This document shows, piece after piece, positions 1 to 64,000 of a stretch of 64,000 nt of DNA. The position numbers and the translations under genes were made by a program. How positions within the stretch are numbered: position 1 is the first letter of the stretch; the number at the start of each line of letters is the position of its first letter. Where the stretch lies: contig CALAJV010000010.1 of the NCBI GenBank assembly GCA_937922805.1, forward strand, positions 417,610 through 481,609, given 5' to 3'. The DNA comes from an uncultured Acidimicrobiales bacterium (GTDB lineage Bacteria; Actinomycetota; Acidimicrobiia; Acidimicrobiales; SZUA-35). The notes beneath the pieces were generated by a model. That model did no database searches. It worked only from the letters and a program-made list of their open reading frames with translations, and had not been told where the DNA came from.

Positions 1-1
1 C

Positions 2-181
2 ACGAATGCCAACGCTGTCATTGGTGGCGGTGAAGTGGCGAAAACAGTCAAGATCCTTGGTGGTTCTGACGTCGCTGTGTTCTCCCACGGACCGTGGACT
101 GCCTTCGCCATTGTGGCGCTGTGGGCGCTGATCCCGACGATCGTGGCAGCGTTTGTATTCCATCGACGCGACTTAACCTAG
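2..181 (+). CDS. C-terminal end of an ABC-2 type membrane permease (partial)
   Basis: The frame is open from the window edge to a TAG at 179-181, giving 59 residues. The last 25 or so residues before the tail form a hydrophobic helix (FAIVALWALIPTIVAAFVF), followed by a short basic end HRRDLT. A final membrane helix with an RRDL-type cytoplasmic tail is the usual ending of ABC-2 and related exporter permeases, so that is the likely family. Only the last helix is visible, and the identity is therefore inferred. The following 175 bases (182-356) hold no gene. Confidence 0.5.
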   Translation, partial: TNANAVIGGGEVAKTVKILGGSDVAVFSHGPWTAFAIVALWALIPTIVAAFVFHRRDLT

Positions 182-356
182 CGAGCACCCTAATTCGGTC
201 GTATTACCGCTCTGTTGGGTACAGAAATCGCCTATTTCGGGTCCGCTGAGCGATATCTAGAGAAATTGGCCAAATAGTTTCTGAAATTGTCCCCCGAAAG
301 CGGTCATTCATTCGAGTGACCTGTAAATCGGATGTTCTGACAAAAGAAGGAACTGC

Positions 357-2672
357 GTGTCGACAATCACCTGGGCTGCAAAAGGAAGAGGCATCGTCAA
401 GCCTGCGGACACATTGGCCCACCCCGGCCTGGTCGTCTTGAGCGCTCCTGGTCGAGTGTTCGAGCAGTTTGACTCTTCGGCTCAGCTTCCGATTGCACCG
501 ATTACATTCTCCGCCAAGACAAGAAGCAACTTTGGAATCTATGTTGAACTTAAGACCAACCGAGGACGTCGACAGCTCAAGTTCGTGCCAAACGATCGTT
601 TGCTACCGAGACGACGATTCCGGTATCGGTACCAGATCGGTATCGGAAAATCAGCTCGAAACGGTAACCTCCAAACCCGTGTTCTCGACTTGCAAACCTT
701 GGTATCGCAGGCAGAACGTGGAGTCCGAATCGAATCTGTCGGCGATGTCTTCGTTCGATTGGCGGGTGAGATGCACATCGAAATAGCCGACACTGCCGCG
801 GTTACGACCCCAGTGGCAACGGCCGCAGTTTCAAAGCAGTCTAAAGAATCGGACCAGCCTGAGTCAGCAAGCCAACCAAAGCAGATGACTCGGCGTTCGT
901 TGTTTACCCGCTCGGCTACAACTCCAGCCATCGTGGGCGCAGCAACTGCGTGCGTAGCTACCGCTTGTTCGGGCGAAGCCGAAAAGGCATCAACGGCAAA
1001 GTCTCCTGATATCCCGATCGAAAGTTCCAACGCTGGAACCGACGCTGGCACGAGTGCCACAATCGAGGCCGACCCTGACACAACGCTGACCACGGAGCCG
1101 GCGCCAACCGCGATCCCGTTGGACGGAGAAATCTCTGCCGCCGAAGCAATGCGGTTCCTAACTCAAGCTACGTTTGGCGGCAAACTGGCTGAAGTTCAGG
1201 AACTACAGGCAGGCGGAAGCTATGCCGACTGGATCGATGCTCAGATGGCAGCGCCCGCGTCGACCACCCTGGACTGGGTTAAAGAAAACAGCAACGGAAG
1301 TAACAGCACCGCCCGACACAAAATTTGGACAACGAACGTTTTGGACGGACCCGATCAGCTTCGCCAGCGAGTAGGTTTCGCTCTGAGCGAGCTATTCGTT
1401 ATATCCGATCTTGATTACGTGCTGAGCAACTCTCAATATGCAGTCTCGCAGTTCTATGACACGTTGACCAACAACGCTTTTGGTAACTACCGAGAGCTTC
1501 TTGAGCGAGTCACTCTTCACTCGAGTATGGGCGTCTATCTCAGCCATCTTCGAAACGAGAAGGCCGATCCGGAACGCAACGTTCGCCCCGATGAGAACTT
1601 CGCCCGAGAAATTCTTCAGCTTTTCTCGATCGGTCTTTACGAACTAGAGATGGACGGCCGCCCTCGAATTGAGGGAGATGATGTTGTTCCCGCTTTCGGA
1701 CTAAGCGAGGTCGAGAACTTCGCCAAGGTATTCACCGGTTGGAGTTACGCCGAGGCCGAGTGGGCCGACACCAACGCTGGACGGTTCGACAAAGAATCTC
1801 CCATGGTTGCTTTCGAGGAGTACCACGACACGAGCGCCAAGAAATTGTTGAACGGCACGGTACTTCCCCCCGGCCAGACCGCACAGCAGGATCTGACCGC
1901 AGCGCTCGACAATATCTTCGCCCACAAAAATGTCGCTCCGTTCATCTCGACCCACCTAATCAGGCGCCTGGTTACTAGTAATCCATCACCGGGTTACGTG
2001 GAGCGCGTGGCCGTTGTGTTCGCCGACAATGGGTCGGGGGAGCGAGGCGACTTGGGGGCGGTAGTGAAAGCAATTCTTCTAGACCCCGAAGCCCGCTCGG
2101 GCCACATAACTATGCCGGATACGTTCGGCAAGTTCAAAGAACCGTTGCTCCGATTCTTGCAGACACTACGTACGTTTAATGTACAACCAGGGTCAACGTC
2201 GGACGGCGAAATTCGCCCTCGAGCTAGGCCGATGGACGCGATCGACAATGTGGTTGGGCAAGCGGTCCTGCAAGCTCCGCACGTATTCAACTTCTTCCTG
2301 CCGACGACGCCGCTCCGATCAGACAGCGATCTTGTTGCTCCAGAGCTCGACATTCTCACCGAGATCAACGTCGCTTCGACCAACAACCTCCTGTTCTCTC
2401 AGATTTATGACTTCAACCATCTCGGAACTGGTTCTGAAGAGTACGCAAGAATCCAGCTGCAACGAGAAGTTGAGTTAGCCGACGATGTGAACGCCTTGCT
2501 CGAACACCTCAACATAATGATGACTGGCGGAGCAGTGCCTGCCGATGCGCTAAACGTAATCGCCGATCATGTTCGATCCATTCCGTTGAACGATCTAGAC
2601 GGTCCGCTGACTCGGGCGCTCGACGCCACGTTTTTGATAGCGGCCTCGCCCTTCCACCTGGTTCAGAAATGA
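357..2672 (+). CDS. DUF1800 family protein with N-terminal beta-rich extension and internal Tat-like signal
   Basis: The GTG start at 357 follows a Shine-Dalgarno AGAAGGA at 345-351. The protein has 771 residues. The DUF1800 part begins near residue 260 (MRFLTQATFGG) and carries the family hallmark ENFAREILQLFSIGL near residue 415. DUF1800 proteins are secreted, of unknown activity, and are usually encoded beside a DUF1501 gene, as here. Oddly, the twin-arginine stretch MTRRSLFTRSATTP and its hydrophobic segment ending in a lipobox-like ATAC start at residue 177, not at the N terminus. The preceding ~145 residues look beta-rich and sugar-binding-like (inference), followed by a polar linker. 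An internal ATG at 885 would give a normal Tat precursor but has no ribosome-binding site. It is probably co-transcribed with the next gene, 7 bases away. Confidence 0.8.
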   Translation: MSTITWAAKGRGIVKPADTLAHPGLVVLSAPGRVFEQFDSSAQLPIAPITFSAKTRSNFGIYVELKTNRGRRQLKFVPNDRLLPRRRFRYRYQIGIGKSARNGNLQTRVLDLQTLVSQAERGVRIESVGDVFVRLAGEMHIEIADTAAVTTPVATAAVSKQSKESDQPESASQPKQMTRRSLFTRSATTPAIVGAATACVATACSGEAEKASTAKSPDIPIESSNAGTDAGTSATIEADPDTTLTTEPAPTAIPLDGEISAAEAMRFLTQATFGGKLAEVQELQAGGSYADWIDAQMAAPASTTLDWVKENSNGSNSTARHKIWTTNVLDGPDQLRQRVGFALSELFVISDLDYVLSNSQYAVSQFYDTLTNNAFGNYRELLERVTLHSSMGVYLSHLRNEKADPERNVRPDENFAREILQLFSIGLYELEMDGRPRIEGDDVVPAFGLSEVENFAKVFTGWSYAEAEWADTNAGRFDKESPMVAFEEYHDTSAKKLLNGTVLPPGQTAQQDLTAALDNIFAHKNVAPFISTHLIRRLVTSNPSPGYVERVAVVFADNGSGERGDLGAVVKAILLDPEARSGHITMPDTFGKFKEPLLRFLQTLRTFNVQPGSTSDGEIRPRARPMDAIDNVVGQAVLQAPHVFNFFLPTTPLRSDSDLVAPELDILTEINVASTNNLLFSQIYDFNHLGTGSEEYARIQLQREVELADDVNALLEHLNIMMTGGAVPADALNVIADHVRSIPLNDLDGPLTRALDATFLIAASPFHLVQK

Positions 2673-2679
2673 GATTGTT

Positions 2680-4563
2680 GTGACAACCGAGCAACCAACT
2701 TCTTGCAAACCCGACCCGTTTAACCGTTCTGTTACCTGTGAGATCGATTCAGGCCTATCCCAGCATCAATCGGTTAACTCGGTCGAACGGCCAGCAATCA
2801 TTCCTCGCCAACCAGCTCAAGCTCCAAGTTGTGATGCTCATTCGCTCGACCCTGCCTACCAGCCAGCGATCATTCCTCGTGAACCATCTCAGCCCCTCGC
2901 TGGGCCGAATGATCCGGCGTTTGACCCGGCCAATCCGGTCGAAGAATTCGAGTCCATTGACCCGATCGACTTCGCTGACGAAGAGGTTCGATCGCTTCGT
3001 GGCTCGATCGAGTCACTTCGCGAGCCAGTTGAATCGCCCCCAAGACCGCGAGTTAGCGAAGTGAATAAGGATCTCCTTGCTAAGGCGCGGGCAGCAGGGA
3101 CTCAGACGGCTTTCGGCGGGGAGTCGTCTGAGTCAAACCCCGAGGCTAAGCGTTCGGAACCAAAAAAGACAAGAGGGTTCGGGCCGATCTTGGGTCGCCG
3201 CAAGTTTCTGACCGTGGCTGGATTGGCAACAGCGGGCATCACGCTGTCGACCTTTCCGAAAGTGCTCGGTGAGCGGGCGGCGGCCCAGACCGGAGCCCGA
3301 AGCTTGGTGTGTATCTTTTTGGGTGGCGGTGCTGATTCGTTCAATATGTTCGTGCCCCGAGATGTACGACAAGAGGGTCATAGCCACGCTGTGTACAGCG
3401 CTACTCGAGGGTCGTTCGCTATCCCTGCGAGTTCACTGCTTCCAATCGGCGACGGCAGCTTTGGCTTGAATCCGGCCCTTCCTGGTATGGCCGAAATTGC
3501 CAATCAGAACAAGCTCGCAGTGGTTACTAACGTAGGGCCCCTAGTTCGGCCAACGACTAAGGCTGACTTTCAAGCTCGCCGATCCGTACCGCAAAGCCTT
3601 TTCGCCCACGACGCACAACAAAAGCTGTGGCAAACCGGGAGCTCAACGCTAGTTTCTGACCAAGGGTGGGGTGGCTCAGTAACGGCAGCCGTAAGTGAAG
3701 ATGTTCTAGCCCCATCGTTTTCGACTAATGGCTCGAATGTTTGGTCGTCTGGCGTTGGGGCCAAGTACAGTCGCATTTCGCCGACGATCAGCGTTTCGTT
3801 GCTTGACGGCTACGACCCGGGCACCCGGGACTGGATTCCTCGATTCACTAGCCTCAACGAGGCGCTGATGACCAACCTTGAGTTGGCTAAGTCATCGGCA
3901 AACCCGTTCGATCAAGTAGCAACAGAATCGCTTGAATCATCAATACTCACTACCGAAGCTTTGCTTGCCGCCACGTCAGACTCTGAAGCCAACGACGTTG
4001 GAATGGACGATGTGGCCGGAACCAGACTCGGAGCGCAACTGCGACTGGTAGCGAAGTTAATCAAAAATCGTGATCAGCTAGAAATGCCTCGGCAGGTGTT
4101 CTTTGTCCGGCTGGACGGGTGGGATACCCACGGTGAACAGGCTGAACGATTTCCACAACTATTGTCAGAGCTCGACAACGCAGCTAGCTCATTCCAACGA
4201 TCAATGGATGGGCTTGAAATGGCCGATTCGGTCACGGCGTTTACCGCCTCAGACTTTGGGCGAACGCTGACCATAAACGGTGATGGGACTGATCACGGTT
4301 GGGGCGGTCACTCATTCATAATGGGTGGTGCTGTCAACCCTGGGCAGTTCGGAACGTTACCTAACTTAACCGCTAGCGCGAGCAACCCCGACGATATCGG
4401 CGACCGAAACAGTAACTTCGCTGGCCGAATCATTCCAACTACTTCGGTTAGCCAACATGGCGCCACGTTGGCTAGATGGATGGGGCTATCTGATGCGCAA
4501 ATAGATGATGCGTTCCCGGAGCTGTCCAATTTCAAGACCCGGGATCTTGGGTTTTTGAACTAA
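2680..4563 (+). CDS. DUF1501 family protein with long N-terminal extension before its Tat signal
   Basis: This 627-residue protein starts at GTG 2680, just after the DUF1800 gene. DUF1501 proteins have an alkaline-phosphatase-like fold and are exported by the Tat pathway; their substrate is unknown. Visible family motifs are VCIFLGGGADSFNMF near residue 210, GWDTHGEQ near 480, SDFGRT near 525 and DHGWGGHSF near 540. The Tat motif GRRKFLTVAG lies at residues 172-181, so about 170 residues of acidic, proline-rich, low-complexity sequence precede it. That region repeats PAIIPRQP / PAIIPREP about 24 residues apart. The DUF1800 partner has a similar displaced signal, so the extension is unlikely to be a start-site error in one gene. 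How such a precursor is exported is unclear. Confidence 0.82.
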   Translation: MTTEQPTSCKPDPFNRSVTCEIDSGLSQHQSVNSVERPAIIPRQPAQAPSCDAHSLDPAYQPAIIPREPSQPLAGPNDPAFDPANPVEEFESIDPIDFADEEVRSLRGSIESLREPVESPPRPRVSEVNKDLLAKARAAGTQTAFGGESSESNPEAKRSEPKKTRGFGPILGRRKFLTVAGLATAGITLSTFPKVLGERAAAQTGARSLVCIFLGGGADSFNMFVPRDVRQEGHSHAVYSATRGSFAIPASSLLPIGDGSFGLNPALPGMAEIANQNKLAVVTNVGPLVRPTTKADFQARRSVPQSLFAHDAQQKLWQTGSSTLVSDQGWGGSVTAAVSEDVLAPSFSTNGSNVWSSGVGAKYSRISPTISVSLLDGYDPGTRDWIPRFTSLNEALMTNLELAKSSANPFDQVATESLESSILTTEALLAATSDSEANDVGMDDVAGTRLGAQLRLVAKLIKNRDQLEMPRQVFFVRLDGWDTHGEQAERFPQLLSELDNAASSFQRSMDGLEMADSVTAFTASDFGRTLTINGDGTDHGWGGHSFIMGGAVNPGQFGTLPNLTASASNPDDIGDRNSNFAGRIIPTTSVSQHGATLARWMGLSDAQIDDAFPELSNFKTRDLGFLN

Positions 4564-4586
4564 GTCGTCACCGCTCGAACCCTCGG

Positions 4587-6035
4587 TTAAACGTCCCGGC
4601 GATGGCCGACCTCGGACCACGCTGACAAAACAGTTTCGACTGCATCATCGACGTCGTCATCGGTGGTCGACGTATCGGAAATACTAATTCGCATAGCTCT
4701 TTTGCCCTGCCAGGTTGTTGCTCCCATCCAACACTTCTGGCTGGATTGAACCTTGGCTACCACTTCGTCGGTTTGTGCGTCACTACCAAACGAAACCAGT
4801 ACCTGATTTAGAACCACCGGAGCAACAACGGTGACTCCAGCATCTTGCAACCGAGACGCAAATCGGGACGCAGCATCGCAGCAACGGTCGATCATGGCCT
4901 CGATTCCAGACTTGCCCTCGGTGGCTAGAATCGCCCAAACCGGAACGGCCCGAGCCCCTTGAGACATTTGGATACCGAGATTCATTAGTGGTCGAAGCTC
5001 GCCGTCGGAGGGAACATAGCTCGCATCCATCTGCATTGAACGTCGCAGCCTGGTCCCGTCGGCACACACCACGAGGCCGCAATCATAGGGAGCGTTAAGC
5101 CACTTGTGGGCATCGGTGGCCCAAGAGTCTGCCCGTTCAACCCCAGCCACGAACCGGCGGCGATCGGCGCTGGCATTGGCCCACAATCCGAATGCGCCGT
5201 CTACGTGAACCCAAGTATCATCCGGGTTGAGCTGATCGATTATCCGATCGAACGGATCGCTGTGACCGGTATTGACATTGCCCGCTTGCAGCAGAAGCAA
5301 AGTGGGGCCATCTATAGCCGGCATCTGATCCGGGTCGAGGCGGCCATAGCGATCGGTCGGAACCATGACTACAGATGAGGTTCCAAGCCCGGCCAGCCTG
5401 AGAGCTTTAAGAACTGACACATGAATCTCGGCCGAGGCAATGACCGAAACCTTCGGTGCCCCAATCAAGCCATCGGTTGGGCAATCCCAACCTTGCAACT
5501 CCAGCAGATAGTCCCGGGCGGCGACAATGGCGGTTACGTTGGCGATAGAGGCTCCAGCGCAGAAACTGGCAGTAGCACTTGCCGGTAGTCCGAGAAGCTC
5601 AACCATCCACGAAGCTGCGACTTCGTCAACGACTGAACCGACCGGCGACATTACCGGTAGTGCTACGTTTTGATCCCAGGCGCCAGCCAAAATGCTGCTA
5701 GCCAAGGCAGCCGGCTTCACCCCTCCGTTAACAAAACCAAAATAGCGACCACCAGTGGAACGAACAGCGCCCTGTAGGCCGGCCCAATGGAGCAGTTCAA
5801 GAGCGTCAGATGGGGACATCGGCTTATCAAGACTGGTAGTAAGCCTCGATCGTAGATCGTTCACTAGTTCCGAAGCGGTCGCTGGACGAGGCGCAACTGG
5901 GCCGGTTCGTTCGTCGCCGATGTAGGAAACGGCCTTGCCCGCAGCTTCAAGCAGTAGCTGCTGTTTGAGCGATAGCGATGGCAAATCGAAGTCGTCAGCC
6001 ATCGGGTCGTTGCTTTCGGTTGAATCTGAAGCCAC
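4587..6035 (-). CDS. PLP-dependent group II amino acid decarboxylase
   Basis: This 482-residue cytosolic enzyme belongs to the aromatic-L-amino-acid/glutamate decarboxylase family, which removes the carboxyl group from an amino acid using pyridoxal phosphate. The PLP lysine is K311 in DAHKWLNAPYDCG. The cofactor-ring aspartate is D279 in HVDGAFG, and FCAGASIANVTAI (158-170) is the phosphate-binding region. The substrate cannot be read from the sequence. The start is fixed by a leaderless promoter: TAGAAT at 6042-6047 on the minus strand, six bases, then GTG. The gene is divergent from the next one and converges on the DUF1501 gene 23 bases away. Members of this family are also annotated as tyrosine or aspartate decarboxylase. 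Confidence 0.85.
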   Translation of the reverse strand: MASDSTESNDPMADDFDLPSLSLKQQLLLEAAGKAVSYIGDERTGPVAPRPATASELVNDLRSRLTTSLDKPMSPSDALELLHWAGLQGAVRSTGGRYFGFVNGGVKPAALASSILAGAWDQNVALPVMSPVGSVVDEVAASWMVELLGLPASATASFCAGASIANVTAIVAARDYLLELQGWDCPTDGLIGAPKVSVIASAEIHVSVLKALRLAGLGTSSVVMVPTDRYGRLDPDQMPAIDGPTLLLLQAGNVNTGHSDPFDRIIDQLNPDDTWVHVDGAFGLWANASADRRRFVAGVERADSWATDAHKWLNAPYDCGLVVCADGTRLRRSMQMDASYVPSDGELRPLMNLGIQMSQGARAVPVWAILATEGKSGIEAMIDRCCDAASRFASRLQDAGVTVVAPVVLNQVLVSFGSDAQTDEVVAKVQSSQKCWMGATTWQGKRAMRISISDTSTTDDDVDDAVETVLSAWSEVGHRRDV

Positions 6036-6041
6036 GGAGAA

Positions 6042-6047
6042 ATTCTA
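6042..6047 (-). promoter_or_regulatory. -10 box of leaderless decarboxylase promoter
   Basis: Minus-strand TAGAAT lies six bases before the GTG at 6035. It matches TANNNT at the distance that places the transcription start on the first base of the start codon. No Shine-Dalgarno is present. Confidence 0.6.
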
Positions 6048-6075
6048 TGACCCATTGCGACGATAGACGTTGCAC

Positions 6076-6081
6076 TACGAT
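6076..6081 (+). promoter_or_regulatory. -10 box of leaderless promoter
   Basis: TACGAT lies six bases before the GTG at 6088 and is divergent from the decarboxylase box 29 bases away. It argues for GTG 6088 over the in-frame TTG at 6070. Confidence 0.55.
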
Positions 6082-6087
6082 CGATCC

Positions 6088-7113
6088 GTGCCCAAAACTC
6101 TTTCGGCAAGATCGCGATCAGCCAGCTCGGGCCGCAGAGCCAGTCGGGTCGCACTAGCCTTGGTGATGGTGTTGATCGCGACCTCCGGGTGCATCGCCGA
6201 TTCCGATTCTGCTACTGAACCGAACGGCTCCCGGGTTATACCGATTGCCAACGTGGCAGCCATGACCCAGTTGGCCAATGGTGATGTAGTTGTCGGGAAC
6301 CGCAAGACGGGAGAGATTTGGCGAATGTCGCTGGTAGAGCTTCAACCCAGACTGGTAGCAACCGTCGCTGTGGCGAGCGATGGGCAACGAGGTCTCCTCG
6401 GGTTAGCCTCGGCCGGATCGGCTGACCAAGAAGCGCTCTATATTTCTTGGACCAATCTCGAACGTGACCTAGTCGTCGGAAGACTAGTGCTGGACAATCC
6501 AGTCAACCCTAGTGAGAACAGCTCAAATTCAGTACAGGACGAACAGCCAACCCTTGTCTGGTCTGGGTTCGCCTCAGCCACAGGAGCGAACGGCGGACAC
6601 TTGGATGTTTTGCCTGACGGTCGTCTGGTTTTGGGAGTTGGAACGCTGCTGGATAGTAAGCTCATCGACGATCCCGAAACGATTAACGGGAAGATGCTGG
6701 CGCTTCAACCCGACGCTAGTCCAGCGCAACGGCCTGAAATACTCTCGGCCGGTTGGAAGAATCCGTTTGCTTTTGCTGTAACCGAGGCCGGGGAGATCTG
6801 GGTTGCCGACAACGAACCCGAGGATGGGTCAGCAGAACGAATCGGCCGAGGCGACATAGCTCCGTCACCAGCAATGACCGATATCGAAGTCCAGCTAGCA
6901 CCCGGAGCGCTGATACTTGTCGACTCGGAACGCCTCGGACTGTGTAGCTACCTAACCGGTGAGATGCTCGAAGTGACCATCTCAACCAAAGTGCCAACCC
7001 AACCTGGTTCTGTGATCACCGATGACTGTCGAACCGGTGGCCTGTTGCTAGCTGATGGTCGATTTCTCGTGTCTGACGGTGACGTGGTTCGGTTCAAAGC
7101 GGTCGATCAATGA
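6088..7113 (+). CDS. Glucose/sorbosone dehydrogenase-like lipoprotein
   Basis: The protein has 341 residues when started at GTG 6088. It begins with a basic n-region and a hydrophobic stretch ending in the lipobox IATSGC, so it is probably lipid-anchored outside the membrane. The body has the beta-propeller pattern of the PQQ-dependent soluble glucose/sorbosone dehydrogenase family: GQRGLLGLA, then NGGHLDVLPDGRLVLGVG, then LSAGWKNPFAFAV and IWVADNEPEDGSAERI. The family's GxRNP motif appears as GWKNP, so PQQ or sugar oxidation is not assured. It sits 48 bases before an SDR gene on the same strand. A six-bladed propeller with a non-enzymatic role is the main alternative. Confidence 0.7.
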   Translation: MPKTLSARSRSASSGRRASRVALALVMVLIATSGCIADSDSATEPNGSRVIPIANVAAMTQLANGDVVVGNRKTGEIWRMSLVELQPRLVATVAVASDGQRGLLGLASAGSADQEALYISWTNLERDLVVGRLVLDNPVNPSENSSNSVQDEQPTLVWSGFASATGANGGHLDVLPDGRLVLGVGTLLDSKLIDDPETINGKMLALQPDASPAQRPEILSAGWKNPFAFAVTEAGEIWVADNEPEDGSAERIGRGDIAPSPAMTDIEVQLAPGALILVDSERLGLCSYLTGEMLEVTISTKVPTQPGSVITDDCRTGGLLLADGRFLVSDGDVVRFKAVDQ

Positions 7114-7120
7114 CAGCCGG

Positions 7121-7126
7121 TACGCT
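7121..7126 (+). promoter_or_regulatory. -10 box of leaderless promoter before a 10-codon ORF
   Basis: TACGCT is followed by six bases and then ATG 7133, the start of a short ORF that overlaps the SDR start codon. Confidence 0.5.
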
Positions 7127-7132
7127 ACTTCC

Positions 7133-7165
7133 ATGGATTCAACTCTGGCTATAGGTGCACAATGA
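7133..7165 (+). CDS. Ten-codon leader ORF overlapping the SDR start
   Basis: ATG 7133 opens a ten-residue ORF (MDSTLAIGAQ). Its TGA at 7163-7165 overlaps the ATG of the downstream SDR gene (7162-7164) as ATGA. A TACGCT box six bases upstream would make the leader mRNA leaderless. The SDR start itself has no Shine-Dalgarno, so reinitiation at the ATGA would be a natural way to translate it. The peptide has no recognisable attenuation codons. The layout is seen directly; its function is inferred. Confidence 0.45.
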   Translation: MDSTLAIGAQ

Positions 7166-7911
7166 GCGAAGACCGACCGGTGGCAATAATTTCCAACGCC
7201 AGTTACTACGTTGGCCCCGAACTAGCTCGAACGATGGCTCGCCGCGGTTTCAATCTCGTTTTGGGAGACCCACTTCCCGACCTACCCCATGAGCTCTCCG
7301 AACTCGGAACGCAGAGCTGGACCGTTGATGGGGTCGCCGATTTAGCTGACCCTTCTTCGGCCCTTCGATTGGTTGACATGGCGAAAGATGCTTACGGTCG
7401 AATCGACTCGGTTGTCTTTTTTAGCGGTCGGATTGTTACCGGGCGATTCTTCGAAAGTACTGCTGAGGATTTTGACGCTGCGGTCAGCGGATGTTTCGAA
7501 AGCGTCTACAATGCGCTCCGCATCTTTATGCCCCCGCTGCTAGAAGCCGGATCTGGGCAAGTGTTGGCTATCACTAGTGCGGCCGGAATTAAGCCAGTCC
7601 CAAATGCCCCGCTATATTCTGCTGCTCGAGCGGCCGCCAACATGTTGGTTAAGAATGTTGCGGCGGAGGCGGCGGCCTCTGGCGTTCAGCTCAACGCGGT
7701 AGGGACGAACTTTATGGACTTCGACGCGTTCCGAGCGGCGACTGGCGCCGACGATCCAGATGTCATGGCCCGGATCGTTGGCAACGTTCCACTAGGTCGG
7801 CTAGGGACAATGTCGGAGTTGGCCGATTTCTGTGGTGCATTTATTGACGGCACATCACGGTTCCAAACCGGTCAGGTGGTTGGGGTTGACGGGGGTTGGA
7901 GCGCAACCTGA
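7162..7911 (+). CDS. Atypical short-chain dehydrogenase/reductase
   Basis: This 249-residue protein has the overall SDR order: a nucleotide-binding strand and loop at the N terminus, a catalytic Ser region (ITSAAG), a Tyr helix, and the C-terminal ending GQVVGVDGGWSAT. Key positions are altered. The glycine-rich TGxxxGIG loop reads SNASYYVG, the NNAG motif reads FFSG, and the catalytic YxxxK reads YSAAR (Tyr kept, Lys replaced by Arg). The fold is clear, but cofactor binding and catalysis are doubtful. It may be a divergent SDR with a modified active site or a non-catalytic one. It follows the dehydrogenase-like lipoprotein and converges on the Imm49-like gene. Confidence 0.75.
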   Translation: MSEDRPVAIISNASYYVGPELARTMARRGFNLVLGDPLPDLPHELSELGTQSWTVDGVADLADPSSALRLVDMAKDAYGRIDSVVFFSGRIVTGRFFESTAEDFDAAVSGCFESVYNALRIFMPPLLEAGSGQVLAITSAAGIKPVPNAPLYSAARAAANMLVKNVAAEAAASGVQLNAVGTNFMDFDAFRAATGADDPDVMARIVGNVPLGRLGTMSELADFCGAFIDGTSRFQTGQVVGVDGGWSAT

Positions 7912-7920
7912 CGCCGCTCA

Positions 7921-8811
7921 CTAAGAGCCGTTTGGAACCCCAATCGTAGGATCGAGTGGCCCGAGATCGGGAACGTATGGGCTCGGCGGTGCTTCTAGTT
8001 CGCGTTTCTCGCCCAACCTAATCATGGCTGCGGTGTGAAGATTGAGTAGCGCAGGGGCATTGCCAGTTCTCGTACCCATGCTGAACCATTGTTTGTGGGC
8101 GTCGTGAGCTTCATTTACTGTTTCAGTGAATGTAGCTTGGTCACAGGCTCCGACTGCCCCGTACACCTTGAAATTTGGGATGACTCGATGGGCTAGTTCT
8201 TTGAAGAAGTCGCCGCGGCCTTGCACATCGGGGCCAGCGGCATCAAGGGCGGCGCGAAGAATCTGCTCCAATTCCGCTGGTTGTTCTATCGTTGCTCGAT
8301 AGAGGCTAGCCCATGGTTCGTAGACCGGATTGGCCTCGGTCTGACCAGTGCCAAACGAAAACGAACGGAACAAAAGTAGGCGGTCAACAACCGGTCCGTA
8401 GTCGAGATATACGGCCAACGCGAATGCATCCAACCATGACTGGTGAGTGGTGTATCTCACTGGGCCCGTGGTGCCGCTACCTACCATCGTTGGATGATCT
8501 GGGGGCTGGAAACCAACGGTCTCGCCGGGGGCAAGGCCGGCCATGGCGAAAATGTGCTCTTTGTAAAGTAATGAGTAGTGGAGATGAGTGCGGGCTAAAT
8601 CGAAATCGTTTATTGCAATTGCGTACACGGCAACTCGGTAGTGAATCTCGGGAAGATTGTGAAATCCGAGCAACGTTCCGTTTAGCGCGACCGTATTGTC
8701 CTCGAAGACCAACGAGCGCTGTTTTTCAAGACGATCTTGTTGAAATTGTAGGTGACGAGCCGCTTCGTCGTACTTGGCGTAGTGAGTTGGAGGTGTCATC
8801 ATTGGTTTCAT
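7921..8811 (-). CDS. Imm49-like immunity protein
   Basis: The protein has 296 residues when started at ATG 8811, which is set by a strong AGGAGGA seven bases upstream; a longer in-frame start at 8850 is less likely. The sequence is alpha-helical with repeated Leu/Ala helices (for example SWLDAFALAVYLDYGPVVDRLLLF) and resembles Imm49 immunity proteins of polymorphic toxin systems. The link is by pattern, not by search. Its position beside a 1,923-residue toxin-like gene, transcribed divergently across a 289-base gap, supports an immunity role. Immunity genes usually follow the toxin on the same strand, so this placement is not typical. Confidence 0.5.
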   Translation of the reverse strand: MKPMMTPPTHYAKYDEAARHLQFQQDRLEKQRSLVFEDNTVALNGTLLGFHNLPEIHYRVAVYAIAINDFDLARTHLHYSLLYKEHIFAMAGLAPGETVGFQPPDHPTMVGSGTTGPVRYTTHQSWLDAFALAVYLDYGPVVDRLLLFRSFSFGTGQTEANPVYEPWASLYRATIEQPAELEQILRAALDAAGPDVQGRGDFFKELAHRVIPNFKVYGAVGACDQATFTETVNEAHDAHKQWFSMGTRTGNAPALLNLHTAAMIRLGEKRELEAPPSPYVPDLGPLDPTIGVPNGS

Positions 8812-9100
8812 TATGGCGTCCTCCTGTATTGGATCGTTACGAGGCAGCAATTCTTACCTCGATTTGTACCCATTCTTCTAGCTAGCGTTTCTAGCTGGTT
8901 CTTGTCTAAGTCTCCCGTAGGTTCGATCCATCCCCAATGGGGACGAGTCCCCGGCACGGATACTCCTACTTGGGAGAGGCTTCGGGGGACAGCTCCCCAT
9001 TCTCGTGCCCTAGCCATGTCCAGTAAGGTGATGACTAGTTAGTTGGTCGATTGCGCAGCAGACATTAAACAAGCTGCGCCGGACGTTGGGTAAGCGGGGC
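8812..9100. other. Intergenic region between immunity-like and toxin-like genes
   Basis: These 289 bases hold no convincing gene. They contain several strong nested hairpins at 8932-9009 (listed separately). A possible promoter for the large gene lies near 9043-9071: TTGGTC, 17 bases, TAAACA. If that promoter is used, the hairpins lie upstream of the transcript; a more distal start would put them in its leader. Confidence 0.5.
8932..9009 (+). other. Cluster of strong, partly competing hairpins (possible structured RNA)
   Basis: CCCC (8932-8935) can pair with GGGG (8939-8942), which can instead form the 14-base hairpin GGGGAC-GA-GTCCCC (8939-8952). Directly after it, GGCACG (8953-8958) pairs with CGTGCC (9004-9009) and encloses two smaller hairpins, CTCC/GGAG and GGGG/CCCC. 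The result is a compact three-way-junction-like design with mutually exclusive pairings. I recognise no Rfam family. Strand and transcription are unknown. Confidence 0.35.
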
Positions 9101-12100
9101 ATGAGCGGGCAAGTTAGCGCTAAAACTGAAGACCTAGAGGTGTTCTTCACCCACGGGGAGGGTTACTACAACTCTCTGGAGGCCACATTAGAGCGGGTGG
9201 TAGCGCAACAGGCTCAAACGCGAGCAACCACGGGCCACAGCGTTGGAACCAACTCGGCCACTCCGTTCCGGGAGCTACTCTCAAAAGCGGTCGTTAACAG
9301 TGCTTTTGTCGAAGAGATCTTTATTGCTCTGGTCAACTACGGCGAGGGTCAAAATGTAAAGGTTGCCTCGGCCGAAAAAGTCGACATGACGCTGGAAGAA
9401 GTTGGGTTGGCAGTTGGCGACGTCACCTTTGGTGAAGGTGACGAAGGCACCGCGGCCGAGCAGCTGGCCCAAGCAGCAGCGATTGCGAGGGCCCGAGGTG
9501 ATCACGATGAAGCTGAGTCGCTGCTGGCGCAGGCTGCGCAAGCTCAGACTATCGAAGATCTGATTGCGGCGGGGGCTAGCGAGCAGTCTGCTGAGGTGCT
9601 TGCCGCTGGTCCACCGGAAATGGTTGAAGCGGTGATGGCAGGCGAAATCAACGCCTACGTAGCCAGCCAAATTCCGCAACTTGAACCGTGGTTGCAAGAC
9701 CAAGTGGTATCGGGTGAAATGAGCTTCGCCGCCGCTCGGCGGGTTGACAATGCAGGCATCGCTGACAACGAAGGCGTGGCCCTCGCTGTCATCAACGGTG
9801 ACCTCACCGCGACCCAGGCCATTGCCATGGCCGACTATCCAAATAGCGTCATCGACGACGTGTTGAACGGTGATGTATCACTCGAGTTGGTTTCCGAAGT
9901 GATGAGCGGTCCATTCGCGGCCCGCGATGCCGCAGGCGACGGCGACTACGACCGAGCCGCAGTGTTAACCATGAGCCCCGAAGTTCAGTCGGCCTATACC
10001 GTTGGCCAGTATTTTGACGCCATCTTCGATGACGACAAAATAAACGACATGGACGACAAAATCGACCTCTTGGCCCAGCCAGGCGGCATGGACGGACTTC
10101 GAGACCGAATTGCAAGCGAATACGGTCTCGAAGGTTCAGCCCTCGATCAAGCAGTCGCCGATGTTGAAATTGCGATTGGCTACTACGCCGATCCAGACAA
10201 TCTTGATGCGCTAATAGCTATGGACGACGGGAACGCTAAGAACCCAAACAACGACTGGAAAGCCGAAGGGGCTGACGCCATTCTGCGAACCGCCCACTTG
10301 ACATTCGACTCTGACAGTGCAGCCGGTGCTCATGTGCGGTCTCTTGCTATCGAAGACTACGTGGCCGATCAAGGCACCGGTTTCAGCGGTGGCGACCTCC
10401 GAGATGAGTTTAACGGTGAGGGCAAGCTGGGCGAAGTAACGCTTACTGATCAGCAGGATCTAATGGAAGCCTTCGTAGCGTTCAATGTCGCCGAGGTAAA
10501 GCTCGACGCCGAAGCCGGATACCCGCTTCCTCAGGAGGGCCAAGGTCTGATCAATCTCAACGACGTCGCCTTTTGGGCTGAGCGGCACGGCGACGACAAT
10601 CAGGCATTTCGCGATATGGCCGCCGCCACCTACGCTGATCAAGCGGTCGATCTTCAGCTGGGATCACCCGATGACTACTCGAGCAACATGCTGGCGGCAG
10701 TTCTGAGCGCAAGTGCGTTGTTCATGTATAGTCCAGAGGATCGTCCAGACTTTGTCGCCACCATGGACGGCGTCCGAGAGGTACCCCTGGGCGACGGTAC
10801 GGTCGGCGTATTCTCAGAATCAGCGCTGTTTGGAAACGCTCTGTCGCTGGACAAGGTATTCGATGAGGCATCGTCAAACGGAAGCTACTCGATCCCGCAT
10901 TTTTGGTTCGACTATGATCAGCGTCGAGACATCGTGGCCCAAACGATGGAAGCAATGGTTGATCAGGCTCCGCCGGGAGTCACCCTAGGTGATGGGCATA
11001 GCAATTTCGTTACGGCAGTCTTTTCTACTGCCTCCCCAGATGCCTACCGGCAACGAGGCGATGAAGTAAATCCCAACTCAGCTCCCACTTTTGACACAAC
11101 CTTTACCCGATCGATGGCGGGACTTCTAGCGCTCAACGCCAATCCGGGCGACGCTAATGCCCAAGAGAGTGAAACGGTTCGGCTAGAAGAAATCTTGCTC
11201 GACCCAAATGGGATTTCGCTTCTAACCAACACCCAAGGGTATGAGCACGCTCGAGTAGACGCCGAAACTCGATCCCAGCTTGTGTACACGACGCTGTTTG
11301 GTCGATACGAGACAGAGACCCTTGACTCCGAAGTTTCCCGCTGGACGGTCGAAGATTTCCACGATGGGACCGTCGAAGCCGATTACAACGTAGACGTTGC
11401 TCGGAACGCGACGTTTGCCATGACTGGGCAGCCGCTTACGTCGGCTGAAGAAGCTCAGATTCGGGAAATAACGCTGGCCGACCAAGACAAAGATTTCGAC
11501 GATCAGCTTTTTGGGTTCAACACCGACACCAATGCCAACATGCGAGCCCAGCTAATAGTTCTGGCCCTTGACCACGGTTGGGACGCCGACACGATCGGGG
11601 AGACCGACAACGGTTGGGAAAACCCGACCGTCAACCAGGCATATTTGGAACGGATTGCCGAAGTAAATATAAACGGCGGAGAACCACTAACCGACGAGCA
11701 GAAAGCCCGTCTAGCTGAAATCGTTACCGACGATAACGCGTCGAGGGTATTGGGCCTCGAGTCGGAATTTCAGTACGGCGACATGGTTCGAGTGCTCGAA
11801 AAAGTCATTATTGGCGACTGGACCGTCGATACGTTCAATGATGACTTTGGTGATGGCGACCTCATTCTAAATCCTGCGTTGAACTCGCTCTTCGCTAACG
11901 ATGGCTTCGATCTGTACTCGCCTGACGGAGCGATTGGATCGCAACTAGTTGGACTCGAAGGCGACACCGAATCCTTTGTCTTTACCGCTTTACAGATCGA
12001 CCCCGATGGTCCCCAAGCGGCCGCGGCGAGGGCCATTATCGACCGGATCGAAACTGAGGGCCAGTTTGCCGATGCGGCGTCGCTTGAGGCTGTGCCAGTG

Positions 12101-14872
12101 CAGCTCAACTTTGGCGACGGAAACCGGGGCACAATTGTTCTGTTCAAAGTTCTCGATGAAAACGGCAAACCACTTGGGCTCGTAGACCAACAAGGTTTTT
12201 ACTACAACGACTCTCAACATTGGTGGAAAGAGACAACCCTGCCTCGGGCCGCAGTGACGGTTCCGACCGTGCTTGGCGGGCAAAAGGTCAGCGATCTTGA
12301 ATTCGGCCACGGCGACGAACCAAGCTTTCACGTCTTCAAGACCGAAGACTTCGACGGACCTGGAGTATTCGAGTACGTCGTCACCGGTATTGGTGTTGTC
12401 GGGGGTGTCGTCCTCATCGTCGGAAGTGCCGGAACGGCAACGCCGCTGGTCATGGGAACTGGCTTCGCTCTGGTTGCCACCGCCAGCGGCTACCAGATCA
12501 TCAAGAGCGTTGATGAGCTACAAGGCCACGCCAGTCGGGGCGGAAGCTACAGCTTGAGCGACCCGTATGCTCGAGGGGCTTGGATCAATATCGGAGCAAA
12601 TGCGTTCGCGATCGCCACTGCTGGTACTACTGCGTTGAGCTCAACTGGGGTACGAGGTTTCGCCATCGTCGGTCCCAACGGTGTGGCTCAGCCAACGACC
12701 GCGGTTACTAGATTTAACCGAGTCGGCGGCTGGGTTGGCAATGCCGCTGACGGGTACGACGTGTGGGGAATCATCTCGAATCCAGACCTCTCAGACGGTG
12801 AAAAGGTATGGGCCCTAACCCAGATGGGTCTCTGGGCCGCCCCCGGCTTCATCGCTAGCAACTTGGTGACCTCGAACGGGGGTCCAACCGGTCCCGAGGT
12901 GCCAAACCCCGATGGCACCCGCATCGATGCGTTCGACCCGGCCTCCCAAGGGCTCTCACAAACAGACTTCAACCGGTTGAAAGGCCAGACATTCTCCGAC
13001 TTCCTGGCTGATTACGCTGACACATACCCCAACGGTGCGCTTTCGACCGAGCATCTGCGAGGCAGGTTCCTTCGGGGCGAGCGCATAAATCCAAATGGTC
13101 GAAGTCCAAAGTTTGTTCACACAGTCGAACCGCCATCAACAGTTCGAGCACCACAGGTAGAAGGGGCCGAGCTAGTTCTGATCCCTACCGTTGGAGAACA
13201 TCCAACGTTTGATGCTGCTGCCGCCGCCCGAGTCAACGACCCGAGTAGACCAGAGCTAACCCAACAGCAAAAAGTCGATGCGAGCCGAGCGCTCGGCGAG
13301 GTCGGCGGAGAAGTTGCCATCGTAAACTTCGTTACCGAACGGTTCGGCCCTGATGCCAAACTCACCACCTTGGACGGCCAACCGATTGACCTTAGCGCTG
13401 CTGGAATTGGCGACTTTAATCAAGACGGAGCATTAGGGGGTACGGGCCAATTCGATCAGGCGGTACTTGTAGAAGTTGATGGCCAAACCTACGTGTTGCT
13501 GAATGAAGCCAAGGGAGGTTCCGGAAACTTCTCGACCCGAAAGATCAACGGTCAAGAGTTCGAACAAGGAACCTGGGAACATACCCAATCGACGCTCGAT
13601 GACATGGCAGATGTCAACCCGGAAGCTGCTGCGCTGATAGAAGACGCGATAGCGAACGGCACACTCATCTACACCACATCGCGAGTAGCCCTCGACTCGA
13701 ACGGAAACGTGACGTCGATTCGAGTGAACGAGTTCGACGTAACCGGATACGGGTCGCCATCGAGTGGCGCTGCTGACGGAACTGTCTCGGTGGCGGCGAA
13801 TGCTACTGGTGGTTCCGGCGGACCCGGCAGCCCGGGCGGGAGTGGCGCTACCACAACAGCCAATCTGGCCGATGGCCCAATTGAGGTAGACGGGGTCCCA
13901 TTCAATCAAGATCAACGGTTGACGGCAGAACAACAAGTACAGGTTGAGCAGTCGTCAACCTTCCAAACTAACGGCATGGCCACGGCCGATATCAACGGGT
14001 TCTTGGCTACACCACAGGGCCAACAGATGCTTGATGCCGCATCCCAAGCCGCTCCTGGTACTTCCGATACTGCTATCTACAGGCGAGTTCAAGGATGGTT
14101 GGAGTCTGGCGTGGAAGCTCCCACTACCGTTGCGGTGGATGAACCGCTAGTAAAGATCGTGCCGACCGGCGAGTCCATCTCGGCCTACTCTCCCTACTTT
14201 GCTCCGCTATCGGCGCTGCAAGCAGCCGAGGCCGAAGGGGTTTCGCTGGCCGACTATCTAGGATTGCCAGCTGGGAGTCATGCCCCACAGTACGACCTTT
14301 ACGTGATTATGCCAGTAGATCAAGGTGCAGTTGGATTTGAATCAACCATTGCTCCAACCACTGAATTGGATGGTCTCATTCAAACCACCGGAGGCGGAAC
14401 ACAAATAGTTGTGCCCGACCGAAGCCAGTTCACTGAGCCGGTCAGGCTAGCCACCCTTCCTGAATCCGGTCCGCTACCCGATATCGAGTTACCAGAGTCA
14501 GTGTGGGAGTTGGGTCCTACGCTGCGAGGCACGGTCGTTCAAAATTCACTAGGAGTAACTGACTATCGGGAATGGGACTCGGCTGGCGCCGAGTTCGGCG
14601 GAGACGTGAACATTGATTTCGTTCGGGGCGACAATGTTGTCGCTGTTGTTTCGGTCGACCCGGCAAGTTCGACAGCCCAAACCCGGATGGAACGAAAAAT
14701 CGACGCGCTGGCAGCCGAAGGGCACACGATCGAGATTTCTGGCGCTGTCACTGTTGAAGCCAATGTGACGCTAGATATTAGGGTTCCTGAAGGCCAAGCG
14801 GCCGAACTTTCTTCGCTGGTCCTTTACGGCCAGCAACAAGGCATTACTGTACAGATCGTAGAGTTCCCATGA
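9101..14872 (+). CDS. Very large DUF4781-like polymorphic toxin with nuclease-like C-terminal region
   Basis: The protein has 1,923 residues from ATG 9101 (a TTG at 9086 is possible). There is no signal peptide. The first ~90 residues are helical and WXG100-like in character (inference), followed by long acidic helical repeats to about residue 1080. Residues ~1088-1135 hold two hydrophobic glycine-rich stretches followed by a helical segment like DUF4781 toxin scaffolds. Residues ~1370-1560 form a nuclease-like module with D1452, E1469 and K1471 (FDQAV, then LNEAKGG), which fits a PD-(D/E)XK site. A Gly/Ser/Pro linker near 1570 leads to a further ~350-residue C-terminal region with no family I can name. 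The next gene overlaps its stop by four bases. Secretion route and target are unknown. Confidence 0.65.
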   Translation: MSGQVSAKTEDLEVFFTHGEGYYNSLEATLERVVAQQAQTRATTGHSVGTNSATPFRELLSKAVVNSAFVEEIFIALVNYGEGQNVKVASAEKVDMTLEEVGLAVGDVTFGEGDEGTAAEQLAQAAAIARARGDHDEAESLLAQAAQAQTIEDLIAAGASEQSAEVLAAGPPEMVEAVMAGEINAYVASQIPQLEPWLQDQVVSGEMSFAAARRVDNAGIADNEGVALAVINGDLTATQAIAMADYPNSVIDDVLNGDVSLELVSEVMSGPFAARDAAGDGDYDRAAVLTMSPEVQSAYTVGQYFDAIFDDDKINDMDDKIDLLAQPGGMDGLRDRIASEYGLEGSALDQAVADVEIAIGYYADPDNLDALIAMDDGNAKNPNNDWKAEGADAILRTAHLTFDSDSAAGAHVRSLAIEDYVADQGTGFSGGDLRDEFNGEGKLGEVTLTDQQDLMEAFVAFNVAEVKLDAEAGYPLPQEGQGLINLNDVAFWAERHGDDNQAFRDMAAATYADQAVDLQLGSPDDYSSNMLAAVLSASALFMYSPEDRPDFVATMDGVREVPLGDGTVGVFSESALFGNALSLDKVFDEASSNGSYSIPHFWFDYDQRRDIVAQTMEAMVDQAPPGVTLGDGHSNFVTAVFSTASPDAYRQRGDEVNPNSAPTFDTTFTRSMAGLLALNANPGDANAQESETVRLEEILLDPNGISLLTNTQGYEHARVDAETRSQLVYTTLFGRYETETLDSEVSRWTVEDFHDGTVEADYNVDVARNATFAMTGQPLTSAEEAQIREITLADQDKDFDDQLFGFNTDTNANMRAQLIVLALDHGWDADTIGETDNGWENPTVNQAYLERIAEVNINGGEPLTDEQKARLAEIVTDDNASRVLGLESEFQYGDMVRVLEKVIIGDWTVDTFNDDFGDGDLILNPALNSLFANDGFDLYSPDGAIGSQLVGLEGDTESFVFTALQIDPDGPQAAAARAIIDRIETEGQFADAASLEAVPVQLNFGDGNRGTIVLFKVLDENGKPLGLVDQQGFYYNDSQHWWKETTLPRAAVTVPTVLGGQKVSDLEFGHGDEPSFHVFKTEDFDGPGVFEYVVTGIGVVGGVVLIVGSAGTATPLVMGTGFALVATASGYQIIKSVDELQGHASRGGSYSLSDPYARGAWINIGANAFAIATAGTTALSSTGVRGFAIVGPNGVAQPTTAVTRFNRVGGWVGNAADGYDVWGIISNPDLSDGEKVWALTQMGLWAAPGFIASNLVTSNGGPTGPEVPNPDGTRIDAFDPASQGLSQTDFNRLKGQTFSDFLADYADTYPNGALSTEHLRGRFLRGERINPNGRSPKFVHTVEPPSTVRAPQVEGAELVLIPTVGEHPTFDAAAAARVNDPSRPELTQQQKVDASRALGEVGGEVAIVNFVTERFGPDAKLTTLDGQPIDLSAAGIGDFNQDGALGGTGQFDQAVLVEVDGQTYVLLNEAKGGSGNFSTRKINGQEFEQGTWEHTQSTLDDMADVNPEAAALIEDAIANGTLIYTTSRVALDSNGNVTSIRVNEFDVTGYGSPSSGAADGTVSVAANATGGSGGPGSPGGSGATTTANLADGPIEVDGVPFNQDQRLTAEQQVQVEQSSTFQTNGMATADINGFLATPQGQQMLDAASQAAPGTSDTAIYRRVQGWLESGVEAPTTVAVDEPLVKIVPTGESISAYSPYFAPLSALQAAEAEGVSLADYLGLPAGSHAPQYDLYVIMPVDQGAVGFESTIAPTTELDGLIQTTGGGTQIVVPDRSQFTEPVRLATLPESGPLPDIELPESVWELGPTLRGTVVQNSLGVTDYREWDSAGAEFGGDVNIDFVRGDNVVAVVSVDPASSTAQTRMERKIDALAAEGHTIEISGAVTVEANVTLDIRVPEGQAAELSSLVLYGQQQGITVQIVEFP

Positions 14873-16044
14873 TCCTCACCTATGTTTGTTTCGAACCTAA
14901 CTCGCTGAGCCCTCGGTCATTTGTCGACCTCATAACCGGCCAAGCCTTGGGGTTTACCCCTACCGTGCTTCGATCAGACCAGGTCGGTCGAGATACTGAG
15001 CTCGCCTTTGATGAACGATCACGGAACGCATTGGCGGCGGAAACTCAGTCGGCATGGGCCAGAGTCGAGGGTCCGGACGGGTCGTTGCAGCTTCTTGAAA
15101 TGGGTCGGTGGCCACTTCAAGTGATGATTCTCACTACTCAGGATCTGCCGCCAAGAGACTTTCTGGACGCTGCATCGGCCTACGACGGATTTACAACGTG
15201 GGTTGTTGGTGACGGCGAAGACATGTTTTGGCAGTCGGCTGATCAGACCAACACCTACGACGTGCATGGTCTTAATTGGGAGCATCTACCGACAATCAAC
15301 GACCCAATTTTCGATCGACCTAAGATCGATACGTCTGCAAATCCCGGACGGGGAACACCGATTCCAGGAATGTGGCTTTGGGCTGGAGCTGAAGTTTGCT
15401 TCGGACCAGGAGCCTTCAAAATTTTCGATCGACTCAAGGTGCTAGAGGTTCCGTGTCTGCAGATGGTGGAGCGCCACGACAGCTCAGTGGTCGTCAGTTT
15501 CTATCAAGTTGGAGACGACGTACCTACCATCCGGGCTGCACAGCAAGCCTTGCGTTCATGGCTTGACTACGACGGTGTCGAAGTAAAGGCAGACCGCCTT
15601 GCTGGCCTATTTCGCGCTAAACCTTCAACCAACGGTCCGACCCAAGACGAGGCCACAGACCGTGCAGTCGCCGAAGCTGACATTTCCGGCGAGCTGGAAT
15701 CATGGTCCAGGCTGTACGCCGTCACTGACATGTTGGAGCAAGTCATCGCTCGTTATGCGGCCGCCCCGGCCGTCCGCCTATTGGCGGCCACGTTGGTACC
15801 GATCATTTCCGATATCAAGGCCGGTCGAATAACGAAACCCATCGGTGTCGATCGATACCCGAGCATGATCCACCTCGAAAACGAGACAAACTTCGCCGAC
15901 TACGTCGACGTAGTAAACGCCCACAGCGAATTTCGGGAGCAAGTAACCGTTGGAGGGGTGCTGACATCCGAGGAAGCAACAATCCTCGAACAGATGCGAC
16001 TACGCCGAGCCCAGCGCGAGGGGAATCGACCAATCGACGGTTGA
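14869..16044 (+). CDS. Uncharacterised protein coupled to the toxin gene, candidate immunity protein
   Basis: This 391-residue protein has its ATG overlapping the toxin stop as ATGA (14869-14872), so translation is probably coupled. No signal peptide or membrane helix is visible. A central aromatic segment, MWLWAGAEVCFGPGAFKIFD, is followed by beta-rich sequence, and the C-terminal third is helical. The central segment vaguely recalls Imm52-type immunity proteins, but I cannot confirm a family. Position and coupling are the main evidence for an immunity or chaperone role. A second effector-associated protein is also possible. Confidence 0.55.
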   Translation: MILTYVCFEPNSLSPRSFVDLITGQALGFTPTVLRSDQVGRDTELAFDERSRNALAAETQSAWARVEGPDGSLQLLEMGRWPLQVMILTTQDLPPRDFLDAASAYDGFTTWVVGDGEDMFWQSADQTNTYDVHGLNWEHLPTINDPIFDRPKIDTSANPGRGTPIPGMWLWAGAEVCFGPGAFKIFDRLKVLEVPCLQMVERHDSSVVVSFYQVGDDVPTIRAAQQALRSWLDYDGVEVKADRLAGLFRAKPSTNGPTQDEATDRAVAEADISGELESWSRLYAVTDMLEQVIARYAAAPAVRLLAATLVPIISDIKAGRITKPIGVDRYPSMIHLENETNFADYVDVVNAHSEFREQVTVGGVLTSEEATILEQMRLRRAQREGNRPIDG

Positions 16045-16137
16045 CGACAGATTCAATATTCGCTGGCTCGGTCTTCGAACTTCGACCATGATGGTAGGCA
16101 GTTCACCAGGAAGCCAGCATATGGCGAGGGCAGCATT

Positions 16138-17100
16138 GTGCTTCACGCTCAACAAGTAAAGAAGTCGTTTGGTGACGTTGCGGCGTTGCGGGGGGTCGAT
16201 CTCGACGTCGAACCAGGCCAAATCATTTCTTTGCTTGGGAGAAACGGAGCAGGCAAAACAACGCTACTTTCAATTGTCGCTGGCCTGGTTGCGCCGGATG
16301 AAGGAACGGTTCACATCGACGGCATCGATGTTTTAGCCGAACCGAATCGAGCGGCCCAGGTTCTCGGCATTGCACCCCAAGAAACGGGGATCTATCCAGT
16401 GCTGACCGTTCGCGAAAACTTACACTTCTTTTGTGACCTTGCTGGAGTAGCCCGATCAGAGCGCCGAGGACGAAGCGAACAAATTGCTGAACGACTCGAC
16501 CTTGGTCCGCTACTCGAACGAAAAGGCAACGAACTTTCCGGCGGTGAAGCCCGCCGCCTACATACCGCCTGTTCGTTGGTTCATCAACCCAAGCTGCTAA
16601 TGCTTGATGAGCCGACGGTTGGAGCCGATGTCGCCACCCGACAACAGTTAATCGAAGCGGTGAAGGAAATGGCAGATGACGGCGCCGCGGTGGTATACAC
16701 CACTCACTATTTGCCCGAGGTCGAGGCGCTCGGGGCCGACATCGTGATAATTGACGATGGTCAAATTTTGGCTCGGGGAACTCAAGAGCAGCTGATCGCT
16801 GAACACCATCTTGGCGGCCTGCGGTTTACCGCCAGAGGTGGAGTTCCGTCCGAGGTTTTCGACGGATTAGATATTTTCGAGCGTGGTCAGTCAGGAGATA
16901 GCGGTGACGAGACCGAAAAAGATCAGACGTTCGTTGTCCCCGGAGATCTGACGATGGCTGGTTTGCTGGCCCGGTTTGGGGATCAGGCTCACCGGCTGGT
17001 TTCTGTTGAGCGAAACTTGCCCGATTTAGAAACGGTCTTCCTAGCTGTTACTGGTAACGACCTTGCTGGCGATGATGTTGACGTTGAGGCAGGCAATTAG
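16138..17100 (+). CDS. ABC-2 type exporter ATP-binding protein
   Basis: This 320-residue ATPase belongs to the NodI/CcmA/DrrA-like class that powers ABC-2 exporters. Visible motifs are Walker A GRNGAGKTT (residues 34-42), signature ELSGGEARR, Walker B LLMLDEPTVGAD and the switch His in YTTHYLPE. GAGGG seven bases upstream supports the GTG at 16138. The adjacent gene encodes its permease. The C-terminal ~90 residues form the extra domain common in drug and polysaccharide exporters. The substrate is not evident. Confidence 0.88.
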   Translation: MLHAQQVKKSFGDVAALRGVDLDVEPGQIISLLGRNGAGKTTLLSIVAGLVAPDEGTVHIDGIDVLAEPNRAAQVLGIAPQETGIYPVLTVRENLHFFCDLAGVARSERRGRSEQIAERLDLGPLLERKGNELSGGEARRLHTACSLVHQPKLLMLDEPTVGADVATRQQLIEAVKEMADDGAAVVYTTHYLPEVEALGADIVIIDDGQILARGTQEQLIAEHHLGGLRFTARGGVPSEVFDGLDIFERGQSGDSGDETEKDQTFVVPGDLTMAGLLARFGDQAHRLVSVERNLPDLETVFLAVTGNDLAGDDVDVEAGN

Positions 17101-17104
17101 GGCG

Positions 17105-17875
17105 ATGAGACAAGCGCTAGCGGTAGCAAAAGTGCAGCTAAAGATATTCGTGAAAGATCCATGGTTTATCTTGATCATGTTCGGTATGCCGCTGGTGGTA
17201 ATGCCTCTATTTCGAAACGTTCTGGCCGCTTCACTGGTGGACTCCGGGTTTGGCGACGCTACCGGAGCCGAGCTGGTAGTACCCGGGCAGATGGTTCTGT
17301 TCGGGTTTTTCGTTGGCGGTTCGGTTGGGTTCAGCGTGTACCGCGAGCATGGTTGGCGAACCTGGGATCGGCTTAGGTCATCAGCTGTTCCATCTCGTTA
17401 CTTATTGTTGGGCTTTGCTGCGCCGTGGATTCTGATCCACGTGGTCTACTCAGCCATGTTGCTACTTGCTGGTGGGCTCTTAGTAGGCCTACGGCTAAAC
17501 GGCGGATCGCCGGTAGCGGTTTTGATCATGTTGTTTGCGTACTCGTCGTGTGTGATTGCCTTGATCCTGCTGGCCACCGCTACCTTCCGAACGGTCAATC
17601 AACTTAGCGGTCTCCAAAACGTCGGCGCCATGCTGTTCGGTGGTCTAGGGGGCGCTCTCGTTCCGTTTGAGGCGTTGCCTCGATGGGCTCAGTTCGTATC
17701 GCCGTTAACACCGGCCTACTGGGCAATGCGAGGGCATCGATCGGTATTTCTTGAGAACGGCGGAATCGCCGACGTTGCGCCATCTGCTGCAGTTCTGTTC
17801 GCAGCAGCTGCAGTACTTGCCGTGCTGGCAACGTCGCGGTTTCGAGTAGACGAAACGAAAGAGTTTTTTGCTTAA
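17105..17875 (+). CDS. ABC-2 type permease
   Basis: This 256-residue membrane protein has about six hydrophobic helices and the ABC-2 permease core, including QMVLFGFFVGGSVGF and the late loop RWAQFVSPLTPAYWAMRG. The N-terminal KVQLKIFVKDPW precedes the first helix, as is usual. An earlier in-frame ATG at 17063 would overlap the ATPase gene by 38 bases. ATG 17105, four bases past the ATPase stop, fits better and preserves the start of the domain. It forms a transporter with the preceding ATPase. Confidence 0.85.
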   Translation: MRQALAVAKVQLKIFVKDPWFILIMFGMPLVVMPLFRNVLAASLVDSGFGDATGAELVVPGQMVLFGFFVGGSVGFSVYREHGWRTWDRLRSSAVPSRYLLLGFAAPWILIHVVYSAMLLLAGGLLVGLRLNGGSPVAVLIMLFAYSSCVIALILLATATFRTVNQLSGLQNVGAMLFGGLGGALVPFEALPRWAQFVSPLTPAYWAMRGHRSVFLENGGIADVAPSAAVLFAAAAVLAVLATSRFRVDETKEFFA

Positions 17876-17917
17876 CTACTTTTGCCTAGCCAGAGAAATA
17901 CCGCTCTTACCAGCGCG

Positions 17918-19138
17918 CTATTCGTCAGTAGCCTCGATCACGTCCTCAAAGATGCCCTCAAATTCGAGATCAGTTCGACGGTTATCCTGGCGGCCCTCTT
18001 CCGTTTCGTTAGTCGAAATCGGTGCGAGGTCTCCAAGGGCGACCTGTTCGAACTGTTCTCGGTCGAGGCCGGAGGCGACATAGTAGTCGATAACGGCTTG
18101 GGCTCTTTGCTCGGCTAAAGCCAAATTGATCTGAGCAGATCCGACGTTGTCGGTGTGGCCAGCAACGGTCATCACCAGGCTAGGTTGAGAAAGCAATACG
18201 TTGGCGCAGGCATCAAGTACCGGGTAATACTCAGGCCGGATCACCGCACTGCCGGATTGGAACACCACCGGTTTTTGTACAACAACACCCGAAACTGGGC
18301 TGGGAGCTCTTGGATTCACTTGGTAGTCAGCTACCAACTCGACGCCAGCAAACACTGTCCCAGCCCGTTCGATCATGGCGGCAGCTTGCTCCTCGGTTTG
18401 AGCCGTCCCAGAAAGTCGGACTTTGCCGTCAGCGATCGTGAACTTCAAGGGAGGCAGAGAAATATCCACCTCGATATCAGGATCGGCCGTGGACCCGCTG
18501 GCTTCCAACGGAATTTCTAGCCGCATCGTGTCTTCTTCGGCCACTTCGTCTAGGTCGACGATCTTCGTTTCGAGAGTTGACGGCGTAGCTAGTTCGGTTG
18601 ACTGTGACGCCGAGGCTTCGCCGTCGAGCGCGACCGGTTGATCAGCACCGGTGAACCGATTGAACAAGAAGAAGAGTGTCCCGATCACAACAAGTCCAAG
18701 TGCTGGGAGGAGCAACCGATGCCGCCCTCTAGTTGTTTTGGCGCCGGACTGGGCCAACGGGGGAGGAGCGGGGGAACGTCTGTAGCTTGATGAAGCGACA
18801 GGGCTCGATCGTTCGTAGTTGCTGGAGCGGGCCGGTCTCTCATCGTAGACATTACCCAAGTGAGGCTCGGACAACCCGGGACTCTCCGGAATCCGGTTGT
18901 AGGTATCCACTGGGGTGGCGCCATAGTCTGGCGTTGGGCGAGGAGTAACGTCGAACTCTGAAATTTCCGGCAACTGACCTGGGGTCAAGCTCGGTGGGTT
19001 ACTAAAAGGGTCTTCGCGAGGAGGCAATTCAGTGCTGATTTGCCGTCGACGACCGGGGGGCCCGTTCGGAACCTCATCGGCTCTGGGCAGGTGAATTCGA
19101 TGCTCGTCGGTGTCTGAAGACTCGATCCGCCGGTCCAT
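17918..19138 (-). CDS. OmpA/BON-domain membrane protein, ArfA-like
   Basis: The 406-residue protein starts at ATG 19138, six bases after GGGAG; a TTG at 19144 is less likely. A long proline-rich cytoplasmic N terminus is followed by a single membrane helix (LLPALGLVVIGTLFFLFNRF), a BON-like segment (FTIADGKVRLSGTAQTEEQA) and a C-terminal OmpA peptidoglycan-binding domain. The latter shows HTDNVGSAQINLALAEQRA and GRQDNRRTDLEF. BON plus OmpA on one membrane helix is the layout of mycobacterial ArfA (OmpATb). It likely ties the membrane to the cell wall. The acidic tail beyond the OmpA core is short. Confidence 0.82.
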   Translation of the reverse strand: MDRRIESSDTDEHRIHLPRADEVPNGPPGRRRQISTELPPREDPFSNPPSLTPGQLPEISEFDVTPRPTPDYGATPVDTYNRIPESPGLSEPHLGNVYDERPARSSNYERSSPVASSSYRRSPAPPPLAQSGAKTTRGRHRLLLPALGLVVIGTLFFLFNRFTGADQPVALDGEASASQSTELATPSTLETKIVDLDEVAEEDTMRLEIPLEASGSTADPDIEVDISLPPLKFTIADGKVRLSGTAQTEEQAAAMIERAGTVFAGVELVADYQVNPRAPSPVSGVVVQKPVVFQSGSAVIRPEYYPVLDACANVLLSQPSLVMTVAGHTDNVGSAQINLALAEQRAQAVIDYYVASGLDREQFEQVALGDLAPISTNETEEGRQDNRRTDLEFEGIFEDVIEATDE

Positions 19139-19259
19139 GTTCAACTCCCGGTTATGCGATAACTAATCATATGGCAAAGTACCCTCACGTCGCCATCGGC
19201 AAACACTGAAAGTCGGCTAGGTCATTTGGTCCACCTCGCCGGTTAAGCCAACTTGTGTC

Positions 19260-20132
19260 TTACGAACGGCGAAAGCGTGTGTCAGCCACACCAACTACAT
19301 CCGTTTCGATCGCAAGCAGGGAGCCAGCTACAAACCCATCTTTGGACGCACCATAGCTGAGCGTCGTTATGTACAACGTTGTCATGTCCGGTCCGCCAAA
19401 GGCTGGCATCGTCGGGGTTTGGATCGGCAGCTCGATTTGTCTGTCGAGGTGTCCATCGGGGGAGATTCGGGTTACGGCCCATCCAAAGACCGATGCCGAC
19501 CAGTAGTACCCTTCGGAATCTACACATCCGCCGTCTGGGGCGCCCGCTATCTGTTCGTATTGAAAGAATGGTCGTTCGTTGCTGGCGGCCCCAGTTCGGA
19601 GATCATAGTCGTAGAGCCAAATCGTACCGGTTGGGCTATCGGCGAAGTAGAAACGATCGCGGCTCGGATCGAACGCAATTCCGTTTGAGACGCCGATTTC
19701 GGATCGGAGCGTTGTCACCTGACCGTCAGCTTCAACTTGGTGCAGAATGCCAGTTGAGTTGCCGTCGGACACCTCGTGCCACATCGAACCAACAACAAAT
19801 CGACCGGCGGGGTCGCATCGGCCATCGTTCAATCGGTTGCCAATTGCTGGTTCCTCCAACGGCACCCACGGCGAAAAGCTGGCTTGATTCCAGTCGTAGT
19901 ATCCGAGCTGATGTTCAGTGGCGACGAGAAGGACCCCAGGGGAATCCGTCAGTGCAATCGACCCTGGTCTCGACGAAAGATGACCGGTTTGATTGTTCCC
20001 AGATGCTGGCTCATATCGATGAATAGCCAGACCGTCGATATCGACCCAATACAAGACCTCTTCTTCGTCGCTCCACAACGGACATTCGCCGAGCAGCGCA
20101 CCATTGTTCACTTCACACCGGACGGTACTCAT
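19260..20132 (-). CDS. SMP-30/gluconolactonase family protein
   Basis: The 290-residue beta-propeller belongs to the SMP-30/gluconolaconase/LRE family, metal-dependent hydrolases of lactones. ALLGECPLWSDEEEVLYWVDI at the start supplies the metal-binding Glu. GNRLNDGRCDPAGRFVVGSM and GVSNGIAFDPSRDRFYFADS carry the expected Asn and Asp ligands. I chose ATG 20132 because GAGGA lies seven bases before it and the family motif follows at the right distance; an in-frame ATG at 20189 adds 19 residues of unlike sequence. It is divergent from the selenoprotein candidate, whose -35 region overlaps the longer start. Confidence 0.85.
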   Translation of the reverse strand: MSTVRCEVNNGALLGECPLWSDEEEVLYWVDIDGLAIHRYEPASGNNQTGHLSSRPGSIALTDSPGVLLVATEHQLGYYDWNQASFSPWVPLEEPAIGNRLNDGRCDPAGRFVVGSMWHEVSDGNSTGILHQVEADGQVTTLRSEIGVSNGIAFDPSRDRFYFADSPTGTIWLYDYDLRTGAASNERPFFQYEQIAGAPDGGCVDSEGYYWSASVFGWAVTRISPDGHLDRQIELPIQTPTMPAFGGPDMTTLYITTLSYGASKDGFVAGSLLAIETDVVGVADTRFRRS

Positions 20133-20165
20133 CTTGGGGTCCTCGCGTCTATCGTTGGCACCTTC

Positions 20166-20194
20166 TTGGACACCCGTAGTATGGCCCATAGAGT
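20166..20194 (+). promoter_or_regulatory. Promoter of the selenoprotein candidate
   Basis: TTGGAC (20166-20171), 17 bases, TAGAGT (20189-20194), then seven bases to the GTG at 20202. The -35 and -10 spacing is ideal and the transcript would be leaderless. It supports the reading frame that contains the in-frame TGA. Confidence 0.65.
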
Positions 20195-20201
20195 TGTGTA
20201 G

Positions 20202-20759
20202 GTGATAGCGCGACCGCCCATCGGCGAACTGGCCCCGAAAATTGATCTCCTGTCAGCCGATGGCGAGCGTTGGGTTTCAACCGAACAATCGAAACCAACG
20301 ATCGTCATATTTCACCGCCACATCTACTGACTGCCCTGCACCGCCCATGTAATCGCCGTGCGCGATGAACTTGCTAGAACCGGAACTACCGAACAAGTAG
20401 AGGTGGTCGTGGTAACGTTCACCTCCCGTGAGATGGCCATTGCCCACACCAGTCACTTCGGGTTGACCTTCCCAATTCTGCTCGACCCGACCAAAGCTAC
20501 CTATGCTGCGTTCGGGCTCGAACGGGCGACGTTCGGACGGGTATGGGGTTTACGGGCGGCGTGGAAATACTTGCAACTTAGCTTGGCTGGAAAACGACGG
20601 ATGCGAATGCCGACCGGCGAGAGTGGGCCTGTCGAAGACACTCGTCAGCTGGGCGGCGACTTCGTGCTGCGGGACGGGAAACTCTACTGGGGCTATTGGA
20701 GCGAGGGTTCCGAGGATCGGCCGGACCCAGCAGCCGTTTTGGCGCAGTGTCTCAGATGA
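20202..20759 (+). CDS. Peroxiredoxin-like (AhpC/TSA family 2) probable selenoprotein, UGA at codon 43
   Basis: Reading from GTG 20202 through an in-frame TGA at 20328-20330 gives one continuous 185-residue thioredoxin-fold protein. It starts PPIGELAPKIDLLSADGERW, has the active-site strand TIVIFHRHIY-U-LPC, and ends in VLRDGKLYWGYWS as in AhpC-TSA_2 proteins. The TGA falls exactly where the family has the first Cys of its CxxC redox motif, so the site would be U43-x-x-C46. A leaderless promoter precedes the GTG. After the TGA, GCAC (20338-20341) and GTGC (20358-20361) can close a hairpin with G20349 in its loop, a weak bacterial SECIS candidate. The alternatives are a nonsense-mutated pseudogene, or a start at GTG 20358 that would remove the redox centre. 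No sel genes are in the window. Confidence 0.75.
20338..20361 (+). promoter_or_regulatory. Possible bacterial SECIS hairpin
   Basis: GCAC and GTGC pair. After one C-C mismatch, GC/GC pairs follow, leaving a ten-base loop with a G about 19 bases past the UGA. The distance suits bacterial SECIS elements, but the stem is short and the loop G is not at the usual first or second position. Low confidence without folding and comparison. Confidence 0.3.
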
Positions 20760-20764
20760 GTTGC

Positions 20765-20770
20765 TAGAGT
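20765..20770 (+). promoter_or_regulatory. -10 box of leaderless pyrE promoter
   Basis: TAGAGT, identical to the box of the preceding gene, lies seven bases before GTG 20778. Confidence 0.55.
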
Positions 20771-20777
20771 CGCAACC

Positions 20778-21425
20778 GTGGGTGATCAAACAGCGTACAA
20801 GGCCGACTTCATCGATTTCATGAGGCAGGCAGAAGTCCTTACGTTCGGACAGTTCGTTACCAAGAGTGGTCGAGAGACTCCGTACTTCATTAACACCGGG
20901 TTATATAGCACCGGCGACCAGATCCGTCGCCTCGGCAGTTTCTACGCTGACGCGATTCTTGATCAGTTCGGAACCAACTTTGATGTGATCTTCGGCCCTG
21001 CTTACAAAGGTATTCCTCTCGTTGTTTCGACAGCGGCAGCGTTGGCTGAGCGTGGCCACAGTGTCAATTATTGCTTCAATCGCAAAGAGGTTAAGGATCA
21101 CGGCGAAGGCGGGCTGTTCGTTGGTCACCAGTTGGCCGATCATGATCGGGTCTTGATCGTTGAAGACATTACCACTGCCGGCACAGCCATCAGAGAAGTA
21201 GTTCCGCTATTGAAGGCCGAAGCCAACATCTCGCTAGCTGGCCTTATTGTGTCGGTTGACCGTTGTGAAAAGGGGCCCGACGGACGGGCCGCCCTTTCTG
21301 TCTTGGCTGAAGAGTTCAGGATGAGGACCCATGCCATCGTGACGGTCCACGAAATAATGGCGCAACTCGAAGACCAGGGCCAGGTACAACAGATCGAGCA
21401 GTATCTCTCAAAGTACGGAGCTTAG
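20778..21425 (+). CDS. pyrE: Orotate phosphoribosyltransferase
   Basis: This 215-residue enzyme joins orotate to PRPP to make orotidine 5'-phosphate in pyrimidine synthesis. Visible features are the N-terminal [21 protein letters not shown], the loop [10 protein letters not shown], the flexible-loop region [12 protein letters not shown] and the PRPP-binding motif [14 protein letters not shown]. Length and motifs are typical. It lies 18 bases after the selenoprotein candidate but has its own leaderless promoter, so it can be expressed alone. Confidence 0.93.
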
Positions 21426-21461
21426 GGCCCGACCGAAGCCGAAACGTTTCCGCTGGCTAAA

Positions 21462-22685
21462 TCAGACTCGCTCGATGATGATGGCTGGAGCCATTCCACC
21501 GGCGGCGCACATTGTAATCAGACCAAATTGGCCATCTCGGCGTTCGAGCTCATCGAGCACTGTCCCTATCAGCACCGCTCCGGTTGCTCCAATCGGATGG
21601 CCCAAGGCCATGGCGCCGCCATTTACGTTGACCTTGTTGCGATCAAGATTTAGCTGGCGTTGAAATTTCTCGGACACGACGGCGAAGGCTTCGTTGATCT
21701 CAAATAAATCAATATCCTCAACGGTCAGACCAGCCCGTTTAAGAACCTTCTGGGCCGCCGGCACTGGAGCGTTAAGCATTAGCGTCGGGTCGTCGCCCAT
21801 ATTGGCAGTGGCAACAATGCGCGCCCTGGCCTTCATGCCGTTGACCTTGGCATAATCCTCGCTAGCGATCAGAAGAGCTGCTGCGCCATCGACGACGCCG
21901 GAGGAGTTTCCAGCGTGATGAACATGCTCGATCTCCAGATCGGGAAACTTCTTGGCTACCAGTTCTCGAAATGTCGGTGTGTCGTCATCGTGGCGATAGT
22001 CGGCTACGGCGGCAAAGCTAGGGGCGAGGGCCGACAGTTTCTCAGCGGTCGTTCCGGGCCGGGGGAACTCTTCGCGATCGAGAGCGAGTGTGCCATCAAG
22101 GTTGTAAACCGGGACGAGACTGCGATCGAATCGTCCTTCAGTAATGGCGACGTCGGCCTTGGCCTGTGAGTCAGCAGCGTGGGCATCGAGCGCAGAGCGG
22201 GGAATTTTGTCCAAGGTCGCTATCGCATCTGCGCAGACGCCCTGGTGAGGCTGGGGGTGAATCTCCCGAAGGCGAAGATTGTTCGCCCCAATAGGAAGCA
22301 TCCCTTTCTTCGGTAGCGACATCATTTCGGTGCCGCCAGTTACGACTAAATCTTCCATGCCGGCCATAACCGCATGGGCACCATAGTTGGCACTGGTAAT
22401 TCCTGAGCCGCAAAACCGGTCCAGCGTGGCCCCGCTAGCTTTGATATCGTATCCGGCATCGAGCGCTGCCATCCGTCCGAGATCGCCACTCTGTTCACTG
22501 ACCTGGGAGCTGGTTCCCCAGATTACGTCATCTACCTCAGCGGTATCGAAACCGTTCCGCTGCACCAGGGCAGCTAACACGGTCGAAGCGAGGTGCTGGG
22601 GGTGGAGGTGCGCCAGTGCTCCCTTTCCTTGCTTCCCAATTCCCCGTGGTGTTCGACAAGCATCAATAATCAGTGCGTCAGGCAT
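21462..22685 (-). CDS. Acetyl-CoA acetyltransferase (thiolase)
   Basis: The 407-residue thiolase condenses or cleaves acyl-CoA in beta-oxidation or the reverse direction. The nucleophile Cys is in [13 protein letters not shown]. The other sites are [26 protein letters not shown] and the second Cys in [14 protein letters not shown]. The start is ATG 22685, because TACCGT on the minus strand lies six bases upstream (leaderless) and [15 protein letters not shown] is the family's usual N terminus. A 42-residue in-frame extension is not real. Substrate chain length cannot be assigned. Confidence 0.9.
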
Positions 22686-22691
22686 GCCATT

Positions 22692-22697
22692 ACGGTA
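22692..22697 (-). promoter_or_regulatory. -10 box of leaderless thiolase promoter
   Basis: Minus-strand TACCGT is six bases before ATG 22685, with a TTGGTG 18 bases further upstream as a possible -35. Confidence 0.55.
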
Positions 22698-22794
22698 AAC
22701 GGTGCTTCGGCAAATCACCAAATGGAGAGGCGCCGCTGTCACCCAAAAACGGTCAATAGCCCCGAACGCGACGTTTCGATGGCAGGCTAGGTGG

Positions 22795-23325
22795 ATGGCG
22801 TCAAAGAACACCGGACCTCGATCTCAGCCAGTTGCAAAATCACCGCGTAACAAAGTAGACCAGGCAGCTGTTGAGGTTGTGGCTCGCTCTGGAGCCGATG
22901 GCTTCAAAGACGAGATCGAACAGGCGACGTCCCAATTTACCGACACCGGGTTAACGGTAAGCGGTGATGCTTTCGGATTTGTATCCACCGGCTCGATTGA
23001 ATCCATCGGTGACGCGATCAGAGATTTGGTCGTCGCCACCATGAACAATGACGCAGCGTCGGTCCGAATCCATATCACCAGAACTGAATCAGAGCTCGCC
23101 GTGGCTCCACTACACGATGCTCTTGACTCCATGGTTCGAGCTGCCGAACGGGTGATCGGCAAACCGCCGTTGGAGTGGAGTCGAGAAGAAAAGCAGGCAG
23201 TAGTGGGCCAACTCGACGACCAAGGTGCGTTCTTGTTGCGAGGCGCCGTTGACGATTTGGCTCGGATATTAGGCGTTAGCCGCATCACGATCTACAACTA
23301 TCTGAACGCCATCGACCGGGGTTGA
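22795..23325 (+). CDS. HTH protein with YheO-like C-terminal DNA-binding motif
   Basis: The protein has 176 residues from ATG 22795 (AGGTGG is immediately upstream, a tight spacing). The C terminus, GAFLLRGAVDDLARILGVSR followed by ITIYNYLNAI, is a clear helix-turn-helix much like the C-terminal HTH of YheO/DauR-type regulators. The N-terminal 100 residues include a short alpha/beta part (FGFVSTGSIESIGDAIRDLV) but no PAS domain I can recognise. A transcriptional regulator is likely; ligand and targets are unknown. It is divergent from the thiolase, which is one candidate target. The longer in-frame start at 22702 overlaps the thiolase promoter. Confidence 0.65.
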   Translation: MASKNTGPRSQPVAKSPRNKVDQAAVEVVARSGADGFKDEIEQATSQFTDTGLTVSGDAFGFVSTGSIESIGDAIRDLVVATMNNDAASVRIHITRTESELAVAPLHDALDSMVRAAERVIGKPPLEWSREEKQAVVGQLDDQGAFLLRGAVDDLARILGVSRITIYNYLNAIDRG

Positions 23326-23361
23326 GCTGGTGAGCTCCACGTGCAGTTTGACCGATTGGCG

Positions 23362-23367
23362 TATAAT
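23362..23367 (+). promoter_or_regulatory. Consensus -10 box TATAAT before the BMP lipoprotein
   Basis: A perfect TATAAT lies 38 bases before ATG 23406 and eight before an in-frame GTG (23376). TTGACC sits only eight bases upstream, too near to be its -35. Confidence 0.55.
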
Positions 23368-23405
23368 TGGGGTTTGTGGGAGCAAACAAGGCTAGGTGGG
23401 TCGGT

Positions 23406-24404
23406 ATGAACAGAGTTTGGCTCCCGGCCCTAATCACCATTGGAATACTTGCATCGGCGTGCTCTGGCGAGGGTTCGGGGTTGACGACTACCGAATGCGG
23501 AGCCGATCGATCGATCGGGGTGGTTGATCCGGTCTCGGATCTAACCATCGCGCTGGTAGCACCAAGCCCGGCTGACGACTTTTCTTCTACCCAGAGCATG
23601 GTTGACGCCCTTTTGCGTTTAGGAATTGAAGCAAAAATTTCCGACAATACATTTGCGGTGTCAGACGGTGCCAACGCAATTCGAGGCTACGCCACCGACG
23701 GTGTAGACGTCGTCATCGTCCACGGCGCGCTGTATGGGCCAGAGCTTGAGCAGATAGCGCCCGACTTTCCTCAGACATCGTTCCTGTTCGGCTCGGCGAG
23801 CGACACCCTTGGCCAATCGAACGTCTACGCCTATCGGCCGGCGGCCGAGCAGGGTGGTTACGTTAACGGGGTGCTGGCGGCGTTGCTTTCAGAAAGTGGA
23901 GTTGTTAGTGCGGTCGGCCCGGTACAAGCAGGCGACTCTTTCGACTACATCTCTGGGTTTGAGAAAGGGGCCTTTTCGAAAAACGGTTCCGTTCTGGCTG
24001 AATACACCGGTTCCTTTGCCAGCGTTGAGCGGGCAAACCTTGTAGCCAACGCTCACATAGCTTCCGGCGCCGATGTGATAACGGGAACTGCACAACATGT
24101 GACCGGTCCTATAGACATCGTGAACCAGAGAGATTTAGCCTGGATCGGCAACCAGGTGAACCATGAAGAGCTAGCGCCAAACGTGGTCGTCGCCTCTCAG
24201 GTGTATCGGTGGGATGTGTTTCTACAGCAAGCACTGGCGCAGATTGAAGCCGGCAAACTCGGTGGCGAAGCCTATGAGCTGACGCTGGAGAACGGTGGCT
24301 TGGTAATCGAGCTCAACGGTTGTTACGAACTCTCAGGCAGCATAAAGGATGAAGTGGTTGACACCGTCAAGGCCATTCAAGACGGAGAGCTCGAAGTGGG
24401 TTGA
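23406..24404 (+). CDS. BMP-family (PnrA/Med-like) substrate-binding lipoprotein
   Basis: The 332-residue lipoprotein has a signal peptide ending in the lipobox LASAC. The mature part is a BMP-family periplasmic-binding fold, with DVVIVHGALYGPELEQIAPDF, FLFGSASDTLGQ, YRPAAEQGGYVNGVLAALL and the DYISGFEKGAF motif. Family members bind purine nucleosides or related ligands for ABC import. No permease or ATPase is adjacent. ATG 23406 follows AGGTGGG by five bases; the GTG at 23376 would be a leaderless alternative adding ten residues before the signal. Confidence 0.82.
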   Translation: MNRVWLPALITIGILASACSGEGSGLTTTECGADRSIGVVDPVSDLTIALVAPSPADDFSSTQSMVDALLRLGIEAKISDNTFAVSDGANAIRGYATDGVDVVIVHGALYGPELEQIAPDFPQTSFLFGSASDTLGQSNVYAYRPAAEQGGYVNGVLAALLSESGVVSAVGPVQAGDSFDYISGFEKGAFSKNGSVLAEYTGSFASVERANLVANAHIASGADVITGTAQHVTGPIDIVNQRDLAWIGNQVNHEELAPNVVVASQVYRWDVFLQQALAQIEAGKLGGEAYELTLENGGLVIELNGCYELSGSIKDEVVDTVKAIQDGELEVG

Positions 24405-24439
24405 CCGAGGCTGCCGCCTTGCTATCAGGTTTGAGACGT

Positions 24440-25576
24440 CTACGGTTTGGCTCTTGGTTCTCGAGGTAGGCCAAGAACCCGTTCGCCCAAGATGTTACGC
24501 ATGATGTTCGACGTTCCACCCATTATTGTGTAGCCCGGAGCGTACGTCAGCCCATGGGTTACATCAGACCATAGTGTTGCCTCCGGCCCGAACGTGGCGG
24601 CCACAAACTGAGCTACGTTCCATTGGTGCTCAGTACAGAATGCTTTGGTCGCTGCGCTAAAGCCGGCCGGAGCCTGTCGGAGCACTTCTCGGTACACCAG
24701 CAGCCTGCCGATTCGGTAAGCGGTTTCTAGCCGGGCAATTTCCTGGCGAACTCGAAGATCGGTCTTGTCGGCTCGTTCGACTGCCATATCGAACAAGGCC
24801 CGATTTGAGACCAGCCGATCGATTCCGCCTCGTTCGTGTTCGAGCTGGCGCATTGTTTGTTTGAACGCGTCGCCTTCGACGCCAACAAGATTCTCTACCG
24901 GCACCCTGACATCGGTGAAGTAGACCTCGCAGAAGTGGCGATTAGTTGTCATATCAGAGATCGGTCGAACTTCGATTCCGGGAAGATCCATCGGAACAAC
25001 AATTTCGGAAATGCCTCGATGGGGTGGCCCTTCGGTTGTGGTGCGACAAATCAGGTAGATGTAGTCGGCAACGTCTCCGAAGCTAGTCCAAATCTTTTGC
25101 CCGTTGATCAGCCAATGGTCGCCGTCTCGAACTGCGCTGGTGCTAAGCGAGGCTAGGTCTGATCCGGCATCGGGTTCGCTCATACCGATGCACCAGGTGG
25201 ATTCACCAGTTAGCATCTTCGGTAGCCACTCGGCCTGCTGATCTGATGTTCCGTAGGCTATGAGCGTTGGTCCCATCTGTCGATCGGCGAACCACATCGA
25301 GGCGATCGGGGCGCCAGCTGAGATCATTTCTTCAGCCACAATGACACGTTCGATCGGTGGGCGACCCTGTCCGCCGTGCTGCTCGGGCCAGCCCATTCCG
25401 ATCCAACCCTCGCTCGCCATTGTTTGGGCGAACTCTTTGTTGTAGCCGTTGATCCAGCTGTCGTTATGTCGGCCATGTAACTTGACGCCTTCTCCCGCCA
25501 CCTTTTTGGCCCGGGCACGAAGCGTTTCAAGTTCTGGTTCCAATTGAAAATTCAGCACAGTCCAAGGATTGCTCAT
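24440..25576 (-). CDS. Acyl-CoA dehydrogenase
   Basis: This 378-residue FAD enzyme oxidises acyl-CoA thioesters to enoyl-CoA. GMSEPDAGSDLASL and WLINGQKIWTSFG are family signatures, and the C-terminal YTIMGGTSNIMRNILGERVLGLP is the usual dimer and FAD-contact region. ATG 25576 (MSNPWTVLNF) is preferred over a TTG four codons earlier. It lies near a thiolase but is separated from it by two plus-strand genes, so a shared operon is excluded. Substrate class is unknown. Confidence 0.9.
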   Translation of the reverse strand: MSNPWTVLNFQLEPELETLRARAKKVAGEGVKLHGRHNDSWINGYNKEFAQTMASEGWIGMGWPEQHGGQGRPPIERVIVAEEMISAGAPIASMWFADRQMGPTLIAYGTSDQQAEWLPKMLTGESTWCIGMSEPDAGSDLASLSTSAVRDGDHWLINGQKIWTSFGDVADYIYLICRTTTEGPPHRGISEIVVPMDLPGIEVRPISDMTTNRHFCEVYFTDVRVPVENLVGVEGDAFKQTMRQLEHERGGIDRLVSNRALFDMAVERADKTDLRVRQEIARLETAYRIGRLLVYREVLRQAPAGFSAATKAFCTEHQWNVAQFVAATFGPEATLWSDVTHGLTYAPGYTIMGGTSNIMRNILGERVLGLPREPRAKP

Positions 25577-25636
25577 TCGAGCCAGCAATGTGTAACTGAA
25601 CGACAGGAAAAGAACATCAACGGAGCCCGAGACTGG

Positions 25637-27490
25637 CTAACTTTCAGCCGCCGACCCAGTCACTCGTCCCGGAAAGCACTGATCGGGTCCCAGATCCCGT
25701 TCGTCGCAGTAGGCCTGCGCTTTGCTGCGATCTTCGCCGAACCCATCAACGTAGAAGTTCCAGAACGGTAGGCCGTCTTGTTCGCCTCGGCTACTCAAGC
25801 TCAGCTTCAGCTCGCTGTGGCCAGCATCAAGAAGCTGGTCGAATTGTCGCAGAGCTTGAGGCCAGTTGCTTGGCACCGACCGGACCGATGCGAGGTTTAC
25901 TCGATATCCGGGTTCTGGGGGGCCGGGACTTATATAGATATCGACCCCGCTACTTATGACCGATGTTGTTTCATCCACAACTTCGACCGTCAACTCAAAG
26001 CGTCCCGGGCTGGTAGGGAAGAAGACCGGGACTGAGTCCTCCAAATCGGTAACCGCCTCACCATCAAGCAAAATTTGGTATTGCCTGTCATCGATGCTGG
26101 CAATCTCACGCTCGCCAGAGCTGTCGATAAGTGATAAGGCATAGCGCCGGTCAACCACGAGCGGACCGATTTGGGCTTGGCGTACGTCAAGCGTTGGCCC
26201 AACAGTTGTTGCTTCGCTGTCATCGCTCGACACAGATGAACTAAGCAGATATTCATCGTTGTCGTCTGAACCCTCCTCGGCGCTGCTTTGGGCCTGGTCG
26301 GCAGCGCCCTGAAGCTGAGGGATAGCAAACCACGCCACCGCGGCGAGCAACAGGATTGCGCCAGCACCGACGGCGGTTATAAGCAGCGGCCGCCGTTCGG
26401 ACTTGGCTTCTCGCGACCCGGCGTTGATGGGGGCGATCATCGGTATTTTGCTACCCGGCTGGGCGGGGTCATGACTAGGCCCGGTCACAGCGTTCGTAGA
26501 TGCGTTCACTGGTGGATTGGCCGATTCGGAGGCTGAATCAACGCTGGATTGACCAGCTGGTAAACCATCCGGATTTGAAACCTTGTTGGGATACCTCGAA
26601 GTTGTTGCACCGCCGTCAACCAGAAATTGTTCGGTATCGGCTGTTCTGTTCGTTACCGTGCCCTTACCGCTGGCCAAATCTTCGAGGGCCTGCGCCAGGT
26701 GGTCAGCGGTTTGGTATCGACTACCGACATCGTGAGCTAAGGCGAGTCGTAACACCTCGGCTAAGGGCGCTGACACCCCAAATTGAGAGGCATCGGGCGG
26801 ATCGGTCGTAACCACCCGATTGATGAGCGTCCATACCGAATCGTCGGACGGACTCACGAACGGTGCTCGCCCGGTAGCTAGGGCGAACAACGTGGAACCA
26901 AGTGAGTAGATGTCTGACTGAATGGTTGCCTCACCGCCGTTCAGCACCTCGCGGCTGGCGTGGTTGACGCTAGCGGTGAGAATCCCAGCGGTGGTTTTCG
27001 ACGCGCCATCGACTCGGGCGATACCAAAGTCGGCGAGCGCTGGTTCGCCGTATTGGGACAGCAGGATATTTCCCGGTTTGACGTCGCGGTGAATTACGCC
27101 AGCCCCGTGCGCAACTCCGAGCGCTTGCGCTATTTTTTTGCCGATCTGAACCGTCTCGACTTCGGTAAACCGACCACGCTCTTCGATTTGGTCGGCCAGA
27201 GAACCGCCCTGACGATGTTCCATTATCAAGTAGGGCCGATCGTCCTCGGTGAGTCCCCGACCATGGACGACAACGATATTCGGATGGTCAGAAACGGCGC
27301 CGATAGCGCGGCACTCGCGCTCGAAACGACGAAAGGTATCGGGGTCTTCCAGCGCTTGGAACAGCACTTTAACTGCGACCTTGCGGCCGAAGGCTAGCTG
27401 CTCCGCCAAATAGACATAGGCTGAACCACCACGATCAAGTAACGTGGCCGGACCAAGCCCCTCAATGCCGAGATTTATTCCGTCCGTCAC
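25637..27490 (-). CDS. Membrane Ser/Thr protein kinase with SPOR-like extracellular C terminus
   Basis: The protein has 617 residues. The cytosolic kinase has K41 in VAVKVLF, the catalytic loop IHRDVKPGN with HRD at 134-136, and DFG at 154-156. A disordered linker follows, then one membrane helix at ~368-390. Outside lie an Ig-like beta region and a C-terminal ~75-residue segment (YRVNLASVRSVPSNWPQALR; later FYVDGFGEDRSKAQAYC) that resembles a SPOR domain, which binds denuded peptidoglycan. Actinobacterial kinases of this shape usually carry PASTA repeats instead. A leaderless promoter (TAGTGT, seven bases, GTG) fixes the start. It probably senses the cell wall; this is inference. Confidence 0.83.
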   Translation of the reverse strand: MTDGINLGIEGLGPATLLDRGGSAYVYLAEQLAFGRKVAVKVLFQALEDPDTFRRFERECRAIGAVSDHPNIVVVHGRGLTEDDRPYLIMEHRQGGSLADQIEERGRFTEVETVQIGKKIAQALGVAHGAGVIHRDVKPGNILLSQYGEPALADFGIARVDGASKTTAGILTASVNHASREVLNGGEATIQSDIYSLGSTLFALATGRAPFVSPSDDSVWTLINRVVTTDPPDASQFGVSAPLAEVLRLALAHDVGSRYQTADHLAQALEDLASGKGTVTNRTADTEQFLVDGGATTSRYPNKVSNPDGLPAGQSSVDSASESANPPVNASTNAVTGPSHDPAQPGSKIPMIAPINAGSREAKSERRPLLITAVGAGAILLLAAVAWFAIPQLQGAADQAQSSAEEGSDDNDEYLLSSSVSSDDSEATTVGPTLDVRQAQIGPLVVDRRYALSLIDSSGEREIASIDDRQYQILLDGEAVTDLEDSVPVFFPTSPGRFELTVEVVDETTSVISSGVDIYISPGPPEPGYRVNLASVRSVPSNWPQALRQFDQLLDAGHSELKLSLSSRGEQDGLPFWNFYVDGFGEDRSKAQAYCDERDLGPDQCFPGRVTGSAAES

Positions 27491-27497
27491 CCGAGTT

Positions 27498-27503
27498 ACA
27501 CTA
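27498..27503 (-). promoter_or_regulatory. -10 box of leaderless kinase promoter
   Basis: Minus-strand TAGTGT is seven bases before the GTG at 27490. Confidence 0.55.
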
Positions 27504-27595
27504 GTCGACTGCTTTAGTCGGTAGTTCTCGGATCAGGCCGATTCGACTAGGAGTAGCTGGTTTGTAAACTGAGATAGCAAGAGCATCGGACGGTT

Positions 27596-28807
27596 CTAGC
27601 TGGCTGGAAGTCCGACCAAGCGCCGTTGGTTCGGGGCTGGGAATCGAGGCTTAACCACCGCTGAGCCTAACAGAGCTTGTAGTCGTTCGATTTCGACGTT
27701 TACCAACGCTGTTTGGCTTCGACTGAGAGGCAAGTAGTTCTCGGTCACGATCGAGCCATCGATGCGCTGATTCCAGCTGCCAACGATCGAACCGTTGACC
27801 CAAATTGTTGGGCCGATATTGCCGTTCCGGTCGACTATTTCCGAGGCTATTGACGGGTCAAGGTACCAGTCGCGGTCTTTCCAACCCATTGAGGTAGGGT
27901 CCAAACCTGGGAGCAACGCAGCCCATGGTTGGTCCGCATCATTAGCAGCGACCGTTGTGTCGTGGCTGCTGAGCCAGCCAGAGCTGGTCGGAAGCTGCAC
28001 TTCAACGGCACCGCAATCAGCCAAAGCGGCAGTCACATCTCGCTTCGTCATCCCAGTCCACCACACGATGTCGGTAAATGTTCCGGGGCCGAATCGTTGC
28101 AGCCATCTGTCGACCAGGTCGGCTTTATCCTGGCGCTGAGTATCAGGATCGGGTGTCTCGTTTGGAAATCCTTTTAGCCACTGTGTGGCCGCAACCCATG
28201 AATAATTTGAGGCGGTCCACGACCCAACCGGTCTCGTTCGAACGAGGCGGGCCTCGAACCCAGCTTGGACCACGATCCGAGTATGGGCGTTGACGCTCAC
28301 TGAATGCTTCGTATTCGGACCAAGCACGATTGGAAAAGCGAGCCGGGGGAGTCGTTTGCCAATCTCTATTGACGGTAGCGGTCCCATTTCGCTTGTTAGC
28401 GCCTCGATTTCAGATATGGCCTCATCAAGCCAAGCCTCGGGTCGCCCAAGAACCTTGAGTAGTCGCCGACGCTCGGCGGCGGCAATTTTGATCGTGACCG
28501 CTGAGTGCATCATGGTTGCTGTTTCGGCTGAGACAACCCAAATCGTTCGTCGCATCCCGTGGTGGCGAACTACTGAAGGATTTTGGTACAGCCCACGATC
28601 TATGTCGCTGAGGGCAATACCGTGACAGCGGGCCGCTATCGAGAGATAAACGCTGGCCGGGTCGCTGCTGTGCAGAGCGACCAATGAATCGGCAACGGTG
28701 CCAACCAAATTTGTGGTGGGTGCTGAACTGACGCATCGATGACCGGGTGTCAAAAGGTGGCGAATACCAAGCCGTTGCTTGCGTTCGTTGATGCTGATCC
28801 TTGTCAT
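27596..28807 (-). CDS. Winged-helix DNA-binding domain protein (HTH_42/YcaQ-like)
   Basis: The 403-residue protein resembles the winged-helix family that includes YcaQ/AlkX and AlkZ. Visible pieces are VADSLVALHSSDPASVYLSI, VRHHGMRRTIWVVS, WWTGMTKRDVTAALADC and the C-terminal GPTIWVNGSIVGSWNQ. YcaQ and AlkZ are DNA glycosylases for crosslinks and bulky adducts, so a DNA-repair role is possible but not shown. Minus-strand TACGCT (28817-28822) is six bases before an in-frame TTG (28810) and nine before ATG 28807, so the mRNA is leaderless or nearly so. Confidence 0.72.
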   Translation of the reverse strand: MTRISINERKQRLGIRHLLTPGHRCVSSAPTTNLVGTVADSLVALHSSDPASVYLSIAARCHGIALSDIDRGLYQNPSVVRHHGMRRTIWVVSAETATMMHSAVTIKIAAAERRRLLKVLGRPEAWLDEAISEIEALTSEMGPLPSIEIGKRLPRLAFPIVLGPNTKHSVSVNAHTRIVVQAGFEARLVRTRPVGSWTASNYSWVAATQWLKGFPNETPDPDTQRQDKADLVDRWLQRFGPGTFTDIVWWTGMTKRDVTAALADCGAVEVQLPTSSGWLSSHDTTVAANDADQPWAALLPGLDPTSMGWKDRDWYLDPSIASEIVDRNGNIGPTIWVNGSIVGSWNQRIDGSIVTENYLPLSRSQTALVNVEIERLQALLGSAVVKPRFPAPNQRRLVGLPAS

Positions 28808-28816
28808 CAACTAGCT

Positions 28817-28822
28817 AGCGTA
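28817..28822 (-). promoter_or_regulatory. -10 box for the winged-helix gene
   Basis: TACGCT on the minus strand, six bases before TTG 28810 and nine before ATG 28807. It is divergent from the box at 28886. Confidence 0.45.
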
Positions 28823-28885
28823 CTCGGGCTAATCGGTGGAGGCCGGGAAGTTCGCTGGTCCAAATAGTTGACCTTCGGGTACCGA

Positions 28886-28891
28886 TAGGCT
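28886..28891 (+). promoter_or_regulatory. -10 box of leaderless Gp157-like gene promoter
   Basis: TAGGCT is seven bases before ATG 28899. Confidence 0.55.
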
Positions 28892-28898
28892 TATCAGC

Positions 28899-29426
28899 AT
28901 GGCTGACACTGATGATAACTCTGCGACCGTGGCGCCGTTTCCGACTGCTGAAACGACGGTCGATGAACCAAGCACCGACCCTGAACAGAACTGGGATCTA
29001 ACCACCGCTGAGCCTGGCTCGGCGATGGCTAGGTGGAAGGCGCTAGAGCAGGCTCGAAGCGAAGCGCAACAAGAGTTCGAAACGCAGATCGAGCCATTCA
29101 AAGCTCACTTTGAAGCAACCGTCGGGCCAATCGATGACCAGCTTGAGGCGATAGAACAATGGTTCCTAGCTCACGCCGCCGAAACTAACACCGACTCTTT
29201 CGACAGCGAAGCTGGAAGAGTGACCGTCGCAACTCGACAGACTCCAAAAATAACTGACGCTGAGTCATTTTTTGCTTGGGCGGCATCGAGTAACAATGTC
29301 GGACTCTTGCAGAAGCGAATTAGCGTCACGCAGTTTCGAGAGTTCGCAAAATCAAACCCTGAACAAACCCCACCTGGGGTCACTATTGAGGCGGCTCAGT
29401 CGATCAAATTCAAGTCGGCAGATTGA
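28899..29426 (+). CDS. Siphovirus Gp157/Gam-like protein
   Basis: The 175-residue soluble protein has an acidic N terminus and a helical middle (EQARSEAQQEFETQIEPF). Next comes a segment in which a helix ends in WFLAHA, then SEAGRVTVATRQTPKITD, then ESFFAWA and a lysine/arginine helix. That order (helical pair, a beta hairpin reading GRVTV, then a terminal GVTIE) matches phage Gp157 and Gam-type proteins, which bind DNA ends or block host nucleases. The match is by eye. No other phage gene is near, so it is either a domesticated phage gene or a distant relative. Confidence 0.45.
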   Translation: MADTDDNSATVAPFPTAETTVDEPSTDPEQNWDLTTAEPGSAMARWKALEQARSEAQQEFETQIEPFKAHFEATVGPIDDQLEAIEQWFLAHAAETNTDSFDSEAGRVTVATRQTPKITDAESFFAWAASSNNVGLLQKRISVTQFREFAKSNPEQTPPGVTIEAAQSIKFKSAD

Positions 29427-29457
29427 CGCTCGTTGACGTATACGAATCGCGGCCGCG

Positions 29458-30753
29458 TTGGCCAATAAAATCGCCCCCAAGCAACAACGTCGGTCTCTAT
29501 TCGCGGTCGGCGTCCAGTTCTGGATCAATGGCACCGTCTATGCATCGGTCATTCCTCGCCTTCCGGAAATACGCGACCAAGTTGGCGCGTCAAAGTCGAC
29601 GCTTGGCCTTGCCTTAACGCTGGCCTCAGTCGGGGGTTTGATCGGCAGTGCTAGCTCGAGCACCCTGATCCGCAAACTGGGGTCGCGGTCAGTGATTCTG
29701 ATTGGAACCGCAGTCATGCTGGCGAGTCTTCCGCTAGTCAGCTACACCCAATCGGTTGCAGCGCTTGCGGTTGTCCTCGGTATTGTCGCTTTCACCGATG
29801 TTGGCGTTGACATTGGTATGAACCTTCAAGGTTCGTGGCTTAGCGCCAACCGGAACGTTTCGGTAATGAACCGACTTCACGGTCTTTGGAGCCTCGGTAG
29901 CGTAGTTGGCGGGGTCCTAGCCGCCCAAGCGACTGCCAATCAGATCAGTCTGCAAACCCACCTTATTGCTGTCGCCGTTTCGCTCGCTATGGTCGAAATT
30001 GGAGTCGGATTCTCCTTACTTGGTCGTCACCAGTTTCCCGGTGATGGTGAGTTGGGCCATGCCGGACCTGATCATCAAACCGATCCAGGCACCGCTGACC
30101 TATCTGGTTCATCGAAGGCAGATGATGTTCAGGAGCGAACCAACGGATCGGTTGGTCGCAACGTCGCCTTGGTGCTGGCGGCCCTTGGAGCTGCAGCTAT
30201 TGCAATGGAAATGACGACGACCGATTGGGCATCGTTCCGCCTCGGCGATGACCTTTCGATTGGTACCGAACAAGTCGGGTTTGGGTTCGTTGCGTTCACC
30301 TCCGGGATGGTTGTTGGAAGATTCTCGGGCGATTGGATCGAATCACGAATTGGAACCCGAGTTTTGGTCCGGTCAGCCGCGGTTCTAGCTGGAACTGGGA
30401 TAGCGATCGCCACCCTCATTCCTAGAGACTGGCTCGACCCATCGGGACACCTGGCGGTGTCACTGCTCGGATACTTTGTCGCCGCTCTTGGTGTCTCGGT
30501 GATATTTCCACAGCTCTACGATGCAGCGGCCAAGGCGCCGGGGCCGCCCGGACGGGCCTTGGGTGCCATGACTGCGGGGTCACGAGTAGCGACTCTGATA
30601 CTACCGGTCGTTGTCGGAGTGCTCGCTGACAGCCAACTTTCGGTTGGAGCTGCTGTTGCCCTAGTGACGTTGCCCGGTTGTGCGCTGATCTTCATTTTGC
30701 GAACAACCACCGGGCAGCCGCAGCCGGCAGGAGAGACTCGATCCCTCCACTAG
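29458..30753 (+). CDS. MFS transporter, YbjJ/FucP-like
   Basis: The 431-residue membrane protein has about 12 helices in two halves split by a polar loop (residues ~195-230). GVQFWINGTVYASVIPRLPEI opens the first helix, and GVDIGMNLQGSWLSANRN near residue 120 is a family feature of YbjJ-type proteins. The fold indicates export or import of a small solute; the substrate is unknown. The start is uncertain. TTG 29458 gives a short polar N terminus before helix one, but no clear ribosome site or leaderless box is present. Confidence 0.8.
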   Translation: MANKIAPKQQRRSLFAVGVQFWINGTVYASVIPRLPEIRDQVGASKSTLGLALTLASVGGLIGSASSSTLIRKLGSRSVILIGTAVMLASLPLVSYTQSVAALAVVLGIVAFTDVGVDIGMNLQGSWLSANRNVSVMNRLHGLWSLGSVVGGVLAAQATANQISLQTHLIAVAVSLAMVEIGVGFSLLGRHQFPGDGELGHAGPDHQTDPGTADLSGSSKADDVQERTNGSVGRNVALVLAALGAAAIAMEMTTTDWASFRLGDDLSIGTEQVGFGFVAFTSGMVVGRFSGDWIESRIGTRVLVRSAAVLAGTGIAIATLIPRDWLDPSGHLAVSLLGYFVAALGVSVIFPQLYDAAAKAPGPPGRALGAMTAGSRVATLILPVVVGVLADSQLSVGAAVALVTLPGCALIFILRTTTGQPQPAGETRSLH

Positions 30754-30765
30754 GGCTCCGGCGAG

Positions 30766-30771
30766 TAGGAT
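30766..30771 (+). promoter_or_regulatory. -10 box of leaderless membrane-protein promoter
   Basis: TAGGAT is six bases before ATG 30778. Confidence 0.55.
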
Positions 30772-30777
30772 AAACCC

Positions 30778-31230
30778 ATGGAATCGAGCCAATCCCTGGG
30801 TTCAGTCGACCCGTCCAAAAAAGATTGGGACGACATGACCGCCGACACTGGTCTCGGGTCGCCATCAAAGCCGGGTGGCGCTCGTTCTGCTGTGGCTATC
30901 GGGCTGTGGACGCTGGCAAGTCTTCCACTTATCGCCAGCATCTTGTTAGCATCTCTGACAATTCGGTCACGATTCGAAAATGGTGAGTGGCCGTCTTACA
31001 ACCAGCCAGATCCGAAAGTGTTCGGCTTTCACTATGACCTGGCGCTCGTTGGGTTTCTGGCTGCCTTTGCCGCCGCGCTTATCGTTCCAATAGTTGCCCT
31101 AGTTGCGTTCGCTACTGGTCATCGACGGGTTACGGTCCGACCGATGATTCTGGCTTTTGTTTCGTTCGCGTTGTATTTCCTATTCGTGCGGTTCGATATC
31201 GGCGGCGTCGGTACTTGGTTTGCTGATTAA
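30778..31230 (+). CDS. Small membrane protein of unknown function
   Basis: This 150-residue protein has an acidic polar N terminus of ~35 residues and three hydrophobic helices (SAVAIGLWTLASLPLIASIL, LALVGFLAAFAAALIVPIVA, PMILAFVSFALYFLFVRF). I recognise no family. The start is set by the TAGGAT box. Its TAA stop forms part of the -10 box of the next gene. Confidence 0.7.
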   Translation: MESSQSLGSVDPSKKDWDDMTADTGLGSPSKPGGARSAVAIGLWTLASLPLIASILLASLTIRSRFENGEWPSYNQPDPKVFGFHYDLALVGFLAAFAAALIVPIVALVAFATGHRRVTVRPMILAFVSFALYFLFVRFDIGGVGTWFAD

Positions 31231-31233
31231 CAT
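31228..31233 (+). promoter_or_regulatory. -10 box of leaderless nuclease promoter, overlapping a stop codon
   Basis: TAACAT, whose first three bases are the stop codon of the preceding gene, lies seven bases before ATG 31241. Confidence 0.55.
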
Positions 31234-31240
31234 TTGTTCG

Positions 31241-32170
31241 ATGTTCGACCGTGGTTGGCTGGCGTTCAGAAATCCGAATCGACACGTGGCTGTCCCTGGG
31301 GTGACGACTATCGCGTTGACTATTGTTGTGCCGATTCTTGCTGGTGGCTGCAGTTTCGCTGAGAATCTGGCCAACAGAGATCCATCTGGTGTTTCTAGTG
31401 AAGCTTCGGCCGAGGATTCACTAGGAGTCCCAACGGTTTCAGAAAACTGGGGGCAACCAGCATCGGTGGTTAGAGTAATCGACGGTGATTCGCTGGAGCT
31501 AGAGGTCGACGGTCAATCGATCGAAGTTAGGTTGCCTGGGCTGAACGCGCCCGAGTTATATACCAAGGACAACGACAAGACGTGTCAGGGACTTCGAGCG
31601 AAGGAAGCCCTCGAAGTAGCGGTTGAACCCGGCAACATTCGTTTCGAACCTGATACCAAGGATCGGTTTGGTCGCACGCTAGGACAGGTTTCGGTCGATG
31701 GTCGACTGTTGATCGAGCTGCTTATCGGCCAAGGGTGGGGACTCGCCACTGGTGGTGATGGGTTGCAACGAGAACTTATGAAGGCAGCAGCTAACGATGG
31801 ACGGGGGATTTGGGGAGATGGCTGTGGCCAAAAAGATTCGACTCTGCTGTCGATCGGCGAAACCCGGGTCGATGCTGAGGGGGATGACCGGTCGAACGTA
31901 AACGGTGAGTGGGTCGAGATCGCTAACGGTGGCACTGAGGAGATCGACTTATCGGGGTGGACAATTAGAGACGAAACGTTCGGTCACCGATTTCCGCTCA
32001 CTGGGCGCATGCAACCTGGAGCATTGCTACGTATCCGATCGGGCAACGGCACCGATACCGCGAATGAGATGTACCTAGGAGAGCGGTACCCGGTGTGGTC
32101 GAACAGTAGCGAGACGGTGGTACTCGTCGACCCAAACGGAGTGTTTACCGACTGGGCCTTTATCGACTGA
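31241..32170 (+). CDS. Thermonuclease-family lipoprotein with C-terminal lamin-tail domain
   Basis: This 309-residue protein is exported: a signal helix ends in the lipobox LAGGC. Residues ~70-190 form a staphylococcal-nuclease domain, with VIDGDSLELEV, the Arg in VRLPGLNAPEL, the Glu in GLRAKEALEVA and the second Arg in DRFGRTLGQV. A lamin-tail (LTD) beta domain follows (GEWVEIANGGTEEIDLSGW, FGHRFPL). Thermonuclease plus LTD is a common surface nuclease layout. It probably degrades extracellular DNA or RNA for nutrients. The leaderless promoter favours ATG 31241 over an upstream in-frame ATG at 31157. Confidence 0.88.
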   Translation: MFDRGWLAFRNPNRHVAVPGVTTIALTIVVPILAGGCSFAENLANRDPSGVSSEASAEDSLGVPTVSENWGQPASVVRVIDGDSLELEVDGQSIEVRLPGLNAPELYTKDNDKTCQGLRAKEALEVAVEPGNIRFEPDTKDRFGRTLGQVSVDGRLLIELLIGQGWGLATGGDGLQRELMKAAANDGRGIWGDGCGQKDSTLLSIGETRVDAEGDDRSNVNGEWVEIANGGTEEIDLSGWTIRDETFGHRFPLTGRMQPGALLRIRSGNGTDTANEMYLGERYPVWSNSSETVVLVDPNGVFTDWAFID

Positions 32171-32172
32171 GC

Positions 32173-32209
32173 GCCTCTGTTGAGAGCACTGTGTAGCCGG
32201 TTCAGAGGC
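32173..32209. terminator. Possible bidirectional terminator hairpin
   Basis: GCCTCTG (32173-32179) and CAGAGGC (32203-32209) form a 7-bp stem between the convergent nuclease and lipoprotein genes. The loop is long (23 bases) and there is no U-tract. Confidence 0.3.
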
Positions 32210-33282
32210 TATCCGGTTGGTTCTTGCGGGTCGAGTAGCCGCAGGTGGCATTCCTCCCAGTTGCCGCCTCCGATGTCGACGGTCTCATCGAAATCGAGTG
32301 ATTCGCCTGGCTTGAGCGTCTTGCCAAAAGCAAACGGAATCTCTCGCTGTCCGCTGGTGTCGAACACCTCAAGGCGGAGAAGATATTCGCGGGCTGAATC
32401 GCCATTGTTCGTGACTTTGCCGACGACATGGGCGTTGCCATCAACAAATTCGCACGTTGTGACCTCGACGTCACGTTTCAGGCTGCCAGCGCTTTCATCA
32501 CTCGTTACGTCGCTACCTTCTTTTCGGCCAGCCTGGCGGGCTGCTGCTCGCACGTCATCGTGGGTAACCATTGGATCAGTCGATGGGATAACGCTCAAGG
32601 TAAAGATGGGCGCATTAATGGGATCAACACCGGTGCGAGTTATTAGTACATCGCCCTCGTCAAATGTTCTCTCTAACCGATCGCGCCCTGGGTCGTTAAT
32701 GAATTGCTCGACCTCAGGGCCAAACAACAGTTCAGATGGAAGGATCGTCAGCCGATAAACAGACCCGAAGTAAAGGTAACTAGAAGCGCTTGGGTCAAAC
32801 GAGAAGGCGTGGCCAGTGATGAGGCCTGATTCGTTGGTAGTAGCGGCAACAAACAGTAAAGGGTCGACGTTGTAGTAAGTAATTGGCAAATCGTTGATTG
32901 TGTCGGTTCTGCCGTTTTTCAAGGTCAGTTGGTCATCGAGAACAATTTCGGCGGCGGAAGACCAGAACTCAAATCCGGCTTCGAATTCTTCAATCGTGTT
33001 CTGACCAACGACTCCGACATCGGTGGGCGGGACCGAGTCATCTGATGGCTCTATTTGATCGGTACTACTCGTCGTCGAACTGGTCGTTGTCTCGGTTGTC
33101 TTACGGGGCAGCGACGGATCGCTCGACGGCGGCGAGGCTGATTCGGACACAAGTGTCGGTTGAGATCCGCAAGCGCTAAGGATGAGACAAACAGCGAAGA
33201 CGAAGCAGGCATAGTGCATGGCCAACCGCAGGGGTGCGGGCGCGGTCGCTCTCGGGTTTCGTCTGTTGTTTGCACGGCCCAT
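32209..33282 (-). CDS. Lipoprotein of unknown function with FxLYD-like C-terminal domain
   Basis: The 357-residue lipoprotein starts at ATG 33282. A basic N terminus is followed by a hydrophobic helix and the lipobox ILSACG. A Ser/Thr/Pro-rich spacer follows, then an alpha/beta region of unknown type. The C-terminal ~85 residues (CEFVDGNAHVVGKVTNNGDSA, then REYLLRLEVFD and LKPGESLDF) look like an Ig-like FxLYD module. An in-frame start at 33366 would add 28 residues and overlap the upstream gene. A later ATG just before the hydrophobic helix (MHYACFV) is also possible. The function is not known. Confidence 0.65.
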   Translation of the reverse strand: MGRANNRRNPRATAPAPLRLAMHYACFVFAVCLILSACGSQPTLVSESASPPSSDPSLPRKTTETTTSSTTSSTDQIEPSDDSVPPTDVGVVGQNTIEEFEAGFEFWSSAAEIVLDDQLTLKNGRTDTINDLPITYYNVDPLLFVAATTNESGLITGHAFSFDPSASSYLYFGSVYRLTILPSELLFGPEVEQFINDPGRDRLERTFDEGDVLITRTGVDPINAPIFTLSVIPSTDPMVTHDDVRAAARQAGRKEGSDVTSDESAGSLKRDVEVTTCEFVDGNAHVVGKVTNNGDSAREYLLRLEVFDTSGQREIPFAFGKTLKPGESLDFDETVDIGGGNWEECHLRLLDPQEPTG

Positions 33283-33298
33283 CGTCGCAACCGCTCTG

Positions 33299-33892
33299 TT
33301 ACTTGACCCAGTGGAAACAAAACGGAACGCGGTACCACTCGCCTCGGTTGGCGGCGATCCCGGCAATTATCGTCAGCACCAAAGAACCGATCGATACCGC
33401 CATTAAACCCATGATGACAAGGAAGTAACCGGCAACAAAGACCGCAGCCGCAACCTCGGTAGAGACGATTGCAATCAGCGCCGCCCCACCGAAGAAAACG
33501 ACCAGGGACCCAAAGACAACAACCATGACGGTCAGAAACAAATTCAGCGCCTCAGCGGCATGATGGCGAACGAAGGGACTCTGATCTCGTTTGGTTATAT
33601 AGATAATCAGCGGAGCCAGACCCGACGCAACTAGCCCCAGTAAGTGGGCGAGCATCCCCATGGTGCGATCATCACTGGAAATGCCGCTCGGGTGCGGAAC
33701 TTCGTACGCTGGTCTGCCGGGTGGCTGAGCGCCTTGATAGCCAGCACCGGCCATAGGGCCAGCTGGCGCCGACGGCGGGTTTGAGAGCCATTGGCTCCCG
33801 TCCCAGTATCGCTGGCCCAGCTCAGTCTGATACCAACCTGGAGGTGCAGGAGTCGCCCCGTCTCCAGACGCGCTTGAATCGATGTTAGCCAC
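33299..33892 (-). CDS. DUF2510/DUF4870 membrane protein
   Basis: The 197-residue protein has an N-terminal DUF2510 motif (PPGWYQTELGQRYWDGSQW), a proline-rich spacer and a DUF4870 (Tic20-like) region. The latter carries MGMLAHLLGLVASGLAPLII, KRDQSPFVRHHAAEALNL and three further hydrophobic stretches. This pairing is frequent in Actinobacteria; the role is unknown. The GTG start at 33892 has GAGGA only three bases upstream. The gene ends 16 bases before the lipoprotein start and they may be co-transcribed. Confidence 0.85.
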   Translation of the reverse strand: MANIDSSASGDGATPAPPGWYQTELGQRYWDGSQWLSNPPSAPAGPMAGAGYQGAQPPGRPAYEVPHPSGISSDDRTMGMLAHLLGLVASGLAPLIIYITKRDQSPFVRHHAAEALNLFLTVMVVVFGSLVVFFGGAALIAIVSTEVAAAVFVAGYFLVIMGLMAVSIGSLVLTIIAGIAANRGEWYRVPFCFHWVK

Positions 33893-34180
33893 TATTCCTC
33901 ATTTCGTTTACCGATTAGCCATACCCAGTGGGCAATACTCGTTGGCTCAGTTACCCGTCAGGCCAACTACCAGTTACGTCACGCACCAGTTCGGTCGTAT
34001 ACCCGCTGGCAGCATTGTAGCCGCCAGCTACCCGCGACGGATCTCGCCTCCAGGTTGGCCCTCGCCTCGGTTTACTCGGTCGGTTTTTGACGGACAGCTT
34101 GCTTGTTCTCGACTGTTCGGAGAATTTTCAGGTCGATTAAGAGGCGGTAACCGGCGTCCGGCTCTATCGTTGTTCTCACA

Positions 34181-34963
34181 ATGAGAGTATGTGTTTTCGG
34201 TCTTGGTGATACTGGTAGCGCTCTTGCTAGCGATTTAGCGGCAGCTGGCGCTGACGTCGCGGCTTTTGACCCGGCACCGGTTGCGACTCCGGTTGGCGTC
34301 AACCGCTTTCCGCACCCTGCTCTGGCTGCCGCCCGCTCACCTTTCATCCTGGGAGTTACCAACGAACAAGATGCTGAGTTGGCGTTACTGCAGGCCATTG
34401 AAGTGTTTGTCGAAGATGCCGTTTACGCCGACCTTTCTGGCAGCAGTCCTTCACTCAAGCAGGAGCTAGCGTCGATGGCGGCCTCAGCCAAAGTTAACTA
34501 CGCCGATGTGGCCCTCATGCCTGATGGCTCCGACCGGGGTCTCACGACATCAAGTCTTGTTTGTGGCGACGGTGCTGACCGCTACGCCGAATTAGTCAGC
34601 CAATATGGGGGGCAGTCCGAAGTAATAGCAGGAGATTCTGGCGCCGCTTCACGGAGGATGCTTCTACGGTCAATGGTGCTTTCGGGCATGGCGGCCGTTG
34701 TGACCGAAGCTATGCGAGTGGCGTCAGCCGCTGATGATCTGGCGTGGCTATGGACCAACATAAACGACGAAGTCAACGAGGCCGACGAAGGTTGGCTCCG
34801 AGAATTGGTTGACAGTTACAAAGCTGGCAGTCTTCGTCAAATCACTGAAAGTGAAGCGGCCAAGTCGCTTGGCGAGGATCTTGGGGTGTCGACAATTATG
34901 TCAGATGCCACGATGAGAGATTTGCAGAGTTTGCCTTCGCAAAATAACCCAGAGACGCTCTAA
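34181..34963 (+). CDS. Beta-hydroxyacid dehydrogenase-like NAD(P)-binding protein (DUF1932)
   Basis: The 260-residue protein has an N-terminal Rossmann fold with the dinucleotide motif GLGDTGSALASDLAAAG and an Asp at the end of strand two. The C-terminal half is a helical dehydrogenase domain of the DUF1932/6-phosphogluconate-dehydrogenase-like kind (KLL-type motif near SRRMLLRSMVLSGMAAVV). It probably reduces a small hydroxy or keto acid; the substrate is unknown. The preceding 288 bases contain no gene or clear regulatory site. Confidence 0.72.
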   Translation: MRVCVFGLGDTGSALASDLAAAGADVAAFDPAPVATPVGVNRFPHPALAAARSPFILGVTNEQDAELALLQAIEVFVEDAVYADLSGSSPSLKQELASMAASAKVNYADVALMPDGSDRGLTTSSLVCGDGADRYAELVSQYGGQSEVIAGDSGAASRRMLLRSMVLSGMAAVVTEAMRVASAADDLAWLWTNINDEVNEADEGWLRELVDSYKAGSLRQITESEAAKSLGEDLGVSTIMSDATMRDLQSLPSQNNPETL

Positions 34964-35016
34964 CTAAAACTACGTCGTTGCTCAAAAACGGCGGCTGGGG
35001 GAGATCGACATGTCGG

Positions 35017-35454
35017 CTACGGCTTGGGCTTCATAAAGAAACGGAGTCGCCAGTCTGGTTGGTGCTCTTCATCGATGGTGAGCGCAAAGGTGTAGCTTTT
35101 TCCACCCGGAAGAGGGAGTGGTGACAGGTTGATTACCAGCGAAACCCCCAACGGCGAACCGGGGCGTAGACCAGGTGGTCGACCAGCTTCAAACTTCCCC
35201 TGGACTGCTACCGCCTTCGACTTAGCCATCACCGGATGCCCATCTTCATCAAAGAGATCAATGCGCCAGTCATGCTGAATGTTTGCCCGGTTCCACGGCA
35301 CCGTTATTTGCATAGCTATTGCGAGAGCTCGAGGGGCTGGGCCAATGAATGCGACACCACCCCCGAGTATGAATAGCTTGCCGCCCGACAACTGTGCAGA
35401 CTCGCAGAGAAGCATGTCCACGCTTAAGCCTGAGCCGTTCAGAAACTCGTCCAT
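35017..35454 (-). CDS. DUF6941-type protein of unknown function
   Basis: The 145-residue soluble, beta-rich protein has LLCESAQLSGGKLFILGGGVAFIG at the start, a hallmark of the DUF6941 family, and a conserved-looking middle (QHDWRIDLFDEDGHPV). Its function is unknown. The start is ATG 35454, because minus-strand TATTCT (35460-35465) lies five bases upstream. The longer frame to 35493 has no support. Confidence 0.65.
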   Translation of the reverse strand: MDEFLNGSGLSVDMLLCESAQLSGGKLFILGGGVAFIGPAPRALAIAMQITVPWNRANIQHDWRIDLFDEDGHPVMAKSKAVAVQGKFEAGRPPGLRPGSPLGVSLVINLSPLPLPGGKSYTFALTIDEEHQPDWRLRFFMKPKP

Positions 35455-35459
35455 TGTTG

Positions 35460-35465
35460 AGAATA
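35460..35465 (-). promoter_or_regulatory. -10 box of leaderless DUF6941 promoter
   Basis: Minus-strand TATTCT is five bases before ATG 35454 and has an extended TG one base before it. Confidence 0.5.
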
Positions 35466-35561
35466 CATCGAAGGTTGCGAATGCACACGACAACAGCGGG
35501 TTGCCAGGTTGACTTCGATCAAGGCTGGTAGTCGTTCGGCATCAGCTGCGACAGCTAAGGG

Positions 35562-35999
35562 TTACGTGCCGATATGACGGACTAAACCGGCTAGAGCCAT
35601 TTCGTAACTTGTGGCACCAAATCCGGCCACCACGCCGATACACACGCCGGCCAGCATCGACTGGTGACGAAACTCTTCTCGACTGTGGATGTTCGAAATA
35701 TGAGTTTCGACCACGGGAAGACCAGTTCCGGATATGGCATCCCGGAGGGCGATGCTGGTATGCGAGTACGCCCCAGGGTTGAAAACCACTCCATCCGCCC
35801 ACCCCTGAGCGTCGTGGATAGCGTTGACTAGTTCACCTTCAATGTTGGATTGAACATCACGAATTTGGCAGCCCAGTTGTTCCCCTACTACCTGTAGCTG
35901 ATTCACAATGTCGGCCAAAGTCAAGGCCCCGTAAATGTCGGGCTCCCGCTGGCCGAGCAAGTTCAGGTTTGGACCATTCAAGACAAGTATTTGGTGCAT
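35562..35999 (-). CDS. aroQ: 3-dehydroquinate dehydratase, type II
   Basis: This 145-residue enzyme removes water from 3-dehydroquinate to give 3-dehydroshikimate in the shikimate pathway. The motifs are complete: ILVLNGPNLNLLGQREPDIYG with the catalytic Tyr, FNPGAYSHTSIALRDAI, and PVVETHISNIHSREEFRHQS with the catalytic His. The C-terminal GFGATSYEMAL is also typical. Length is normal. No other aro gene is adjacent. Confidence 0.95.
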   Translation of the reverse strand: MHQILVLNGPNLNLLGQREPDIYGALTLADIVNQLQVVGEQLGCQIRDVQSNIEGELVNAIHDAQGWADGVVFNPGAYSHTSIALRDAISGTGLPVVETHISNIHSREEFRHQSMLAGVCIGVVAGFGATSYEMALAGLVRHIGT

Positions 36000-36278
36000 G
36001 GTGATTCAGATCTTCTGGGTTCAAGGGTTTGACTGCCGCCAGCATCGATTGTGGCTTGCGGCCCAAACTCAGTGTTACTCATGTCGGCCACGTTTGCTTG
36101 GGATTGATCGGCCAACCTCAACATTCGACTGCGCTGGCTTCGTTCCTAGGACAAGGGTTTGATTCACCAACGGTACCGTCAGGACCGGCGCCGTAGTGTG
36201 TCAGGCCCGACTCCAGGATGAGATCAATTCGTAACCAACAGATGGGAACATTGAACCGTAGTTGGTCGTCTTATACGT
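36000..36278. other. Intergenic region without a recognisable gene
   Basis: In these 279 bases the only structure I noticed is an 11-base direct repeat, CAAGGGTTTGA, near 36022 and 36152. No open frame or hairpin stands out. Confidence 0.4.
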
Positions 36279-36509
36279 ATGGAGCAGACAAAAGCAGTTC
36301 GAGTCAGTTATGTGCCAACTGGGTTCGGCCTCGCCCTCGAGATCGACGATACCGGTGAGTTGTGCCTTGATTCGGTCGGGGATAGCGATGGGGTGCTGCG
36401 AATAAGTGACGCCCGGGTCACCCTGGAGCTGCCGGCAGCAAATGGAAAAGTCTCCACGCTTGCGTGGGATCCAGCCGAGGTTTCGTGGGAGTCTTTACTC
36501 GCGAGCTAA
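36279..36509 (+). CDS. Short hypothetical protein
   Basis: This 76-residue acidic, beta-rich protein begins MEQTKAVRVSYVPTGFGLAL. It contains no Cys cluster, membrane helix or known motif. Composition and codon use look like a real gene. ATG 36279 has no ribosome-binding site, and TATACG lies too near for a leaderless start, so the true start may be elsewhere. I do not recognise a family. Confidence 0.45.
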   Translation: MEQTKAVRVSYVPTGFGLALEIDDTGELCLDSVGDSDGVLRISDARVTLELPAANGKVSTLAWDPAEVSWESLLAS

Positions 36510-36555
36510 CCCCCCCCTTGCTGTAGTGGGGTAGACCGAAGGCTCGATCGAATCA

Positions 36556-36969
36556 TTAATCCATTTCAAGGCGTCGCGTTAGAGCCAGCACCACCTGACT
36601 GACATTGGTCTTATTCCGCCCCCAGTCAACGAATCCGAAGACCAACTTCGACTCAACCACCACCTGGGATCCCCCTCCGGGAGCGGTCGCTACTTGAGCT
36701 GTGACGTTCTCACCCCAGCTGCCGGCACTCATCTGGCGACTAGCCCGCACTTCTGTCATCCCGGTTGACGGCGTATTTGAACGAGATGGTGGAAAACCGC
36801 ATTCGGTAAACGCCACTTCAACCGCGCGGATTGTGTCTTCGGCACTACGTTGGAATTCGAGTCGTTCGCTGTATTTCCTACCCACGCTTGGTTTGTCCTT
36901 TGCCTCGGCGAAGCCAGAATAAGCTATCACATGCCTGTTTATCTGCCTCAGGGCACACGGCCCATACAT
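36556..36969 (-). CDS. Hypothetical protein, start uncertain
   Basis: The open frame gives up to 137 residues. The first ~30 residues look unlike a natural N terminus; in-frame GTG codons further in (before IAYSGF or before GRKYSERLEF) are good alternatives. The body, ending TNVSQVVLALTRRLEMD, is alpha/beta with no transmembrane part. No family is recognised. It converges on the short gene before it. Confidence 0.4.
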   Translation of the reverse strand: MYGPCALRQINRHVIAYSGFAEAKDKPSVGRKYSERLEFQRSAEDTIRAVEVAFTECGFPPSRSNTPSTGMTEVRASRQMSAGSWGENVTAQVATAPGGGSQVVVESKLVFGFVDWGRNKTNVSQVVLALTRRLEMD

Positions 36970-37301
36970 CTATCTTGCGATTGATGCGTAGCGATTGATA
37001 TCTGCGATTTGCTGCGGTTGTTGGGCTGAGCGGGATGAATTTGGTTCGATCTTCGAAACAAACTACCAATCGACCTGACTTCCGAGCTGACGAACGGCCC
37101 GACATCGACTTCTGATGGGTGAAGTTCAATGCCCGTTCGTGACTTTCTGTTTTCGGGGTGCCTCTAAGGTTGACCCTTATCCAAATGTATGGTCCCATAG
37201 CCCAACTAGGTCGGTCCAAAAGTTGACCAAACAGTCAACTAATGTGTCGACCATACGGCTACCTTACATGGTACGACGTCTATGTATAAGGGGACATCTG
37301 A
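36970..37301. other. Upstream region of the oligopeptide transport operon
   Basis: These 332 bases hold no gene. They contain an inverted repeat (37221-37240, listed separately), possible -10 boxes such as TACCTT at 37260-37265, and a Shine-Dalgarno AAGGGG at about 37289 before ATG 37302. The operon promoter is expected here; I cannot place it with certainty. Confidence 0.5.
37221..37240. promoter_or_regulatory. Inverted repeat, candidate operator of the peptide transport operon
   Basis: AGTTGAC, six bases, GTCAACT: 7-bp perfect arms 61 bases before the operon's first start codon. Size and symmetry suit a dimeric repressor. TAATGT overlaps its right end as a possible -10. Confidence 0.45.
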
Positions 37302-39185
37302 ATGGGTAAGTTGAGAACGTTGCTGGCGCTTTTGCTGGCGTTTACGCTAGTTGCCGCAGCTTGCGGTGGCGGCAGCGATGACAGCAGTGACGGTGGAGAT
37401 GACACCGACACCACCGAAAACGAAGAGGACTCAGGTCCGGCAACAACGGTGAAAGCCGAGACCGAAGAAACCGACGCGGCCGCTGGTGGACCGGTCCGAG
37501 GTGGCACAATTGTCTACGGCATGGAGGCGGATTCCGCTAATCCATGGGCCCCATATCGGGTTAGCTGCGCGATCAGCTGCTACACCGTGCTGCAAACCGT
37601 GAGTGATCCGCTATTCCAGCCGGTTGAAAGCGGCGGCGTTAAGCCGTACCTCGCTGAGTCAGCTGAACCAAACGCCGACTACACCGAGTGGGTCTTTACC
37701 ATTCGTGATGGCATTACCTTCCACGACGGCACACCACTCGATGGTGAAGCGGTTGCGTTCAACATCAACACCTGTCGAGGTAGTGGGCTTACTGGTCCAG
37801 CGTTAGCAAACATTGGCGACATCACTGCTGACGGACAAACCGTTACCTTTACTATGAATGCCCCATGGGTGCCGTTCCCAGAAAACCTCTCAATCGGCCA
37901 GTGCGCGTTCATGTTCTCACCAACATGGTTGGCATCGCTCGATGATGTTCCGTTCCGAAACGAAGGCACGGCCTTCTACTCTGAAGAGGTTGCAGCAACT
38001 CCAGGTGGCGGCGATCCAGCTGCTCCCGTCGGCGTAGGCGCCTTCCAGTTTGAGTCATTCTCACCTGGTAACGCCAACAAGCTAATCGCAACCCGCTATG
38101 AGGACTACTGGCGAGGTCCGAACGGAATCACTGGCGAAGAGCTGCCATATCTCGACCAGGTAGAACTCGTCGTAGCTGTTGATATCGCTTCTCGATCTGA
38201 TGCTTTGGCGTCAGGTGAGTTCGACATCATCCACACCGCTAACGCTGACGAAATCGCGCGGTTCACCGACGATGACGGCTTCAGCACCATCACCGCCAGC
38301 GATTTCGGTGAGACCTCACACATCTTGCTTAACTCGGCCCAAGGCGAGAACCCAACGTTCTCGGCTATCAATGGTCTCGACGCCCCAGCGCCGATGGACC
38401 CTGAAGGCAGCAATGCCGAGAGTCCACTTCGGTTCACCAGCTGTCGTCGGGCATTGGCTTTTGCTACTGACCAACAACGAATCGCTGATGAGCGATATGC
38501 CGGAATCGTCGAAGTTGCGAACGGACCGTTCCCTCCAGGAGCGATCGGTTACTTGGAAGACACCGGATATCCAACCTACGACTTGGACGCTGCCGCTGAA
38601 GAGTGGACGCAATGCAAGGCCGACACCGGCAAGGATCTGATCCAATTCACGTTCAACACAACTAACGATCCGTTCAACGTAGAAACCAACACATTGATCC
38701 AATCGATGTGGTCTGAGGCATTCGGCGACGAGATCCAAACCACAGTTACCCCAGTAGAACAGGGCCAGTACATCGGCCTCGCTCTAACCGGTACCTTCGA
38801 GGCATTCGGTTGGCGTAACCACGGTGGTATTGACCCCGATAACCAGTTCCTCTGGTGGTTCTCCGGTACTTCTTCTCCGATCGGAACGCTGGCGTTGAAC
38901 TTCGGTCGATTCCAAGATCCAATCATTGATCAGAACCTCGTTGCTCAGCGTTCAACCGACGATCCTGCCGCTCGACAAGCAGCAGCTGAAGCAGTGAACC
39001 AACAGTTCGGTGCTGAGGTCTACAACCTCTGGACCGTTTGGACCCTCTGGGGTGTTATCTCTAATCCAAACGTTCAAGGTCTTGGAACTCTGGAGACACC
39101 TGAGGGTGAAGCTACGAGGTCTATCGTTTCTGGTCGCCACTATCTAACAAACATGTGGTGCACCGAAGGCGATTGCCAAGGCTAA
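37302..39185 (+). CDS. Oligopeptide ABC transporter substrate-binding lipoprotein (family 5)
   Basis: This 627-residue lipoprotein has a signal peptide (LRTLLALLLAFTLVAAACGGG) with the lipobox VAAAC, then an acidic Ser/Asp/Glu/Thr spacer. The mature part is a family 5 (Dpp/Opp-type) binding protein: RGGTIVYGMEADSANPW, ESAEPNADYTEWVFTIRDG, ITFHDGTPLDGEAVAFN. AAGGGG about eight bases before ATG drives translation. It captures peptides or another solute outside the membrane for the four genes that follow. A strong hairpin (39238-39269) separates it from them and may keep this gene at higher level. Confidence 0.92.
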   Translation: MGKLRTLLALLLAFTLVAAACGGGSDDSSDGGDDTDTTENEEDSGPATTVKAETEETDAAAGGPVRGGTIVYGMEADSANPWAPYRVSCAISCYTVLQTVSDPLFQPVESGGVKPYLAESAEPNADYTEWVFTIRDGITFHDGTPLDGEAVAFNINTCRGSGLTGPALANIGDITADGQTVTFTMNAPWVPFPENLSIGQCAFMFSPTWLASLDDVPFRNEGTAFYSEEVAATPGGGDPAAPVGVGAFQFESFSPGNANKLIATRYEDYWRGPNGITGEELPYLDQVELVVAVDIASRSDALASGEFDIIHTANADEIARFTDDDGFSTITASDFGETSHILLNSAQGENPTFSAINGLDAPAPMDPEGSNAESPLRFTSCRRALAFATDQQRIADERYAGIVEVANGPFPPGAIGYLEDTGYPTYDLDAAAEEWTQCKADTGKDLIQFTFNTTNDPFNVETNTLIQSMWSEAFGDEIQTTVTPVEQGQYIGLALTGTFEAFGWRNHGGIDPDNQFLWWFSGTSSPIGTLALNFGRFQDPIIDQNLVAQRSTDDPAARQAAAEAVNQQFGAEVYNLWTVWTLWGVISNPNVQGLGTLETPEGEATRSIVSGRHYLTNMWCTEGDCQG

Positions 39186-39237
39186 CTATCGCCAAACCGG
39201 AAGCTCCAAATCGGGGCTGAAGAGTTCATAGATGTTG

Positions 39238-39269
39238 CGGAGGGCTGGGGATTTTGCCCCGGCCCTCCG
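39238..39269 (+). terminator. Strong intercistronic hairpin, partial terminator or RNA-stabilising element
   Basis: A 13-bp stem (39238-39250 with 39257-39269, one G-T wobble) closes a six-base loop. No U-tract follows, so it likely protects the upstream mRNA end or reduces read-through to the permease genes. Confidence 0.6.
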
Positions 39270-39360
39270 TTGTAAGCCAGTCTGGAAACACGACAACGTT
39301 TAACACCGAAGGCGGAAGTGGTGGGAAGAAGACAAAATCGAACGGTTAGGGGTCTGTAGT

Positions 39361-40461
39361 TTGCGAAACCGACTACAAAACGTGGGAGCACTAAGCGCGG
39401 TGGCGGCCATCGTCATACTGATCGTCGGATGGATAGTTGGAATTCCACTTTCGATCCGCCTCGGTCTAGCGTTCTTAGTGATCGTGGCTGGGGCAATGGT
39501 GACCAACGGGTCCTATGTTCTAAAGAGGCTAGCAACGCTGGTTCCAACGCTGTTGCTCGTCACCCTGTTTACCTTTTTCCTTCAGACCAAGCGGGTGACT
39601 CCGGAAGTAGTCGCCATTCGAGTGCTGGGTACAGGAGCGAACGCTGACGCTGTCGACAAGTTCATCGTTGAGAACAACCTTGATGCTCCGTTCTTGCAAC
39701 AGTACTTAGATTGGTTATCTGGCGCGGTCGTCGGCGATCTCGGTACATCGTTCGTGAACAACATCTCTGTCTCCGAACAAATTGGTGAAGCGATTCCAAT
39801 CTCGCTTCAGCTGATGGTTTACGCTCAGCTCTTGGCCCTAGTCATCTCGGTTCCAGCTGGCGTTTATGCCGCATACCGAGCTAGTCGGCGCGGTGACGCC
39901 GTCGTGTCTACTGCTGCCCTGGGATTCCTCTCGATACCGAACTTCATCCTGGCAACATTTCTTGTCTACATTCTTGCCCTTTGGCTGGATTTGCTGCCAG
40001 CGACAAGTTACGTCTACCTGCATGAAAGCGTGATTGATCACTTCAAACACATGTTGTTGCCATCGGTTTCTCTAGCCATGGCGTTGTCGGCAACCTATAT
40101 GCGGCTACTTCGTGGCGACATGGTTTCGACGCTCCAGGAGAGCTTCATTACGACCGCCAAAGCCAAAGGGGTGAGTCCAGCCAAAGTGTTGTGGGGGCAT
40201 GCTCTACGACCTTCGTCGTTCACCCTACTAACAGTCTTTGCGGTGAATTCAGGAGTTCTAATCGGCGGCGCTCTGATCATCGAGATTATCTTCATCATCC
40301 CAGGCATGGGAAACAAGATCGTTGCTGCCATCGTCGGGTTCGACTTTCTCGTTCTTCAAGGGGCGGTTGTCGTTCTAGCTGTTGGGTTTGTCTTGCTGAA
40401 CTTCCTTATCGACCTTCTGTACACCGCACTCGATCCGAGGATTCGAAATGTCCGAGCCTGA
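39361..40461 (+). CDS. Oligopeptide ABC transporter permease, DppB-type, with two extra N-terminal helices
   Basis: The 366-residue protein has the DppB core, with YVLKRLATLVPTLLLVTLFTF starting near residue 50, YLDWLSGAVVGDLGTSF and the EAA-type loop AKAKGVSPAKVLWGHAL. The ~50 residues before the core contain two additional hydrophobic stretches not usual for DppB. AGGGG eight bases before TTG 39361 supports that start; an internal ATG at 39496 would yield the common length but lies inside an otherwise coherent frame. It partners the next permease, which overlaps it by 14 bases. Confidence 0.88.
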   Translation: MRNRLQNVGALSAVAAIVILIVGWIVGIPLSIRLGLAFLVIVAGAMVTNGSYVLKRLATLVPTLLLVTLFTFFLQTKRVTPEVVAIRVLGTGANADAVDKFIVENNLDAPFLQQYLDWLSGAVVGDLGTSFVNNISVSEQIGEAIPISLQLMVYAQLLALVISVPAGVYAAYRASRRGDAVVSTAALGFLSIPNFILATFLVYILALWLDLLPATSYVYLHESVIDHFKHMLLPSVSLAMALSATYMRLLRGDMVSTLQESFITTAKAKGVSPAKVLWGHALRPSSFTLLTVFAVNSGVLIGGALIIEIIFIIPGMGNKIVAAIVGFDFLVLQGAVVVLAVGFVLLNFLIDLLYTALDPRIRNVRA

Positions 40462-41431
40462 TCTAGTACCTGATTCGCCAGTAGATCGTTTGAAGGTTGA
40501 CGGCGGCAACGTGAGTTCGTTGGCAGAGACGAGCGGCGAGCCGGCAGCAGCTGCCAGCTATCAAGCTAAGAAGAAAGGTGTGTTTTTCTGGCTTGCCATC
40601 ATCTGGCTTGCCATAATTCTCATCTGCGTTCTTTTCGCCAACTTCTTGCCTGTGCCCGAGATCGACGAACGGGTGGGAGATATCCGGCAAGGGCCATCTA
40701 GTGAGAACCTTCTCGGCACAAACAACTTGGGTCGAAGCGTGTTGTCGCAGTGCATTTATGGTGCTCGTCGCTCGATGGGCGTCGCAATGATCGCCACCTT
40801 GGGCGGGACAATCATGGGCGGAACGATCGGACTCCTAGCTGGGTTCTATCGTCGAACGATCGATACGGTGCTGACCTCAATTGTGAATATCATGCTGGCC
40901 ATCCCTGGATTGGTTCTGGCCCTAGCACTGGTCGGATTTTTCGCTCCCAGCGGCGGCTTTGAAGATCAGCGATTCTTGTTCTTCGACGTTTCACCGGCTA
41001 CCAACGCAACGCTATGGACTGCGATCGCACTCGCTATTTTGGCCACGCCGGCTATCGCTCGAGTAGCCCGGGCTCAGACGCTAGTTTGGTCTGACCGAGA
41101 GTTCGTTCTGGCATCGCGAACTATCGGTACCCGCAACCTCCGAATCATTGTTCGAGACGTGCTACCTAACGTGTTGCCGGCGATGGCATCCTTCGCGTTG
41201 ATTGGTATTGCTGCTTTGGTAGTGGTTGAAGCTGCTCTTGCGTTCTTCGGAGTCGGCGATGTGACTGGCGCTTCCTGGGGAATCGCAATCAACAACGGTC
41301 GAGCCGATCTCGAGGACTACCCCCACATGGTGTTGTTCCCATCACTTTTCATGTTCCTCACAATTCTTAGCCTCAACTATCTGGCTGACAAGTTTGTAGA
41401 TCTCTCTGACATCCGAGAGGCGGGAGTTTAA
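40448..41431 (+). CDS. Oligopeptide ABC transporter permease, DppC-type
   Basis: The 327-residue protein has an acidic cytosolic N terminus, a first helix (VFFWLAIIWLAIILICVLFA), the DppC signature LLGTNNLGRSVLSQCIYGAR and a five-helix permease core. The EAA loop is AQTLVWSDREFVLASRTIGT. It overlaps the DppB gene by 14 bases and abuts the following ATPase start, so the genes are tightly coupled. Confidence 0.92.
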   Translation: MSEPDLVPDSPVDRLKVDGGNVSSLAETSGEPAAAASYQAKKKGVFFWLAIIWLAIILICVLFANFLPVPEIDERVGDIRQGPSSENLLGTNNLGRSVLSQCIYGARRSMGVAMIATLGGTIMGGTIGLLAGFYRRTIDTVLTSIVNIMLAIPGLVLALALVGFFAPSGGFEDQRFLFFDVSPATNATLWTAIALAILATPAIARVARAQTLVWSDREFVLASRTIGTRNLRIIVRDVLPNVLPAMASFALIGIAALVVVEAALAFFGVGDVTGASWGIAINNGRADLEDYPHMVLFPSLFMFLTILSLNYLADKFVDLSDIREAGV

Positions 41432-42880
41432 ATGGCCGGTTCTGGTACCGCTCACCTCAGAGGTGGGGGAGCACTAACGGTAGAGCACCTAACGGTGGAG
41501 TTCCCGGTAGGCACGAGTGGCGACAAAGTCCACGCAGTCTCTGATGTGAGTTTCGATCTCATGAAGGGCGAGACCCTCGGCGTTGTCGGCGAGTCCGGTT
41601 GTGGCAAGTCGACAACTGGGAAAGCAATCATGCGGGTGCCGCCGCCAACCTCAGGTTCGGTCCGGCTCGGCGCCATCGATCTTTCAACGCTTGGCGCCGA
41701 TCAATTGCGTGATGTGCGCGGCCGGCTCCAAATGATCTTCCAAGACCCGATCTCATCGCTTAATCCTCGGCGCACCATACGAGATATTGTCGCCGAACCT
41801 TTGACGGTGCGTTGGCTAGATGGTTTTCCTCGATATCCAGCGGCGCAGGCGTGGGACAACTTCACGCCAGCAATGCTGAAGCTCTGGAAAAACAAGTGGC
41901 TGGTCCTGCTGACCAAAATAGGTTTGGGTGTGCTCCTGGGCGGTGTGTTGCTATACGTAGTTGCTTCCGCCGTTGGAGAGCCTGACCAGTTTGGGCGTCG
42001 CGACGGCGGCGCTGGCGCCGACCTTGCCAACCAAATTATTCGGGGTGGTGGGCTCCTACTTGCCCCGGCAGCCATAGTTGGGATCATCGGTTCGGCTATC
42101 TGGCTCCTTCTCGTCTTCTTGATGATTCCGTTCAAGATTGCCCGCTCCGTGCTGGTAGCGATGGAAAAGAAGGAGTTTGCGAAAGAGGTTGATGAGAAGG
42201 TATTCACGGCGCTGGAAGAGGTCGGCATCCCGGCCCAAGTGTCGATGACAAAGTACCCGCACGAGTTTTCTGGCGGTCAGGCTCAACGAATTTCAATTGC
42301 CAGAGCCTTGGTCCTTGACCCTGAGATCATAATCTGCGACGAACCGGTATCGGCGTTAGACGTTTCGGTCCAAGCGCAGGTGCTGAACCTCTTGGAGGAT
42401 CTCAAAGCATCGCGCGACATTAGCTTGATCTTTATCGCCCATGACCTTGCAGTAGTCAAAAACATTTCGGACCGAGTGGTTGTGATGTATTTGGGCAAGG
42501 TCTGTGAAGTAGGGCAACCAGATCTGTTGTACTCAAAGCCTCGGCACCCGTATACCCGTGCTCTCATGAGCGCTATTCCAGTTCCCGATCCGCTGGTAGA
42601 TCCTCGGTCGGCTGAAGAAATCGATGGCGAGTTGCCATCGCCGATTCATCCGCCATCTGGTTGCCGATTCCGAACCAGGTGTGCCAGGGCAACCGAGATC
42701 TGCTCCACCGCTGAACCTGAGATAGCCGAAGTCGCTGACGGCCAGTTCGTGGCCTGTCACCACCCGCTGGATGAAAAAGATTGGCACCTTTCCGAGCGCT
42801 CAGTTCCGGTGACGGTCAGCAGCGATCTAGATGGCCTGCTACACAGCACGACCCCCGAGGCACCTGGAGGGGTGAAGTGA
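41432..42880 (+). CDS. Oligopeptide ABC transporter ATPase interrupted by a two-helix membrane insertion
   Basis: The 482-residue ATPase has every expected motif in order: Walker [10 protein letters not shown] (53-61), Q-loop [10 protein letters not shown] (103-112), signature SGGQ (280-283), Walker B IIICDEP (299-305), H-loop AHDLA (336-340) and the C-terminal Cys-rich Opp domain ([14 protein letters not shown]). The Q-loop to signature distance is ~175 residues instead of about 50-60. The extra stretch (residues ~126-250, bases ~41807-42181) holds two clear membrane helices, ~156-180 and ~206-233, joined by an acidic Gly-rich loop. The frame is unbroken and base use is like its neighbours. 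This would anchor the nucleotide-binding domain in the membrane, which I do not know from Opp/Dpp transporters. Confidence 0.9.
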
Positions 42881-43968
42881 GTAACGCAGAACCAAAAGGA
42901 AACAGCGAGCGGCTCTTAGAAGTCGAAGGTCTTTCAACGAAGTTTCTGACGGCCCGTGGAACCGTGACTGCGGTCGACAACGTTTCGTTTACTCTCGACC
43001 GAGGCAAGACCCTAGGTGTTGTTGGTGAGTCAGGGTCAGGGAAAACAGTCCTATCCCGCTCAATTATGAACTTGCTGCCTCGGAAAAACGTCGAGCGGAC
43101 GGGCAGCGTTCGTTTCGATGGCCGTGAGGTACTCAATCTGTCGGACAAAGACATGCGCCACATCTGGGGCAAAGAGATGGCAATGGTCTTCCAGGATCCG
43201 ATGACGTCGCTCAATCCGGTGATGCGTATCGGGAAGCAAATTACTGAATCGTTAAGAATTCACCTTGGGGTCGATAAGAAAACCGCCAGGCAGGAAGCGA
43301 TTGAGCTACTCCGGTCGGTGAAAATTCCAGAGCCGGAGAAAAGAGTTGATGAGTACCCTCACCAACTTTCGGGAGGTATGCGACAGCGAGTGATGATCGC
43401 AGTGGCCTTAGCCTGTGGGCCTCGGATGTTGTTTGCCGACGAGCCGACGACCGCATTGGACGTAACCGTCCAGGCCCAAATTTTGAACTTGCTCGCCGAG
43501 CAGCAACGCGATCGGTTCATGGCCATGGTTTTGGTGACGCACGATCTCGGTGTTGTGGCCGGACGAGCCGACGAAATTGCAGTTATGTATGGTGGTCGAC
43601 TGGTAGAGAAGGCTCCTACGGCAACGCTTTTCCGGAGCATGAAACATCCCTACACCGAAGCGTTGTTCCGCTCGATCCCGCGAATCGAAAATCCCAGCCA
43701 TACCAGGTTGCTTGCGATCGGGGGACGTCCGCCTGACCTGGTGAATCCGCCCAAGGGGTGTGCGTTCGCTGATCGGTGTCCCCGAGTACAAACAATGTGT
43801 CGTGAAGAACGACCGAAACTAGTCAATGCCATTACCGCCGGTCACTCGTATGCCTGCTTCTATCCCACCGGTACTCCCGAGGGCGACAAAGCACTAGAAG
43901 ACAACATAGTGGCTGGGGTGCCAGCCGCCCTTGAGGTGCAAATCACCGACGCTCCAAGTGGAATCTAA
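42877..43968 (+). CDS. Oligopeptide ABC transporter ATPase, DppD-type
   Basis: The 363-residue ATPase starts at GTG 42877, overlapping the previous stop as GTGA and preceded by GGAGGGG; a longer frame from 42781 is not real. Motifs are Walker A GESGSGKTV, Q-loop FQDPMTSLNP, signature LSGGMRQRV, Walker B MLFADEPTTALD and H-loop THDLG. The C-terminal Opp-type Cys motif is CAFADRCPRVQTMC. It lacks the membrane insertion of its partner, so the ATPase dimer would be asymmetric. Confidence 0.93.
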   Translation: MSNAEPKGNSERLLEVEGLSTKFLTARGTVTAVDNVSFTLDRGKTLGVVGESGSGKTVLSRSIMNLLPRKNVERTGSVRFDGREVLNLSDKDMRHIWGKEMAMVFQDPMTSLNPVMRIGKQITESLRIHLGVDKKTARQEAIELLRSVKIPEPEKRVDEYPHQLSGGMRQRVMIAVALACGPRMLFADEPTTALDVTVQAQILNLLAEQQRDRFMAMVLVTHDLGVVAGRADEIAVMYGGRLVEKAPTATLFRSMKHPYTEALFRSIPRIENPSHTRLLAIGGRPPDLVNPPKGCAFADRCPRVQTMCREERPKLVNAITAGHSYACFYPTGTPEGDKALEDNIVAGVPAALEVQITDAPSGI

Positions 43969-44029
43969 AAGCGTCACGGCTAGTCGGCCTTCGCTTGCCC
44001 CAGCAAGGGCTGCATCGGTCGAAAACTGA

Positions 44030-44941
44030 ATGGCGTTGCTGCTTGGCCTTGCCTCAGCTGCTCTGTTCGGAACCGGAGATTTCTTTGGAGGCATGGCAGC
44101 TAAGCGGTGTTCGGTTCTACATGTCGTCGCGATTTCTCACCTGATCGGTCTAATCGGAATCGGCTTTGCGGCGGTGTTGATCGGTAACCCGATCAACGGT
44201 CCGGATCTAGCACGCGGCAGCATTGGGGGACTAGCCGGTCTCGTTGGCGTCGCTCTGCTGTATCGATTGTTGTCGGTCGGTCCAATGAGCGTCGTTGCCC
44301 CATTAACTGCCCTGACCTCAGCAGCGGTACCAGCAATATGGGGACTCGCCGGTGGCGAGCGATTCTCAAGTCGCAGCTGGCTTGGAATAGTTCTAGCTTT
44401 AGTCGCAATCGGGTTGGCGTCAAGCGAGATTGGCAACAAGGGCGGTGCATCGGCGACGCCGGTAACAGTTCGGGTTGTGGCTGAGTCGCTGCTTTCTGGG
44501 TCAGGGTTCGGCCTGTTCTTTATCTTCCTCGACAGCACGTCATCGTCGTCCACGCCCTGGGCTATCGTCGCGGCTCGAACCACAACGACGACCCTGTTGT
44601 TTTTGGTTGCGGTCGTCGTGACCCGTACTCGAATACCGGAGCTTGGCCGCAGCTCGCCAGATCAGCAACGTAGTCGGCAAGCCCGACAGTTGTTTCCAAC
44701 ACTTACTGCTGCTGGGTGGCTTCTCCTCGCCGGTGCTGGCATCGCAGACACCGGAGCTAACTTGACGTTTCTCTATGCCACCCAGGTTGGTGAGTTGACG
44801 CTGGTATCGGTCCTAGCCTCGCTGTATCCGATCATGACGGTTGGGTTGGCCCGAATATTCATTGGAGAGAAGATGGGTCCGCTCCGTGCCTCGGCCTTAG
44901 CGCTGGCAGTTGTCGCCGCCCAGCTCTTATCAACCGGTTGA
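44030..44941 (+). CDS. EamA/DMT family transporter
   Basis: The 303-residue membrane protein has ten hydrophobic helices in two EamA repeats: LLGLASAALFGTGDFFGGMA opens the first, and FLYATQVGELTLVSVLASL with YPIMTVGLARIFIGEKMG lies in the second. The DMT superfamily exports metabolites, often amino acids; the substrate is unknown. No ribosome-binding site is visible before ATG 44030. Confidence 0.82.
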   Translation: MALLLGLASAALFGTGDFFGGMAAKRCSVLHVVAISHLIGLIGIGFAAVLIGNPINGPDLARGSIGGLAGLVGVALLYRLLSVGPMSVVAPLTALTSAAVPAIWGLAGGERFSSRSWLGIVLALVAIGLASSEIGNKGGASATPVTVRVVAESLLSGSGFGLFFIFLDSTSSSSTPWAIVAARTTTTTLLFLVAVVVTRTRIPELGRSSPDQQRSRQARQLFPTLTAAGWLLLAGAGIADTGANLTFLYATQVGELTLVSVLASLYPIMTVGLARIFIGEKMGPLRASALALAVVAAQLLSTG

Positions 44942-45146
44942 GCTGTGCGAGAGAAAATGTACGCTCCTGACTACGTCGGAACTGGCGTGATCTATGCATA
45001 GTTATGCAGTTGGTCGCTTAAACGCCGCCGCTCATCCTTAGGATCAAGCGCTAGGCTCGGTCTGTGAGTTGTGTTAATCATTCTGGGCGACCGGCAGAAG
45101 TACTTGTTTTCTGCGTGGCTCGATCAGCGAGCTAGCCAAGCTCTGC

Positions 45147-46553
45147 ATGTCGGGAATACGCCGGAGCCCACTGTCATTAGTCCGCCGGGTATGGACTGCT
45201 TTTGACGGCTTAGCCGCAGACACCCTTTGGGGTGGTTCTTTCGACCTCTTCATGTTGTTGACAACGATGCTCACATTTCTGCTCCTGCAGAAAGTCATTT
45301 CGCTTGAGCAGTATGGAAGCTATGTAGCTCTCTACGCAATTGTTGGCCCAATCGGATCAATCGTTTGGGCCGGCCCTGGCTTGGCCTTGTTGCAGCGGCG
45401 GTTACACGACGGTAGCGAGGTCAACACAACTGTCGCATCGTTTCTTTCGCTCACGTTGTTCTTGGGTTCGATATTGGGATTTCTAGCCATTGGCTACGCC
45501 TCGGTGATTATCGATGATCTTTCGACGCTTACGATTTCTCTCATTGTGGCCAGCGAATTGCTTGGTATGTCGGTGATTTCGATCGTTGGTATGTCGGTGC
45601 AATCGACATCGGGATACCCGGCGTTTATTCGAGTAAAGTTCGGCGCAATGCTCATCAAATTCAGCGTAATTGTTGGTTTGGCCGGGATTGATAGCACCAT
45701 CGCTGCTGACGGTGGCAGGCTAAAGCCGAGCATTCCGTTCATTGAAAAAACCGAAGCTTTGACCATACAGAATCTCGGAATCGCCTACGCCATTCTCTAC
45801 TCGGCGTACGCGTTGTGGCTCGTCTTCATTCACCTGCCGAGGCACAACCAGAAGTACCGACTTACGTTGCCTCATAGATCGGATTGGAAAGCGTCAGCTG
45901 CCTTCGGCATGCCTATGTCGGTTGCCTCAATGCAAGAAAACGGTGACAAGGTTGTGCTCAAACAGTTCGGCTACGACACAGATGCTGGACTTTACGGAGC
46001 GGCATATCGCCTAGTTCTTCTTGGCACAATGCCGCTGCGGGTACTAGATGAGGCCGCCTTCCGACGATTCTTGCCAGACGATCCGACCCTTCCTGGGCTG
46101 CACCTCCGCCGAGCCCGGAATTACTCGGCCTTCAAGTTCGGTGTTTCGATTGTTGTCGCCGGTTTGATCATTGCCGCCCTACCTATCTTTGAGGCTCTAT
46201 TGCTCGACGATGAGTTTAAAGAAGCCAGCAAGATGCTGCCGTGGCTGACGCTATTCATTCCCCTCATCGCCTTGAGCGGTGCACCCATGAACGGCTTACT
46301 CGGCCTTGGTCGCTCAGTGGAGCGAGCCTACGTGTTTATCGGGTCTGGCCTTTTCTCAATTGTGCTCTATCTCATCTTTATCCCCCCGTTTGGGTGGCGA
46401 GGCGCGGTTGGAGCGACTGTCCTTAGTGAACTGTTTCTGGCAATCGCTAGCTGGGTTGCGATCATTCACTATCAGCGTAAAGCCGACCGTGAACGTCCAC
46501 CGGTCGAGGCTGAACCGACTGGTGAAACCGATGGTGCTTTGCCAACGGCTTAG
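45147..46553 (+). CDS. Polysaccharide/lipid flippase-like membrane protein (MOP superfamily)
   Basis: The 468-residue protein has about 12-14 hydrophobic helices. The N-terminal region (LFMLLTTMLTFLLLQKVISL, then EQYGSYVALYAIVGPIGSIV) and the mid segment AAFGMPMSVASMQENGDKVV resemble Wzx and other MOP-family flippases that move lipid-linked sugars across the membrane. No glycosyltransferase is adjacent, so the substrate is open. The C-terminal tail is acidic and cytosolic. Confidence 0.72.
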   Translation: MSGIRRSPLSLVRRVWTAFDGLAADTLWGGSFDLFMLLTTMLTFLLLQKVISLEQYGSYVALYAIVGPIGSIVWAGPGLALLQRRLHDGSEVNTTVASFLSLTLFLGSILGFLAIGYASVIIDDLSTLTISLIVASELLGMSVISIVGMSVQSTSGYPAFIRVKFGAMLIKFSVIVGLAGIDSTIAADGGRLKPSIPFIEKTEALTIQNLGIAYAILYSAYALWLVFIHLPRHNQKYRLTLPHRSDWKASAAFGMPMSVASMQENGDKVVLKQFGYDTDAGLYGAAYRLVLLGTMPLRVLDEAAFRRFLPDDPTLPGLHLRRARNYSAFKFGVSIVVAGLIIAALPIFEALLLDDEFKEASKMLPWLTLFIPLIALSGAPMNGLLGLGRSVERAYVFIGSGLFSIVLYLIFIPPFGWRGAVGATVLSELFLAIASWVAIIHYQRKADRERPPVEAEPTGETDGALPTA

Positions 46554-46565
46554 CCCCGTCGACCC

Positions 46566-46571
46566 TACACT
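46566..46571 (+). promoter_or_regulatory. -10 box of leaderless promoter
   Basis: TACACT is six bases before ATG 46578. Confidence 0.55.
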
Positions 46572-46577
46572 TAGACA

Positions 46578-47402
46578 ATGACCAGCAGACCAATACGAGT
46601 TGGCGGGGTTCCCGAGCATTTCAACCTTCCGTGGCGCTTAGCGCTGGCGTCTGACGCTTTGAGCGGTGTTGCCACTGAGTGGTTTGATCAGCCAGGCGGA
46701 ACCGGCCAGATGTTGTCCAGCCTGAACTCGGCCGATCTGGACATGGTGAGCATCCTGACTGAAGGGACTGTTGGTGCGATAGAAAAAGGCGCAGCAATAA
46801 CCATTCTCCAAATCTACGTCGAGTCCCCGCTGCAATGGGGCGTGTTCGTTCCCGCAGGATCTCAATTCACTGATGAGTCACAGCTGCAGGGTGCTCGTAT
46901 TGCTATCTCTCGGTTCAACTCCGGCTCTCACCTGATGGCGTATGTTCACGCCGAGTCGCAGGGGTGGTCAGTAACTGATGACCAGTTTGTTGTCGTCGGC
47001 GGCCTAGATGGTGCGGTTGACTCTTTTGCGGCTGGTCATTCTGATCTGTTCCTATGGGAGCAACACATGACTCGACCATTAGTTTCGGCCGGAAAATTTC
47101 GTCAACTGGCGGTTCAAGAAACGCCGTGGCCGTCGTTCGTCATAGCAGTTCGTAACGAAGTGCTGGCGGCCCGGACGGCTGAAGTAGGGCGAATCGTCGA
47201 CTCGGTGATATCCGAAGCCAACAGTCTTCACAGCCGCCCCGGAGTTGAAGATCTAATTGCCGGCCGGTATGGCTTAGCGGAGGAGACAGCCCGGCAGTGG
47301 CTGGATACCACGATCTTCGCCAAAAGGTCGGCAATGGATCCGGCGATTACCACGAGAGTTCTTGAGCTCCTGACCCGCGCTGGCGTCGACAACGGCGGGT
47401 AA
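46578..47402 (+). CDS. NMT1/SsuA-like substrate-binding-fold protein without signal peptide
   Basis: The 274-residue protein has the type-2 periplasmic-binding fold of the NMT1/THI5/SsuA group, including VGGVPEHFNLPWRLALASD, SLNSADLDMVSILTEGTVGA and GARIAISRFNSGSHLMAYV. Such proteins normally bind taurine, sulfonates or pyrimidine precursors for import. Here there is no signal sequence and no permease or ATPase beside it, so a cytosolic ligand-binding or biosynthetic role is possible. It lies 41 bases before kynU. The palindrome between them suggests kynU has its own control. Confidence 0.7.
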   Translation: MTSRPIRVGGVPEHFNLPWRLALASDALSGVATEWFDQPGGTGQMLSSLNSADLDMVSILTEGTVGAIEKGAAITILQIYVESPLQWGVFVPAGSQFTDESQLQGARIAISRFNSGSHLMAYVHAESQGWSVTDDQFVVVGGLDGAVDSFAAGHSDLFLWEQHMTRPLVSAGKFRQLAVQETPWPSFVIAVRNEVLAARTAEVGRIVDSVISEANSLHSRPGVEDLIAGRYGLAEETARQWLDTTIFAKRSAMDPAITTRVLELLTRAGVDNGG

Positions 47403-47410
47403 GATCTTGA

Positions 47411-47428
47411 TGCTACTACGTAGTAGCA
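47411..47428. promoter_or_regulatory. 18-bp perfect palindrome, candidate operator of the kynurenine operon
   Basis: TGCTACTACGTAGTAGCA is a perfect 18-bp palindrome 16 bases before the kynU GTG. No U-run follows, which argues against a terminator. It suits a dimeric regulator. No regulator gene is adjacent. Confidence 0.55.
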
Positions 47429-47443
47429 GAGTGAAAGGTCGCT

Positions 47444-48760
47444 GTGAACACTGCAGATACGTTGCTTAGCGAAGCGATAATAACTGCCAACGTTTCCTCC
47501 GAATCGTTGGCAGAAGCGCTAGACCACGCCGATTCTCTCGCGCCCATTCGCGACCAGTTCATTTGCCCGGTAAACGAAGACGGAACGAGGAAGGTATACC
47601 TGGCTGGCAACTCCTTAGGGTTGCCAACTACAGCTACCGCAGAGTACGTCACCAACGAACTCAGCCGATGGGGTTCACTGGGCGTCGACGGCCATTTCTC
47701 TCCCGAGCTGGGTTGGGCTTCATATCATCAATTATTGACCGATCAAATGTCGATGATCGTTGGCGGCCATCCCAACGAAGTGGTGGTGATGAATTCGTTG
47801 ACCGTCAACCTTCACCTGCTAATGGTCAGCTTCTATCAGCCAACTGAGCAGCGGCACAAGATCCTGATCGAGTCTCACGCGTTCCCGTCCGACCATTTCG
47901 CCGTTGAATCGCAGATCCGTCAGCGCGGGTTTCGACCGGAGGACTCACTGGTAGTCGTAGAGCCTTCCGGTGATGACGCTCTCCTTGATCCGAATCACAT
48001 TCTCGACGAGATTGCCAAACACGGAGATGAGTTAGCCCTAGTCCTTCTGCCTGGGGTGCAGTACTACACCGGACAGGTGCTGCCTATGGTCGACATAACT
48101 CGGGCCGCTCACGAAGTCGGGGCTATGGTGGGCTTCGATCTTGCCCACGCAGCCGGAAACGTCTTGTTGGAACTGCACGACTGGGGCGCTGACTTTGCTG
48201 CGTGGTGTAGCTACAAATATTTGAATGCTGGTCCTGGCGCAGTTGGCGGATGTTTCGTTCATAACCGCCACATCGGCGACGAAACGCTACCCAAATTTCT
48301 GGGTTGGTGGGGAACTAACAGTGCAACTCGGTTCAAGATGGAAACAGTGTTCGAAGCAATTCCCACCGTTGAATCTTGGCAGATTAGCAATGCCCCAGTA
48401 TTAAGTATGGCTTCGCTTCGGGCGTCGCTCGACGCTATCGATTCTGCCGGAGGGATGACGCCTCTGCGAGCCAAATCGGAATTGCAAATCCGCTATTTCG
48501 ATGCGTTACTCGACGACATGGTGCCGACCAAGGTCCGCTGCATCAATCCAACGGCGATGCAAGATCGTGGTTGTCAGTTTGCGTTGGAAATTGTCGACCC
48601 TAACCACGACGGAAAATCGGTGTTTGACCAGCTCGAGCACGCAGGCATCGTCTGCGATTGGCGCTATCCGAACGTTATACGGGTGGCGCCGGTGCCCCTC
48701 TACAATTCCTTCGGAGACATCCGACAGTTCGTCACGACTCTACGCAACATCCTCCAGTAA
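47444..48760 (+). CDS. kynU: Kynureninase
   Basis: The 438-residue PLP enzyme cleaves kynurenine or 3-hydroxykynurenine to (3-hydroxy)anthranilate and alanine. Visible are VYLAGNSLGLPTTATAEYV, MVGFDLAHAAGNVLLELHDW and the PLP lysine in WCSYKYLNAGPGAVGGCFVH, all typical of KynU. AAAGG five bases before the GTG 47444 supports the start. It heads a three-gene operon with kmo and tdo. A perfect palindrome sits just upstream. Confidence 0.95.
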   Translation: MNTADTLLSEAIITANVSSESLAEALDHADSLAPIRDQFICPVNEDGTRKVYLAGNSLGLPTTATAEYVTNELSRWGSLGVDGHFSPELGWASYHQLLTDQMSMIVGGHPNEVVVMNSLTVNLHLLMVSFYQPTEQRHKILIESHAFPSDHFAVESQIRQRGFRPEDSLVVVEPSGDDALLDPNHILDEIAKHGDELALVLLPGVQYYTGQVLPMVDITRAAHEVGAMVGFDLAHAAGNVLLELHDWGADFAAWCSYKYLNAGPGAVGGCFVHNRHIGDETLPKFLGWWGTNSATRFKMETVFEAIPTVESWQISNAPVLSMASLRASLDAIDSAGGMTPLRAKSELQIRYFDALLDDMVPTKVRCINPTAMQDRGCQFALEIVDPNHDGKSVFDQLEHAGIVCDWRYPNVIRVAPVPLYNSFGDIRQFVTTLRNILQ

Positions 48761-48769
48761 GGTTTTCCA

Positions 48770-50242
48770 ATGGCAGCTTTGGGTGAGGACGGGCAACTGG
48801 TTGTGGCTGGCGGTGGCTTAGCCGGATCGTTGATGGCGCTTTATTTGGCCAATCAAGGGTTTGATGTTGAGGTACTTGAAAGTCGACCGGATCTTCGATC
48901 CGTCGATATTGGTGCTGGCCGCTCGATCAACTTGGCGTTGGCGACTCGCGGGATCGTCGCCCTGAAGGAAGTAGGTCTGTTCGACCAGGTTCGAGACATC
49001 CTGATTCCGATGGCTGGGCGAATGGTTCACCCAGCCGGGGCAGAGGCCAACTTCCAGCCCTACGGGACAACCGATGAGCAAGTCATCTACGCGGTTTCAC
49101 GTAGCGATCTAAATGCGATTTTGCTCGAAGCAGCTGAGGCCACGGGTCGGGTCCGTATCAACTTTAATGCTCGCTGTCGAACGGTCGATTTTGGTGCCCG
49201 GACAATTACCTTCACTGATGGGGACGGATTTTCTCCCTATGAGCTCGATGCTCCGACCGGCGAAGGCTCGACCGACGGTGAGTCTGCTACCAACAAAGGT
49301 CAGATCCTCGGCCATGAAGACGACAAGGAACACTTCTCGATTTCGTTCGGCACGATTTTTGCCTGCGATGGTTCGGGTTCGGCCATCCGTAAATCGATGA
49401 TGGAGTTGAACGGTGGGACATCTAAATTGCAACCGCTCGATCATGGCTATAAAGAGTTAACGATTCCGGCTGGCCCCGATGGTCAGTTTCAGATTGAGCC
49501 GAATGCTCTGCATATTTGGCCCCGAAGCGACTACATGCTCATTGCGCTAGGAAACCCCGAGGGAGATTTCACCGTCACGCTGTTTATGCGAAACAAAGGG
49601 GCGGCGGCCAGTTTTGCCGCTCTTGAGACTGAAGAGCAAGTGATGGCGTTTTTCGAGCGAGAGTTCTCCGACTTTGTGCCACTGGTTCCCAACTTGGCCA
49701 CCGAATTTTTGTCTAACCCGACCGGCCATCTCGGCACGATATACAACTCAGGGTGGAGCCTAGATAGTCGAGCGGTCTTGGTCGGAGACTCCGCCCACTC
49801 GATTGTTCCGTTCCACGGTCAGGGTATGAACTTGGCGATGGAGTCGTGCCGCCTGCTCAATGGTCTGTTGATTGAACATCCCGACGACATCGAGCTAGCT
49901 TTTTCTCGCTACGAAAAATCTCGCAAGCCCGATGCCGATGCGATAGCAGCGATGGCTTTGGAAAATTACATAGAAATGCGATCGGGCGTCGTCGATCCCG
50001 ATTACCTCAAGGCTCGAGAATTGGCCCTAGAGCTAGAGCGACGGTTCCCTGACTCGGTAGCAGCTCGGTATGGCATGGTCATGTTTACCACCATGCCTTA
50101 CGCCCAAGTGCAGCAACGGGCGGCTAAGCAAGCCGCCATATACGCCGACTTGGTTCGAGGAGTCGATCGGCTAGAAGACGTCGACTTCGACCGAGCGGCC
50201 GAACAGGTAGCGAACCTCGGACCGCTACCAACCCCAATCTAG
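48770..50242 (+). CDS. kmo: Kynurenine 3-monooxygenase
   Basis: This 490-residue FAD monooxygenase hydroxylates kynurenine at position 3 using NADPH and oxygen. The N-terminal dinucleotide motif is VVAGGGLAGSLMALYLANQG, followed by DIGAGRSINLALATRG. The second FAD motif is VLVGDSAHSIVPFHGQGMN. It starts nine bases after kynU. Together they allow 3-hydroxyanthranilate formation, the usual entry to quinolinate and NAD. Confidence 0.93.
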   Translation: MAALGEDGQLVVAGGGLAGSLMALYLANQGFDVEVLESRPDLRSVDIGAGRSINLALATRGIVALKEVGLFDQVRDILIPMAGRMVHPAGAEANFQPYGTTDEQVIYAVSRSDLNAILLEAAEATGRVRINFNARCRTVDFGARTITFTDGDGFSPYELDAPTGEGSTDGESATNKGQILGHEDDKEHFSISFGTIFACDGSGSAIRKSMMELNGGTSKLQPLDHGYKELTIPAGPDGQFQIEPNALHIWPRSDYMLIALGNPEGDFTVTLFMRNKGAAASFAALETEEQVMAFFEREFSDFVPLVPNLATEFLSNPTGHLGTIYNSGWSLDSRAVLVGDSAHSIVPFHGQGMNLAMESCRLLNGLLIEHPDDIELAFSRYEKSRKPDADAIAAMALENYIEMRSGVVDPDYLKARELALELERRFPDSVAARYGMVMFTTMPYAQVQQRAAKQAAIYADLVRGVDRLEDVDFDRAAEQVANLGPLPTPI

Positions 50243-50271
50243 GACTACAGACCAGCAGATGGTGAGCAAGC

Positions 50272-51123
50272 ATGGCAGATGAAACAGGTTCTCAGAATAC
50301 AAACCCTCAAACCAGCGACCCTCAAAGCGAGGCCAGCGGCCCGTCTATGTCTTATAGCAGCTATCTCAAAGTCGAGGAACTGCTTAGCTTGCAAGAACCG
50401 GTGTCTGATCCGGTTGAACACGACGAAATGTTGTTCATCATTATTCACCAGATCTACGAGCTCTGGTTCAAAGAGGTACTGCACGAATTCGACGAACTGA
50501 TCGAACACCTTGACGATGACCATCGGTCTCTGAGCGGTCACCAGCTCAAGCGAGTGCTTCGGATCTTCAAGACACTTACCGCCCAACTTGATGTTTTGGA
50601 AACGATGACGCCACTCGAGTTCGTTTCCTTCAGACGATTTCTTGCCAACTCAAGTGGGTTTCAATCGGCTCAGTTCCGAGAGATCGAGTTCATTTTGGGT
50701 CAGAAAAATCCAGAGCACGTTGAGCGATTCGTCGATAGCAGCCGAGAGTATGAGAACCTTGTCCGTCGTTACAAAGGGGTGACCCTCTGGGACGCCTTTA
50801 TTCGCCACGCGGCCCGGCGAGGATACGACATCCCGACCGAGTTCTTAGAGCGAGATTTAACTCAAGCGGTAGGCTTGTCTGCTCAGGTCCAACAAGCGGT
50901 GGTAAAAATGTACCGAGAAGACCCCCCGATGTCTCGCTTGTGTGAGTCTCTGATCGATCTCGACGAAGGGCTACAAGAGTGGCGCTATCGTCACGTAATG
51001 ATGGTGCAGCGGACCATTGGAATGAAGATCGGCACCGGAGGATCGGCCGGGGTCGAATACCTTCGGTCGACCCTTTTCCGCCCCGCCTTTCCTGACCTAT
51101 GGGCTGTGAGAGCCGTTTTCTAG
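50272..51123 (+). CDS. kynA: Tryptophan 2,3-dioxygenase
   Basis: The 283-residue heme enzyme opens the indole ring of tryptophan to N-formylkynurenine. SYSSYLKVEELLSLQEPV and the helix DEMLFIIIHQIYELWFKEVL are family hallmarks, and the C-terminal VQRTIGMKIGTGGSAGVEYL is the substrate-binding loop. It starts 29 bases after kmo. The formamidase needed between this step and kynU/kmo is not in the window and must be elsewhere or replaced. Confidence 0.95.
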   Translation: MADETGSQNTNPQTSDPQSEASGPSMSYSSYLKVEELLSLQEPVSDPVEHDEMLFIIIHQIYELWFKEVLHEFDELIEHLDDDHRSLSGHQLKRVLRIFKTLTAQLDVLETMTPLEFVSFRRFLANSSGFQSAQFREIEFILGQKNPEHVERFVDSSREYENLVRRYKGVTLWDAFIRHAARRGYDIPTEFLERDLTQAVGLSAQVQQAVVKMYREDPPMSRLCESLIDLDEGLQEWRYRHVMMVQRTIGMKIGTGGSAGVEYLRSTLFRPAFPDLWAVRAVF

Positions 51124-51160
51124 AACGGGTTTCGGCCAAGAATGTGGATCGGTCGGCTCA

Positions 51161-52270
51161 CTAGCTGATCAGCGTTTTTGTTGAGGTCACGTCGATGAGG
51201 TGGCAAGACCCTCGGGCCATGACCAAAAACATCGCGTCACCGCGCTCAGTTTGGCCGACGATTTGAGAGGCAACAATTGCCATAGCTAGGCCGGCAGGCG
51301 CTCGAAGCGCGAATTGGTGATCGATCCACGAACGGTCGACGGAGATGGTTTGAGTCTCAAGCGAGTCGTGATAAAGCCGAAGGAGCGGTTCGACCATCTC
51401 GGCCTGATTCGATGGCTCGACGCTGGTGCCAACGAAATACGCAACGTCGGTCATTGGTGGGCCTGCTGAAGCGGTCTGCCAATCGACGACGGTCAGGGGC
51501 GGCGCTGGTGGTTGTCCGAACAACATATTGTCCAGGCGGAAATCGCCATGAACCAGAGCGGTAACGTCGGAACCTCCAGCGGCGTACAGATACGCCTTGA
51601 TGTTGTCGTGGAACCAGTTGCATGTTGCTCGCTCGTCTTCGGTCATCTGATCTTGATAACGATCCATGAAGCCGGGGAACAAGTTGGCAACCAATCCGGC
51701 TCGCTGTTCAACTTGACCCTTGTCGTATGTGTCAACCCAGTCGAGATCGGTCACCCACGAGGCGTTCCAGGTCGAGCCATGAAGTTGTGCTGCGGCCTCA
51801 ACAGCGAGCCGAGCTTGTTGGGTTGTGCAGCCAATAAGCTGTTCGCCTTGCGCTGCGGGATGAATGTCTTCCATCGCTAAAGCAAAGGTGTTGTTTAGTC
51901 GGTCCTCTTCGATGAAATATATTGCTGGAATGCGCAGAGCGACTTTTGAGGCTGCGTCTCGGTAGAAACCAACTTCTCTTTCGTAGGTCCTGGTCGCAGC
52001 TGCTGCCGCCCGGCTAGCAGCGTCAAGCGATGGGAGTTTCAGCACTATGGAGTTGGGCCGGATGTCCGCAGGTGTCGCGGTCGATGAGCCTGCCCACCGC
52101 AACGTGCAGCGGACGTTTTCACCGACCTGGCCGGTGCCAATAGCAATCGAATCGATTTCGGTGATGATGTCTTGATCGGAACGGGGTGCTAACGCTCGAC
52201 TAATCCAATCAATGTCGATGCCGTTTGCGGATAGAATCTCAGCCGCCATTTCCTTAGCGCTTGCCACCAT
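51161..52270 (-). CDS. Aminoglycoside/ecdysteroid-kinase-like phosphotransferase
   Basis: The 369-residue protein has the APH/EcKinase fold: SIVLKLPS carries the ATP-binding Lys, the Brenner motif is ALVHGDFRLDNMLFG, and the metal-binding Asp is in TVVDWQTASAGPPMTDVAYF. Such proteins phosphorylate small hydroxyl compounds or act on acyl-CoA-linked pathways. The substrate is unknown. The start is ATG 52270 or GTG 52267. It converges on the kynurenine operon. Confidence 0.85.
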   Translation of the reverse strand: MVASAKEMAAEILSANGIDIDWISRALAPRSDQDIITEIDSIAIGTGQVGENVRCTLRWAGSSTATPADIRPNSIVLKLPSLDAASRAAAAATRTYEREVGFYRDAASKVALRIPAIYFIEEDRLNNTFALAMEDIHPAAQGEQLIGCTTQQARLAVEAAAQLHGSTWNASWVTDLDWVDTYDKGQVEQRAGLVANLFPGFMDRYQDQMTEDERATCNWFHDNIKAYLYAAGGSDVTALVHGDFRLDNMLFGQPPAPPLTVVDWQTASAGPPMTDVAYFVGTSVEPSNQAEMVEPLLRLYHDSLETQTISVDRSWIDHQFALRAPAGLAMAIVASQIVGQTERGDAMFLVMARGSCHLIDVTSTKTLIS

Positions 52271-52394
52271 GTCTCATCTCGTTTCTTAGGCCTAGCACCC
52301 CACCATTCAATCCTGACCCACGACAAGGTGTCACAGCCAAGTGAATAGCTAACGTATTGCTATGTTGTGGGTCCGTGCTCGGCCTGGAGTCAAC

Positions 52395-52400
52395 TAAACT
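52395..52400 (+). promoter_or_regulatory. -10 box of leaderless promoter heading the PknG cassette
   Basis: TAAACT is six bases before GTG 52407. Confidence 0.55.
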
Positions 52401-52406
52401 CTAATC

Positions 52407-53591
52407 GTGGCGCCCGGTAACAATCCATCTTCGTATTCCAGACCTCCCGGAGGTCGCCCGATCGATGATCTCGAGTTCTATCAATCGGCCTTGTCTACCA
52501 TGCGAGCGAACCTAGTTGATCTCGAGGCATCCCCATCGTATCTGATGCTCAAAGACGCCGAGCCCGGAACCGAAACACGACGCAAGTTCTCTGACGAAAT
52601 CGAAGCCGGGAAGGACCTGTGGACGGTGGTTGAAGCCGCTGACGCTCAGCTCCGGACGGCTCGGGTTCACGCCGACGAAAAGGGATCGGCTGCACATCAG
52701 GAAGCAGAACTTCGCCGTTTGCTAACCGAAAAGTGGTTTGCGATTAGTTTCGCCGATGGTCGGACTGTGTCGATGTCGGTGAATCAAACGCTGGGTGAGA
52801 TAAGGAATCGCTTGGCTGGCGTGAGCGAAGCGGTTTCAGCTGTTGAGGATCTTTGGACTGGGCTGATGCCCAGAATCGATTCGGCTCGCGACACCCTTAT
52901 TCGGCTTGAAGGCGAAGCTCAGGCCCTCGGGGTCACCGAGCCGCTAATAGGACGGGCAAAGGCCAAAGTCGAGGACCTGGCCGAGCGACTGCTTAGTGAC
53001 CCGTTGAGCGTTGTTAGCGCTGACGGTCCCCAGCTGGACCGAGATGTCGCCGAAGCAGCAAAGCAGATGGCTAGATTGCGCACCGGTCATGACAATCTGG
53101 ACAAGGACCTCAACGGTACAGAGGAACGGCTGGCTTCGCTTCGAGTGATCCGGGCCAGGGCCGAGGCAGCTTTTGTAGAAGCGTCGACGAAGATCGACTC
53201 AGTGACTGGGCTCGTACGGACTCCTAGCGCCGCGATAATCGACGGGCCGGACGGGTTGGCGGCCAAGCTCGATGGTTTGTTCGATGACGCCGGGTCGACA
53301 GCTTGGACCCAGAAACGTAGCCTTCTCGACATTTGGCTTACTACCGTCAAGAAACTCGAAGCCCAGCTAATTAGAGCCGAGACAGCTAATCGGGCGCCGC
53401 TCGAGAGACGAGATGAGCTTCGAGGCCGACTCCAGGCCTATAAGGCCAAGATTGCTGCCGCAGGAAAGGCAGAAGACATGGATTTTTCTGAAATTGTTGA
53501 CCGGGCGCGATCGGAATTGTTTACCTCTCCGACCGATCTTTCAGTAGCCGACGCCGCAATCGCTGAGTTAGCGGCGAGACTAAGACAATGA
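52407..53591 (+). CDS. Coiled-coil protein of unknown function, first gene of the PknG cassette
   Basis: This 394-residue soluble protein is mostly helical and predicted coiled coil from ~30 to the end (for example DRDVAEAAKQMARLRTGHDN, and AETANRAPLERRDELRGRLQ). It has no membrane helix and no Cys cluster. I recognise no named domain. Its stop overlaps the kinase start as ATGA, so the two are translationally coupled and the protein is probably a scaffold or substrate of the kinase (inference). A leaderless promoter precedes it. Confidence 0.75.
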   Translation: MAPGNNPSSYSRPPGGRPIDDLEFYQSALSTMRANLVDLEASPSYLMLKDAEPGTETRRKFSDEIEAGKDLWTVVEAADAQLRTARVHADEKGSAAHQEAELRRLLTEKWFAISFADGRTVSMSVNQTLGEIRNRLAGVSEAVSAVEDLWTGLMPRIDSARDTLIRLEGEAQALGVTEPLIGRAKAKVEDLAERLLSDPLSVVSADGPQLDRDVAEAAKQMARLRTGHDNLDKDLNGTEERLASLRVIRARAEAAFVEASTKIDSVTGLVRTPSAAIIDGPDGLAAKLDGLFDDAGSTAWTQKRSLLDIWLTTVKKLEAQLIRAETANRAPLERRDELRGRLQAYKAKIAAAGKAEDMDFSEIVDRARSELFTSPTDLSVADAAIAELAARLRQ

Positions 53592-56335
53592 CCGCTTGTG
53601 CCCAACCTGGCTGTTCAGGAGAAATCTCCGCTGATGGTTTTTGCGATACCTGTGGTGTAAAGCCGCCGTCTTCGGCTAGTTCAAGCTCAGCGCAACCAGC
53701 TGGGATCAAGACCTCCCCGCCTATCCCTGCTGTACCCGGTCCGCCGCCGATCGGGAGCCACGTGGCGAAGATGTGCACAACGCCGGGCTGCGGTGGCACC
53801 TTTAGCCAAGACGGGTATTGCGATACCTGCGGACTGGCGGCTAGCTCGCCTGGGTCCGGTAGCTCATCGAGCAGCCATGGTTCTGCCGTTCCGAGCGCCG
53901 GCGATGCGAGTACGGCCACGGCTGGGGCCACAAGGTCAGCGGTCCCGATCGGCACCGTTTGCGGGCGTGGTGGGTGCACCGGGACGATTTCGGCTGACAA
54001 CTATTGCGATACCTGCGGGTTATCGGCAACCGCAACCGGGGCCCAACCTAGTTCAACCGGCCACGGCAATGTTTCAGTAGGTTCGGCTGAGTCCGGGGTG
54101 CTCGTCGACTCGATGCGTTCGCTCGCTCCGCCACGGCCGCCTGAGACATCGATGAAACTGCCCGGAGCTGGTACTGCGACTGCCCGCAGCCGGACAACCA
54201 CAGCAGCATCAGGGCGAACCGGTTCTAATCGGAGTGGCATCGGGGCTGGCCTGGTAGATGTGCCGCCGACTGTCGTTGGCGACCCAGCAGCTGCTGTCAT
54301 GTCTGAGGAGAAGATTCGCCGAGCGCTCGGAATCGTGCCTGAGGAAGAGCGAATCTGTACTTCCTGTGGCCTCCCGGTTGGCCGAACTATTGATGGAGTC
54401 GAAGGACGGGTCAAAGGTTTTTGCACCAACTGTCGAACCAAATTCGATTTTTTGACCAATGAACCGTCGCTGCGTCAGGGCGAACTAGTCGCGGGGCAGT
54501 ACGAAATTCTCGGCCCGCTAGCGCACGGTGGCATGGGTTGGATCTACTTGGGTCGAGACCGAGCTGTCTCTAATCGCTGGGTCGTACTCAAAGGCCTTCT
54601 GAACGAAGACGATGTCGATGCGGCAGCGGCCGCGGTGGCGGAGCGGCAATTCTTAGCTCAGATTGAACACGGCAATATCGTCAACATCTATAACTTTGTT
54701 ACTCACCGAGGATCTGGGTACATCGTCATGGAGATGGTTGGTGGCGAGTCGCTGAACTCAAAGCTTAAAGAAAGGCAGAGGGCTGGCAGCGGCTCATTGC
54801 CGATCGCCGAGGCAATTGCCTACATCATTGGGATTCTTCCCGCCTTCGGCTATCTCCACGGACTTGGGTTGGTTTACAACGATCTGAAACCAGCGAATAT
54901 CATGGCCGTTGGCGACGAGGTCAAACTGATCGACGTTGGTGCGGTAATGCAAATTCAGGATCAGAAAGCAGCAATTTTTGGAACTCAAGGGTTTCAAGCT
55001 CCTGAGGTTGCTGAGCTCGGCCCATCGATTTCCTCCGATCTATATACGGTCGGTCGAACCTTAGCGGTGCTGATAATCCGGTTTGTCTTTCACGACGGAT
55101 CGTACTTGTACGCCCTTCCGACCCCCGAGGAGGAGCCGCTATTCGCTAAGTGGGAGTCGTTGTACCGGTTCTTACTTCGAGCCACGGCGTATCATCGAGA
55201 CGATCGGTTCCAATCGGCCGAAGAAATGTCGGAGCAGCTTCTCGGCGTGCTGCGAGAAATTTCGTCGATTACTCATGGTCGGCCCCGGGCCAGTGCATCA
55301 AGGCTGTTCGAGTCCGATCAGCTAGCCAATCTTTTAGTTTCGGGCTCGGAAGGCTATGACTCCACTGCTCCCGATTGGCGAGTCCTGCCCGCAGCTCGCG
55401 TTCACGAAGAGGACCCTGATGCCGCCTTTTTGCTGGGGTTGCCGGAATCCGATCCGGGTCGGGCGGCGACGGCGATTTCTAACGCTTTATCCTCTGGCCA
55501 GATCCTAAACTCGGATGAAGTTCTGCTGAGGTTGGCATGGACCTTAATGGAGGTTCGCGAGCTGCAACGAGCGCAAGTAAAAATCAACGCTGACTCGAGT
55601 TCCGCAAGTATGGTCTTGCAAGAAGTTCCGTATGATCCTCAGCAAATCCTGCAACAGGTCGAGCAATCAAACCCGTGGGAGTGGCGTGCTGGGTGGTATC
55701 GGGCTATTCATCACCTGCAGATGAACCTCCCCGAGGCGGCAGCAGAAGGATTCTCGAAGGTATGGACCGAACTGCCAGGCGAGACTGCACCCAAAATGGC
55801 GGTTGCACTAGCGGCCGAGTTGGCTGGCAAGTATGAACGTTCACTAAGTCTCTACGAGCGAGTTATCTCGTCGGATTCCTCCTACGTCTCAGCGGCGTTC
55901 GGTCTGGCCCGGTGCAACTGGAATCTGAGTAATCCCGATGGAGTTGTAGCCGCCTACAACATGGTCCCGACTAGTTCCGCGGCCCACTATGACGCGCAAC
56001 TGGCGGCAGCCCGAGCATTGGTTGCCGGGGGACCGGCTGGCGAACCAACCCTGGAGGAGTTGAGCGCTGCGTCACAGACTATCGAGCGTTTACAACTTGA
56101 CGCGGCGCAACGAGGAGAGCTGTCAGCCGAGATTTATGAACGAGCGCTCGATGGAGTTCGATCAGGGCGCATGGCCGACGGCGCGCAGCTGCTCGGAAGC
56201 GAACTGAACGAAAATGATCTACGGGCCGCACTCGAAAAAACGTATCGGACCCAAGCAAGGATCGCCACCACCCGCCCCGAACGAATCCGTCTGGTTGATA
56301 AAGCCAACGCTATTCGCAAACGTACATTATTTTAG
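53588..56335 (+). CDS. PknG-like Ser/Thr protein kinase with three tandem zinc ribbons and TPR tail
   Basis: The 915-residue soluble kinase has three near-identical C-x4-C-x9-C-x2-C zinc ribbons at residues 4-22, 63-81 and 124-142, separated by Ser/Pro/Gly linkers. A rubredoxin-like CTSC...CTNC follows near 257-280. The kinase (from ~304) has the PknG-type features AHGGMGWIYLGRD, ME...GG, the non-RD catalytic loop YNDLKPANIM and DVG in place of DFG, then GTQGFQAPEV. Residues ~600-915 are helical TPR-like repeats. PknG controls central metabolism through FHA-domain partners, and an FHA gene lies in this operon. Mycobacterial PknG has a single rubredoxin unit, so the triple ribbon is unusual. 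Confidence 0.9.
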   Translation: MTACAQPGCSGEISADGFCDTCGVKPPSSASSSSAQPAGIKTSPPIPAVPGPPPIGSHVAKMCTTPGCGGTFSQDGYCDTCGLAASSPGSGSSSSSHGSAVPSAGDASTATAGATRSAVPIGTVCGRGGCTGTISADNYCDTCGLSATATGAQPSSTGHGNVSVGSAESGVLVDSMRSLAPPRPPETSMKLPGAGTATARSRTTTAASGRTGSNRSGIGAGLVDVPPTVVGDPAAAVMSEEKIRRALGIVPEEERICTSCGLPVGRTIDGVEGRVKGFCTNCRTKFDFLTNEPSLRQGELVAGQYEILGPLAHGGMGWIYLGRDRAVSNRWVVLKGLLNEDDVDAAAAAVAERQFLAQIEHGNIVNIYNFVTHRGSGYIVMEMVGGESLNSKLKERQRAGSGSLPIAEAIAYIIGILPAFGYLHGLGLVYNDLKPANIMAVGDEVKLIDVGAVMQIQDQKAAIFGTQGFQAPEVAELGPSISSDLYTVGRTLAVLIIRFVFHDGSYLYALPTPEEEPLFAKWESLYRFLLRATAYHRDDRFQSAEEMSEQLLGVLREISSITHGRPRASASRLFESDQLANLLVSGSEGYDSTAPDWRVLPAARVHEEDPDAAFLLGLPESDPGRAATAISNALSSGQILNSDEVLLRLAWTLMEVRELQRAQVKINADSSSASMVLQEVPYDPQQILQQVEQSNPWEWRAGWYRAIHHLQMNLPEAAAEGFSKVWTELPGETAPKMAVALAAELAGKYERSLSLYERVISSDSSYVSAAFGLARCNWNLSNPDGVVAAYNMVPTSSAAHYDAQLAAARALVAGGPAGEPTLEELSAASQTIERLQLDAAQRGELSAEIYERALDGVRSGRMADGAQLLGSELNENDLRAALEKTYRTQARIATTRPERIRLVDKANAIRKRTLF

Positions 56336-56476
56336 GCGTTCCGAGCCTAGATTCAGGCTCGACCTCCGGTATGCAAGTTCAGGGTTTAAGATCAGACATT
56401 TAGCACGCAAGAGCGGAACCGCTCGCATCCATATCCGTTTCTCGTAAGTTGGGCTTAATAACATGAGGTTCAAGTA

Positions 56477-57574
56477 ATGGAATGTCCAGCATGTGGCGAG
56501 ACGTCGCCCGAAGGCGCAACATGGTGCGAAGCGTGCGGGCATGATCTCAACGCTGAGCCCCTTCCTGAATGCCAAGCGTGCGGTGAGCGTGAGGTAACCG
56601 ATGAAGGCTATTGCGGTATCTGTGGCCATAAACAGCCCGAAGAACGCGACCATATGGAATTCGGTGAAGACGCCCTCATAGCGGTTACTAACAAGGGCAA
56701 GCGTCATCGTCACAACGAAGATTCTGTAGCCGTTGGGCACGCATTCGATGAAGCTGGCAACGTGACTGCAGCCGCCCTTGTGGTTTGCGATGGTGTCTCA
56801 TCCACCCCGGGATCAGCCGAAGCATCGGAAGCGGCAACCAAAGCCGCATTGAACGTCTTGCTTTCCGGTCTGAGCGATCCGGTATTTCTAGCTAACCGTA
56901 CAAACAGAACACAGTCTGAGTCGGGTGATGGTTCGAAAAGTGATCTTGATGTTCTAATTGAAAGCGCCACTGTGGCTGCTCAGAACGTTGCTGCGGCTGC
57001 CCCCGAAGTTGAAAGCAATCACCCCGGCTCCAGTGGAGGTCCGCCATCGTCAACGTTCGTTGCCGTGGTGTCCGAGCCTGATGCCAACGGAGCTAACATC
57101 ACAGTTGGCTGGCTAGGTGACAGTAGGGCCTACTGGTTAGGCGACGAAGCGCTACTACTGACTTCGGATCATGAGGTCGAGGGTAGCCTGACTCGTTGGA
57201 TCGGAGCCGACAGTCCGAACCCAACGCCTGATCTTGCGTCTCACCGGTTTGAAGGTCTCGGCTATTTGGTGGTCTGCACCGACGGTCTGTGGCGGTACGC
57301 GTCCGCGGCCCAGGAACTAAAAGAGCTAGTGCAACGTTTGGTAGATCAGGGCGCAGCCGGAACAACACTTGGATCCCAGCTGATTGACTTCGCTAACGAC
57401 AATGGCGGACACGACAACATCACGGCTGCAGTATGGACTAACCATCCGCAACCCCCATCAGTAATCGAATCACGAATCGACCTTGACCAACACGCCACGC
57501 CAGAGGAACCGACGGCAGTAGGGGTTGAATTGGCTGGCGATGATTTACCAGAAGAAAAGTCTGATCCAGAGTAG
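56477..57574 (+). CDS. PP2C-type Ser/Thr phosphatase with two N-terminal zinc ribbons
   Basis: The 365-residue protein has two CxxC...CxxC zinc ribbons (3-20 and 32-49), then a PP2C domain. Metal and catalytic motifs are HRHNEDS, VVCDGVSS, GWLGDSRAYWL and GGHDNITAAVW. It should dephosphorylate targets of the PknG-like kinase and uses the same ribbon type, hinting at a shared partner or dimerisation site. GAGG about nine bases before ATG is the likely ribosome site. The 141-base gap before it, with a TAACAT box, may hold a second promoter. Confidence 0.92.
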   Translation: MECPACGETSPEGATWCEACGHDLNAEPLPECQACGEREVTDEGYCGICGHKQPEERDHMEFGEDALIAVTNKGKRHRHNEDSVAVGHAFDEAGNVTAAALVVCDGVSSTPGSAEASEAATKAALNVLLSGLSDPVFLANRTNRTQSESGDGSKSDLDVLIESATVAAQNVAAAAPEVESNHPGSSGGPPSSTFVAVVSEPDANGANITVGWLGDSRAYWLGDEALLLTSDHEVEGSLTRWIGADSPNPTPDLASHRFEGLGYLVVCTDGLWRYASAAQELKELVQRLVDQGAAGTTLGSQLIDFANDNGGHDNITAAVWTNHPQPPSVIESRIDLDQHATPEEPTAVGVELAGDDLPEEKSDPE

Positions 57575-57630
57575 CGGCAGAAAATACGGGTAGAAGAAGC
57601 AACAAGACTAGTGAGAATGGGAGTTCGTAG

Positions 57631-58911
57631 GTGACAGGATTCAAAGCAGAGGTGTTCCAAAATGAGTACCTTCCAGCCGGAGTAGACACAATCGACGCCG
57701 TCGTGACGGTAAAGGCCGAAGACGCAGAGGTTGGTGTGTCGGCACAACGGGATGCAGTCGAGATAATCGCTATCGACACATCTGGTTCGATGCAAGAAGA
57801 GGGCGGTGCCAAAATGCACGCGGCGAAGGCGGCAACCCAAGCCGCCATCGACACCATTAGCGATGGGGTCTATTTCGCCATTATTGGGGGCAACGCCGGC
57901 GCCTACATGGTTTATCCACGAGATGGTCTAGCCGTATCGAGTCCTTCGACTAGAGACGAAGCCAAGCGAATGGTCTCGCGGGTTCGAGCAAACGGCGGAA
58001 CCGCGATTGGCACCTGGCTGAAGGCCGCCGCCTTCCTCGCTAACCAATACCCGCACGCTATCGCCCACTGTCTACTGCTCACCGACGGTAAGAATGAGCA
58101 CGATGAGCCGGGTGCCCTGGCAGCGGCGATTCGAGACTGCACCGGGCTCCTACAATGCGATACCCGAGGTCTTGGGGCTGACTGGGATATCAATGAGCTA
58201 CGAACTATCTCTTCGGCTTTACTCGGAACGGTTGACATCATCCCTCGACCAGAAGATATGGAAGCGGAATTTCGTCGACTAACCGAACAAGCCATGGGCA
58301 AACAGGTCGGTAGTGTCGCCCTTCGGCTGTGGACGCCAAAGGGCTCGGTCAGCCAGTTTGTCAAGCAGGTGGCACCTAACCTGGAGGATCTAACCGGTTC
58401 GGCCAAGCCAGTCAATCCGCTCACTAATGACTACCCGCTTGGTTCCTGGTCAGGCGACGAAGAGCGCGATTATCACATTCGCGTTAGTATCCCAACCGGT
58501 AACGTTGGAGATGAGCGGTTGGCGGCTCGCGTGATGCTTGTGATCGATGACGCCGAACAGCCAGCGGCTCTGGTTCGGGCCATTTGGACCGACGATGAAC
58601 GGCTGTCAACCCGAATAAACCGTGAAGTCGCCCACTACACCGGCCAAGCTGAACTGGCATCGGTGATAGCCGAAGGGCTTGCCGCCCGTGACGCCGGAGA
58701 TCAGGCGACAGCCACGGTGAAGTTGGGGAGAGCGGTACAGATTGCTCATCAAGCCGGCAACGGCGATACGGTGCGTCTGTTGCAAAAAGTTGTTGATGTG
58801 GATGATCCAGCTACCGGGACGGTCCGGCTGAAACGCCAAGTCAACAAGACTGACGAAATGGCACTCGACGTGCGCTCGACGAGAACAGTCCGAGTCGGAA
58901 AAACAAAGTAG
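57631..58911 (+). CDS. von Willebrand factor A domain protein
   Basis: The 426-residue cytosolic protein has a vWA domain (residues ~45-215) with a complete MIDAS site: DTSGSMQ, the Thr in NGGTAIGTWL and the Asp in LLTDGKNEHD. The rest is beta-rich and helical with no named domain. vWA proteins are adaptors that bind partners through a metal ion. GGGAG seven bases before GTG 57631 sets the start. It lies between the phosphatase and the FHA gene. Confidence 0.9.
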   Translation: MTGFKAEVFQNEYLPAGVDTIDAVVTVKAEDAEVGVSAQRDAVEIIAIDTSGSMQEEGGAKMHAAKAATQAAIDTISDGVYFAIIGGNAGAYMVYPRDGLAVSSPSTRDEAKRMVSRVRANGGTAIGTWLKAAAFLANQYPHAIAHCLLLTDGKNEHDEPGALAAAIRDCTGLLQCDTRGLGADWDINELRTISSALLGTVDIIPRPEDMEAEFRRLTEQAMGKQVGSVALRLWTPKGSVSQFVKQVAPNLEDLTGSAKPVNPLTNDYPLGSWSGDEERDYHIRVSIPTGNVGDERLAARVMLVIDDAEQPAALVRAIWTDDERLSTRINREVAHYTGQAELASVIAEGLAARDAGDQATATVKLGRAVQIAHQAGNGDTVRLLQKVVDVDDPATGTVRLKRQVNKTDEMALDVRSTRTVRVGKTK

Positions 58912-58921
58912 GGGATTGACA

Positions 58922-59575
58922 GTGGCTAGTGAAATGAACTGCTCCAACTGTGATCAGGCTTACGGTCCTGACGATATGTTCTGCGAGAACTGCGGCTACG
59001 ATTTTCTAACCGGGTCGTTGCCTCCAGATTTTGAAGGCGTTCCTGGCGCTCCGGTTGAGGGCGACTCACCTGCTGAGGAAGGAATCGAGGCGCCCGACGT
59101 AGCGTCTCTAACCGAGAGCGAGGTTGAAGAGGCCGACGCTGAACAGGCTGGTGCTCCGACTGAAAGCCGTGAGGTCGAGAGGACCAAATTTGAGATATCG
59201 GTAGATCGGACCTTCTTCGATCAAGTCGTTACCGGCGGTGAGATTGATTTTCCCTCCGATCCGGTCCCGACTCAAGCAGTGGAAGTTGCGGGCGACGAGA
59301 TACACATAGGCCGCACTAGCGAGAGTCGCGCTATCCATCCCGATCTCGACATTGCCGATTTAACCAACGATCAGGCCGTCTCGAGCCGACACGCGGTTGT
59401 CCGGGTAGTCGGCGAAGGGAAGTTCCAGCTCATTGATGTGGGTTCAACGAACGGAACCTTCCTCGAATCGCCGGCATCGGAACCGGTCGAGCAAGGTGAG
59501 CCCCTCGACTTGTCGCCTGGTGTTCCGTTCTTTGTGGGGGCGTGGACTCGTCTCACCGTTGTTATCGATGGCTAG
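58922..59575 (+). CDS. FHA-domain protein with N-terminal zinc ribbon
   Basis: The 217-residue protein starts at GTG 58922, six bases after AGGGGA. One zinc ribbon (CSNC...CENC, residues 7-24) is followed by an acidic spacer and a C-terminal FHA domain with SRHAVVRVVGEGKFQLIDVG and STNGTFL, the phosphothreonine-binding core. The acidic spacer contains several Thr/Ser residues that could be kinase sites. In mycobacteria PknG phosphorylates an FHA protein (GarA); this may be the counterpart, though I see no ETTS motif. Confidence 0.88.
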   Translation: MASEMNCSNCDQAYGPDDMFCENCGYDFLTGSLPPDFEGVPGAPVEGDSPAEEGIEAPDVASLTESEVEEADAEQAGAPTESREVERTKFEISVDRTFFDQVVTGGEIDFPSDPVPTQAVEVAGDEIHIGRTSESRAIHPDLDIADLTNDQAVSSRHAVVRVVGEGKFQLIDVGSTNGTFLESPASEPVEQGEPLDLSPGVPFFVGAWTRLTVVIDG

Positions 59576-59605
59576 CTTTGGGCGGCGCGCACGGTGAAGT
59601 TGATG

Positions 59606-59647
59606 GCACCACACCCCGCCAGACTACGAGCTAGCCAGGTGTGGTGC
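59606..59647. terminator. Bidirectional terminator hairpin between convergent genes
   Basis: GCACCACACC (59606-59615) and GGTGTGGTGC (59638-59647) form a perfect 10-bp stem with a 22-base loop between the FHA gene and the convergent SDR. No U-tract is present, as is common in Actinobacteria. Confidence 0.6.
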
Positions 59648-59663
59648 TCTCAACCAAAAGCTC

Positions 59664-60443
59664 TTACTTCGGTGGCATTCTGATGCCACCGTCAACTCTT
59701 ATGACTTCACCATTCATGTAAGGGTTGGTTATTAGTTCGGTCACCATGAAGGCCAATTCTTCCGCTGAGCCGAGACGCTTTGGGAACAGAACTGATTGTC
59801 CTAGGTGGGCCTTGAACTGATCCGATTGTTCGCCCTCACCATATATTGGTGTATCGATCAGGCCCGGGGCGATCGTGTTAACACGAACGCCAACAGCGGA
59901 AAGATCACGAGCGATCGGCAGCGTCATGCCGACGATGCCACCTTTCGATGCTGAGTAAGCGGCCTGACCAATTTGCCCGTCGAAGGCGGCAACTGAAGCC
60001 ATATTGACGATGGCTCCTTTGGTGCCATCGGCGTCGAGAGCGTCAGTTTTGGCCATGGCCGCTGCCGACTGTCTGAGCATATTGAACGATCCAAGCAAGT
60101 TGATCTTGATTACGAAGTCAAAGTCTGACTGCGAGGCCGGGTCGTTGTTGCGATCGACTGTTCTGCTTGCTCGGCCAAGGCCCGCTGAGTTGACTAATGC
60201 TCGAACCGGACCCATTTCCGACGCGGCTGCGACGGCTGTTGCGCCGTCTTCTTCGCTTGATACATCACACTTTACGAACAGTCCGCCGATTTCTGAGGCG
60301 ACCGCTTGGCCTCTCTGTTCGTTAAGGTCAGCGATGACGACCCGGGAGCCTAAATCGGCCAGCTGTCGAGCTGAGGCTTCACCGATGCCAGACGCACCTC
60401 CAGTAACAATGGCAGACGATCCTTCAAGGTTCATTCGGGGCAT
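59664..60443 (-). CDS. SDR of the HSD10-like 3-hydroxyacyl-CoA dehydrogenase type
   Basis: This 259-residue protein has TGGASGIGEASARQLADLG as the NAD motif, NSAG, the catalytic Ser in IVNMASVAAFDGQIGQAAYS and the YSASK pair, then RVNTIAPGLIDTPIYGEG. The FDGQIGQAAYSASKGGIVGM segment is characteristic of type II 3-hydroxyacyl-CoA dehydrogenase. It likely acts in branched-chain or fatty acid breakdown. Start MPRMNLEGS at 60443 (or 60434); a longer frame to 60533 is not supported. Confidence 0.88.
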   Translation of the reverse strand: MPRMNLEGSSAIVTGGASGIGEASARQLADLGSRVVIADLNEQRGQAVASEIGGLFVKCDVSSEEDGATAVAAASEMGPVRALVNSAGLGRASRTVDRNNDPASQSDFDFVIKINLLGSFNMLRQSAAAMAKTDALDADGTKGAIVNMASVAAFDGQIGQAAYSASKGGIVGMTLPIARDLSAVGVRVNTIAPGLIDTPIYGEGEQSDQFKAHLGQSVLFPKRLGSAEELAFMVTELITNPYMNGEVIRVDGGIRMPPK

Positions 60444-60676
60444 AGAGCAGGCTCTTTCTATTCGATCTGTCACTAACAATTCTGCGCTGACGGTCAGCGC
60501 TGAGTTGTAGCGTAGTGAATCGGCGCCGATCATCCCAGTTTGGTCTCAAACAGTCCGAAGGTTACGCGTTCGGGGAAGAGCTGTCGATTAGCCCAACTGG
60601 GCTAATATTGAGGTATTCCCACGGTTCAGTGTAGGTATCTCGGATTTTTGCTTGGGATAGTCACTGCTAGCCTCGT
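60444..60676. other. Intergenic region upstream of the TerC transcript
   Basis: It contains an almost perfect inverted repeat at 60587-60606: nine-base arms ATTAGCCCA and TGGGCTAAT around AC. This could be an operator or a short hairpin. No gene is visible in these 233 bases. Confidence 0.4.
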
Positions 60677-60844
60677 ATGGCCGACCTAAATCAATACCCG
60701 GGAACTTGTCGGGTCGATGGCAAGGTGCGGTCAGCCAAAAAAGCTAGAATCGTAATTTGTATTGAGTCAGTTCGATCACTGGGTTTAGAAAACGAGTCAC
60801 GAACGGTTGTTTCGGTGGCTAGGGAAAGCGTTCAACAACGATGA
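60677..60844 (+). CDS. Possible 55-residue small protein coupled to TerC
   Basis: ATG 60677 opens 55 codons (starting MADLNQYPGTCRVDGKVRSA), and the TGA at 60842-60844 overlaps the TerC ATG as ATGA. The sequence is basic, with two Cys residues and no membrane helix. There is no good ribosome site, and TAGCCT is only three bases upstream. It may be a coupled leader ORF or a chance frame. I do not recognise it. Confidence 0.35.
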   Translation: MADLNQYPGTCRVDGKVRSAKKARIVICIESVRSLGLENESRTVVSVARESVQQR

Positions 60845-61833
60845 GCCAGATAGCGGTCTTGGCGGCCGATGAAACCGACAAGAACTTCGTCGATCTGGGC
60901 CCGATTGGGAGCACCCCATGGATCATTTTGGGTGTTCTCTTGATGGTGCTTTTGGCCATCGACCTTTTCCGACATCGAGAGGCTCACGCCCCAAGCGAGA
61001 GAGAAGCTCTCTTTGAATCTCTGTTCTGGGTTGCTTGTGGTTTAGGGTTCTCGGTCTACGTCTTTCTTACCTTCGGGTCTGGGGCGTTTGGCGAGTACCT
61101 AAGTGGTTACCTAATCGAGAAGGCGCTCAGCGTCGACAATGTCTTCGTATGGTCGATGCTGTTTACATCGCTTGCTATCCCAGTCAAATATCAGCATCGA
61201 GTCTTGTTCTACGGGATATTTGGTGCGTTGGTCCTTAGAGCAATTTTCATTGTGCTTGGCTCTGAGCTGCTCGAGCAGTTTGAAATCCTGCTGTTGGTCT
61301 TCGGTGGATTTCTGATTTACACCGGTCTCAAGATAATCCGACACAAAGAAGATGAGGGCGACGAATCGACCGCTCGCGGGCTTAGCCTGTTGGAACGGTT
61401 CATGCCGGTCACAGACAAAATTGAAGGTCAGAAGTTCTTCACCCGAATTGATGGTCGTCGGGCCGCGACACCGTTGTTCGCCGCTCTGATTGTGGTCGAA
61501 GCAACCGATGTCGTGTTCGCCGTCGATTCGGTTCCCGCCATCTTGGCCGTGTCTCGCTCGAACTATCTTGTGTTGTCATCTAACGCGTTCGCCATTCTCG
61601 GACTACGGGCGATGTATTTCCTGTTGGCAAACGCTAAAGAGAGATTCCACTATCTGAACCACGCTCTCGGAGCGATCCTTGTATTCGTCGGAGCCAAGAT
61701 GGTGGCAACCCGTTGGTACCACATGAATACCTGGGTGTCGCTTGGAATTATCAGCATGTTGCTAGTCGCTGCTGTGGTCTTTTCTGAGCGCAAAAATCGC
61801 CAGCTAGCCGATCACGAGAGCGTCAACGTTTAG
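60841..61833 (+). CDS. TerC family integral membrane protein
   Basis: The 330-residue protein has about nine hydrophobic helices and the TerC signatures EKALSVDNVFVWSMLF and EATDVVFAVDSVPAILAVSR. The Asp residues of both motifs are kept, as needed for metal binding. TerC/Alx proteins are implicated in manganese export and in metallating secreted proteins. The start overlaps a small upstream ORF. I searched by eye for the Mn riboswitch often found before such genes and did not find it. Confidence 0.92.
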   Translation: MSQIAVLAADETDKNFVDLGPIGSTPWIILGVLLMVLLAIDLFRHREAHAPSEREALFESLFWVACGLGFSVYVFLTFGSGAFGEYLSGYLIEKALSVDNVFVWSMLFTSLAIPVKYQHRVLFYGIFGALVLRAIFIVLGSELLEQFEILLLVFGGFLIYTGLKIIRHKEDEGDESTARGLSLLERFMPVTDKIEGQKFFTRIDGRRAATPLFAALIVVEATDVVFAVDSVPAILAVSRSNYLVLSSNAFAILGLRAMYFLLANAKERFHYLNHALGAILVFVGAKMVATRWYHMNTWVSLGIISMLLVAAVVFSERKNRQLADHESVNV

Positions 61834-61919
61834 AACCCCGCAACTGCCAGTCGAGCTGATAGTCCACATGGTTAATCGGCGCTGTCCCAAGGTCAGTCGG
61901 GGGGGGTAGCTACGGTGGA

Positions 61920-62438
61920 TTAGCCAGCCCAAGCAGCCGCAGGGCAGGTCAGGTAAGCGAACGAGCGCACGTGATCGCCATCGGTTTCGATCCAGTCCAC
62001 CAGGTCGACACCAGCGATCGAAAGTCGCCACCGAAGTGACCTGAACAAATCAAGGTCCGACTCTCGAATGGTCGGGGTGGCCGTCGGGCAAACCGATACT
62101 AAAAGGACGTTTCGGATTTCCTCGTCCTCCCGGATGAATTCTCGACAGCTTGCAACTGCCCAGCTCGCAGCCATCTCGACTGAGCCTGTTCGTAGCAGAC
62201 CGACATCGAGACAATGCCCCGATGCTGTGAGAAGGACAACTGAAACCAAAGAAACTGATAATGCGGCCTCGGCATCGGTTCTTAGCCAAGTTGAGGTTGC
62301 CTGGGTGGGAAGGTCTTGATTGTTCTGATCCGGCCAATGGGTTAACCGGGATTCGACTTCGTCATGGTGGAGCTTCATGGCAAACCCCAACGCATCGCGG
62401 AAGCAACGAATCGGTTCGGGAAGCGATCGCTCGGTCAT
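61920..62438 (-). CDS. RadC/JAB-like protein with lost zinc site
   Basis: The protein has 172 residues from ATG 62438, five bases after GAGGA. The C-terminal half follows the RadC (MPN/JAB) pattern: DVGLLRTGSVEMAASWAVAS aligns with the strand and helix before the active site, and IRESDLDLFRSLRWRLSIAG with the helix after it. VDLVDWIETDGDHVRSFAYL matches the closing strands (RadC: LDHLIVG...SF). The RadC zinc motif HNHPSGDPTPSxxD is replaced by SVCPTATPTIRESD, so both His are gone. It is therefore probably non-catalytic. The alignment is by eye. The N-terminal half is helical and unassigned. Confidence 0.5.
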   Translation of the reverse strand: MTERSLPEPIRCFRDALGFAMKLHHDEVESRLTHWPDQNNQDLPTQATSTWLRTDAEAALSVSLVSVVLLTASGHCLDVGLLRTGSVEMAASWAVASCREFIREDEEIRNVLLVSVCPTATPTIRESDLDLFRSLRWRLSIAGVDLVDWIETDGDHVRSFAYLTCPAAAWAG

Positions 62439-62610
62439 AGGATTCCTCAACTACTAGTTCCGGCGGTTTTCTCCGGAGAGGAGGTTGAAGCGGCCATGGC
62501 CGCGAGCGATTGCATAACGGGTCACGCAACGCCCATCACAATAGGTCGATGCAGTGACAAGTTCACACGGTTGTTGTGGTGATACCAGACGGGCAGTCCG
62601 TTATCAGGAC

Positions 62611-63723
62611 CTAGGTTCGGTTGGCCAAGACCTCTCCATGATTGATCAAGTCCTCGAGCTCGAAGTAGACGTCTTGGAGGTGGCGGGCTCCAGTCTGTGG
62701 ACGGAAAGCGCGCCGGCCATGGAGCACCCGATGGTTGTCGAGCAGCATCAAGTCGCCTGTGTCCAGTCTAAAGACCGCTTGGTTGTCAGGAGTAAGGAGG
62801 AGTTCGGTTAGGCGGTGGTACGCCTGATAGAACTCACCAAGTCTCGGGTGGTCTGGCTCGAGTGTTTGCATTAGCTGGTTCGAATATCTGAAATGAATTG
62901 GATTGCCCCAATCATCGAATCGCAGCAGAGGACGCCTAGCCCAGGTCTCGATTGAGGAGTCAAACTGTCGGAACGGAACCGATACCGAAGCCAGAACTTC
63001 TCGTTCGTCCTCAGTCAGTTGTTCTACGATGTTCCATCCGTCCACTAACGTTGACTCACCCCCGGTCGACTCGTTCACCAACATGTGGATTATCTGACCG
63101 CTGGGTGGGTTTGCATAGCTCGCCATATCGTTGTGCGGGGGGAGGGCTTCGGAGGTATGAGCGATGTTGTATCCGGCTGGGTTGGAAAAGACGTCATGGA
63201 CTCGGCCGAAAGCGACCTCACGAACTGGAACCCACCGCGAGATGAAGCGGTCTGACTCACCCGGTTCGCTGGGAACTCCACGAACCAAAGCTGCGCCTTG
63301 GGTTGCTAATGTGTGGATCAGTTCGAGGGCGCCAGTCGTCGAACCATCCTCTGAATCAAACTGCGCAGCCTCGAACGTTGTGAGCCGATGACCACCTGAC
63401 CAGATCTTGGGGCTTGGGCGACGAAAGGAGTTCGAAGCTAATGAGTCAAACCAGCTCCTCGTATAACAAGACTGGTGCTCGCCCCAATCGACAACCAGGG
63501 TTTCGGCATCAGGGCGGGACACAGAAAGCGGTGCGACGCCAAGGGGAACTTGGCTAATTAGGTTTCGCTTTTCCGTTGTCGCTTCGACTCGACAAGCCGG
63601 GCAAGGGCAGTTATCGCGAAGCCAGACTGCCGGAACATCGAAGGCGCCGCTCGCCCCCCATGGAATTGCCACGTGGCTTAGGCCGGTCTTGGCACTGTCG
63701 TCATGATTGAAACATCGACTCAT
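62611..63723 (-). CDS. Gamma-butyrobetaine dioxygenase-type Fe(II)/2-oxoglutarate oxygenase
   Basis: The 370-residue enzyme has the N-terminal zinc-binding DUF971 domain (VWLRDNCPCPACR) and a C-terminal TauD domain. Iron ligands are HND in SEALPPHNDMASY and the distal His in DNHRVLHGRRAF; the Arg that follows binds 2-oxoglutarate. This pairing is that of gamma-butyrobetaine and trimethyllysine hydroxylases, which make carnitine, though other substrates are known. AGGGG seven bases before ATG 63723 sets the start. Confidence 0.88.
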   Translation of the reverse strand: MSRCFNHDDSAKTGLSHVAIPWGASGAFDVPAVWLRDNCPCPACRVEATTEKRNLISQVPLGVAPLSVSRPDAETLVVDWGEHQSCYTRSWFDSLASNSFRRPSPKIWSGGHRLTTFEAAQFDSEDGSTTGALELIHTLATQGAALVRGVPSEPGESDRFISRWVPVREVAFGRVHDVFSNPAGYNIAHTSEALPPHNDMASYANPPSGQIIHMLVNESTGGESTLVDGWNIVEQLTEDEREVLASVSVPFRQFDSSIETWARRPLLRFDDWGNPIHFRYSNQLMQTLEPDHPRLGEFYQAYHRLTELLLTPDNQAVFRLDTGDLMLLDNHRVLHGRRAFRPQTGARHLQDVYFELEDLINHGEVLANRT

Positions 63724-63992
63724 TCTTTCACCCCTGCGAACGTGTCAAGGCCGAGCTGAGCTCGACACAATTATCCCTTTCTCCGAGAGTTTACGGCATC
63801 GATTAACCGAAGAAAAGTACCGCATCGTGACGATTCGAATGGGTGTTAGCAGCGGCCTGCGTCTGCTACGGCTTGGGCGCTTCTGCTAACGAGGTTGGGA
63901 CTCGTGACCTATGCAGCATTTGGTTGGGTTCGTCGATGTTTTTGTTGTTAGCCCAATCGGGTCGGAATCATTTACACACGGAGATACAGAAT
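63724..63992. other. Intergenic region with a long hairpin
   Basis: GTTAGCAG (63845-63852) and CTGCTAAC (63883-63890) form a perfect 8-bp inverted repeat around a 30-base loop. No convincing gene is seen in these 269 bases. Confidence 0.4.
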
Positions 63993-64000
63993 TATGCTTC
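63993..64000 (+). CDS. Possible start of a gene cut by the window edge
   Basis: ATG at 63993 is preceded by GGAGA about ten bases upstream. Only two codons are visible, so nothing can be said of the product. Confidence 0.2.

Follow-up and report, generated by a model that had tools for sequence, protein, structure and literature searches.

The question raised by this locus was whether a TGA inside an otherwise open reading frame is a stop codon, an error, or a codon for selenocysteine (Sec). The gene lies in the window, the 64,000-nucleotide stretch of DNA from an uncultured Acidimicrobiales bacterium that we analyzed, and an earlier note on the sequence had proposed that the TGA takes the place of the first Cys in a CxxC redox motif. 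We found the frame as described (Table 1). Its GTG is immediately 3' of an in-frame TAG, and it is open on both sides of a single internal TGA at residue 43 (...IFHRHIY-U-LPC-TAH...), giving 185 codons; the other two forward frames across the same interval have 6 and 5 stops. The promoter-like hexamers were also at the positions claimed for them. A consensus promoter scan of 20050-20800 gave two overlapping sites compared to 0.3 in shuffled sequences, one of them a 16-base-spacer variant (TGGACA-TAGAGT) that overlaps the TTGGAC/TAGAGT pair. Because the -10 hexamer is only 7 bases before the GTG, the mRNA may be leaderless. We consider it very probable that the gene encodes a Sec-containing thiol/selenol oxidoreductase, and we predict that the organism's own SelA-SelB-SelC-SelD insert Sec at its UGA. 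The selenoprotein interpretation is supported by the presence of sel genes, the existence of Cys homologues, and the recurrence of the TGA in relatives.

Table 1. Features of the predicted selenoprotein gene in the window, and other TGA-containing AhpC/TSA-type frames in the source genome (G000).
Feature	Position	Strand	Details
Promoter-like hexamers	20166..20194	+	TTGGAC 20166-20171, 17 bases, TAGAGT 20189-20194, 7 bases, GTG
Predicted selenoprotein CDS	20202..20759	+	185 residues with UGA 20328 as Sec; GTG start; stop TGA 20757-20759
In-frame UGA, predicted Sec codon	20328..20330	+	U43 of U-L-P-C motif
Cys46 codon, UxxC partner residue	20337..20339	+	invariant in 71-row alignment
Predicted bacterial SECIS hairpin	20349..20370	+	core stem 20352-20356/20362-20366, loop CGUGC 20357-20361; two outer pairs across internal loop
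133-aa ORF after UGA	20358..20759	+	product for this frame in the mechanical ORF list
L110, AhpC/TSA-type frame	G000:C39:10608-10916	-	TGA in TPGU
L111, AhpC/TSA-type frame	G000:C3:440105-440407	+	TGA in TPGU
L112, AhpC/TSA-type frame	G000:C1:133952-134245	+	TGA in PYUGC; resembles known UGC-containing redox selenoproteins
L114, AhpC/TSA-type frame	G000:C33:59763-60008	-	TGA in HWUPYC (YRGHW-UPYC); second UxxC protein

The source genome, whose completeness is given as 94%, has the machinery for Sec insertion. A check for sel genes elsewhere in the genome, suggested in the earlier note, found all four components. SelA was detected with 343.5 bits and is adjoined by a 572-aa SelB open reading frame that overlaps the SelA end by four bases. 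A tRNA-Sec scored above the Rfam cut-off and was called by ARAGORN as tRNA-SeC with anticodon TCA. SelD was above its cut-off and has an in-frame TGA of its own, in GAGUGCK (L020:1501-2520, minus strand). A profile search of the genome (E≤1) hit ten places; a single in-frame TGA is present in five, one of which is the window gene. The four other TGA frames (E values of 2.4e-11, 2.0e-9, 1.1e-4, and 1.8e-3) were all above Pfam's AhpC/TSA cut-off. L110 and L111 are likely to be Sec-type peroxiredoxins. With five such frames, four of them in addition to the window gene, UGA in redox motifs is common in this genome.

We analyzed the same codon in relatives, taking an even sample of 397 of the order's genomes from a larger group and a homologue threshold of E≤1e-8. 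A homologue was found in 49 genomes, and 48 of the 49 had exactly one in-frame TGA. The TGA falls in the U43 column in all 48 carriers, the window included; that 47 other genomes of the order have their only in-frame TGA there is beyond chance. The remaining homologue, in G177 (77% complete), has Cys instead (TCSPC), and neither a SelA nor a tRNA-Sec match was found in that genome. SelA was detected in 244 of the 397 genomes: 45 of the 48 TGA carriers, compared to 199 of the 349 others (Fisher p ~8e-8, with the kinship of the genomes uncorrected). A tRNA-Sec was found in all three carriers with no SelA match (G018, G063, and G376).

At the level of the phylum, a search with the NCBIfam profile NF040769 (E≤1e-15) gave 54 matches in 50 of 396 genomes, and 42 of the 54 had one in-frame TGA. 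The matches in 30 loci, 28 of them non-repeat, were read residue by residue; the 28 had U (21 loci) or C (7 loci) in the U43 column, and the match in G402 stops short of the motif. Two genomes with the Sec form (G563 and G647) had no SelA match and do have tRNA-Sec. In a third (G464, 98% complete), neither SelA nor tRNA-Sec was found, nor a SelB over the cut-off. Altogether, one alignment column has Sec in 68 rows and Cys in 7, so the TGA at 20328 sits at the position of a redox Cys in some homologues, as had been claimed. Homologues with Cys at position 43 are thus known from seven loci and from a database protein, P0059. A scan for close relatives on genome contigs, using a single protein, gave no confirmed relative.

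The earlier note had also described a weak SECIS-like hairpin after the UGA. The bacterial SECIS (bSECIS) criteria in a review (PMC13188914) are a loop of 3-9 nt with G in its first two positions, an upper stem of 4-16 bp, a loop that starts 16-37 nt after the UGA, and a minimum free energy no higher than -7.5 kcal/mol; some putative elements fall outside this model. The window hairpin has a 5-bp stem and the loop CGUGC, starting 26 nt past the UGA, all within the loop, stem, and spacing limits. Its energy (-5.9 kcal/mol) falls short of the -7.5 limit. The core alone has -5.3 kcal/mol, and the 48-base stretch prefers another fold, at -8.8. A 45-base stretch of the window has a weaker fold than its synonymous versions have on average (-7.4 compared to -10.8; z = +0.88); the mean z over the 48 genes of the order was -0.47, and over 21 phylum-level genes it was -1.13. 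Because folding of single sequences does not single out the window hairpin, the argument for it rests on conservation of the pairs across genes and not on total energy.

The Sec genes have a hairpin in columns 22-29/35-42 (39 genes, the window's group), 22-28/33-39 (19 phylum-level genes), or 18-24/28-34 (11 others). The consensus loops start with CGU, AGU, and GU, respectively, so that a G and then a U come early, an order that the published model (PMC13188914) mostly wants. In the 39-gene group, 75.0% of the cells were paired, compared to 68.0% in shuffled alignments, and 26 cells had changed on both sides, which was reached in 0 of 500 shuffles. The count of pairs changed on both sides was reached by 159 of the 500. 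The 19-gene group gave 97.0% compared to 86.9%, with 11 both-side cells, and no shuffle of 500 reached it on any measure. For the 11-gene group the values were 90.9% and 86.2% (reached by 31 of 500), and its covariation score of 0.223 was hardly above that of one slid control (0.216).

Since the hairpin RNA is also protein-coding, we used as the null resampling of synonymous codons in each gene, 1000 times. The number of pairs kept exceeded the resampled number in the groups of 39 genes (7.08 compared to 5.91), 19 genes (6.79 compared to 4.57), and 11 genes (6.36 compared to 5.39), and was reached in 0 of 1000 resamplings in each. In the seven Cys genes there was no excess conservation (3.71 pairs compared to 3.38; reached by 232 of 1000). 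Under a scripted version of the bSECIS criteria, the Sec genes passed in 27 of 39, 18 of 19, and 10 of 11 cases and the Cys genes in 2 of 7; the corresponding rates for resampled codons were 50%, 43%, 57%, and 38%. This is a clean comparative test of SECIS function: genes with the UGA conserve the hairpin more than synonymous choice explains, and the seven Cys genes do not. RNAalifold predicted pairs for the 19-gene group and none for the window's 39-gene group, and an Rfam search at the locus gave one match only, at chance level (E = 6.4). The weak hairpin of the window has a conserved, covarying counterpart in relatives, and its location is refined to about 20349-20370, where the relatives have their conserved hairpin.

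With Cys written for Sec, the best Pfam match was PF00578 (41.4 bits; cut-off 26), followed by PF13911 (33.5 bits; cut-off 27), and passing both curated cut-offs places the protein in the AhpC/TSA superfamily. It matched NF040769, the SelL-related redox proteins, with 115.1 bits (E = 2.6e-33), below the cut-off of 120, and all 71 members of our protein alignment match that profile at E≤0.001. The structure was predicted with a mean pLDDT of 93.1, and the half upstream of the UGA was modelled together with the rest at a pLDDT of 93-98. This half is also conserved among relatives, with R39 invariant and G21 and H40 nearly so in the 71 rows. We conclude that the protein has a predicted peroxiredoxin/thioredoxin fold and is near the SelL-related redox proteins and prostamide/prostaglandin F synthase. 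The earlier note used the label of AhpC/TSA family 2; the protein is better put as a relative of SelL-related and of prostamide/PGF-synthase-like proteins.

Comparison with known systems defines the branch further. The SelL-related proteins share with it an R-H-x-x-[U/C]-x-x-C centre, of which both Sec and Cys forms occur; they have FLRHxG-UxFC, whereas the close kin of the window protein mostly have FHRHxx-ULPC or IRHRY-ULPC. Selenoprotein L is defined by two Sec in UxxU, unlike the window's ULPC motif with one TGA inside the frame. Nor is the motif the TxxC/TxxU of classical peroxiredoxins: U43 is opposite Thr, and C46 opposite the Cys of 2ywn that we take to be the peroxidatic one. Human prostamide/prostaglandin F synthase (PDB 9us9, 9usa) is Cys-based and 16% identical to the window protein, the likeness being in fold and profile only. 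Given the likeness to the SelL-related proteins and to this human enzyme, which reduces prostaglandin, the substrate would be worth identifying.

A review (PMC13188914) lists Prx-like thiol:disulfide oxidoreductase selenoproteins with PF00578 and UxxC or UxxU, which resemble the window protein in having Sec in UxxC and an AhpC/TSA-type domain; on our reading, L114 would be nearer to this type. Two other entries, described in PMC13188914 and PMC9312934, are a PRX-like selenoprotein with UxxS (cd02970/pfam13911), set apart from the window's UxxC by that description although both match pfam13911, and a Redoxin form with UxxC (PF08534). Prx-like 1 to 3 and SelL appear in an ocean survey (PMC2398784), and a Sargasso survey has a Prx-like UxxC family (PMC1088965). 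Since Prx-like UxxC selenoproteins are already in reviews and surveys, this kind of selenoprotein is known; what is new is the mis-annotated, almost all-Sec branch. No paper on the branch was found in the open-access literature, as searched by title and start of abstract, and a search of the two reviews (PMC13188914, PMC9312934) for names of Actinomycetota found none. The branch adds a well-supported predicted selenoprotein for Actinomycetota.

We built an unrooted tree of 75 proteins, whose bootstrap had not settled. It was made without L073 (cut by a contig edge), L077 (a homologue with no TGA), and L099 and L100 (which duplicate G134 and the window), and the 71-row alignment also leaves out L082, L089, L096, and L108. 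The window's clade (support 100/99) has 49 rows, which are the window, 46 others from the order, and two from elsewhere in the phylum, and all 49 are Sec forms. The seven Cys rows fall outside it, and at least three changes between Sec and Cys are needed. Two genomes of one genus, G518 and G538, have sister proteins in the tree (100/98). G538 has the Sec form with SelA, SelB, and tRNA-Sec; G518 has the Cys form, no match for any of the three, and retains 4 of the 7 hairpin pairs. This natural experiment is one case and not a rule. Loss of the Sec machinery as a general cause of Cys forms was rejected, since SelA is present in 10 of the 12 phylum-level genomes that have a match with no TGA, and missing only from G518 and G713.

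A database search with the window protein gave 55 proteins, 48 short and seven of at least 160 aa; those of the seven that have names are fish proteins. Judged from the alignments, the first residue of each of the 48 short homologues corresponds to one of query residues 44-70 and so falls after the UGA; in the closest, P0002 (99% identity), it falls near residue 70. The prediction that annotation would start after the TGA and lose the redox centre was thus borne out in every short copy, and the database copies of these genes lack that centre. One of them, P0031, whose name points to a Thermoanaerobaculia MAG, has MPC as its first residues, just past the UGA position, and the branch may for this reason extend beyond Actinomycetota. 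P0059 (179 aa, FHRHLMCLPC, 35% identity) is the sole Cys form near the window's group among the matches listed. Cys was at the motif in 106 of 107 new matches of at least 160 aa among the matches listed (120 of 1581). UGA-bearing genes would be shortened and so missing from full-length database matches, and the relative frequency of Sec and Cys can therefore not be judged from databases. We tentatively consider a broader reading, to which we give somewhat less than an even chance: that a whole selenoprotein clade was missed because gene callers cut off the active site, that Sec is old and nearly fixed in it, and that the Cys forms are secondary, reversing the usual picture of Cys to Sec. Its probability is lowered by the Cys in 106 of those 107 listed matches.

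The main alternatives to a selenoprotein are that the gene is broken, that it is shorter than we propose, or that the UGA is read as something else. A single TGA in a single genome, taken alone, would permit a pseudogene or a sequencing error in which a Cys codon has turned into a stop. This explanation is extremely improbable: across 397 genomes, 48 of 49 order-level homologues share the position of the TGA, the frames are open both before and after it, and the hairpin behind it is preserved more than synonymous codon choice explains. The recurrence also makes a miscalled Cys codon not credible. The gene might instead be only the part after the UGA, a short protein of 116-133 aa from an internal start. 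The start sites of the 48 short database homologues agree with this, and gene callers give the same result either way. Conservation of R39, G21, and H40 in the upstream half, the confident modelling of that half (pLDDT 93-98), and full-length Cys relatives such as P0059 all argue against a short protein, which we regard as very unlikely.

The last alternative is near-cognate readthrough, or reading of the UGA as tryptophan. The window gene and many relatives terminate at ordinary TGA stops, the UGA column aligns with Cys and not with Trp, tRNA-Sec, SelA, and SelB are present in the genome, and the Sec and Cys forms of the same-genus pair, G518 and G538, differ in their sel genes. We thus give this alternative almost no weight and retain the selenoprotein interpretation. 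In the selenoprotein, SelB bound to the hairpin at 20349-20370 would bring Sec-tRNA to the UGA at 20328. Sec43, at a helix start in the predicted thioredoxin/peroxiredoxin fold, would attack the substrate; peroxides, endoperoxides, and protein disulfides are the candidates. Cys46 would then resolve the Sec43 adduct as a Se-S bond, and a cellular reductant would reopen the bond.

The window has several other genes near the locus. A gene with a phosphoribosyltransferase domain (PF00156; 20778-21425, plus strand) starts 18 bases past the selenoprotein stop. A tblastn search (E≤1e-6) of the flanks (up to 1.5 kb) at the 48 other loci of the order recovered neither flanking gene, and we therefore make no operon argument. 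Further upstream, positions 9086-14872 (plus strand) encode a 1928-aa protein with DUF4781 as its sole Pfam match, and a 391-aa open reading frame with no Pfam match (14869-16044) overlaps the end of that gene.
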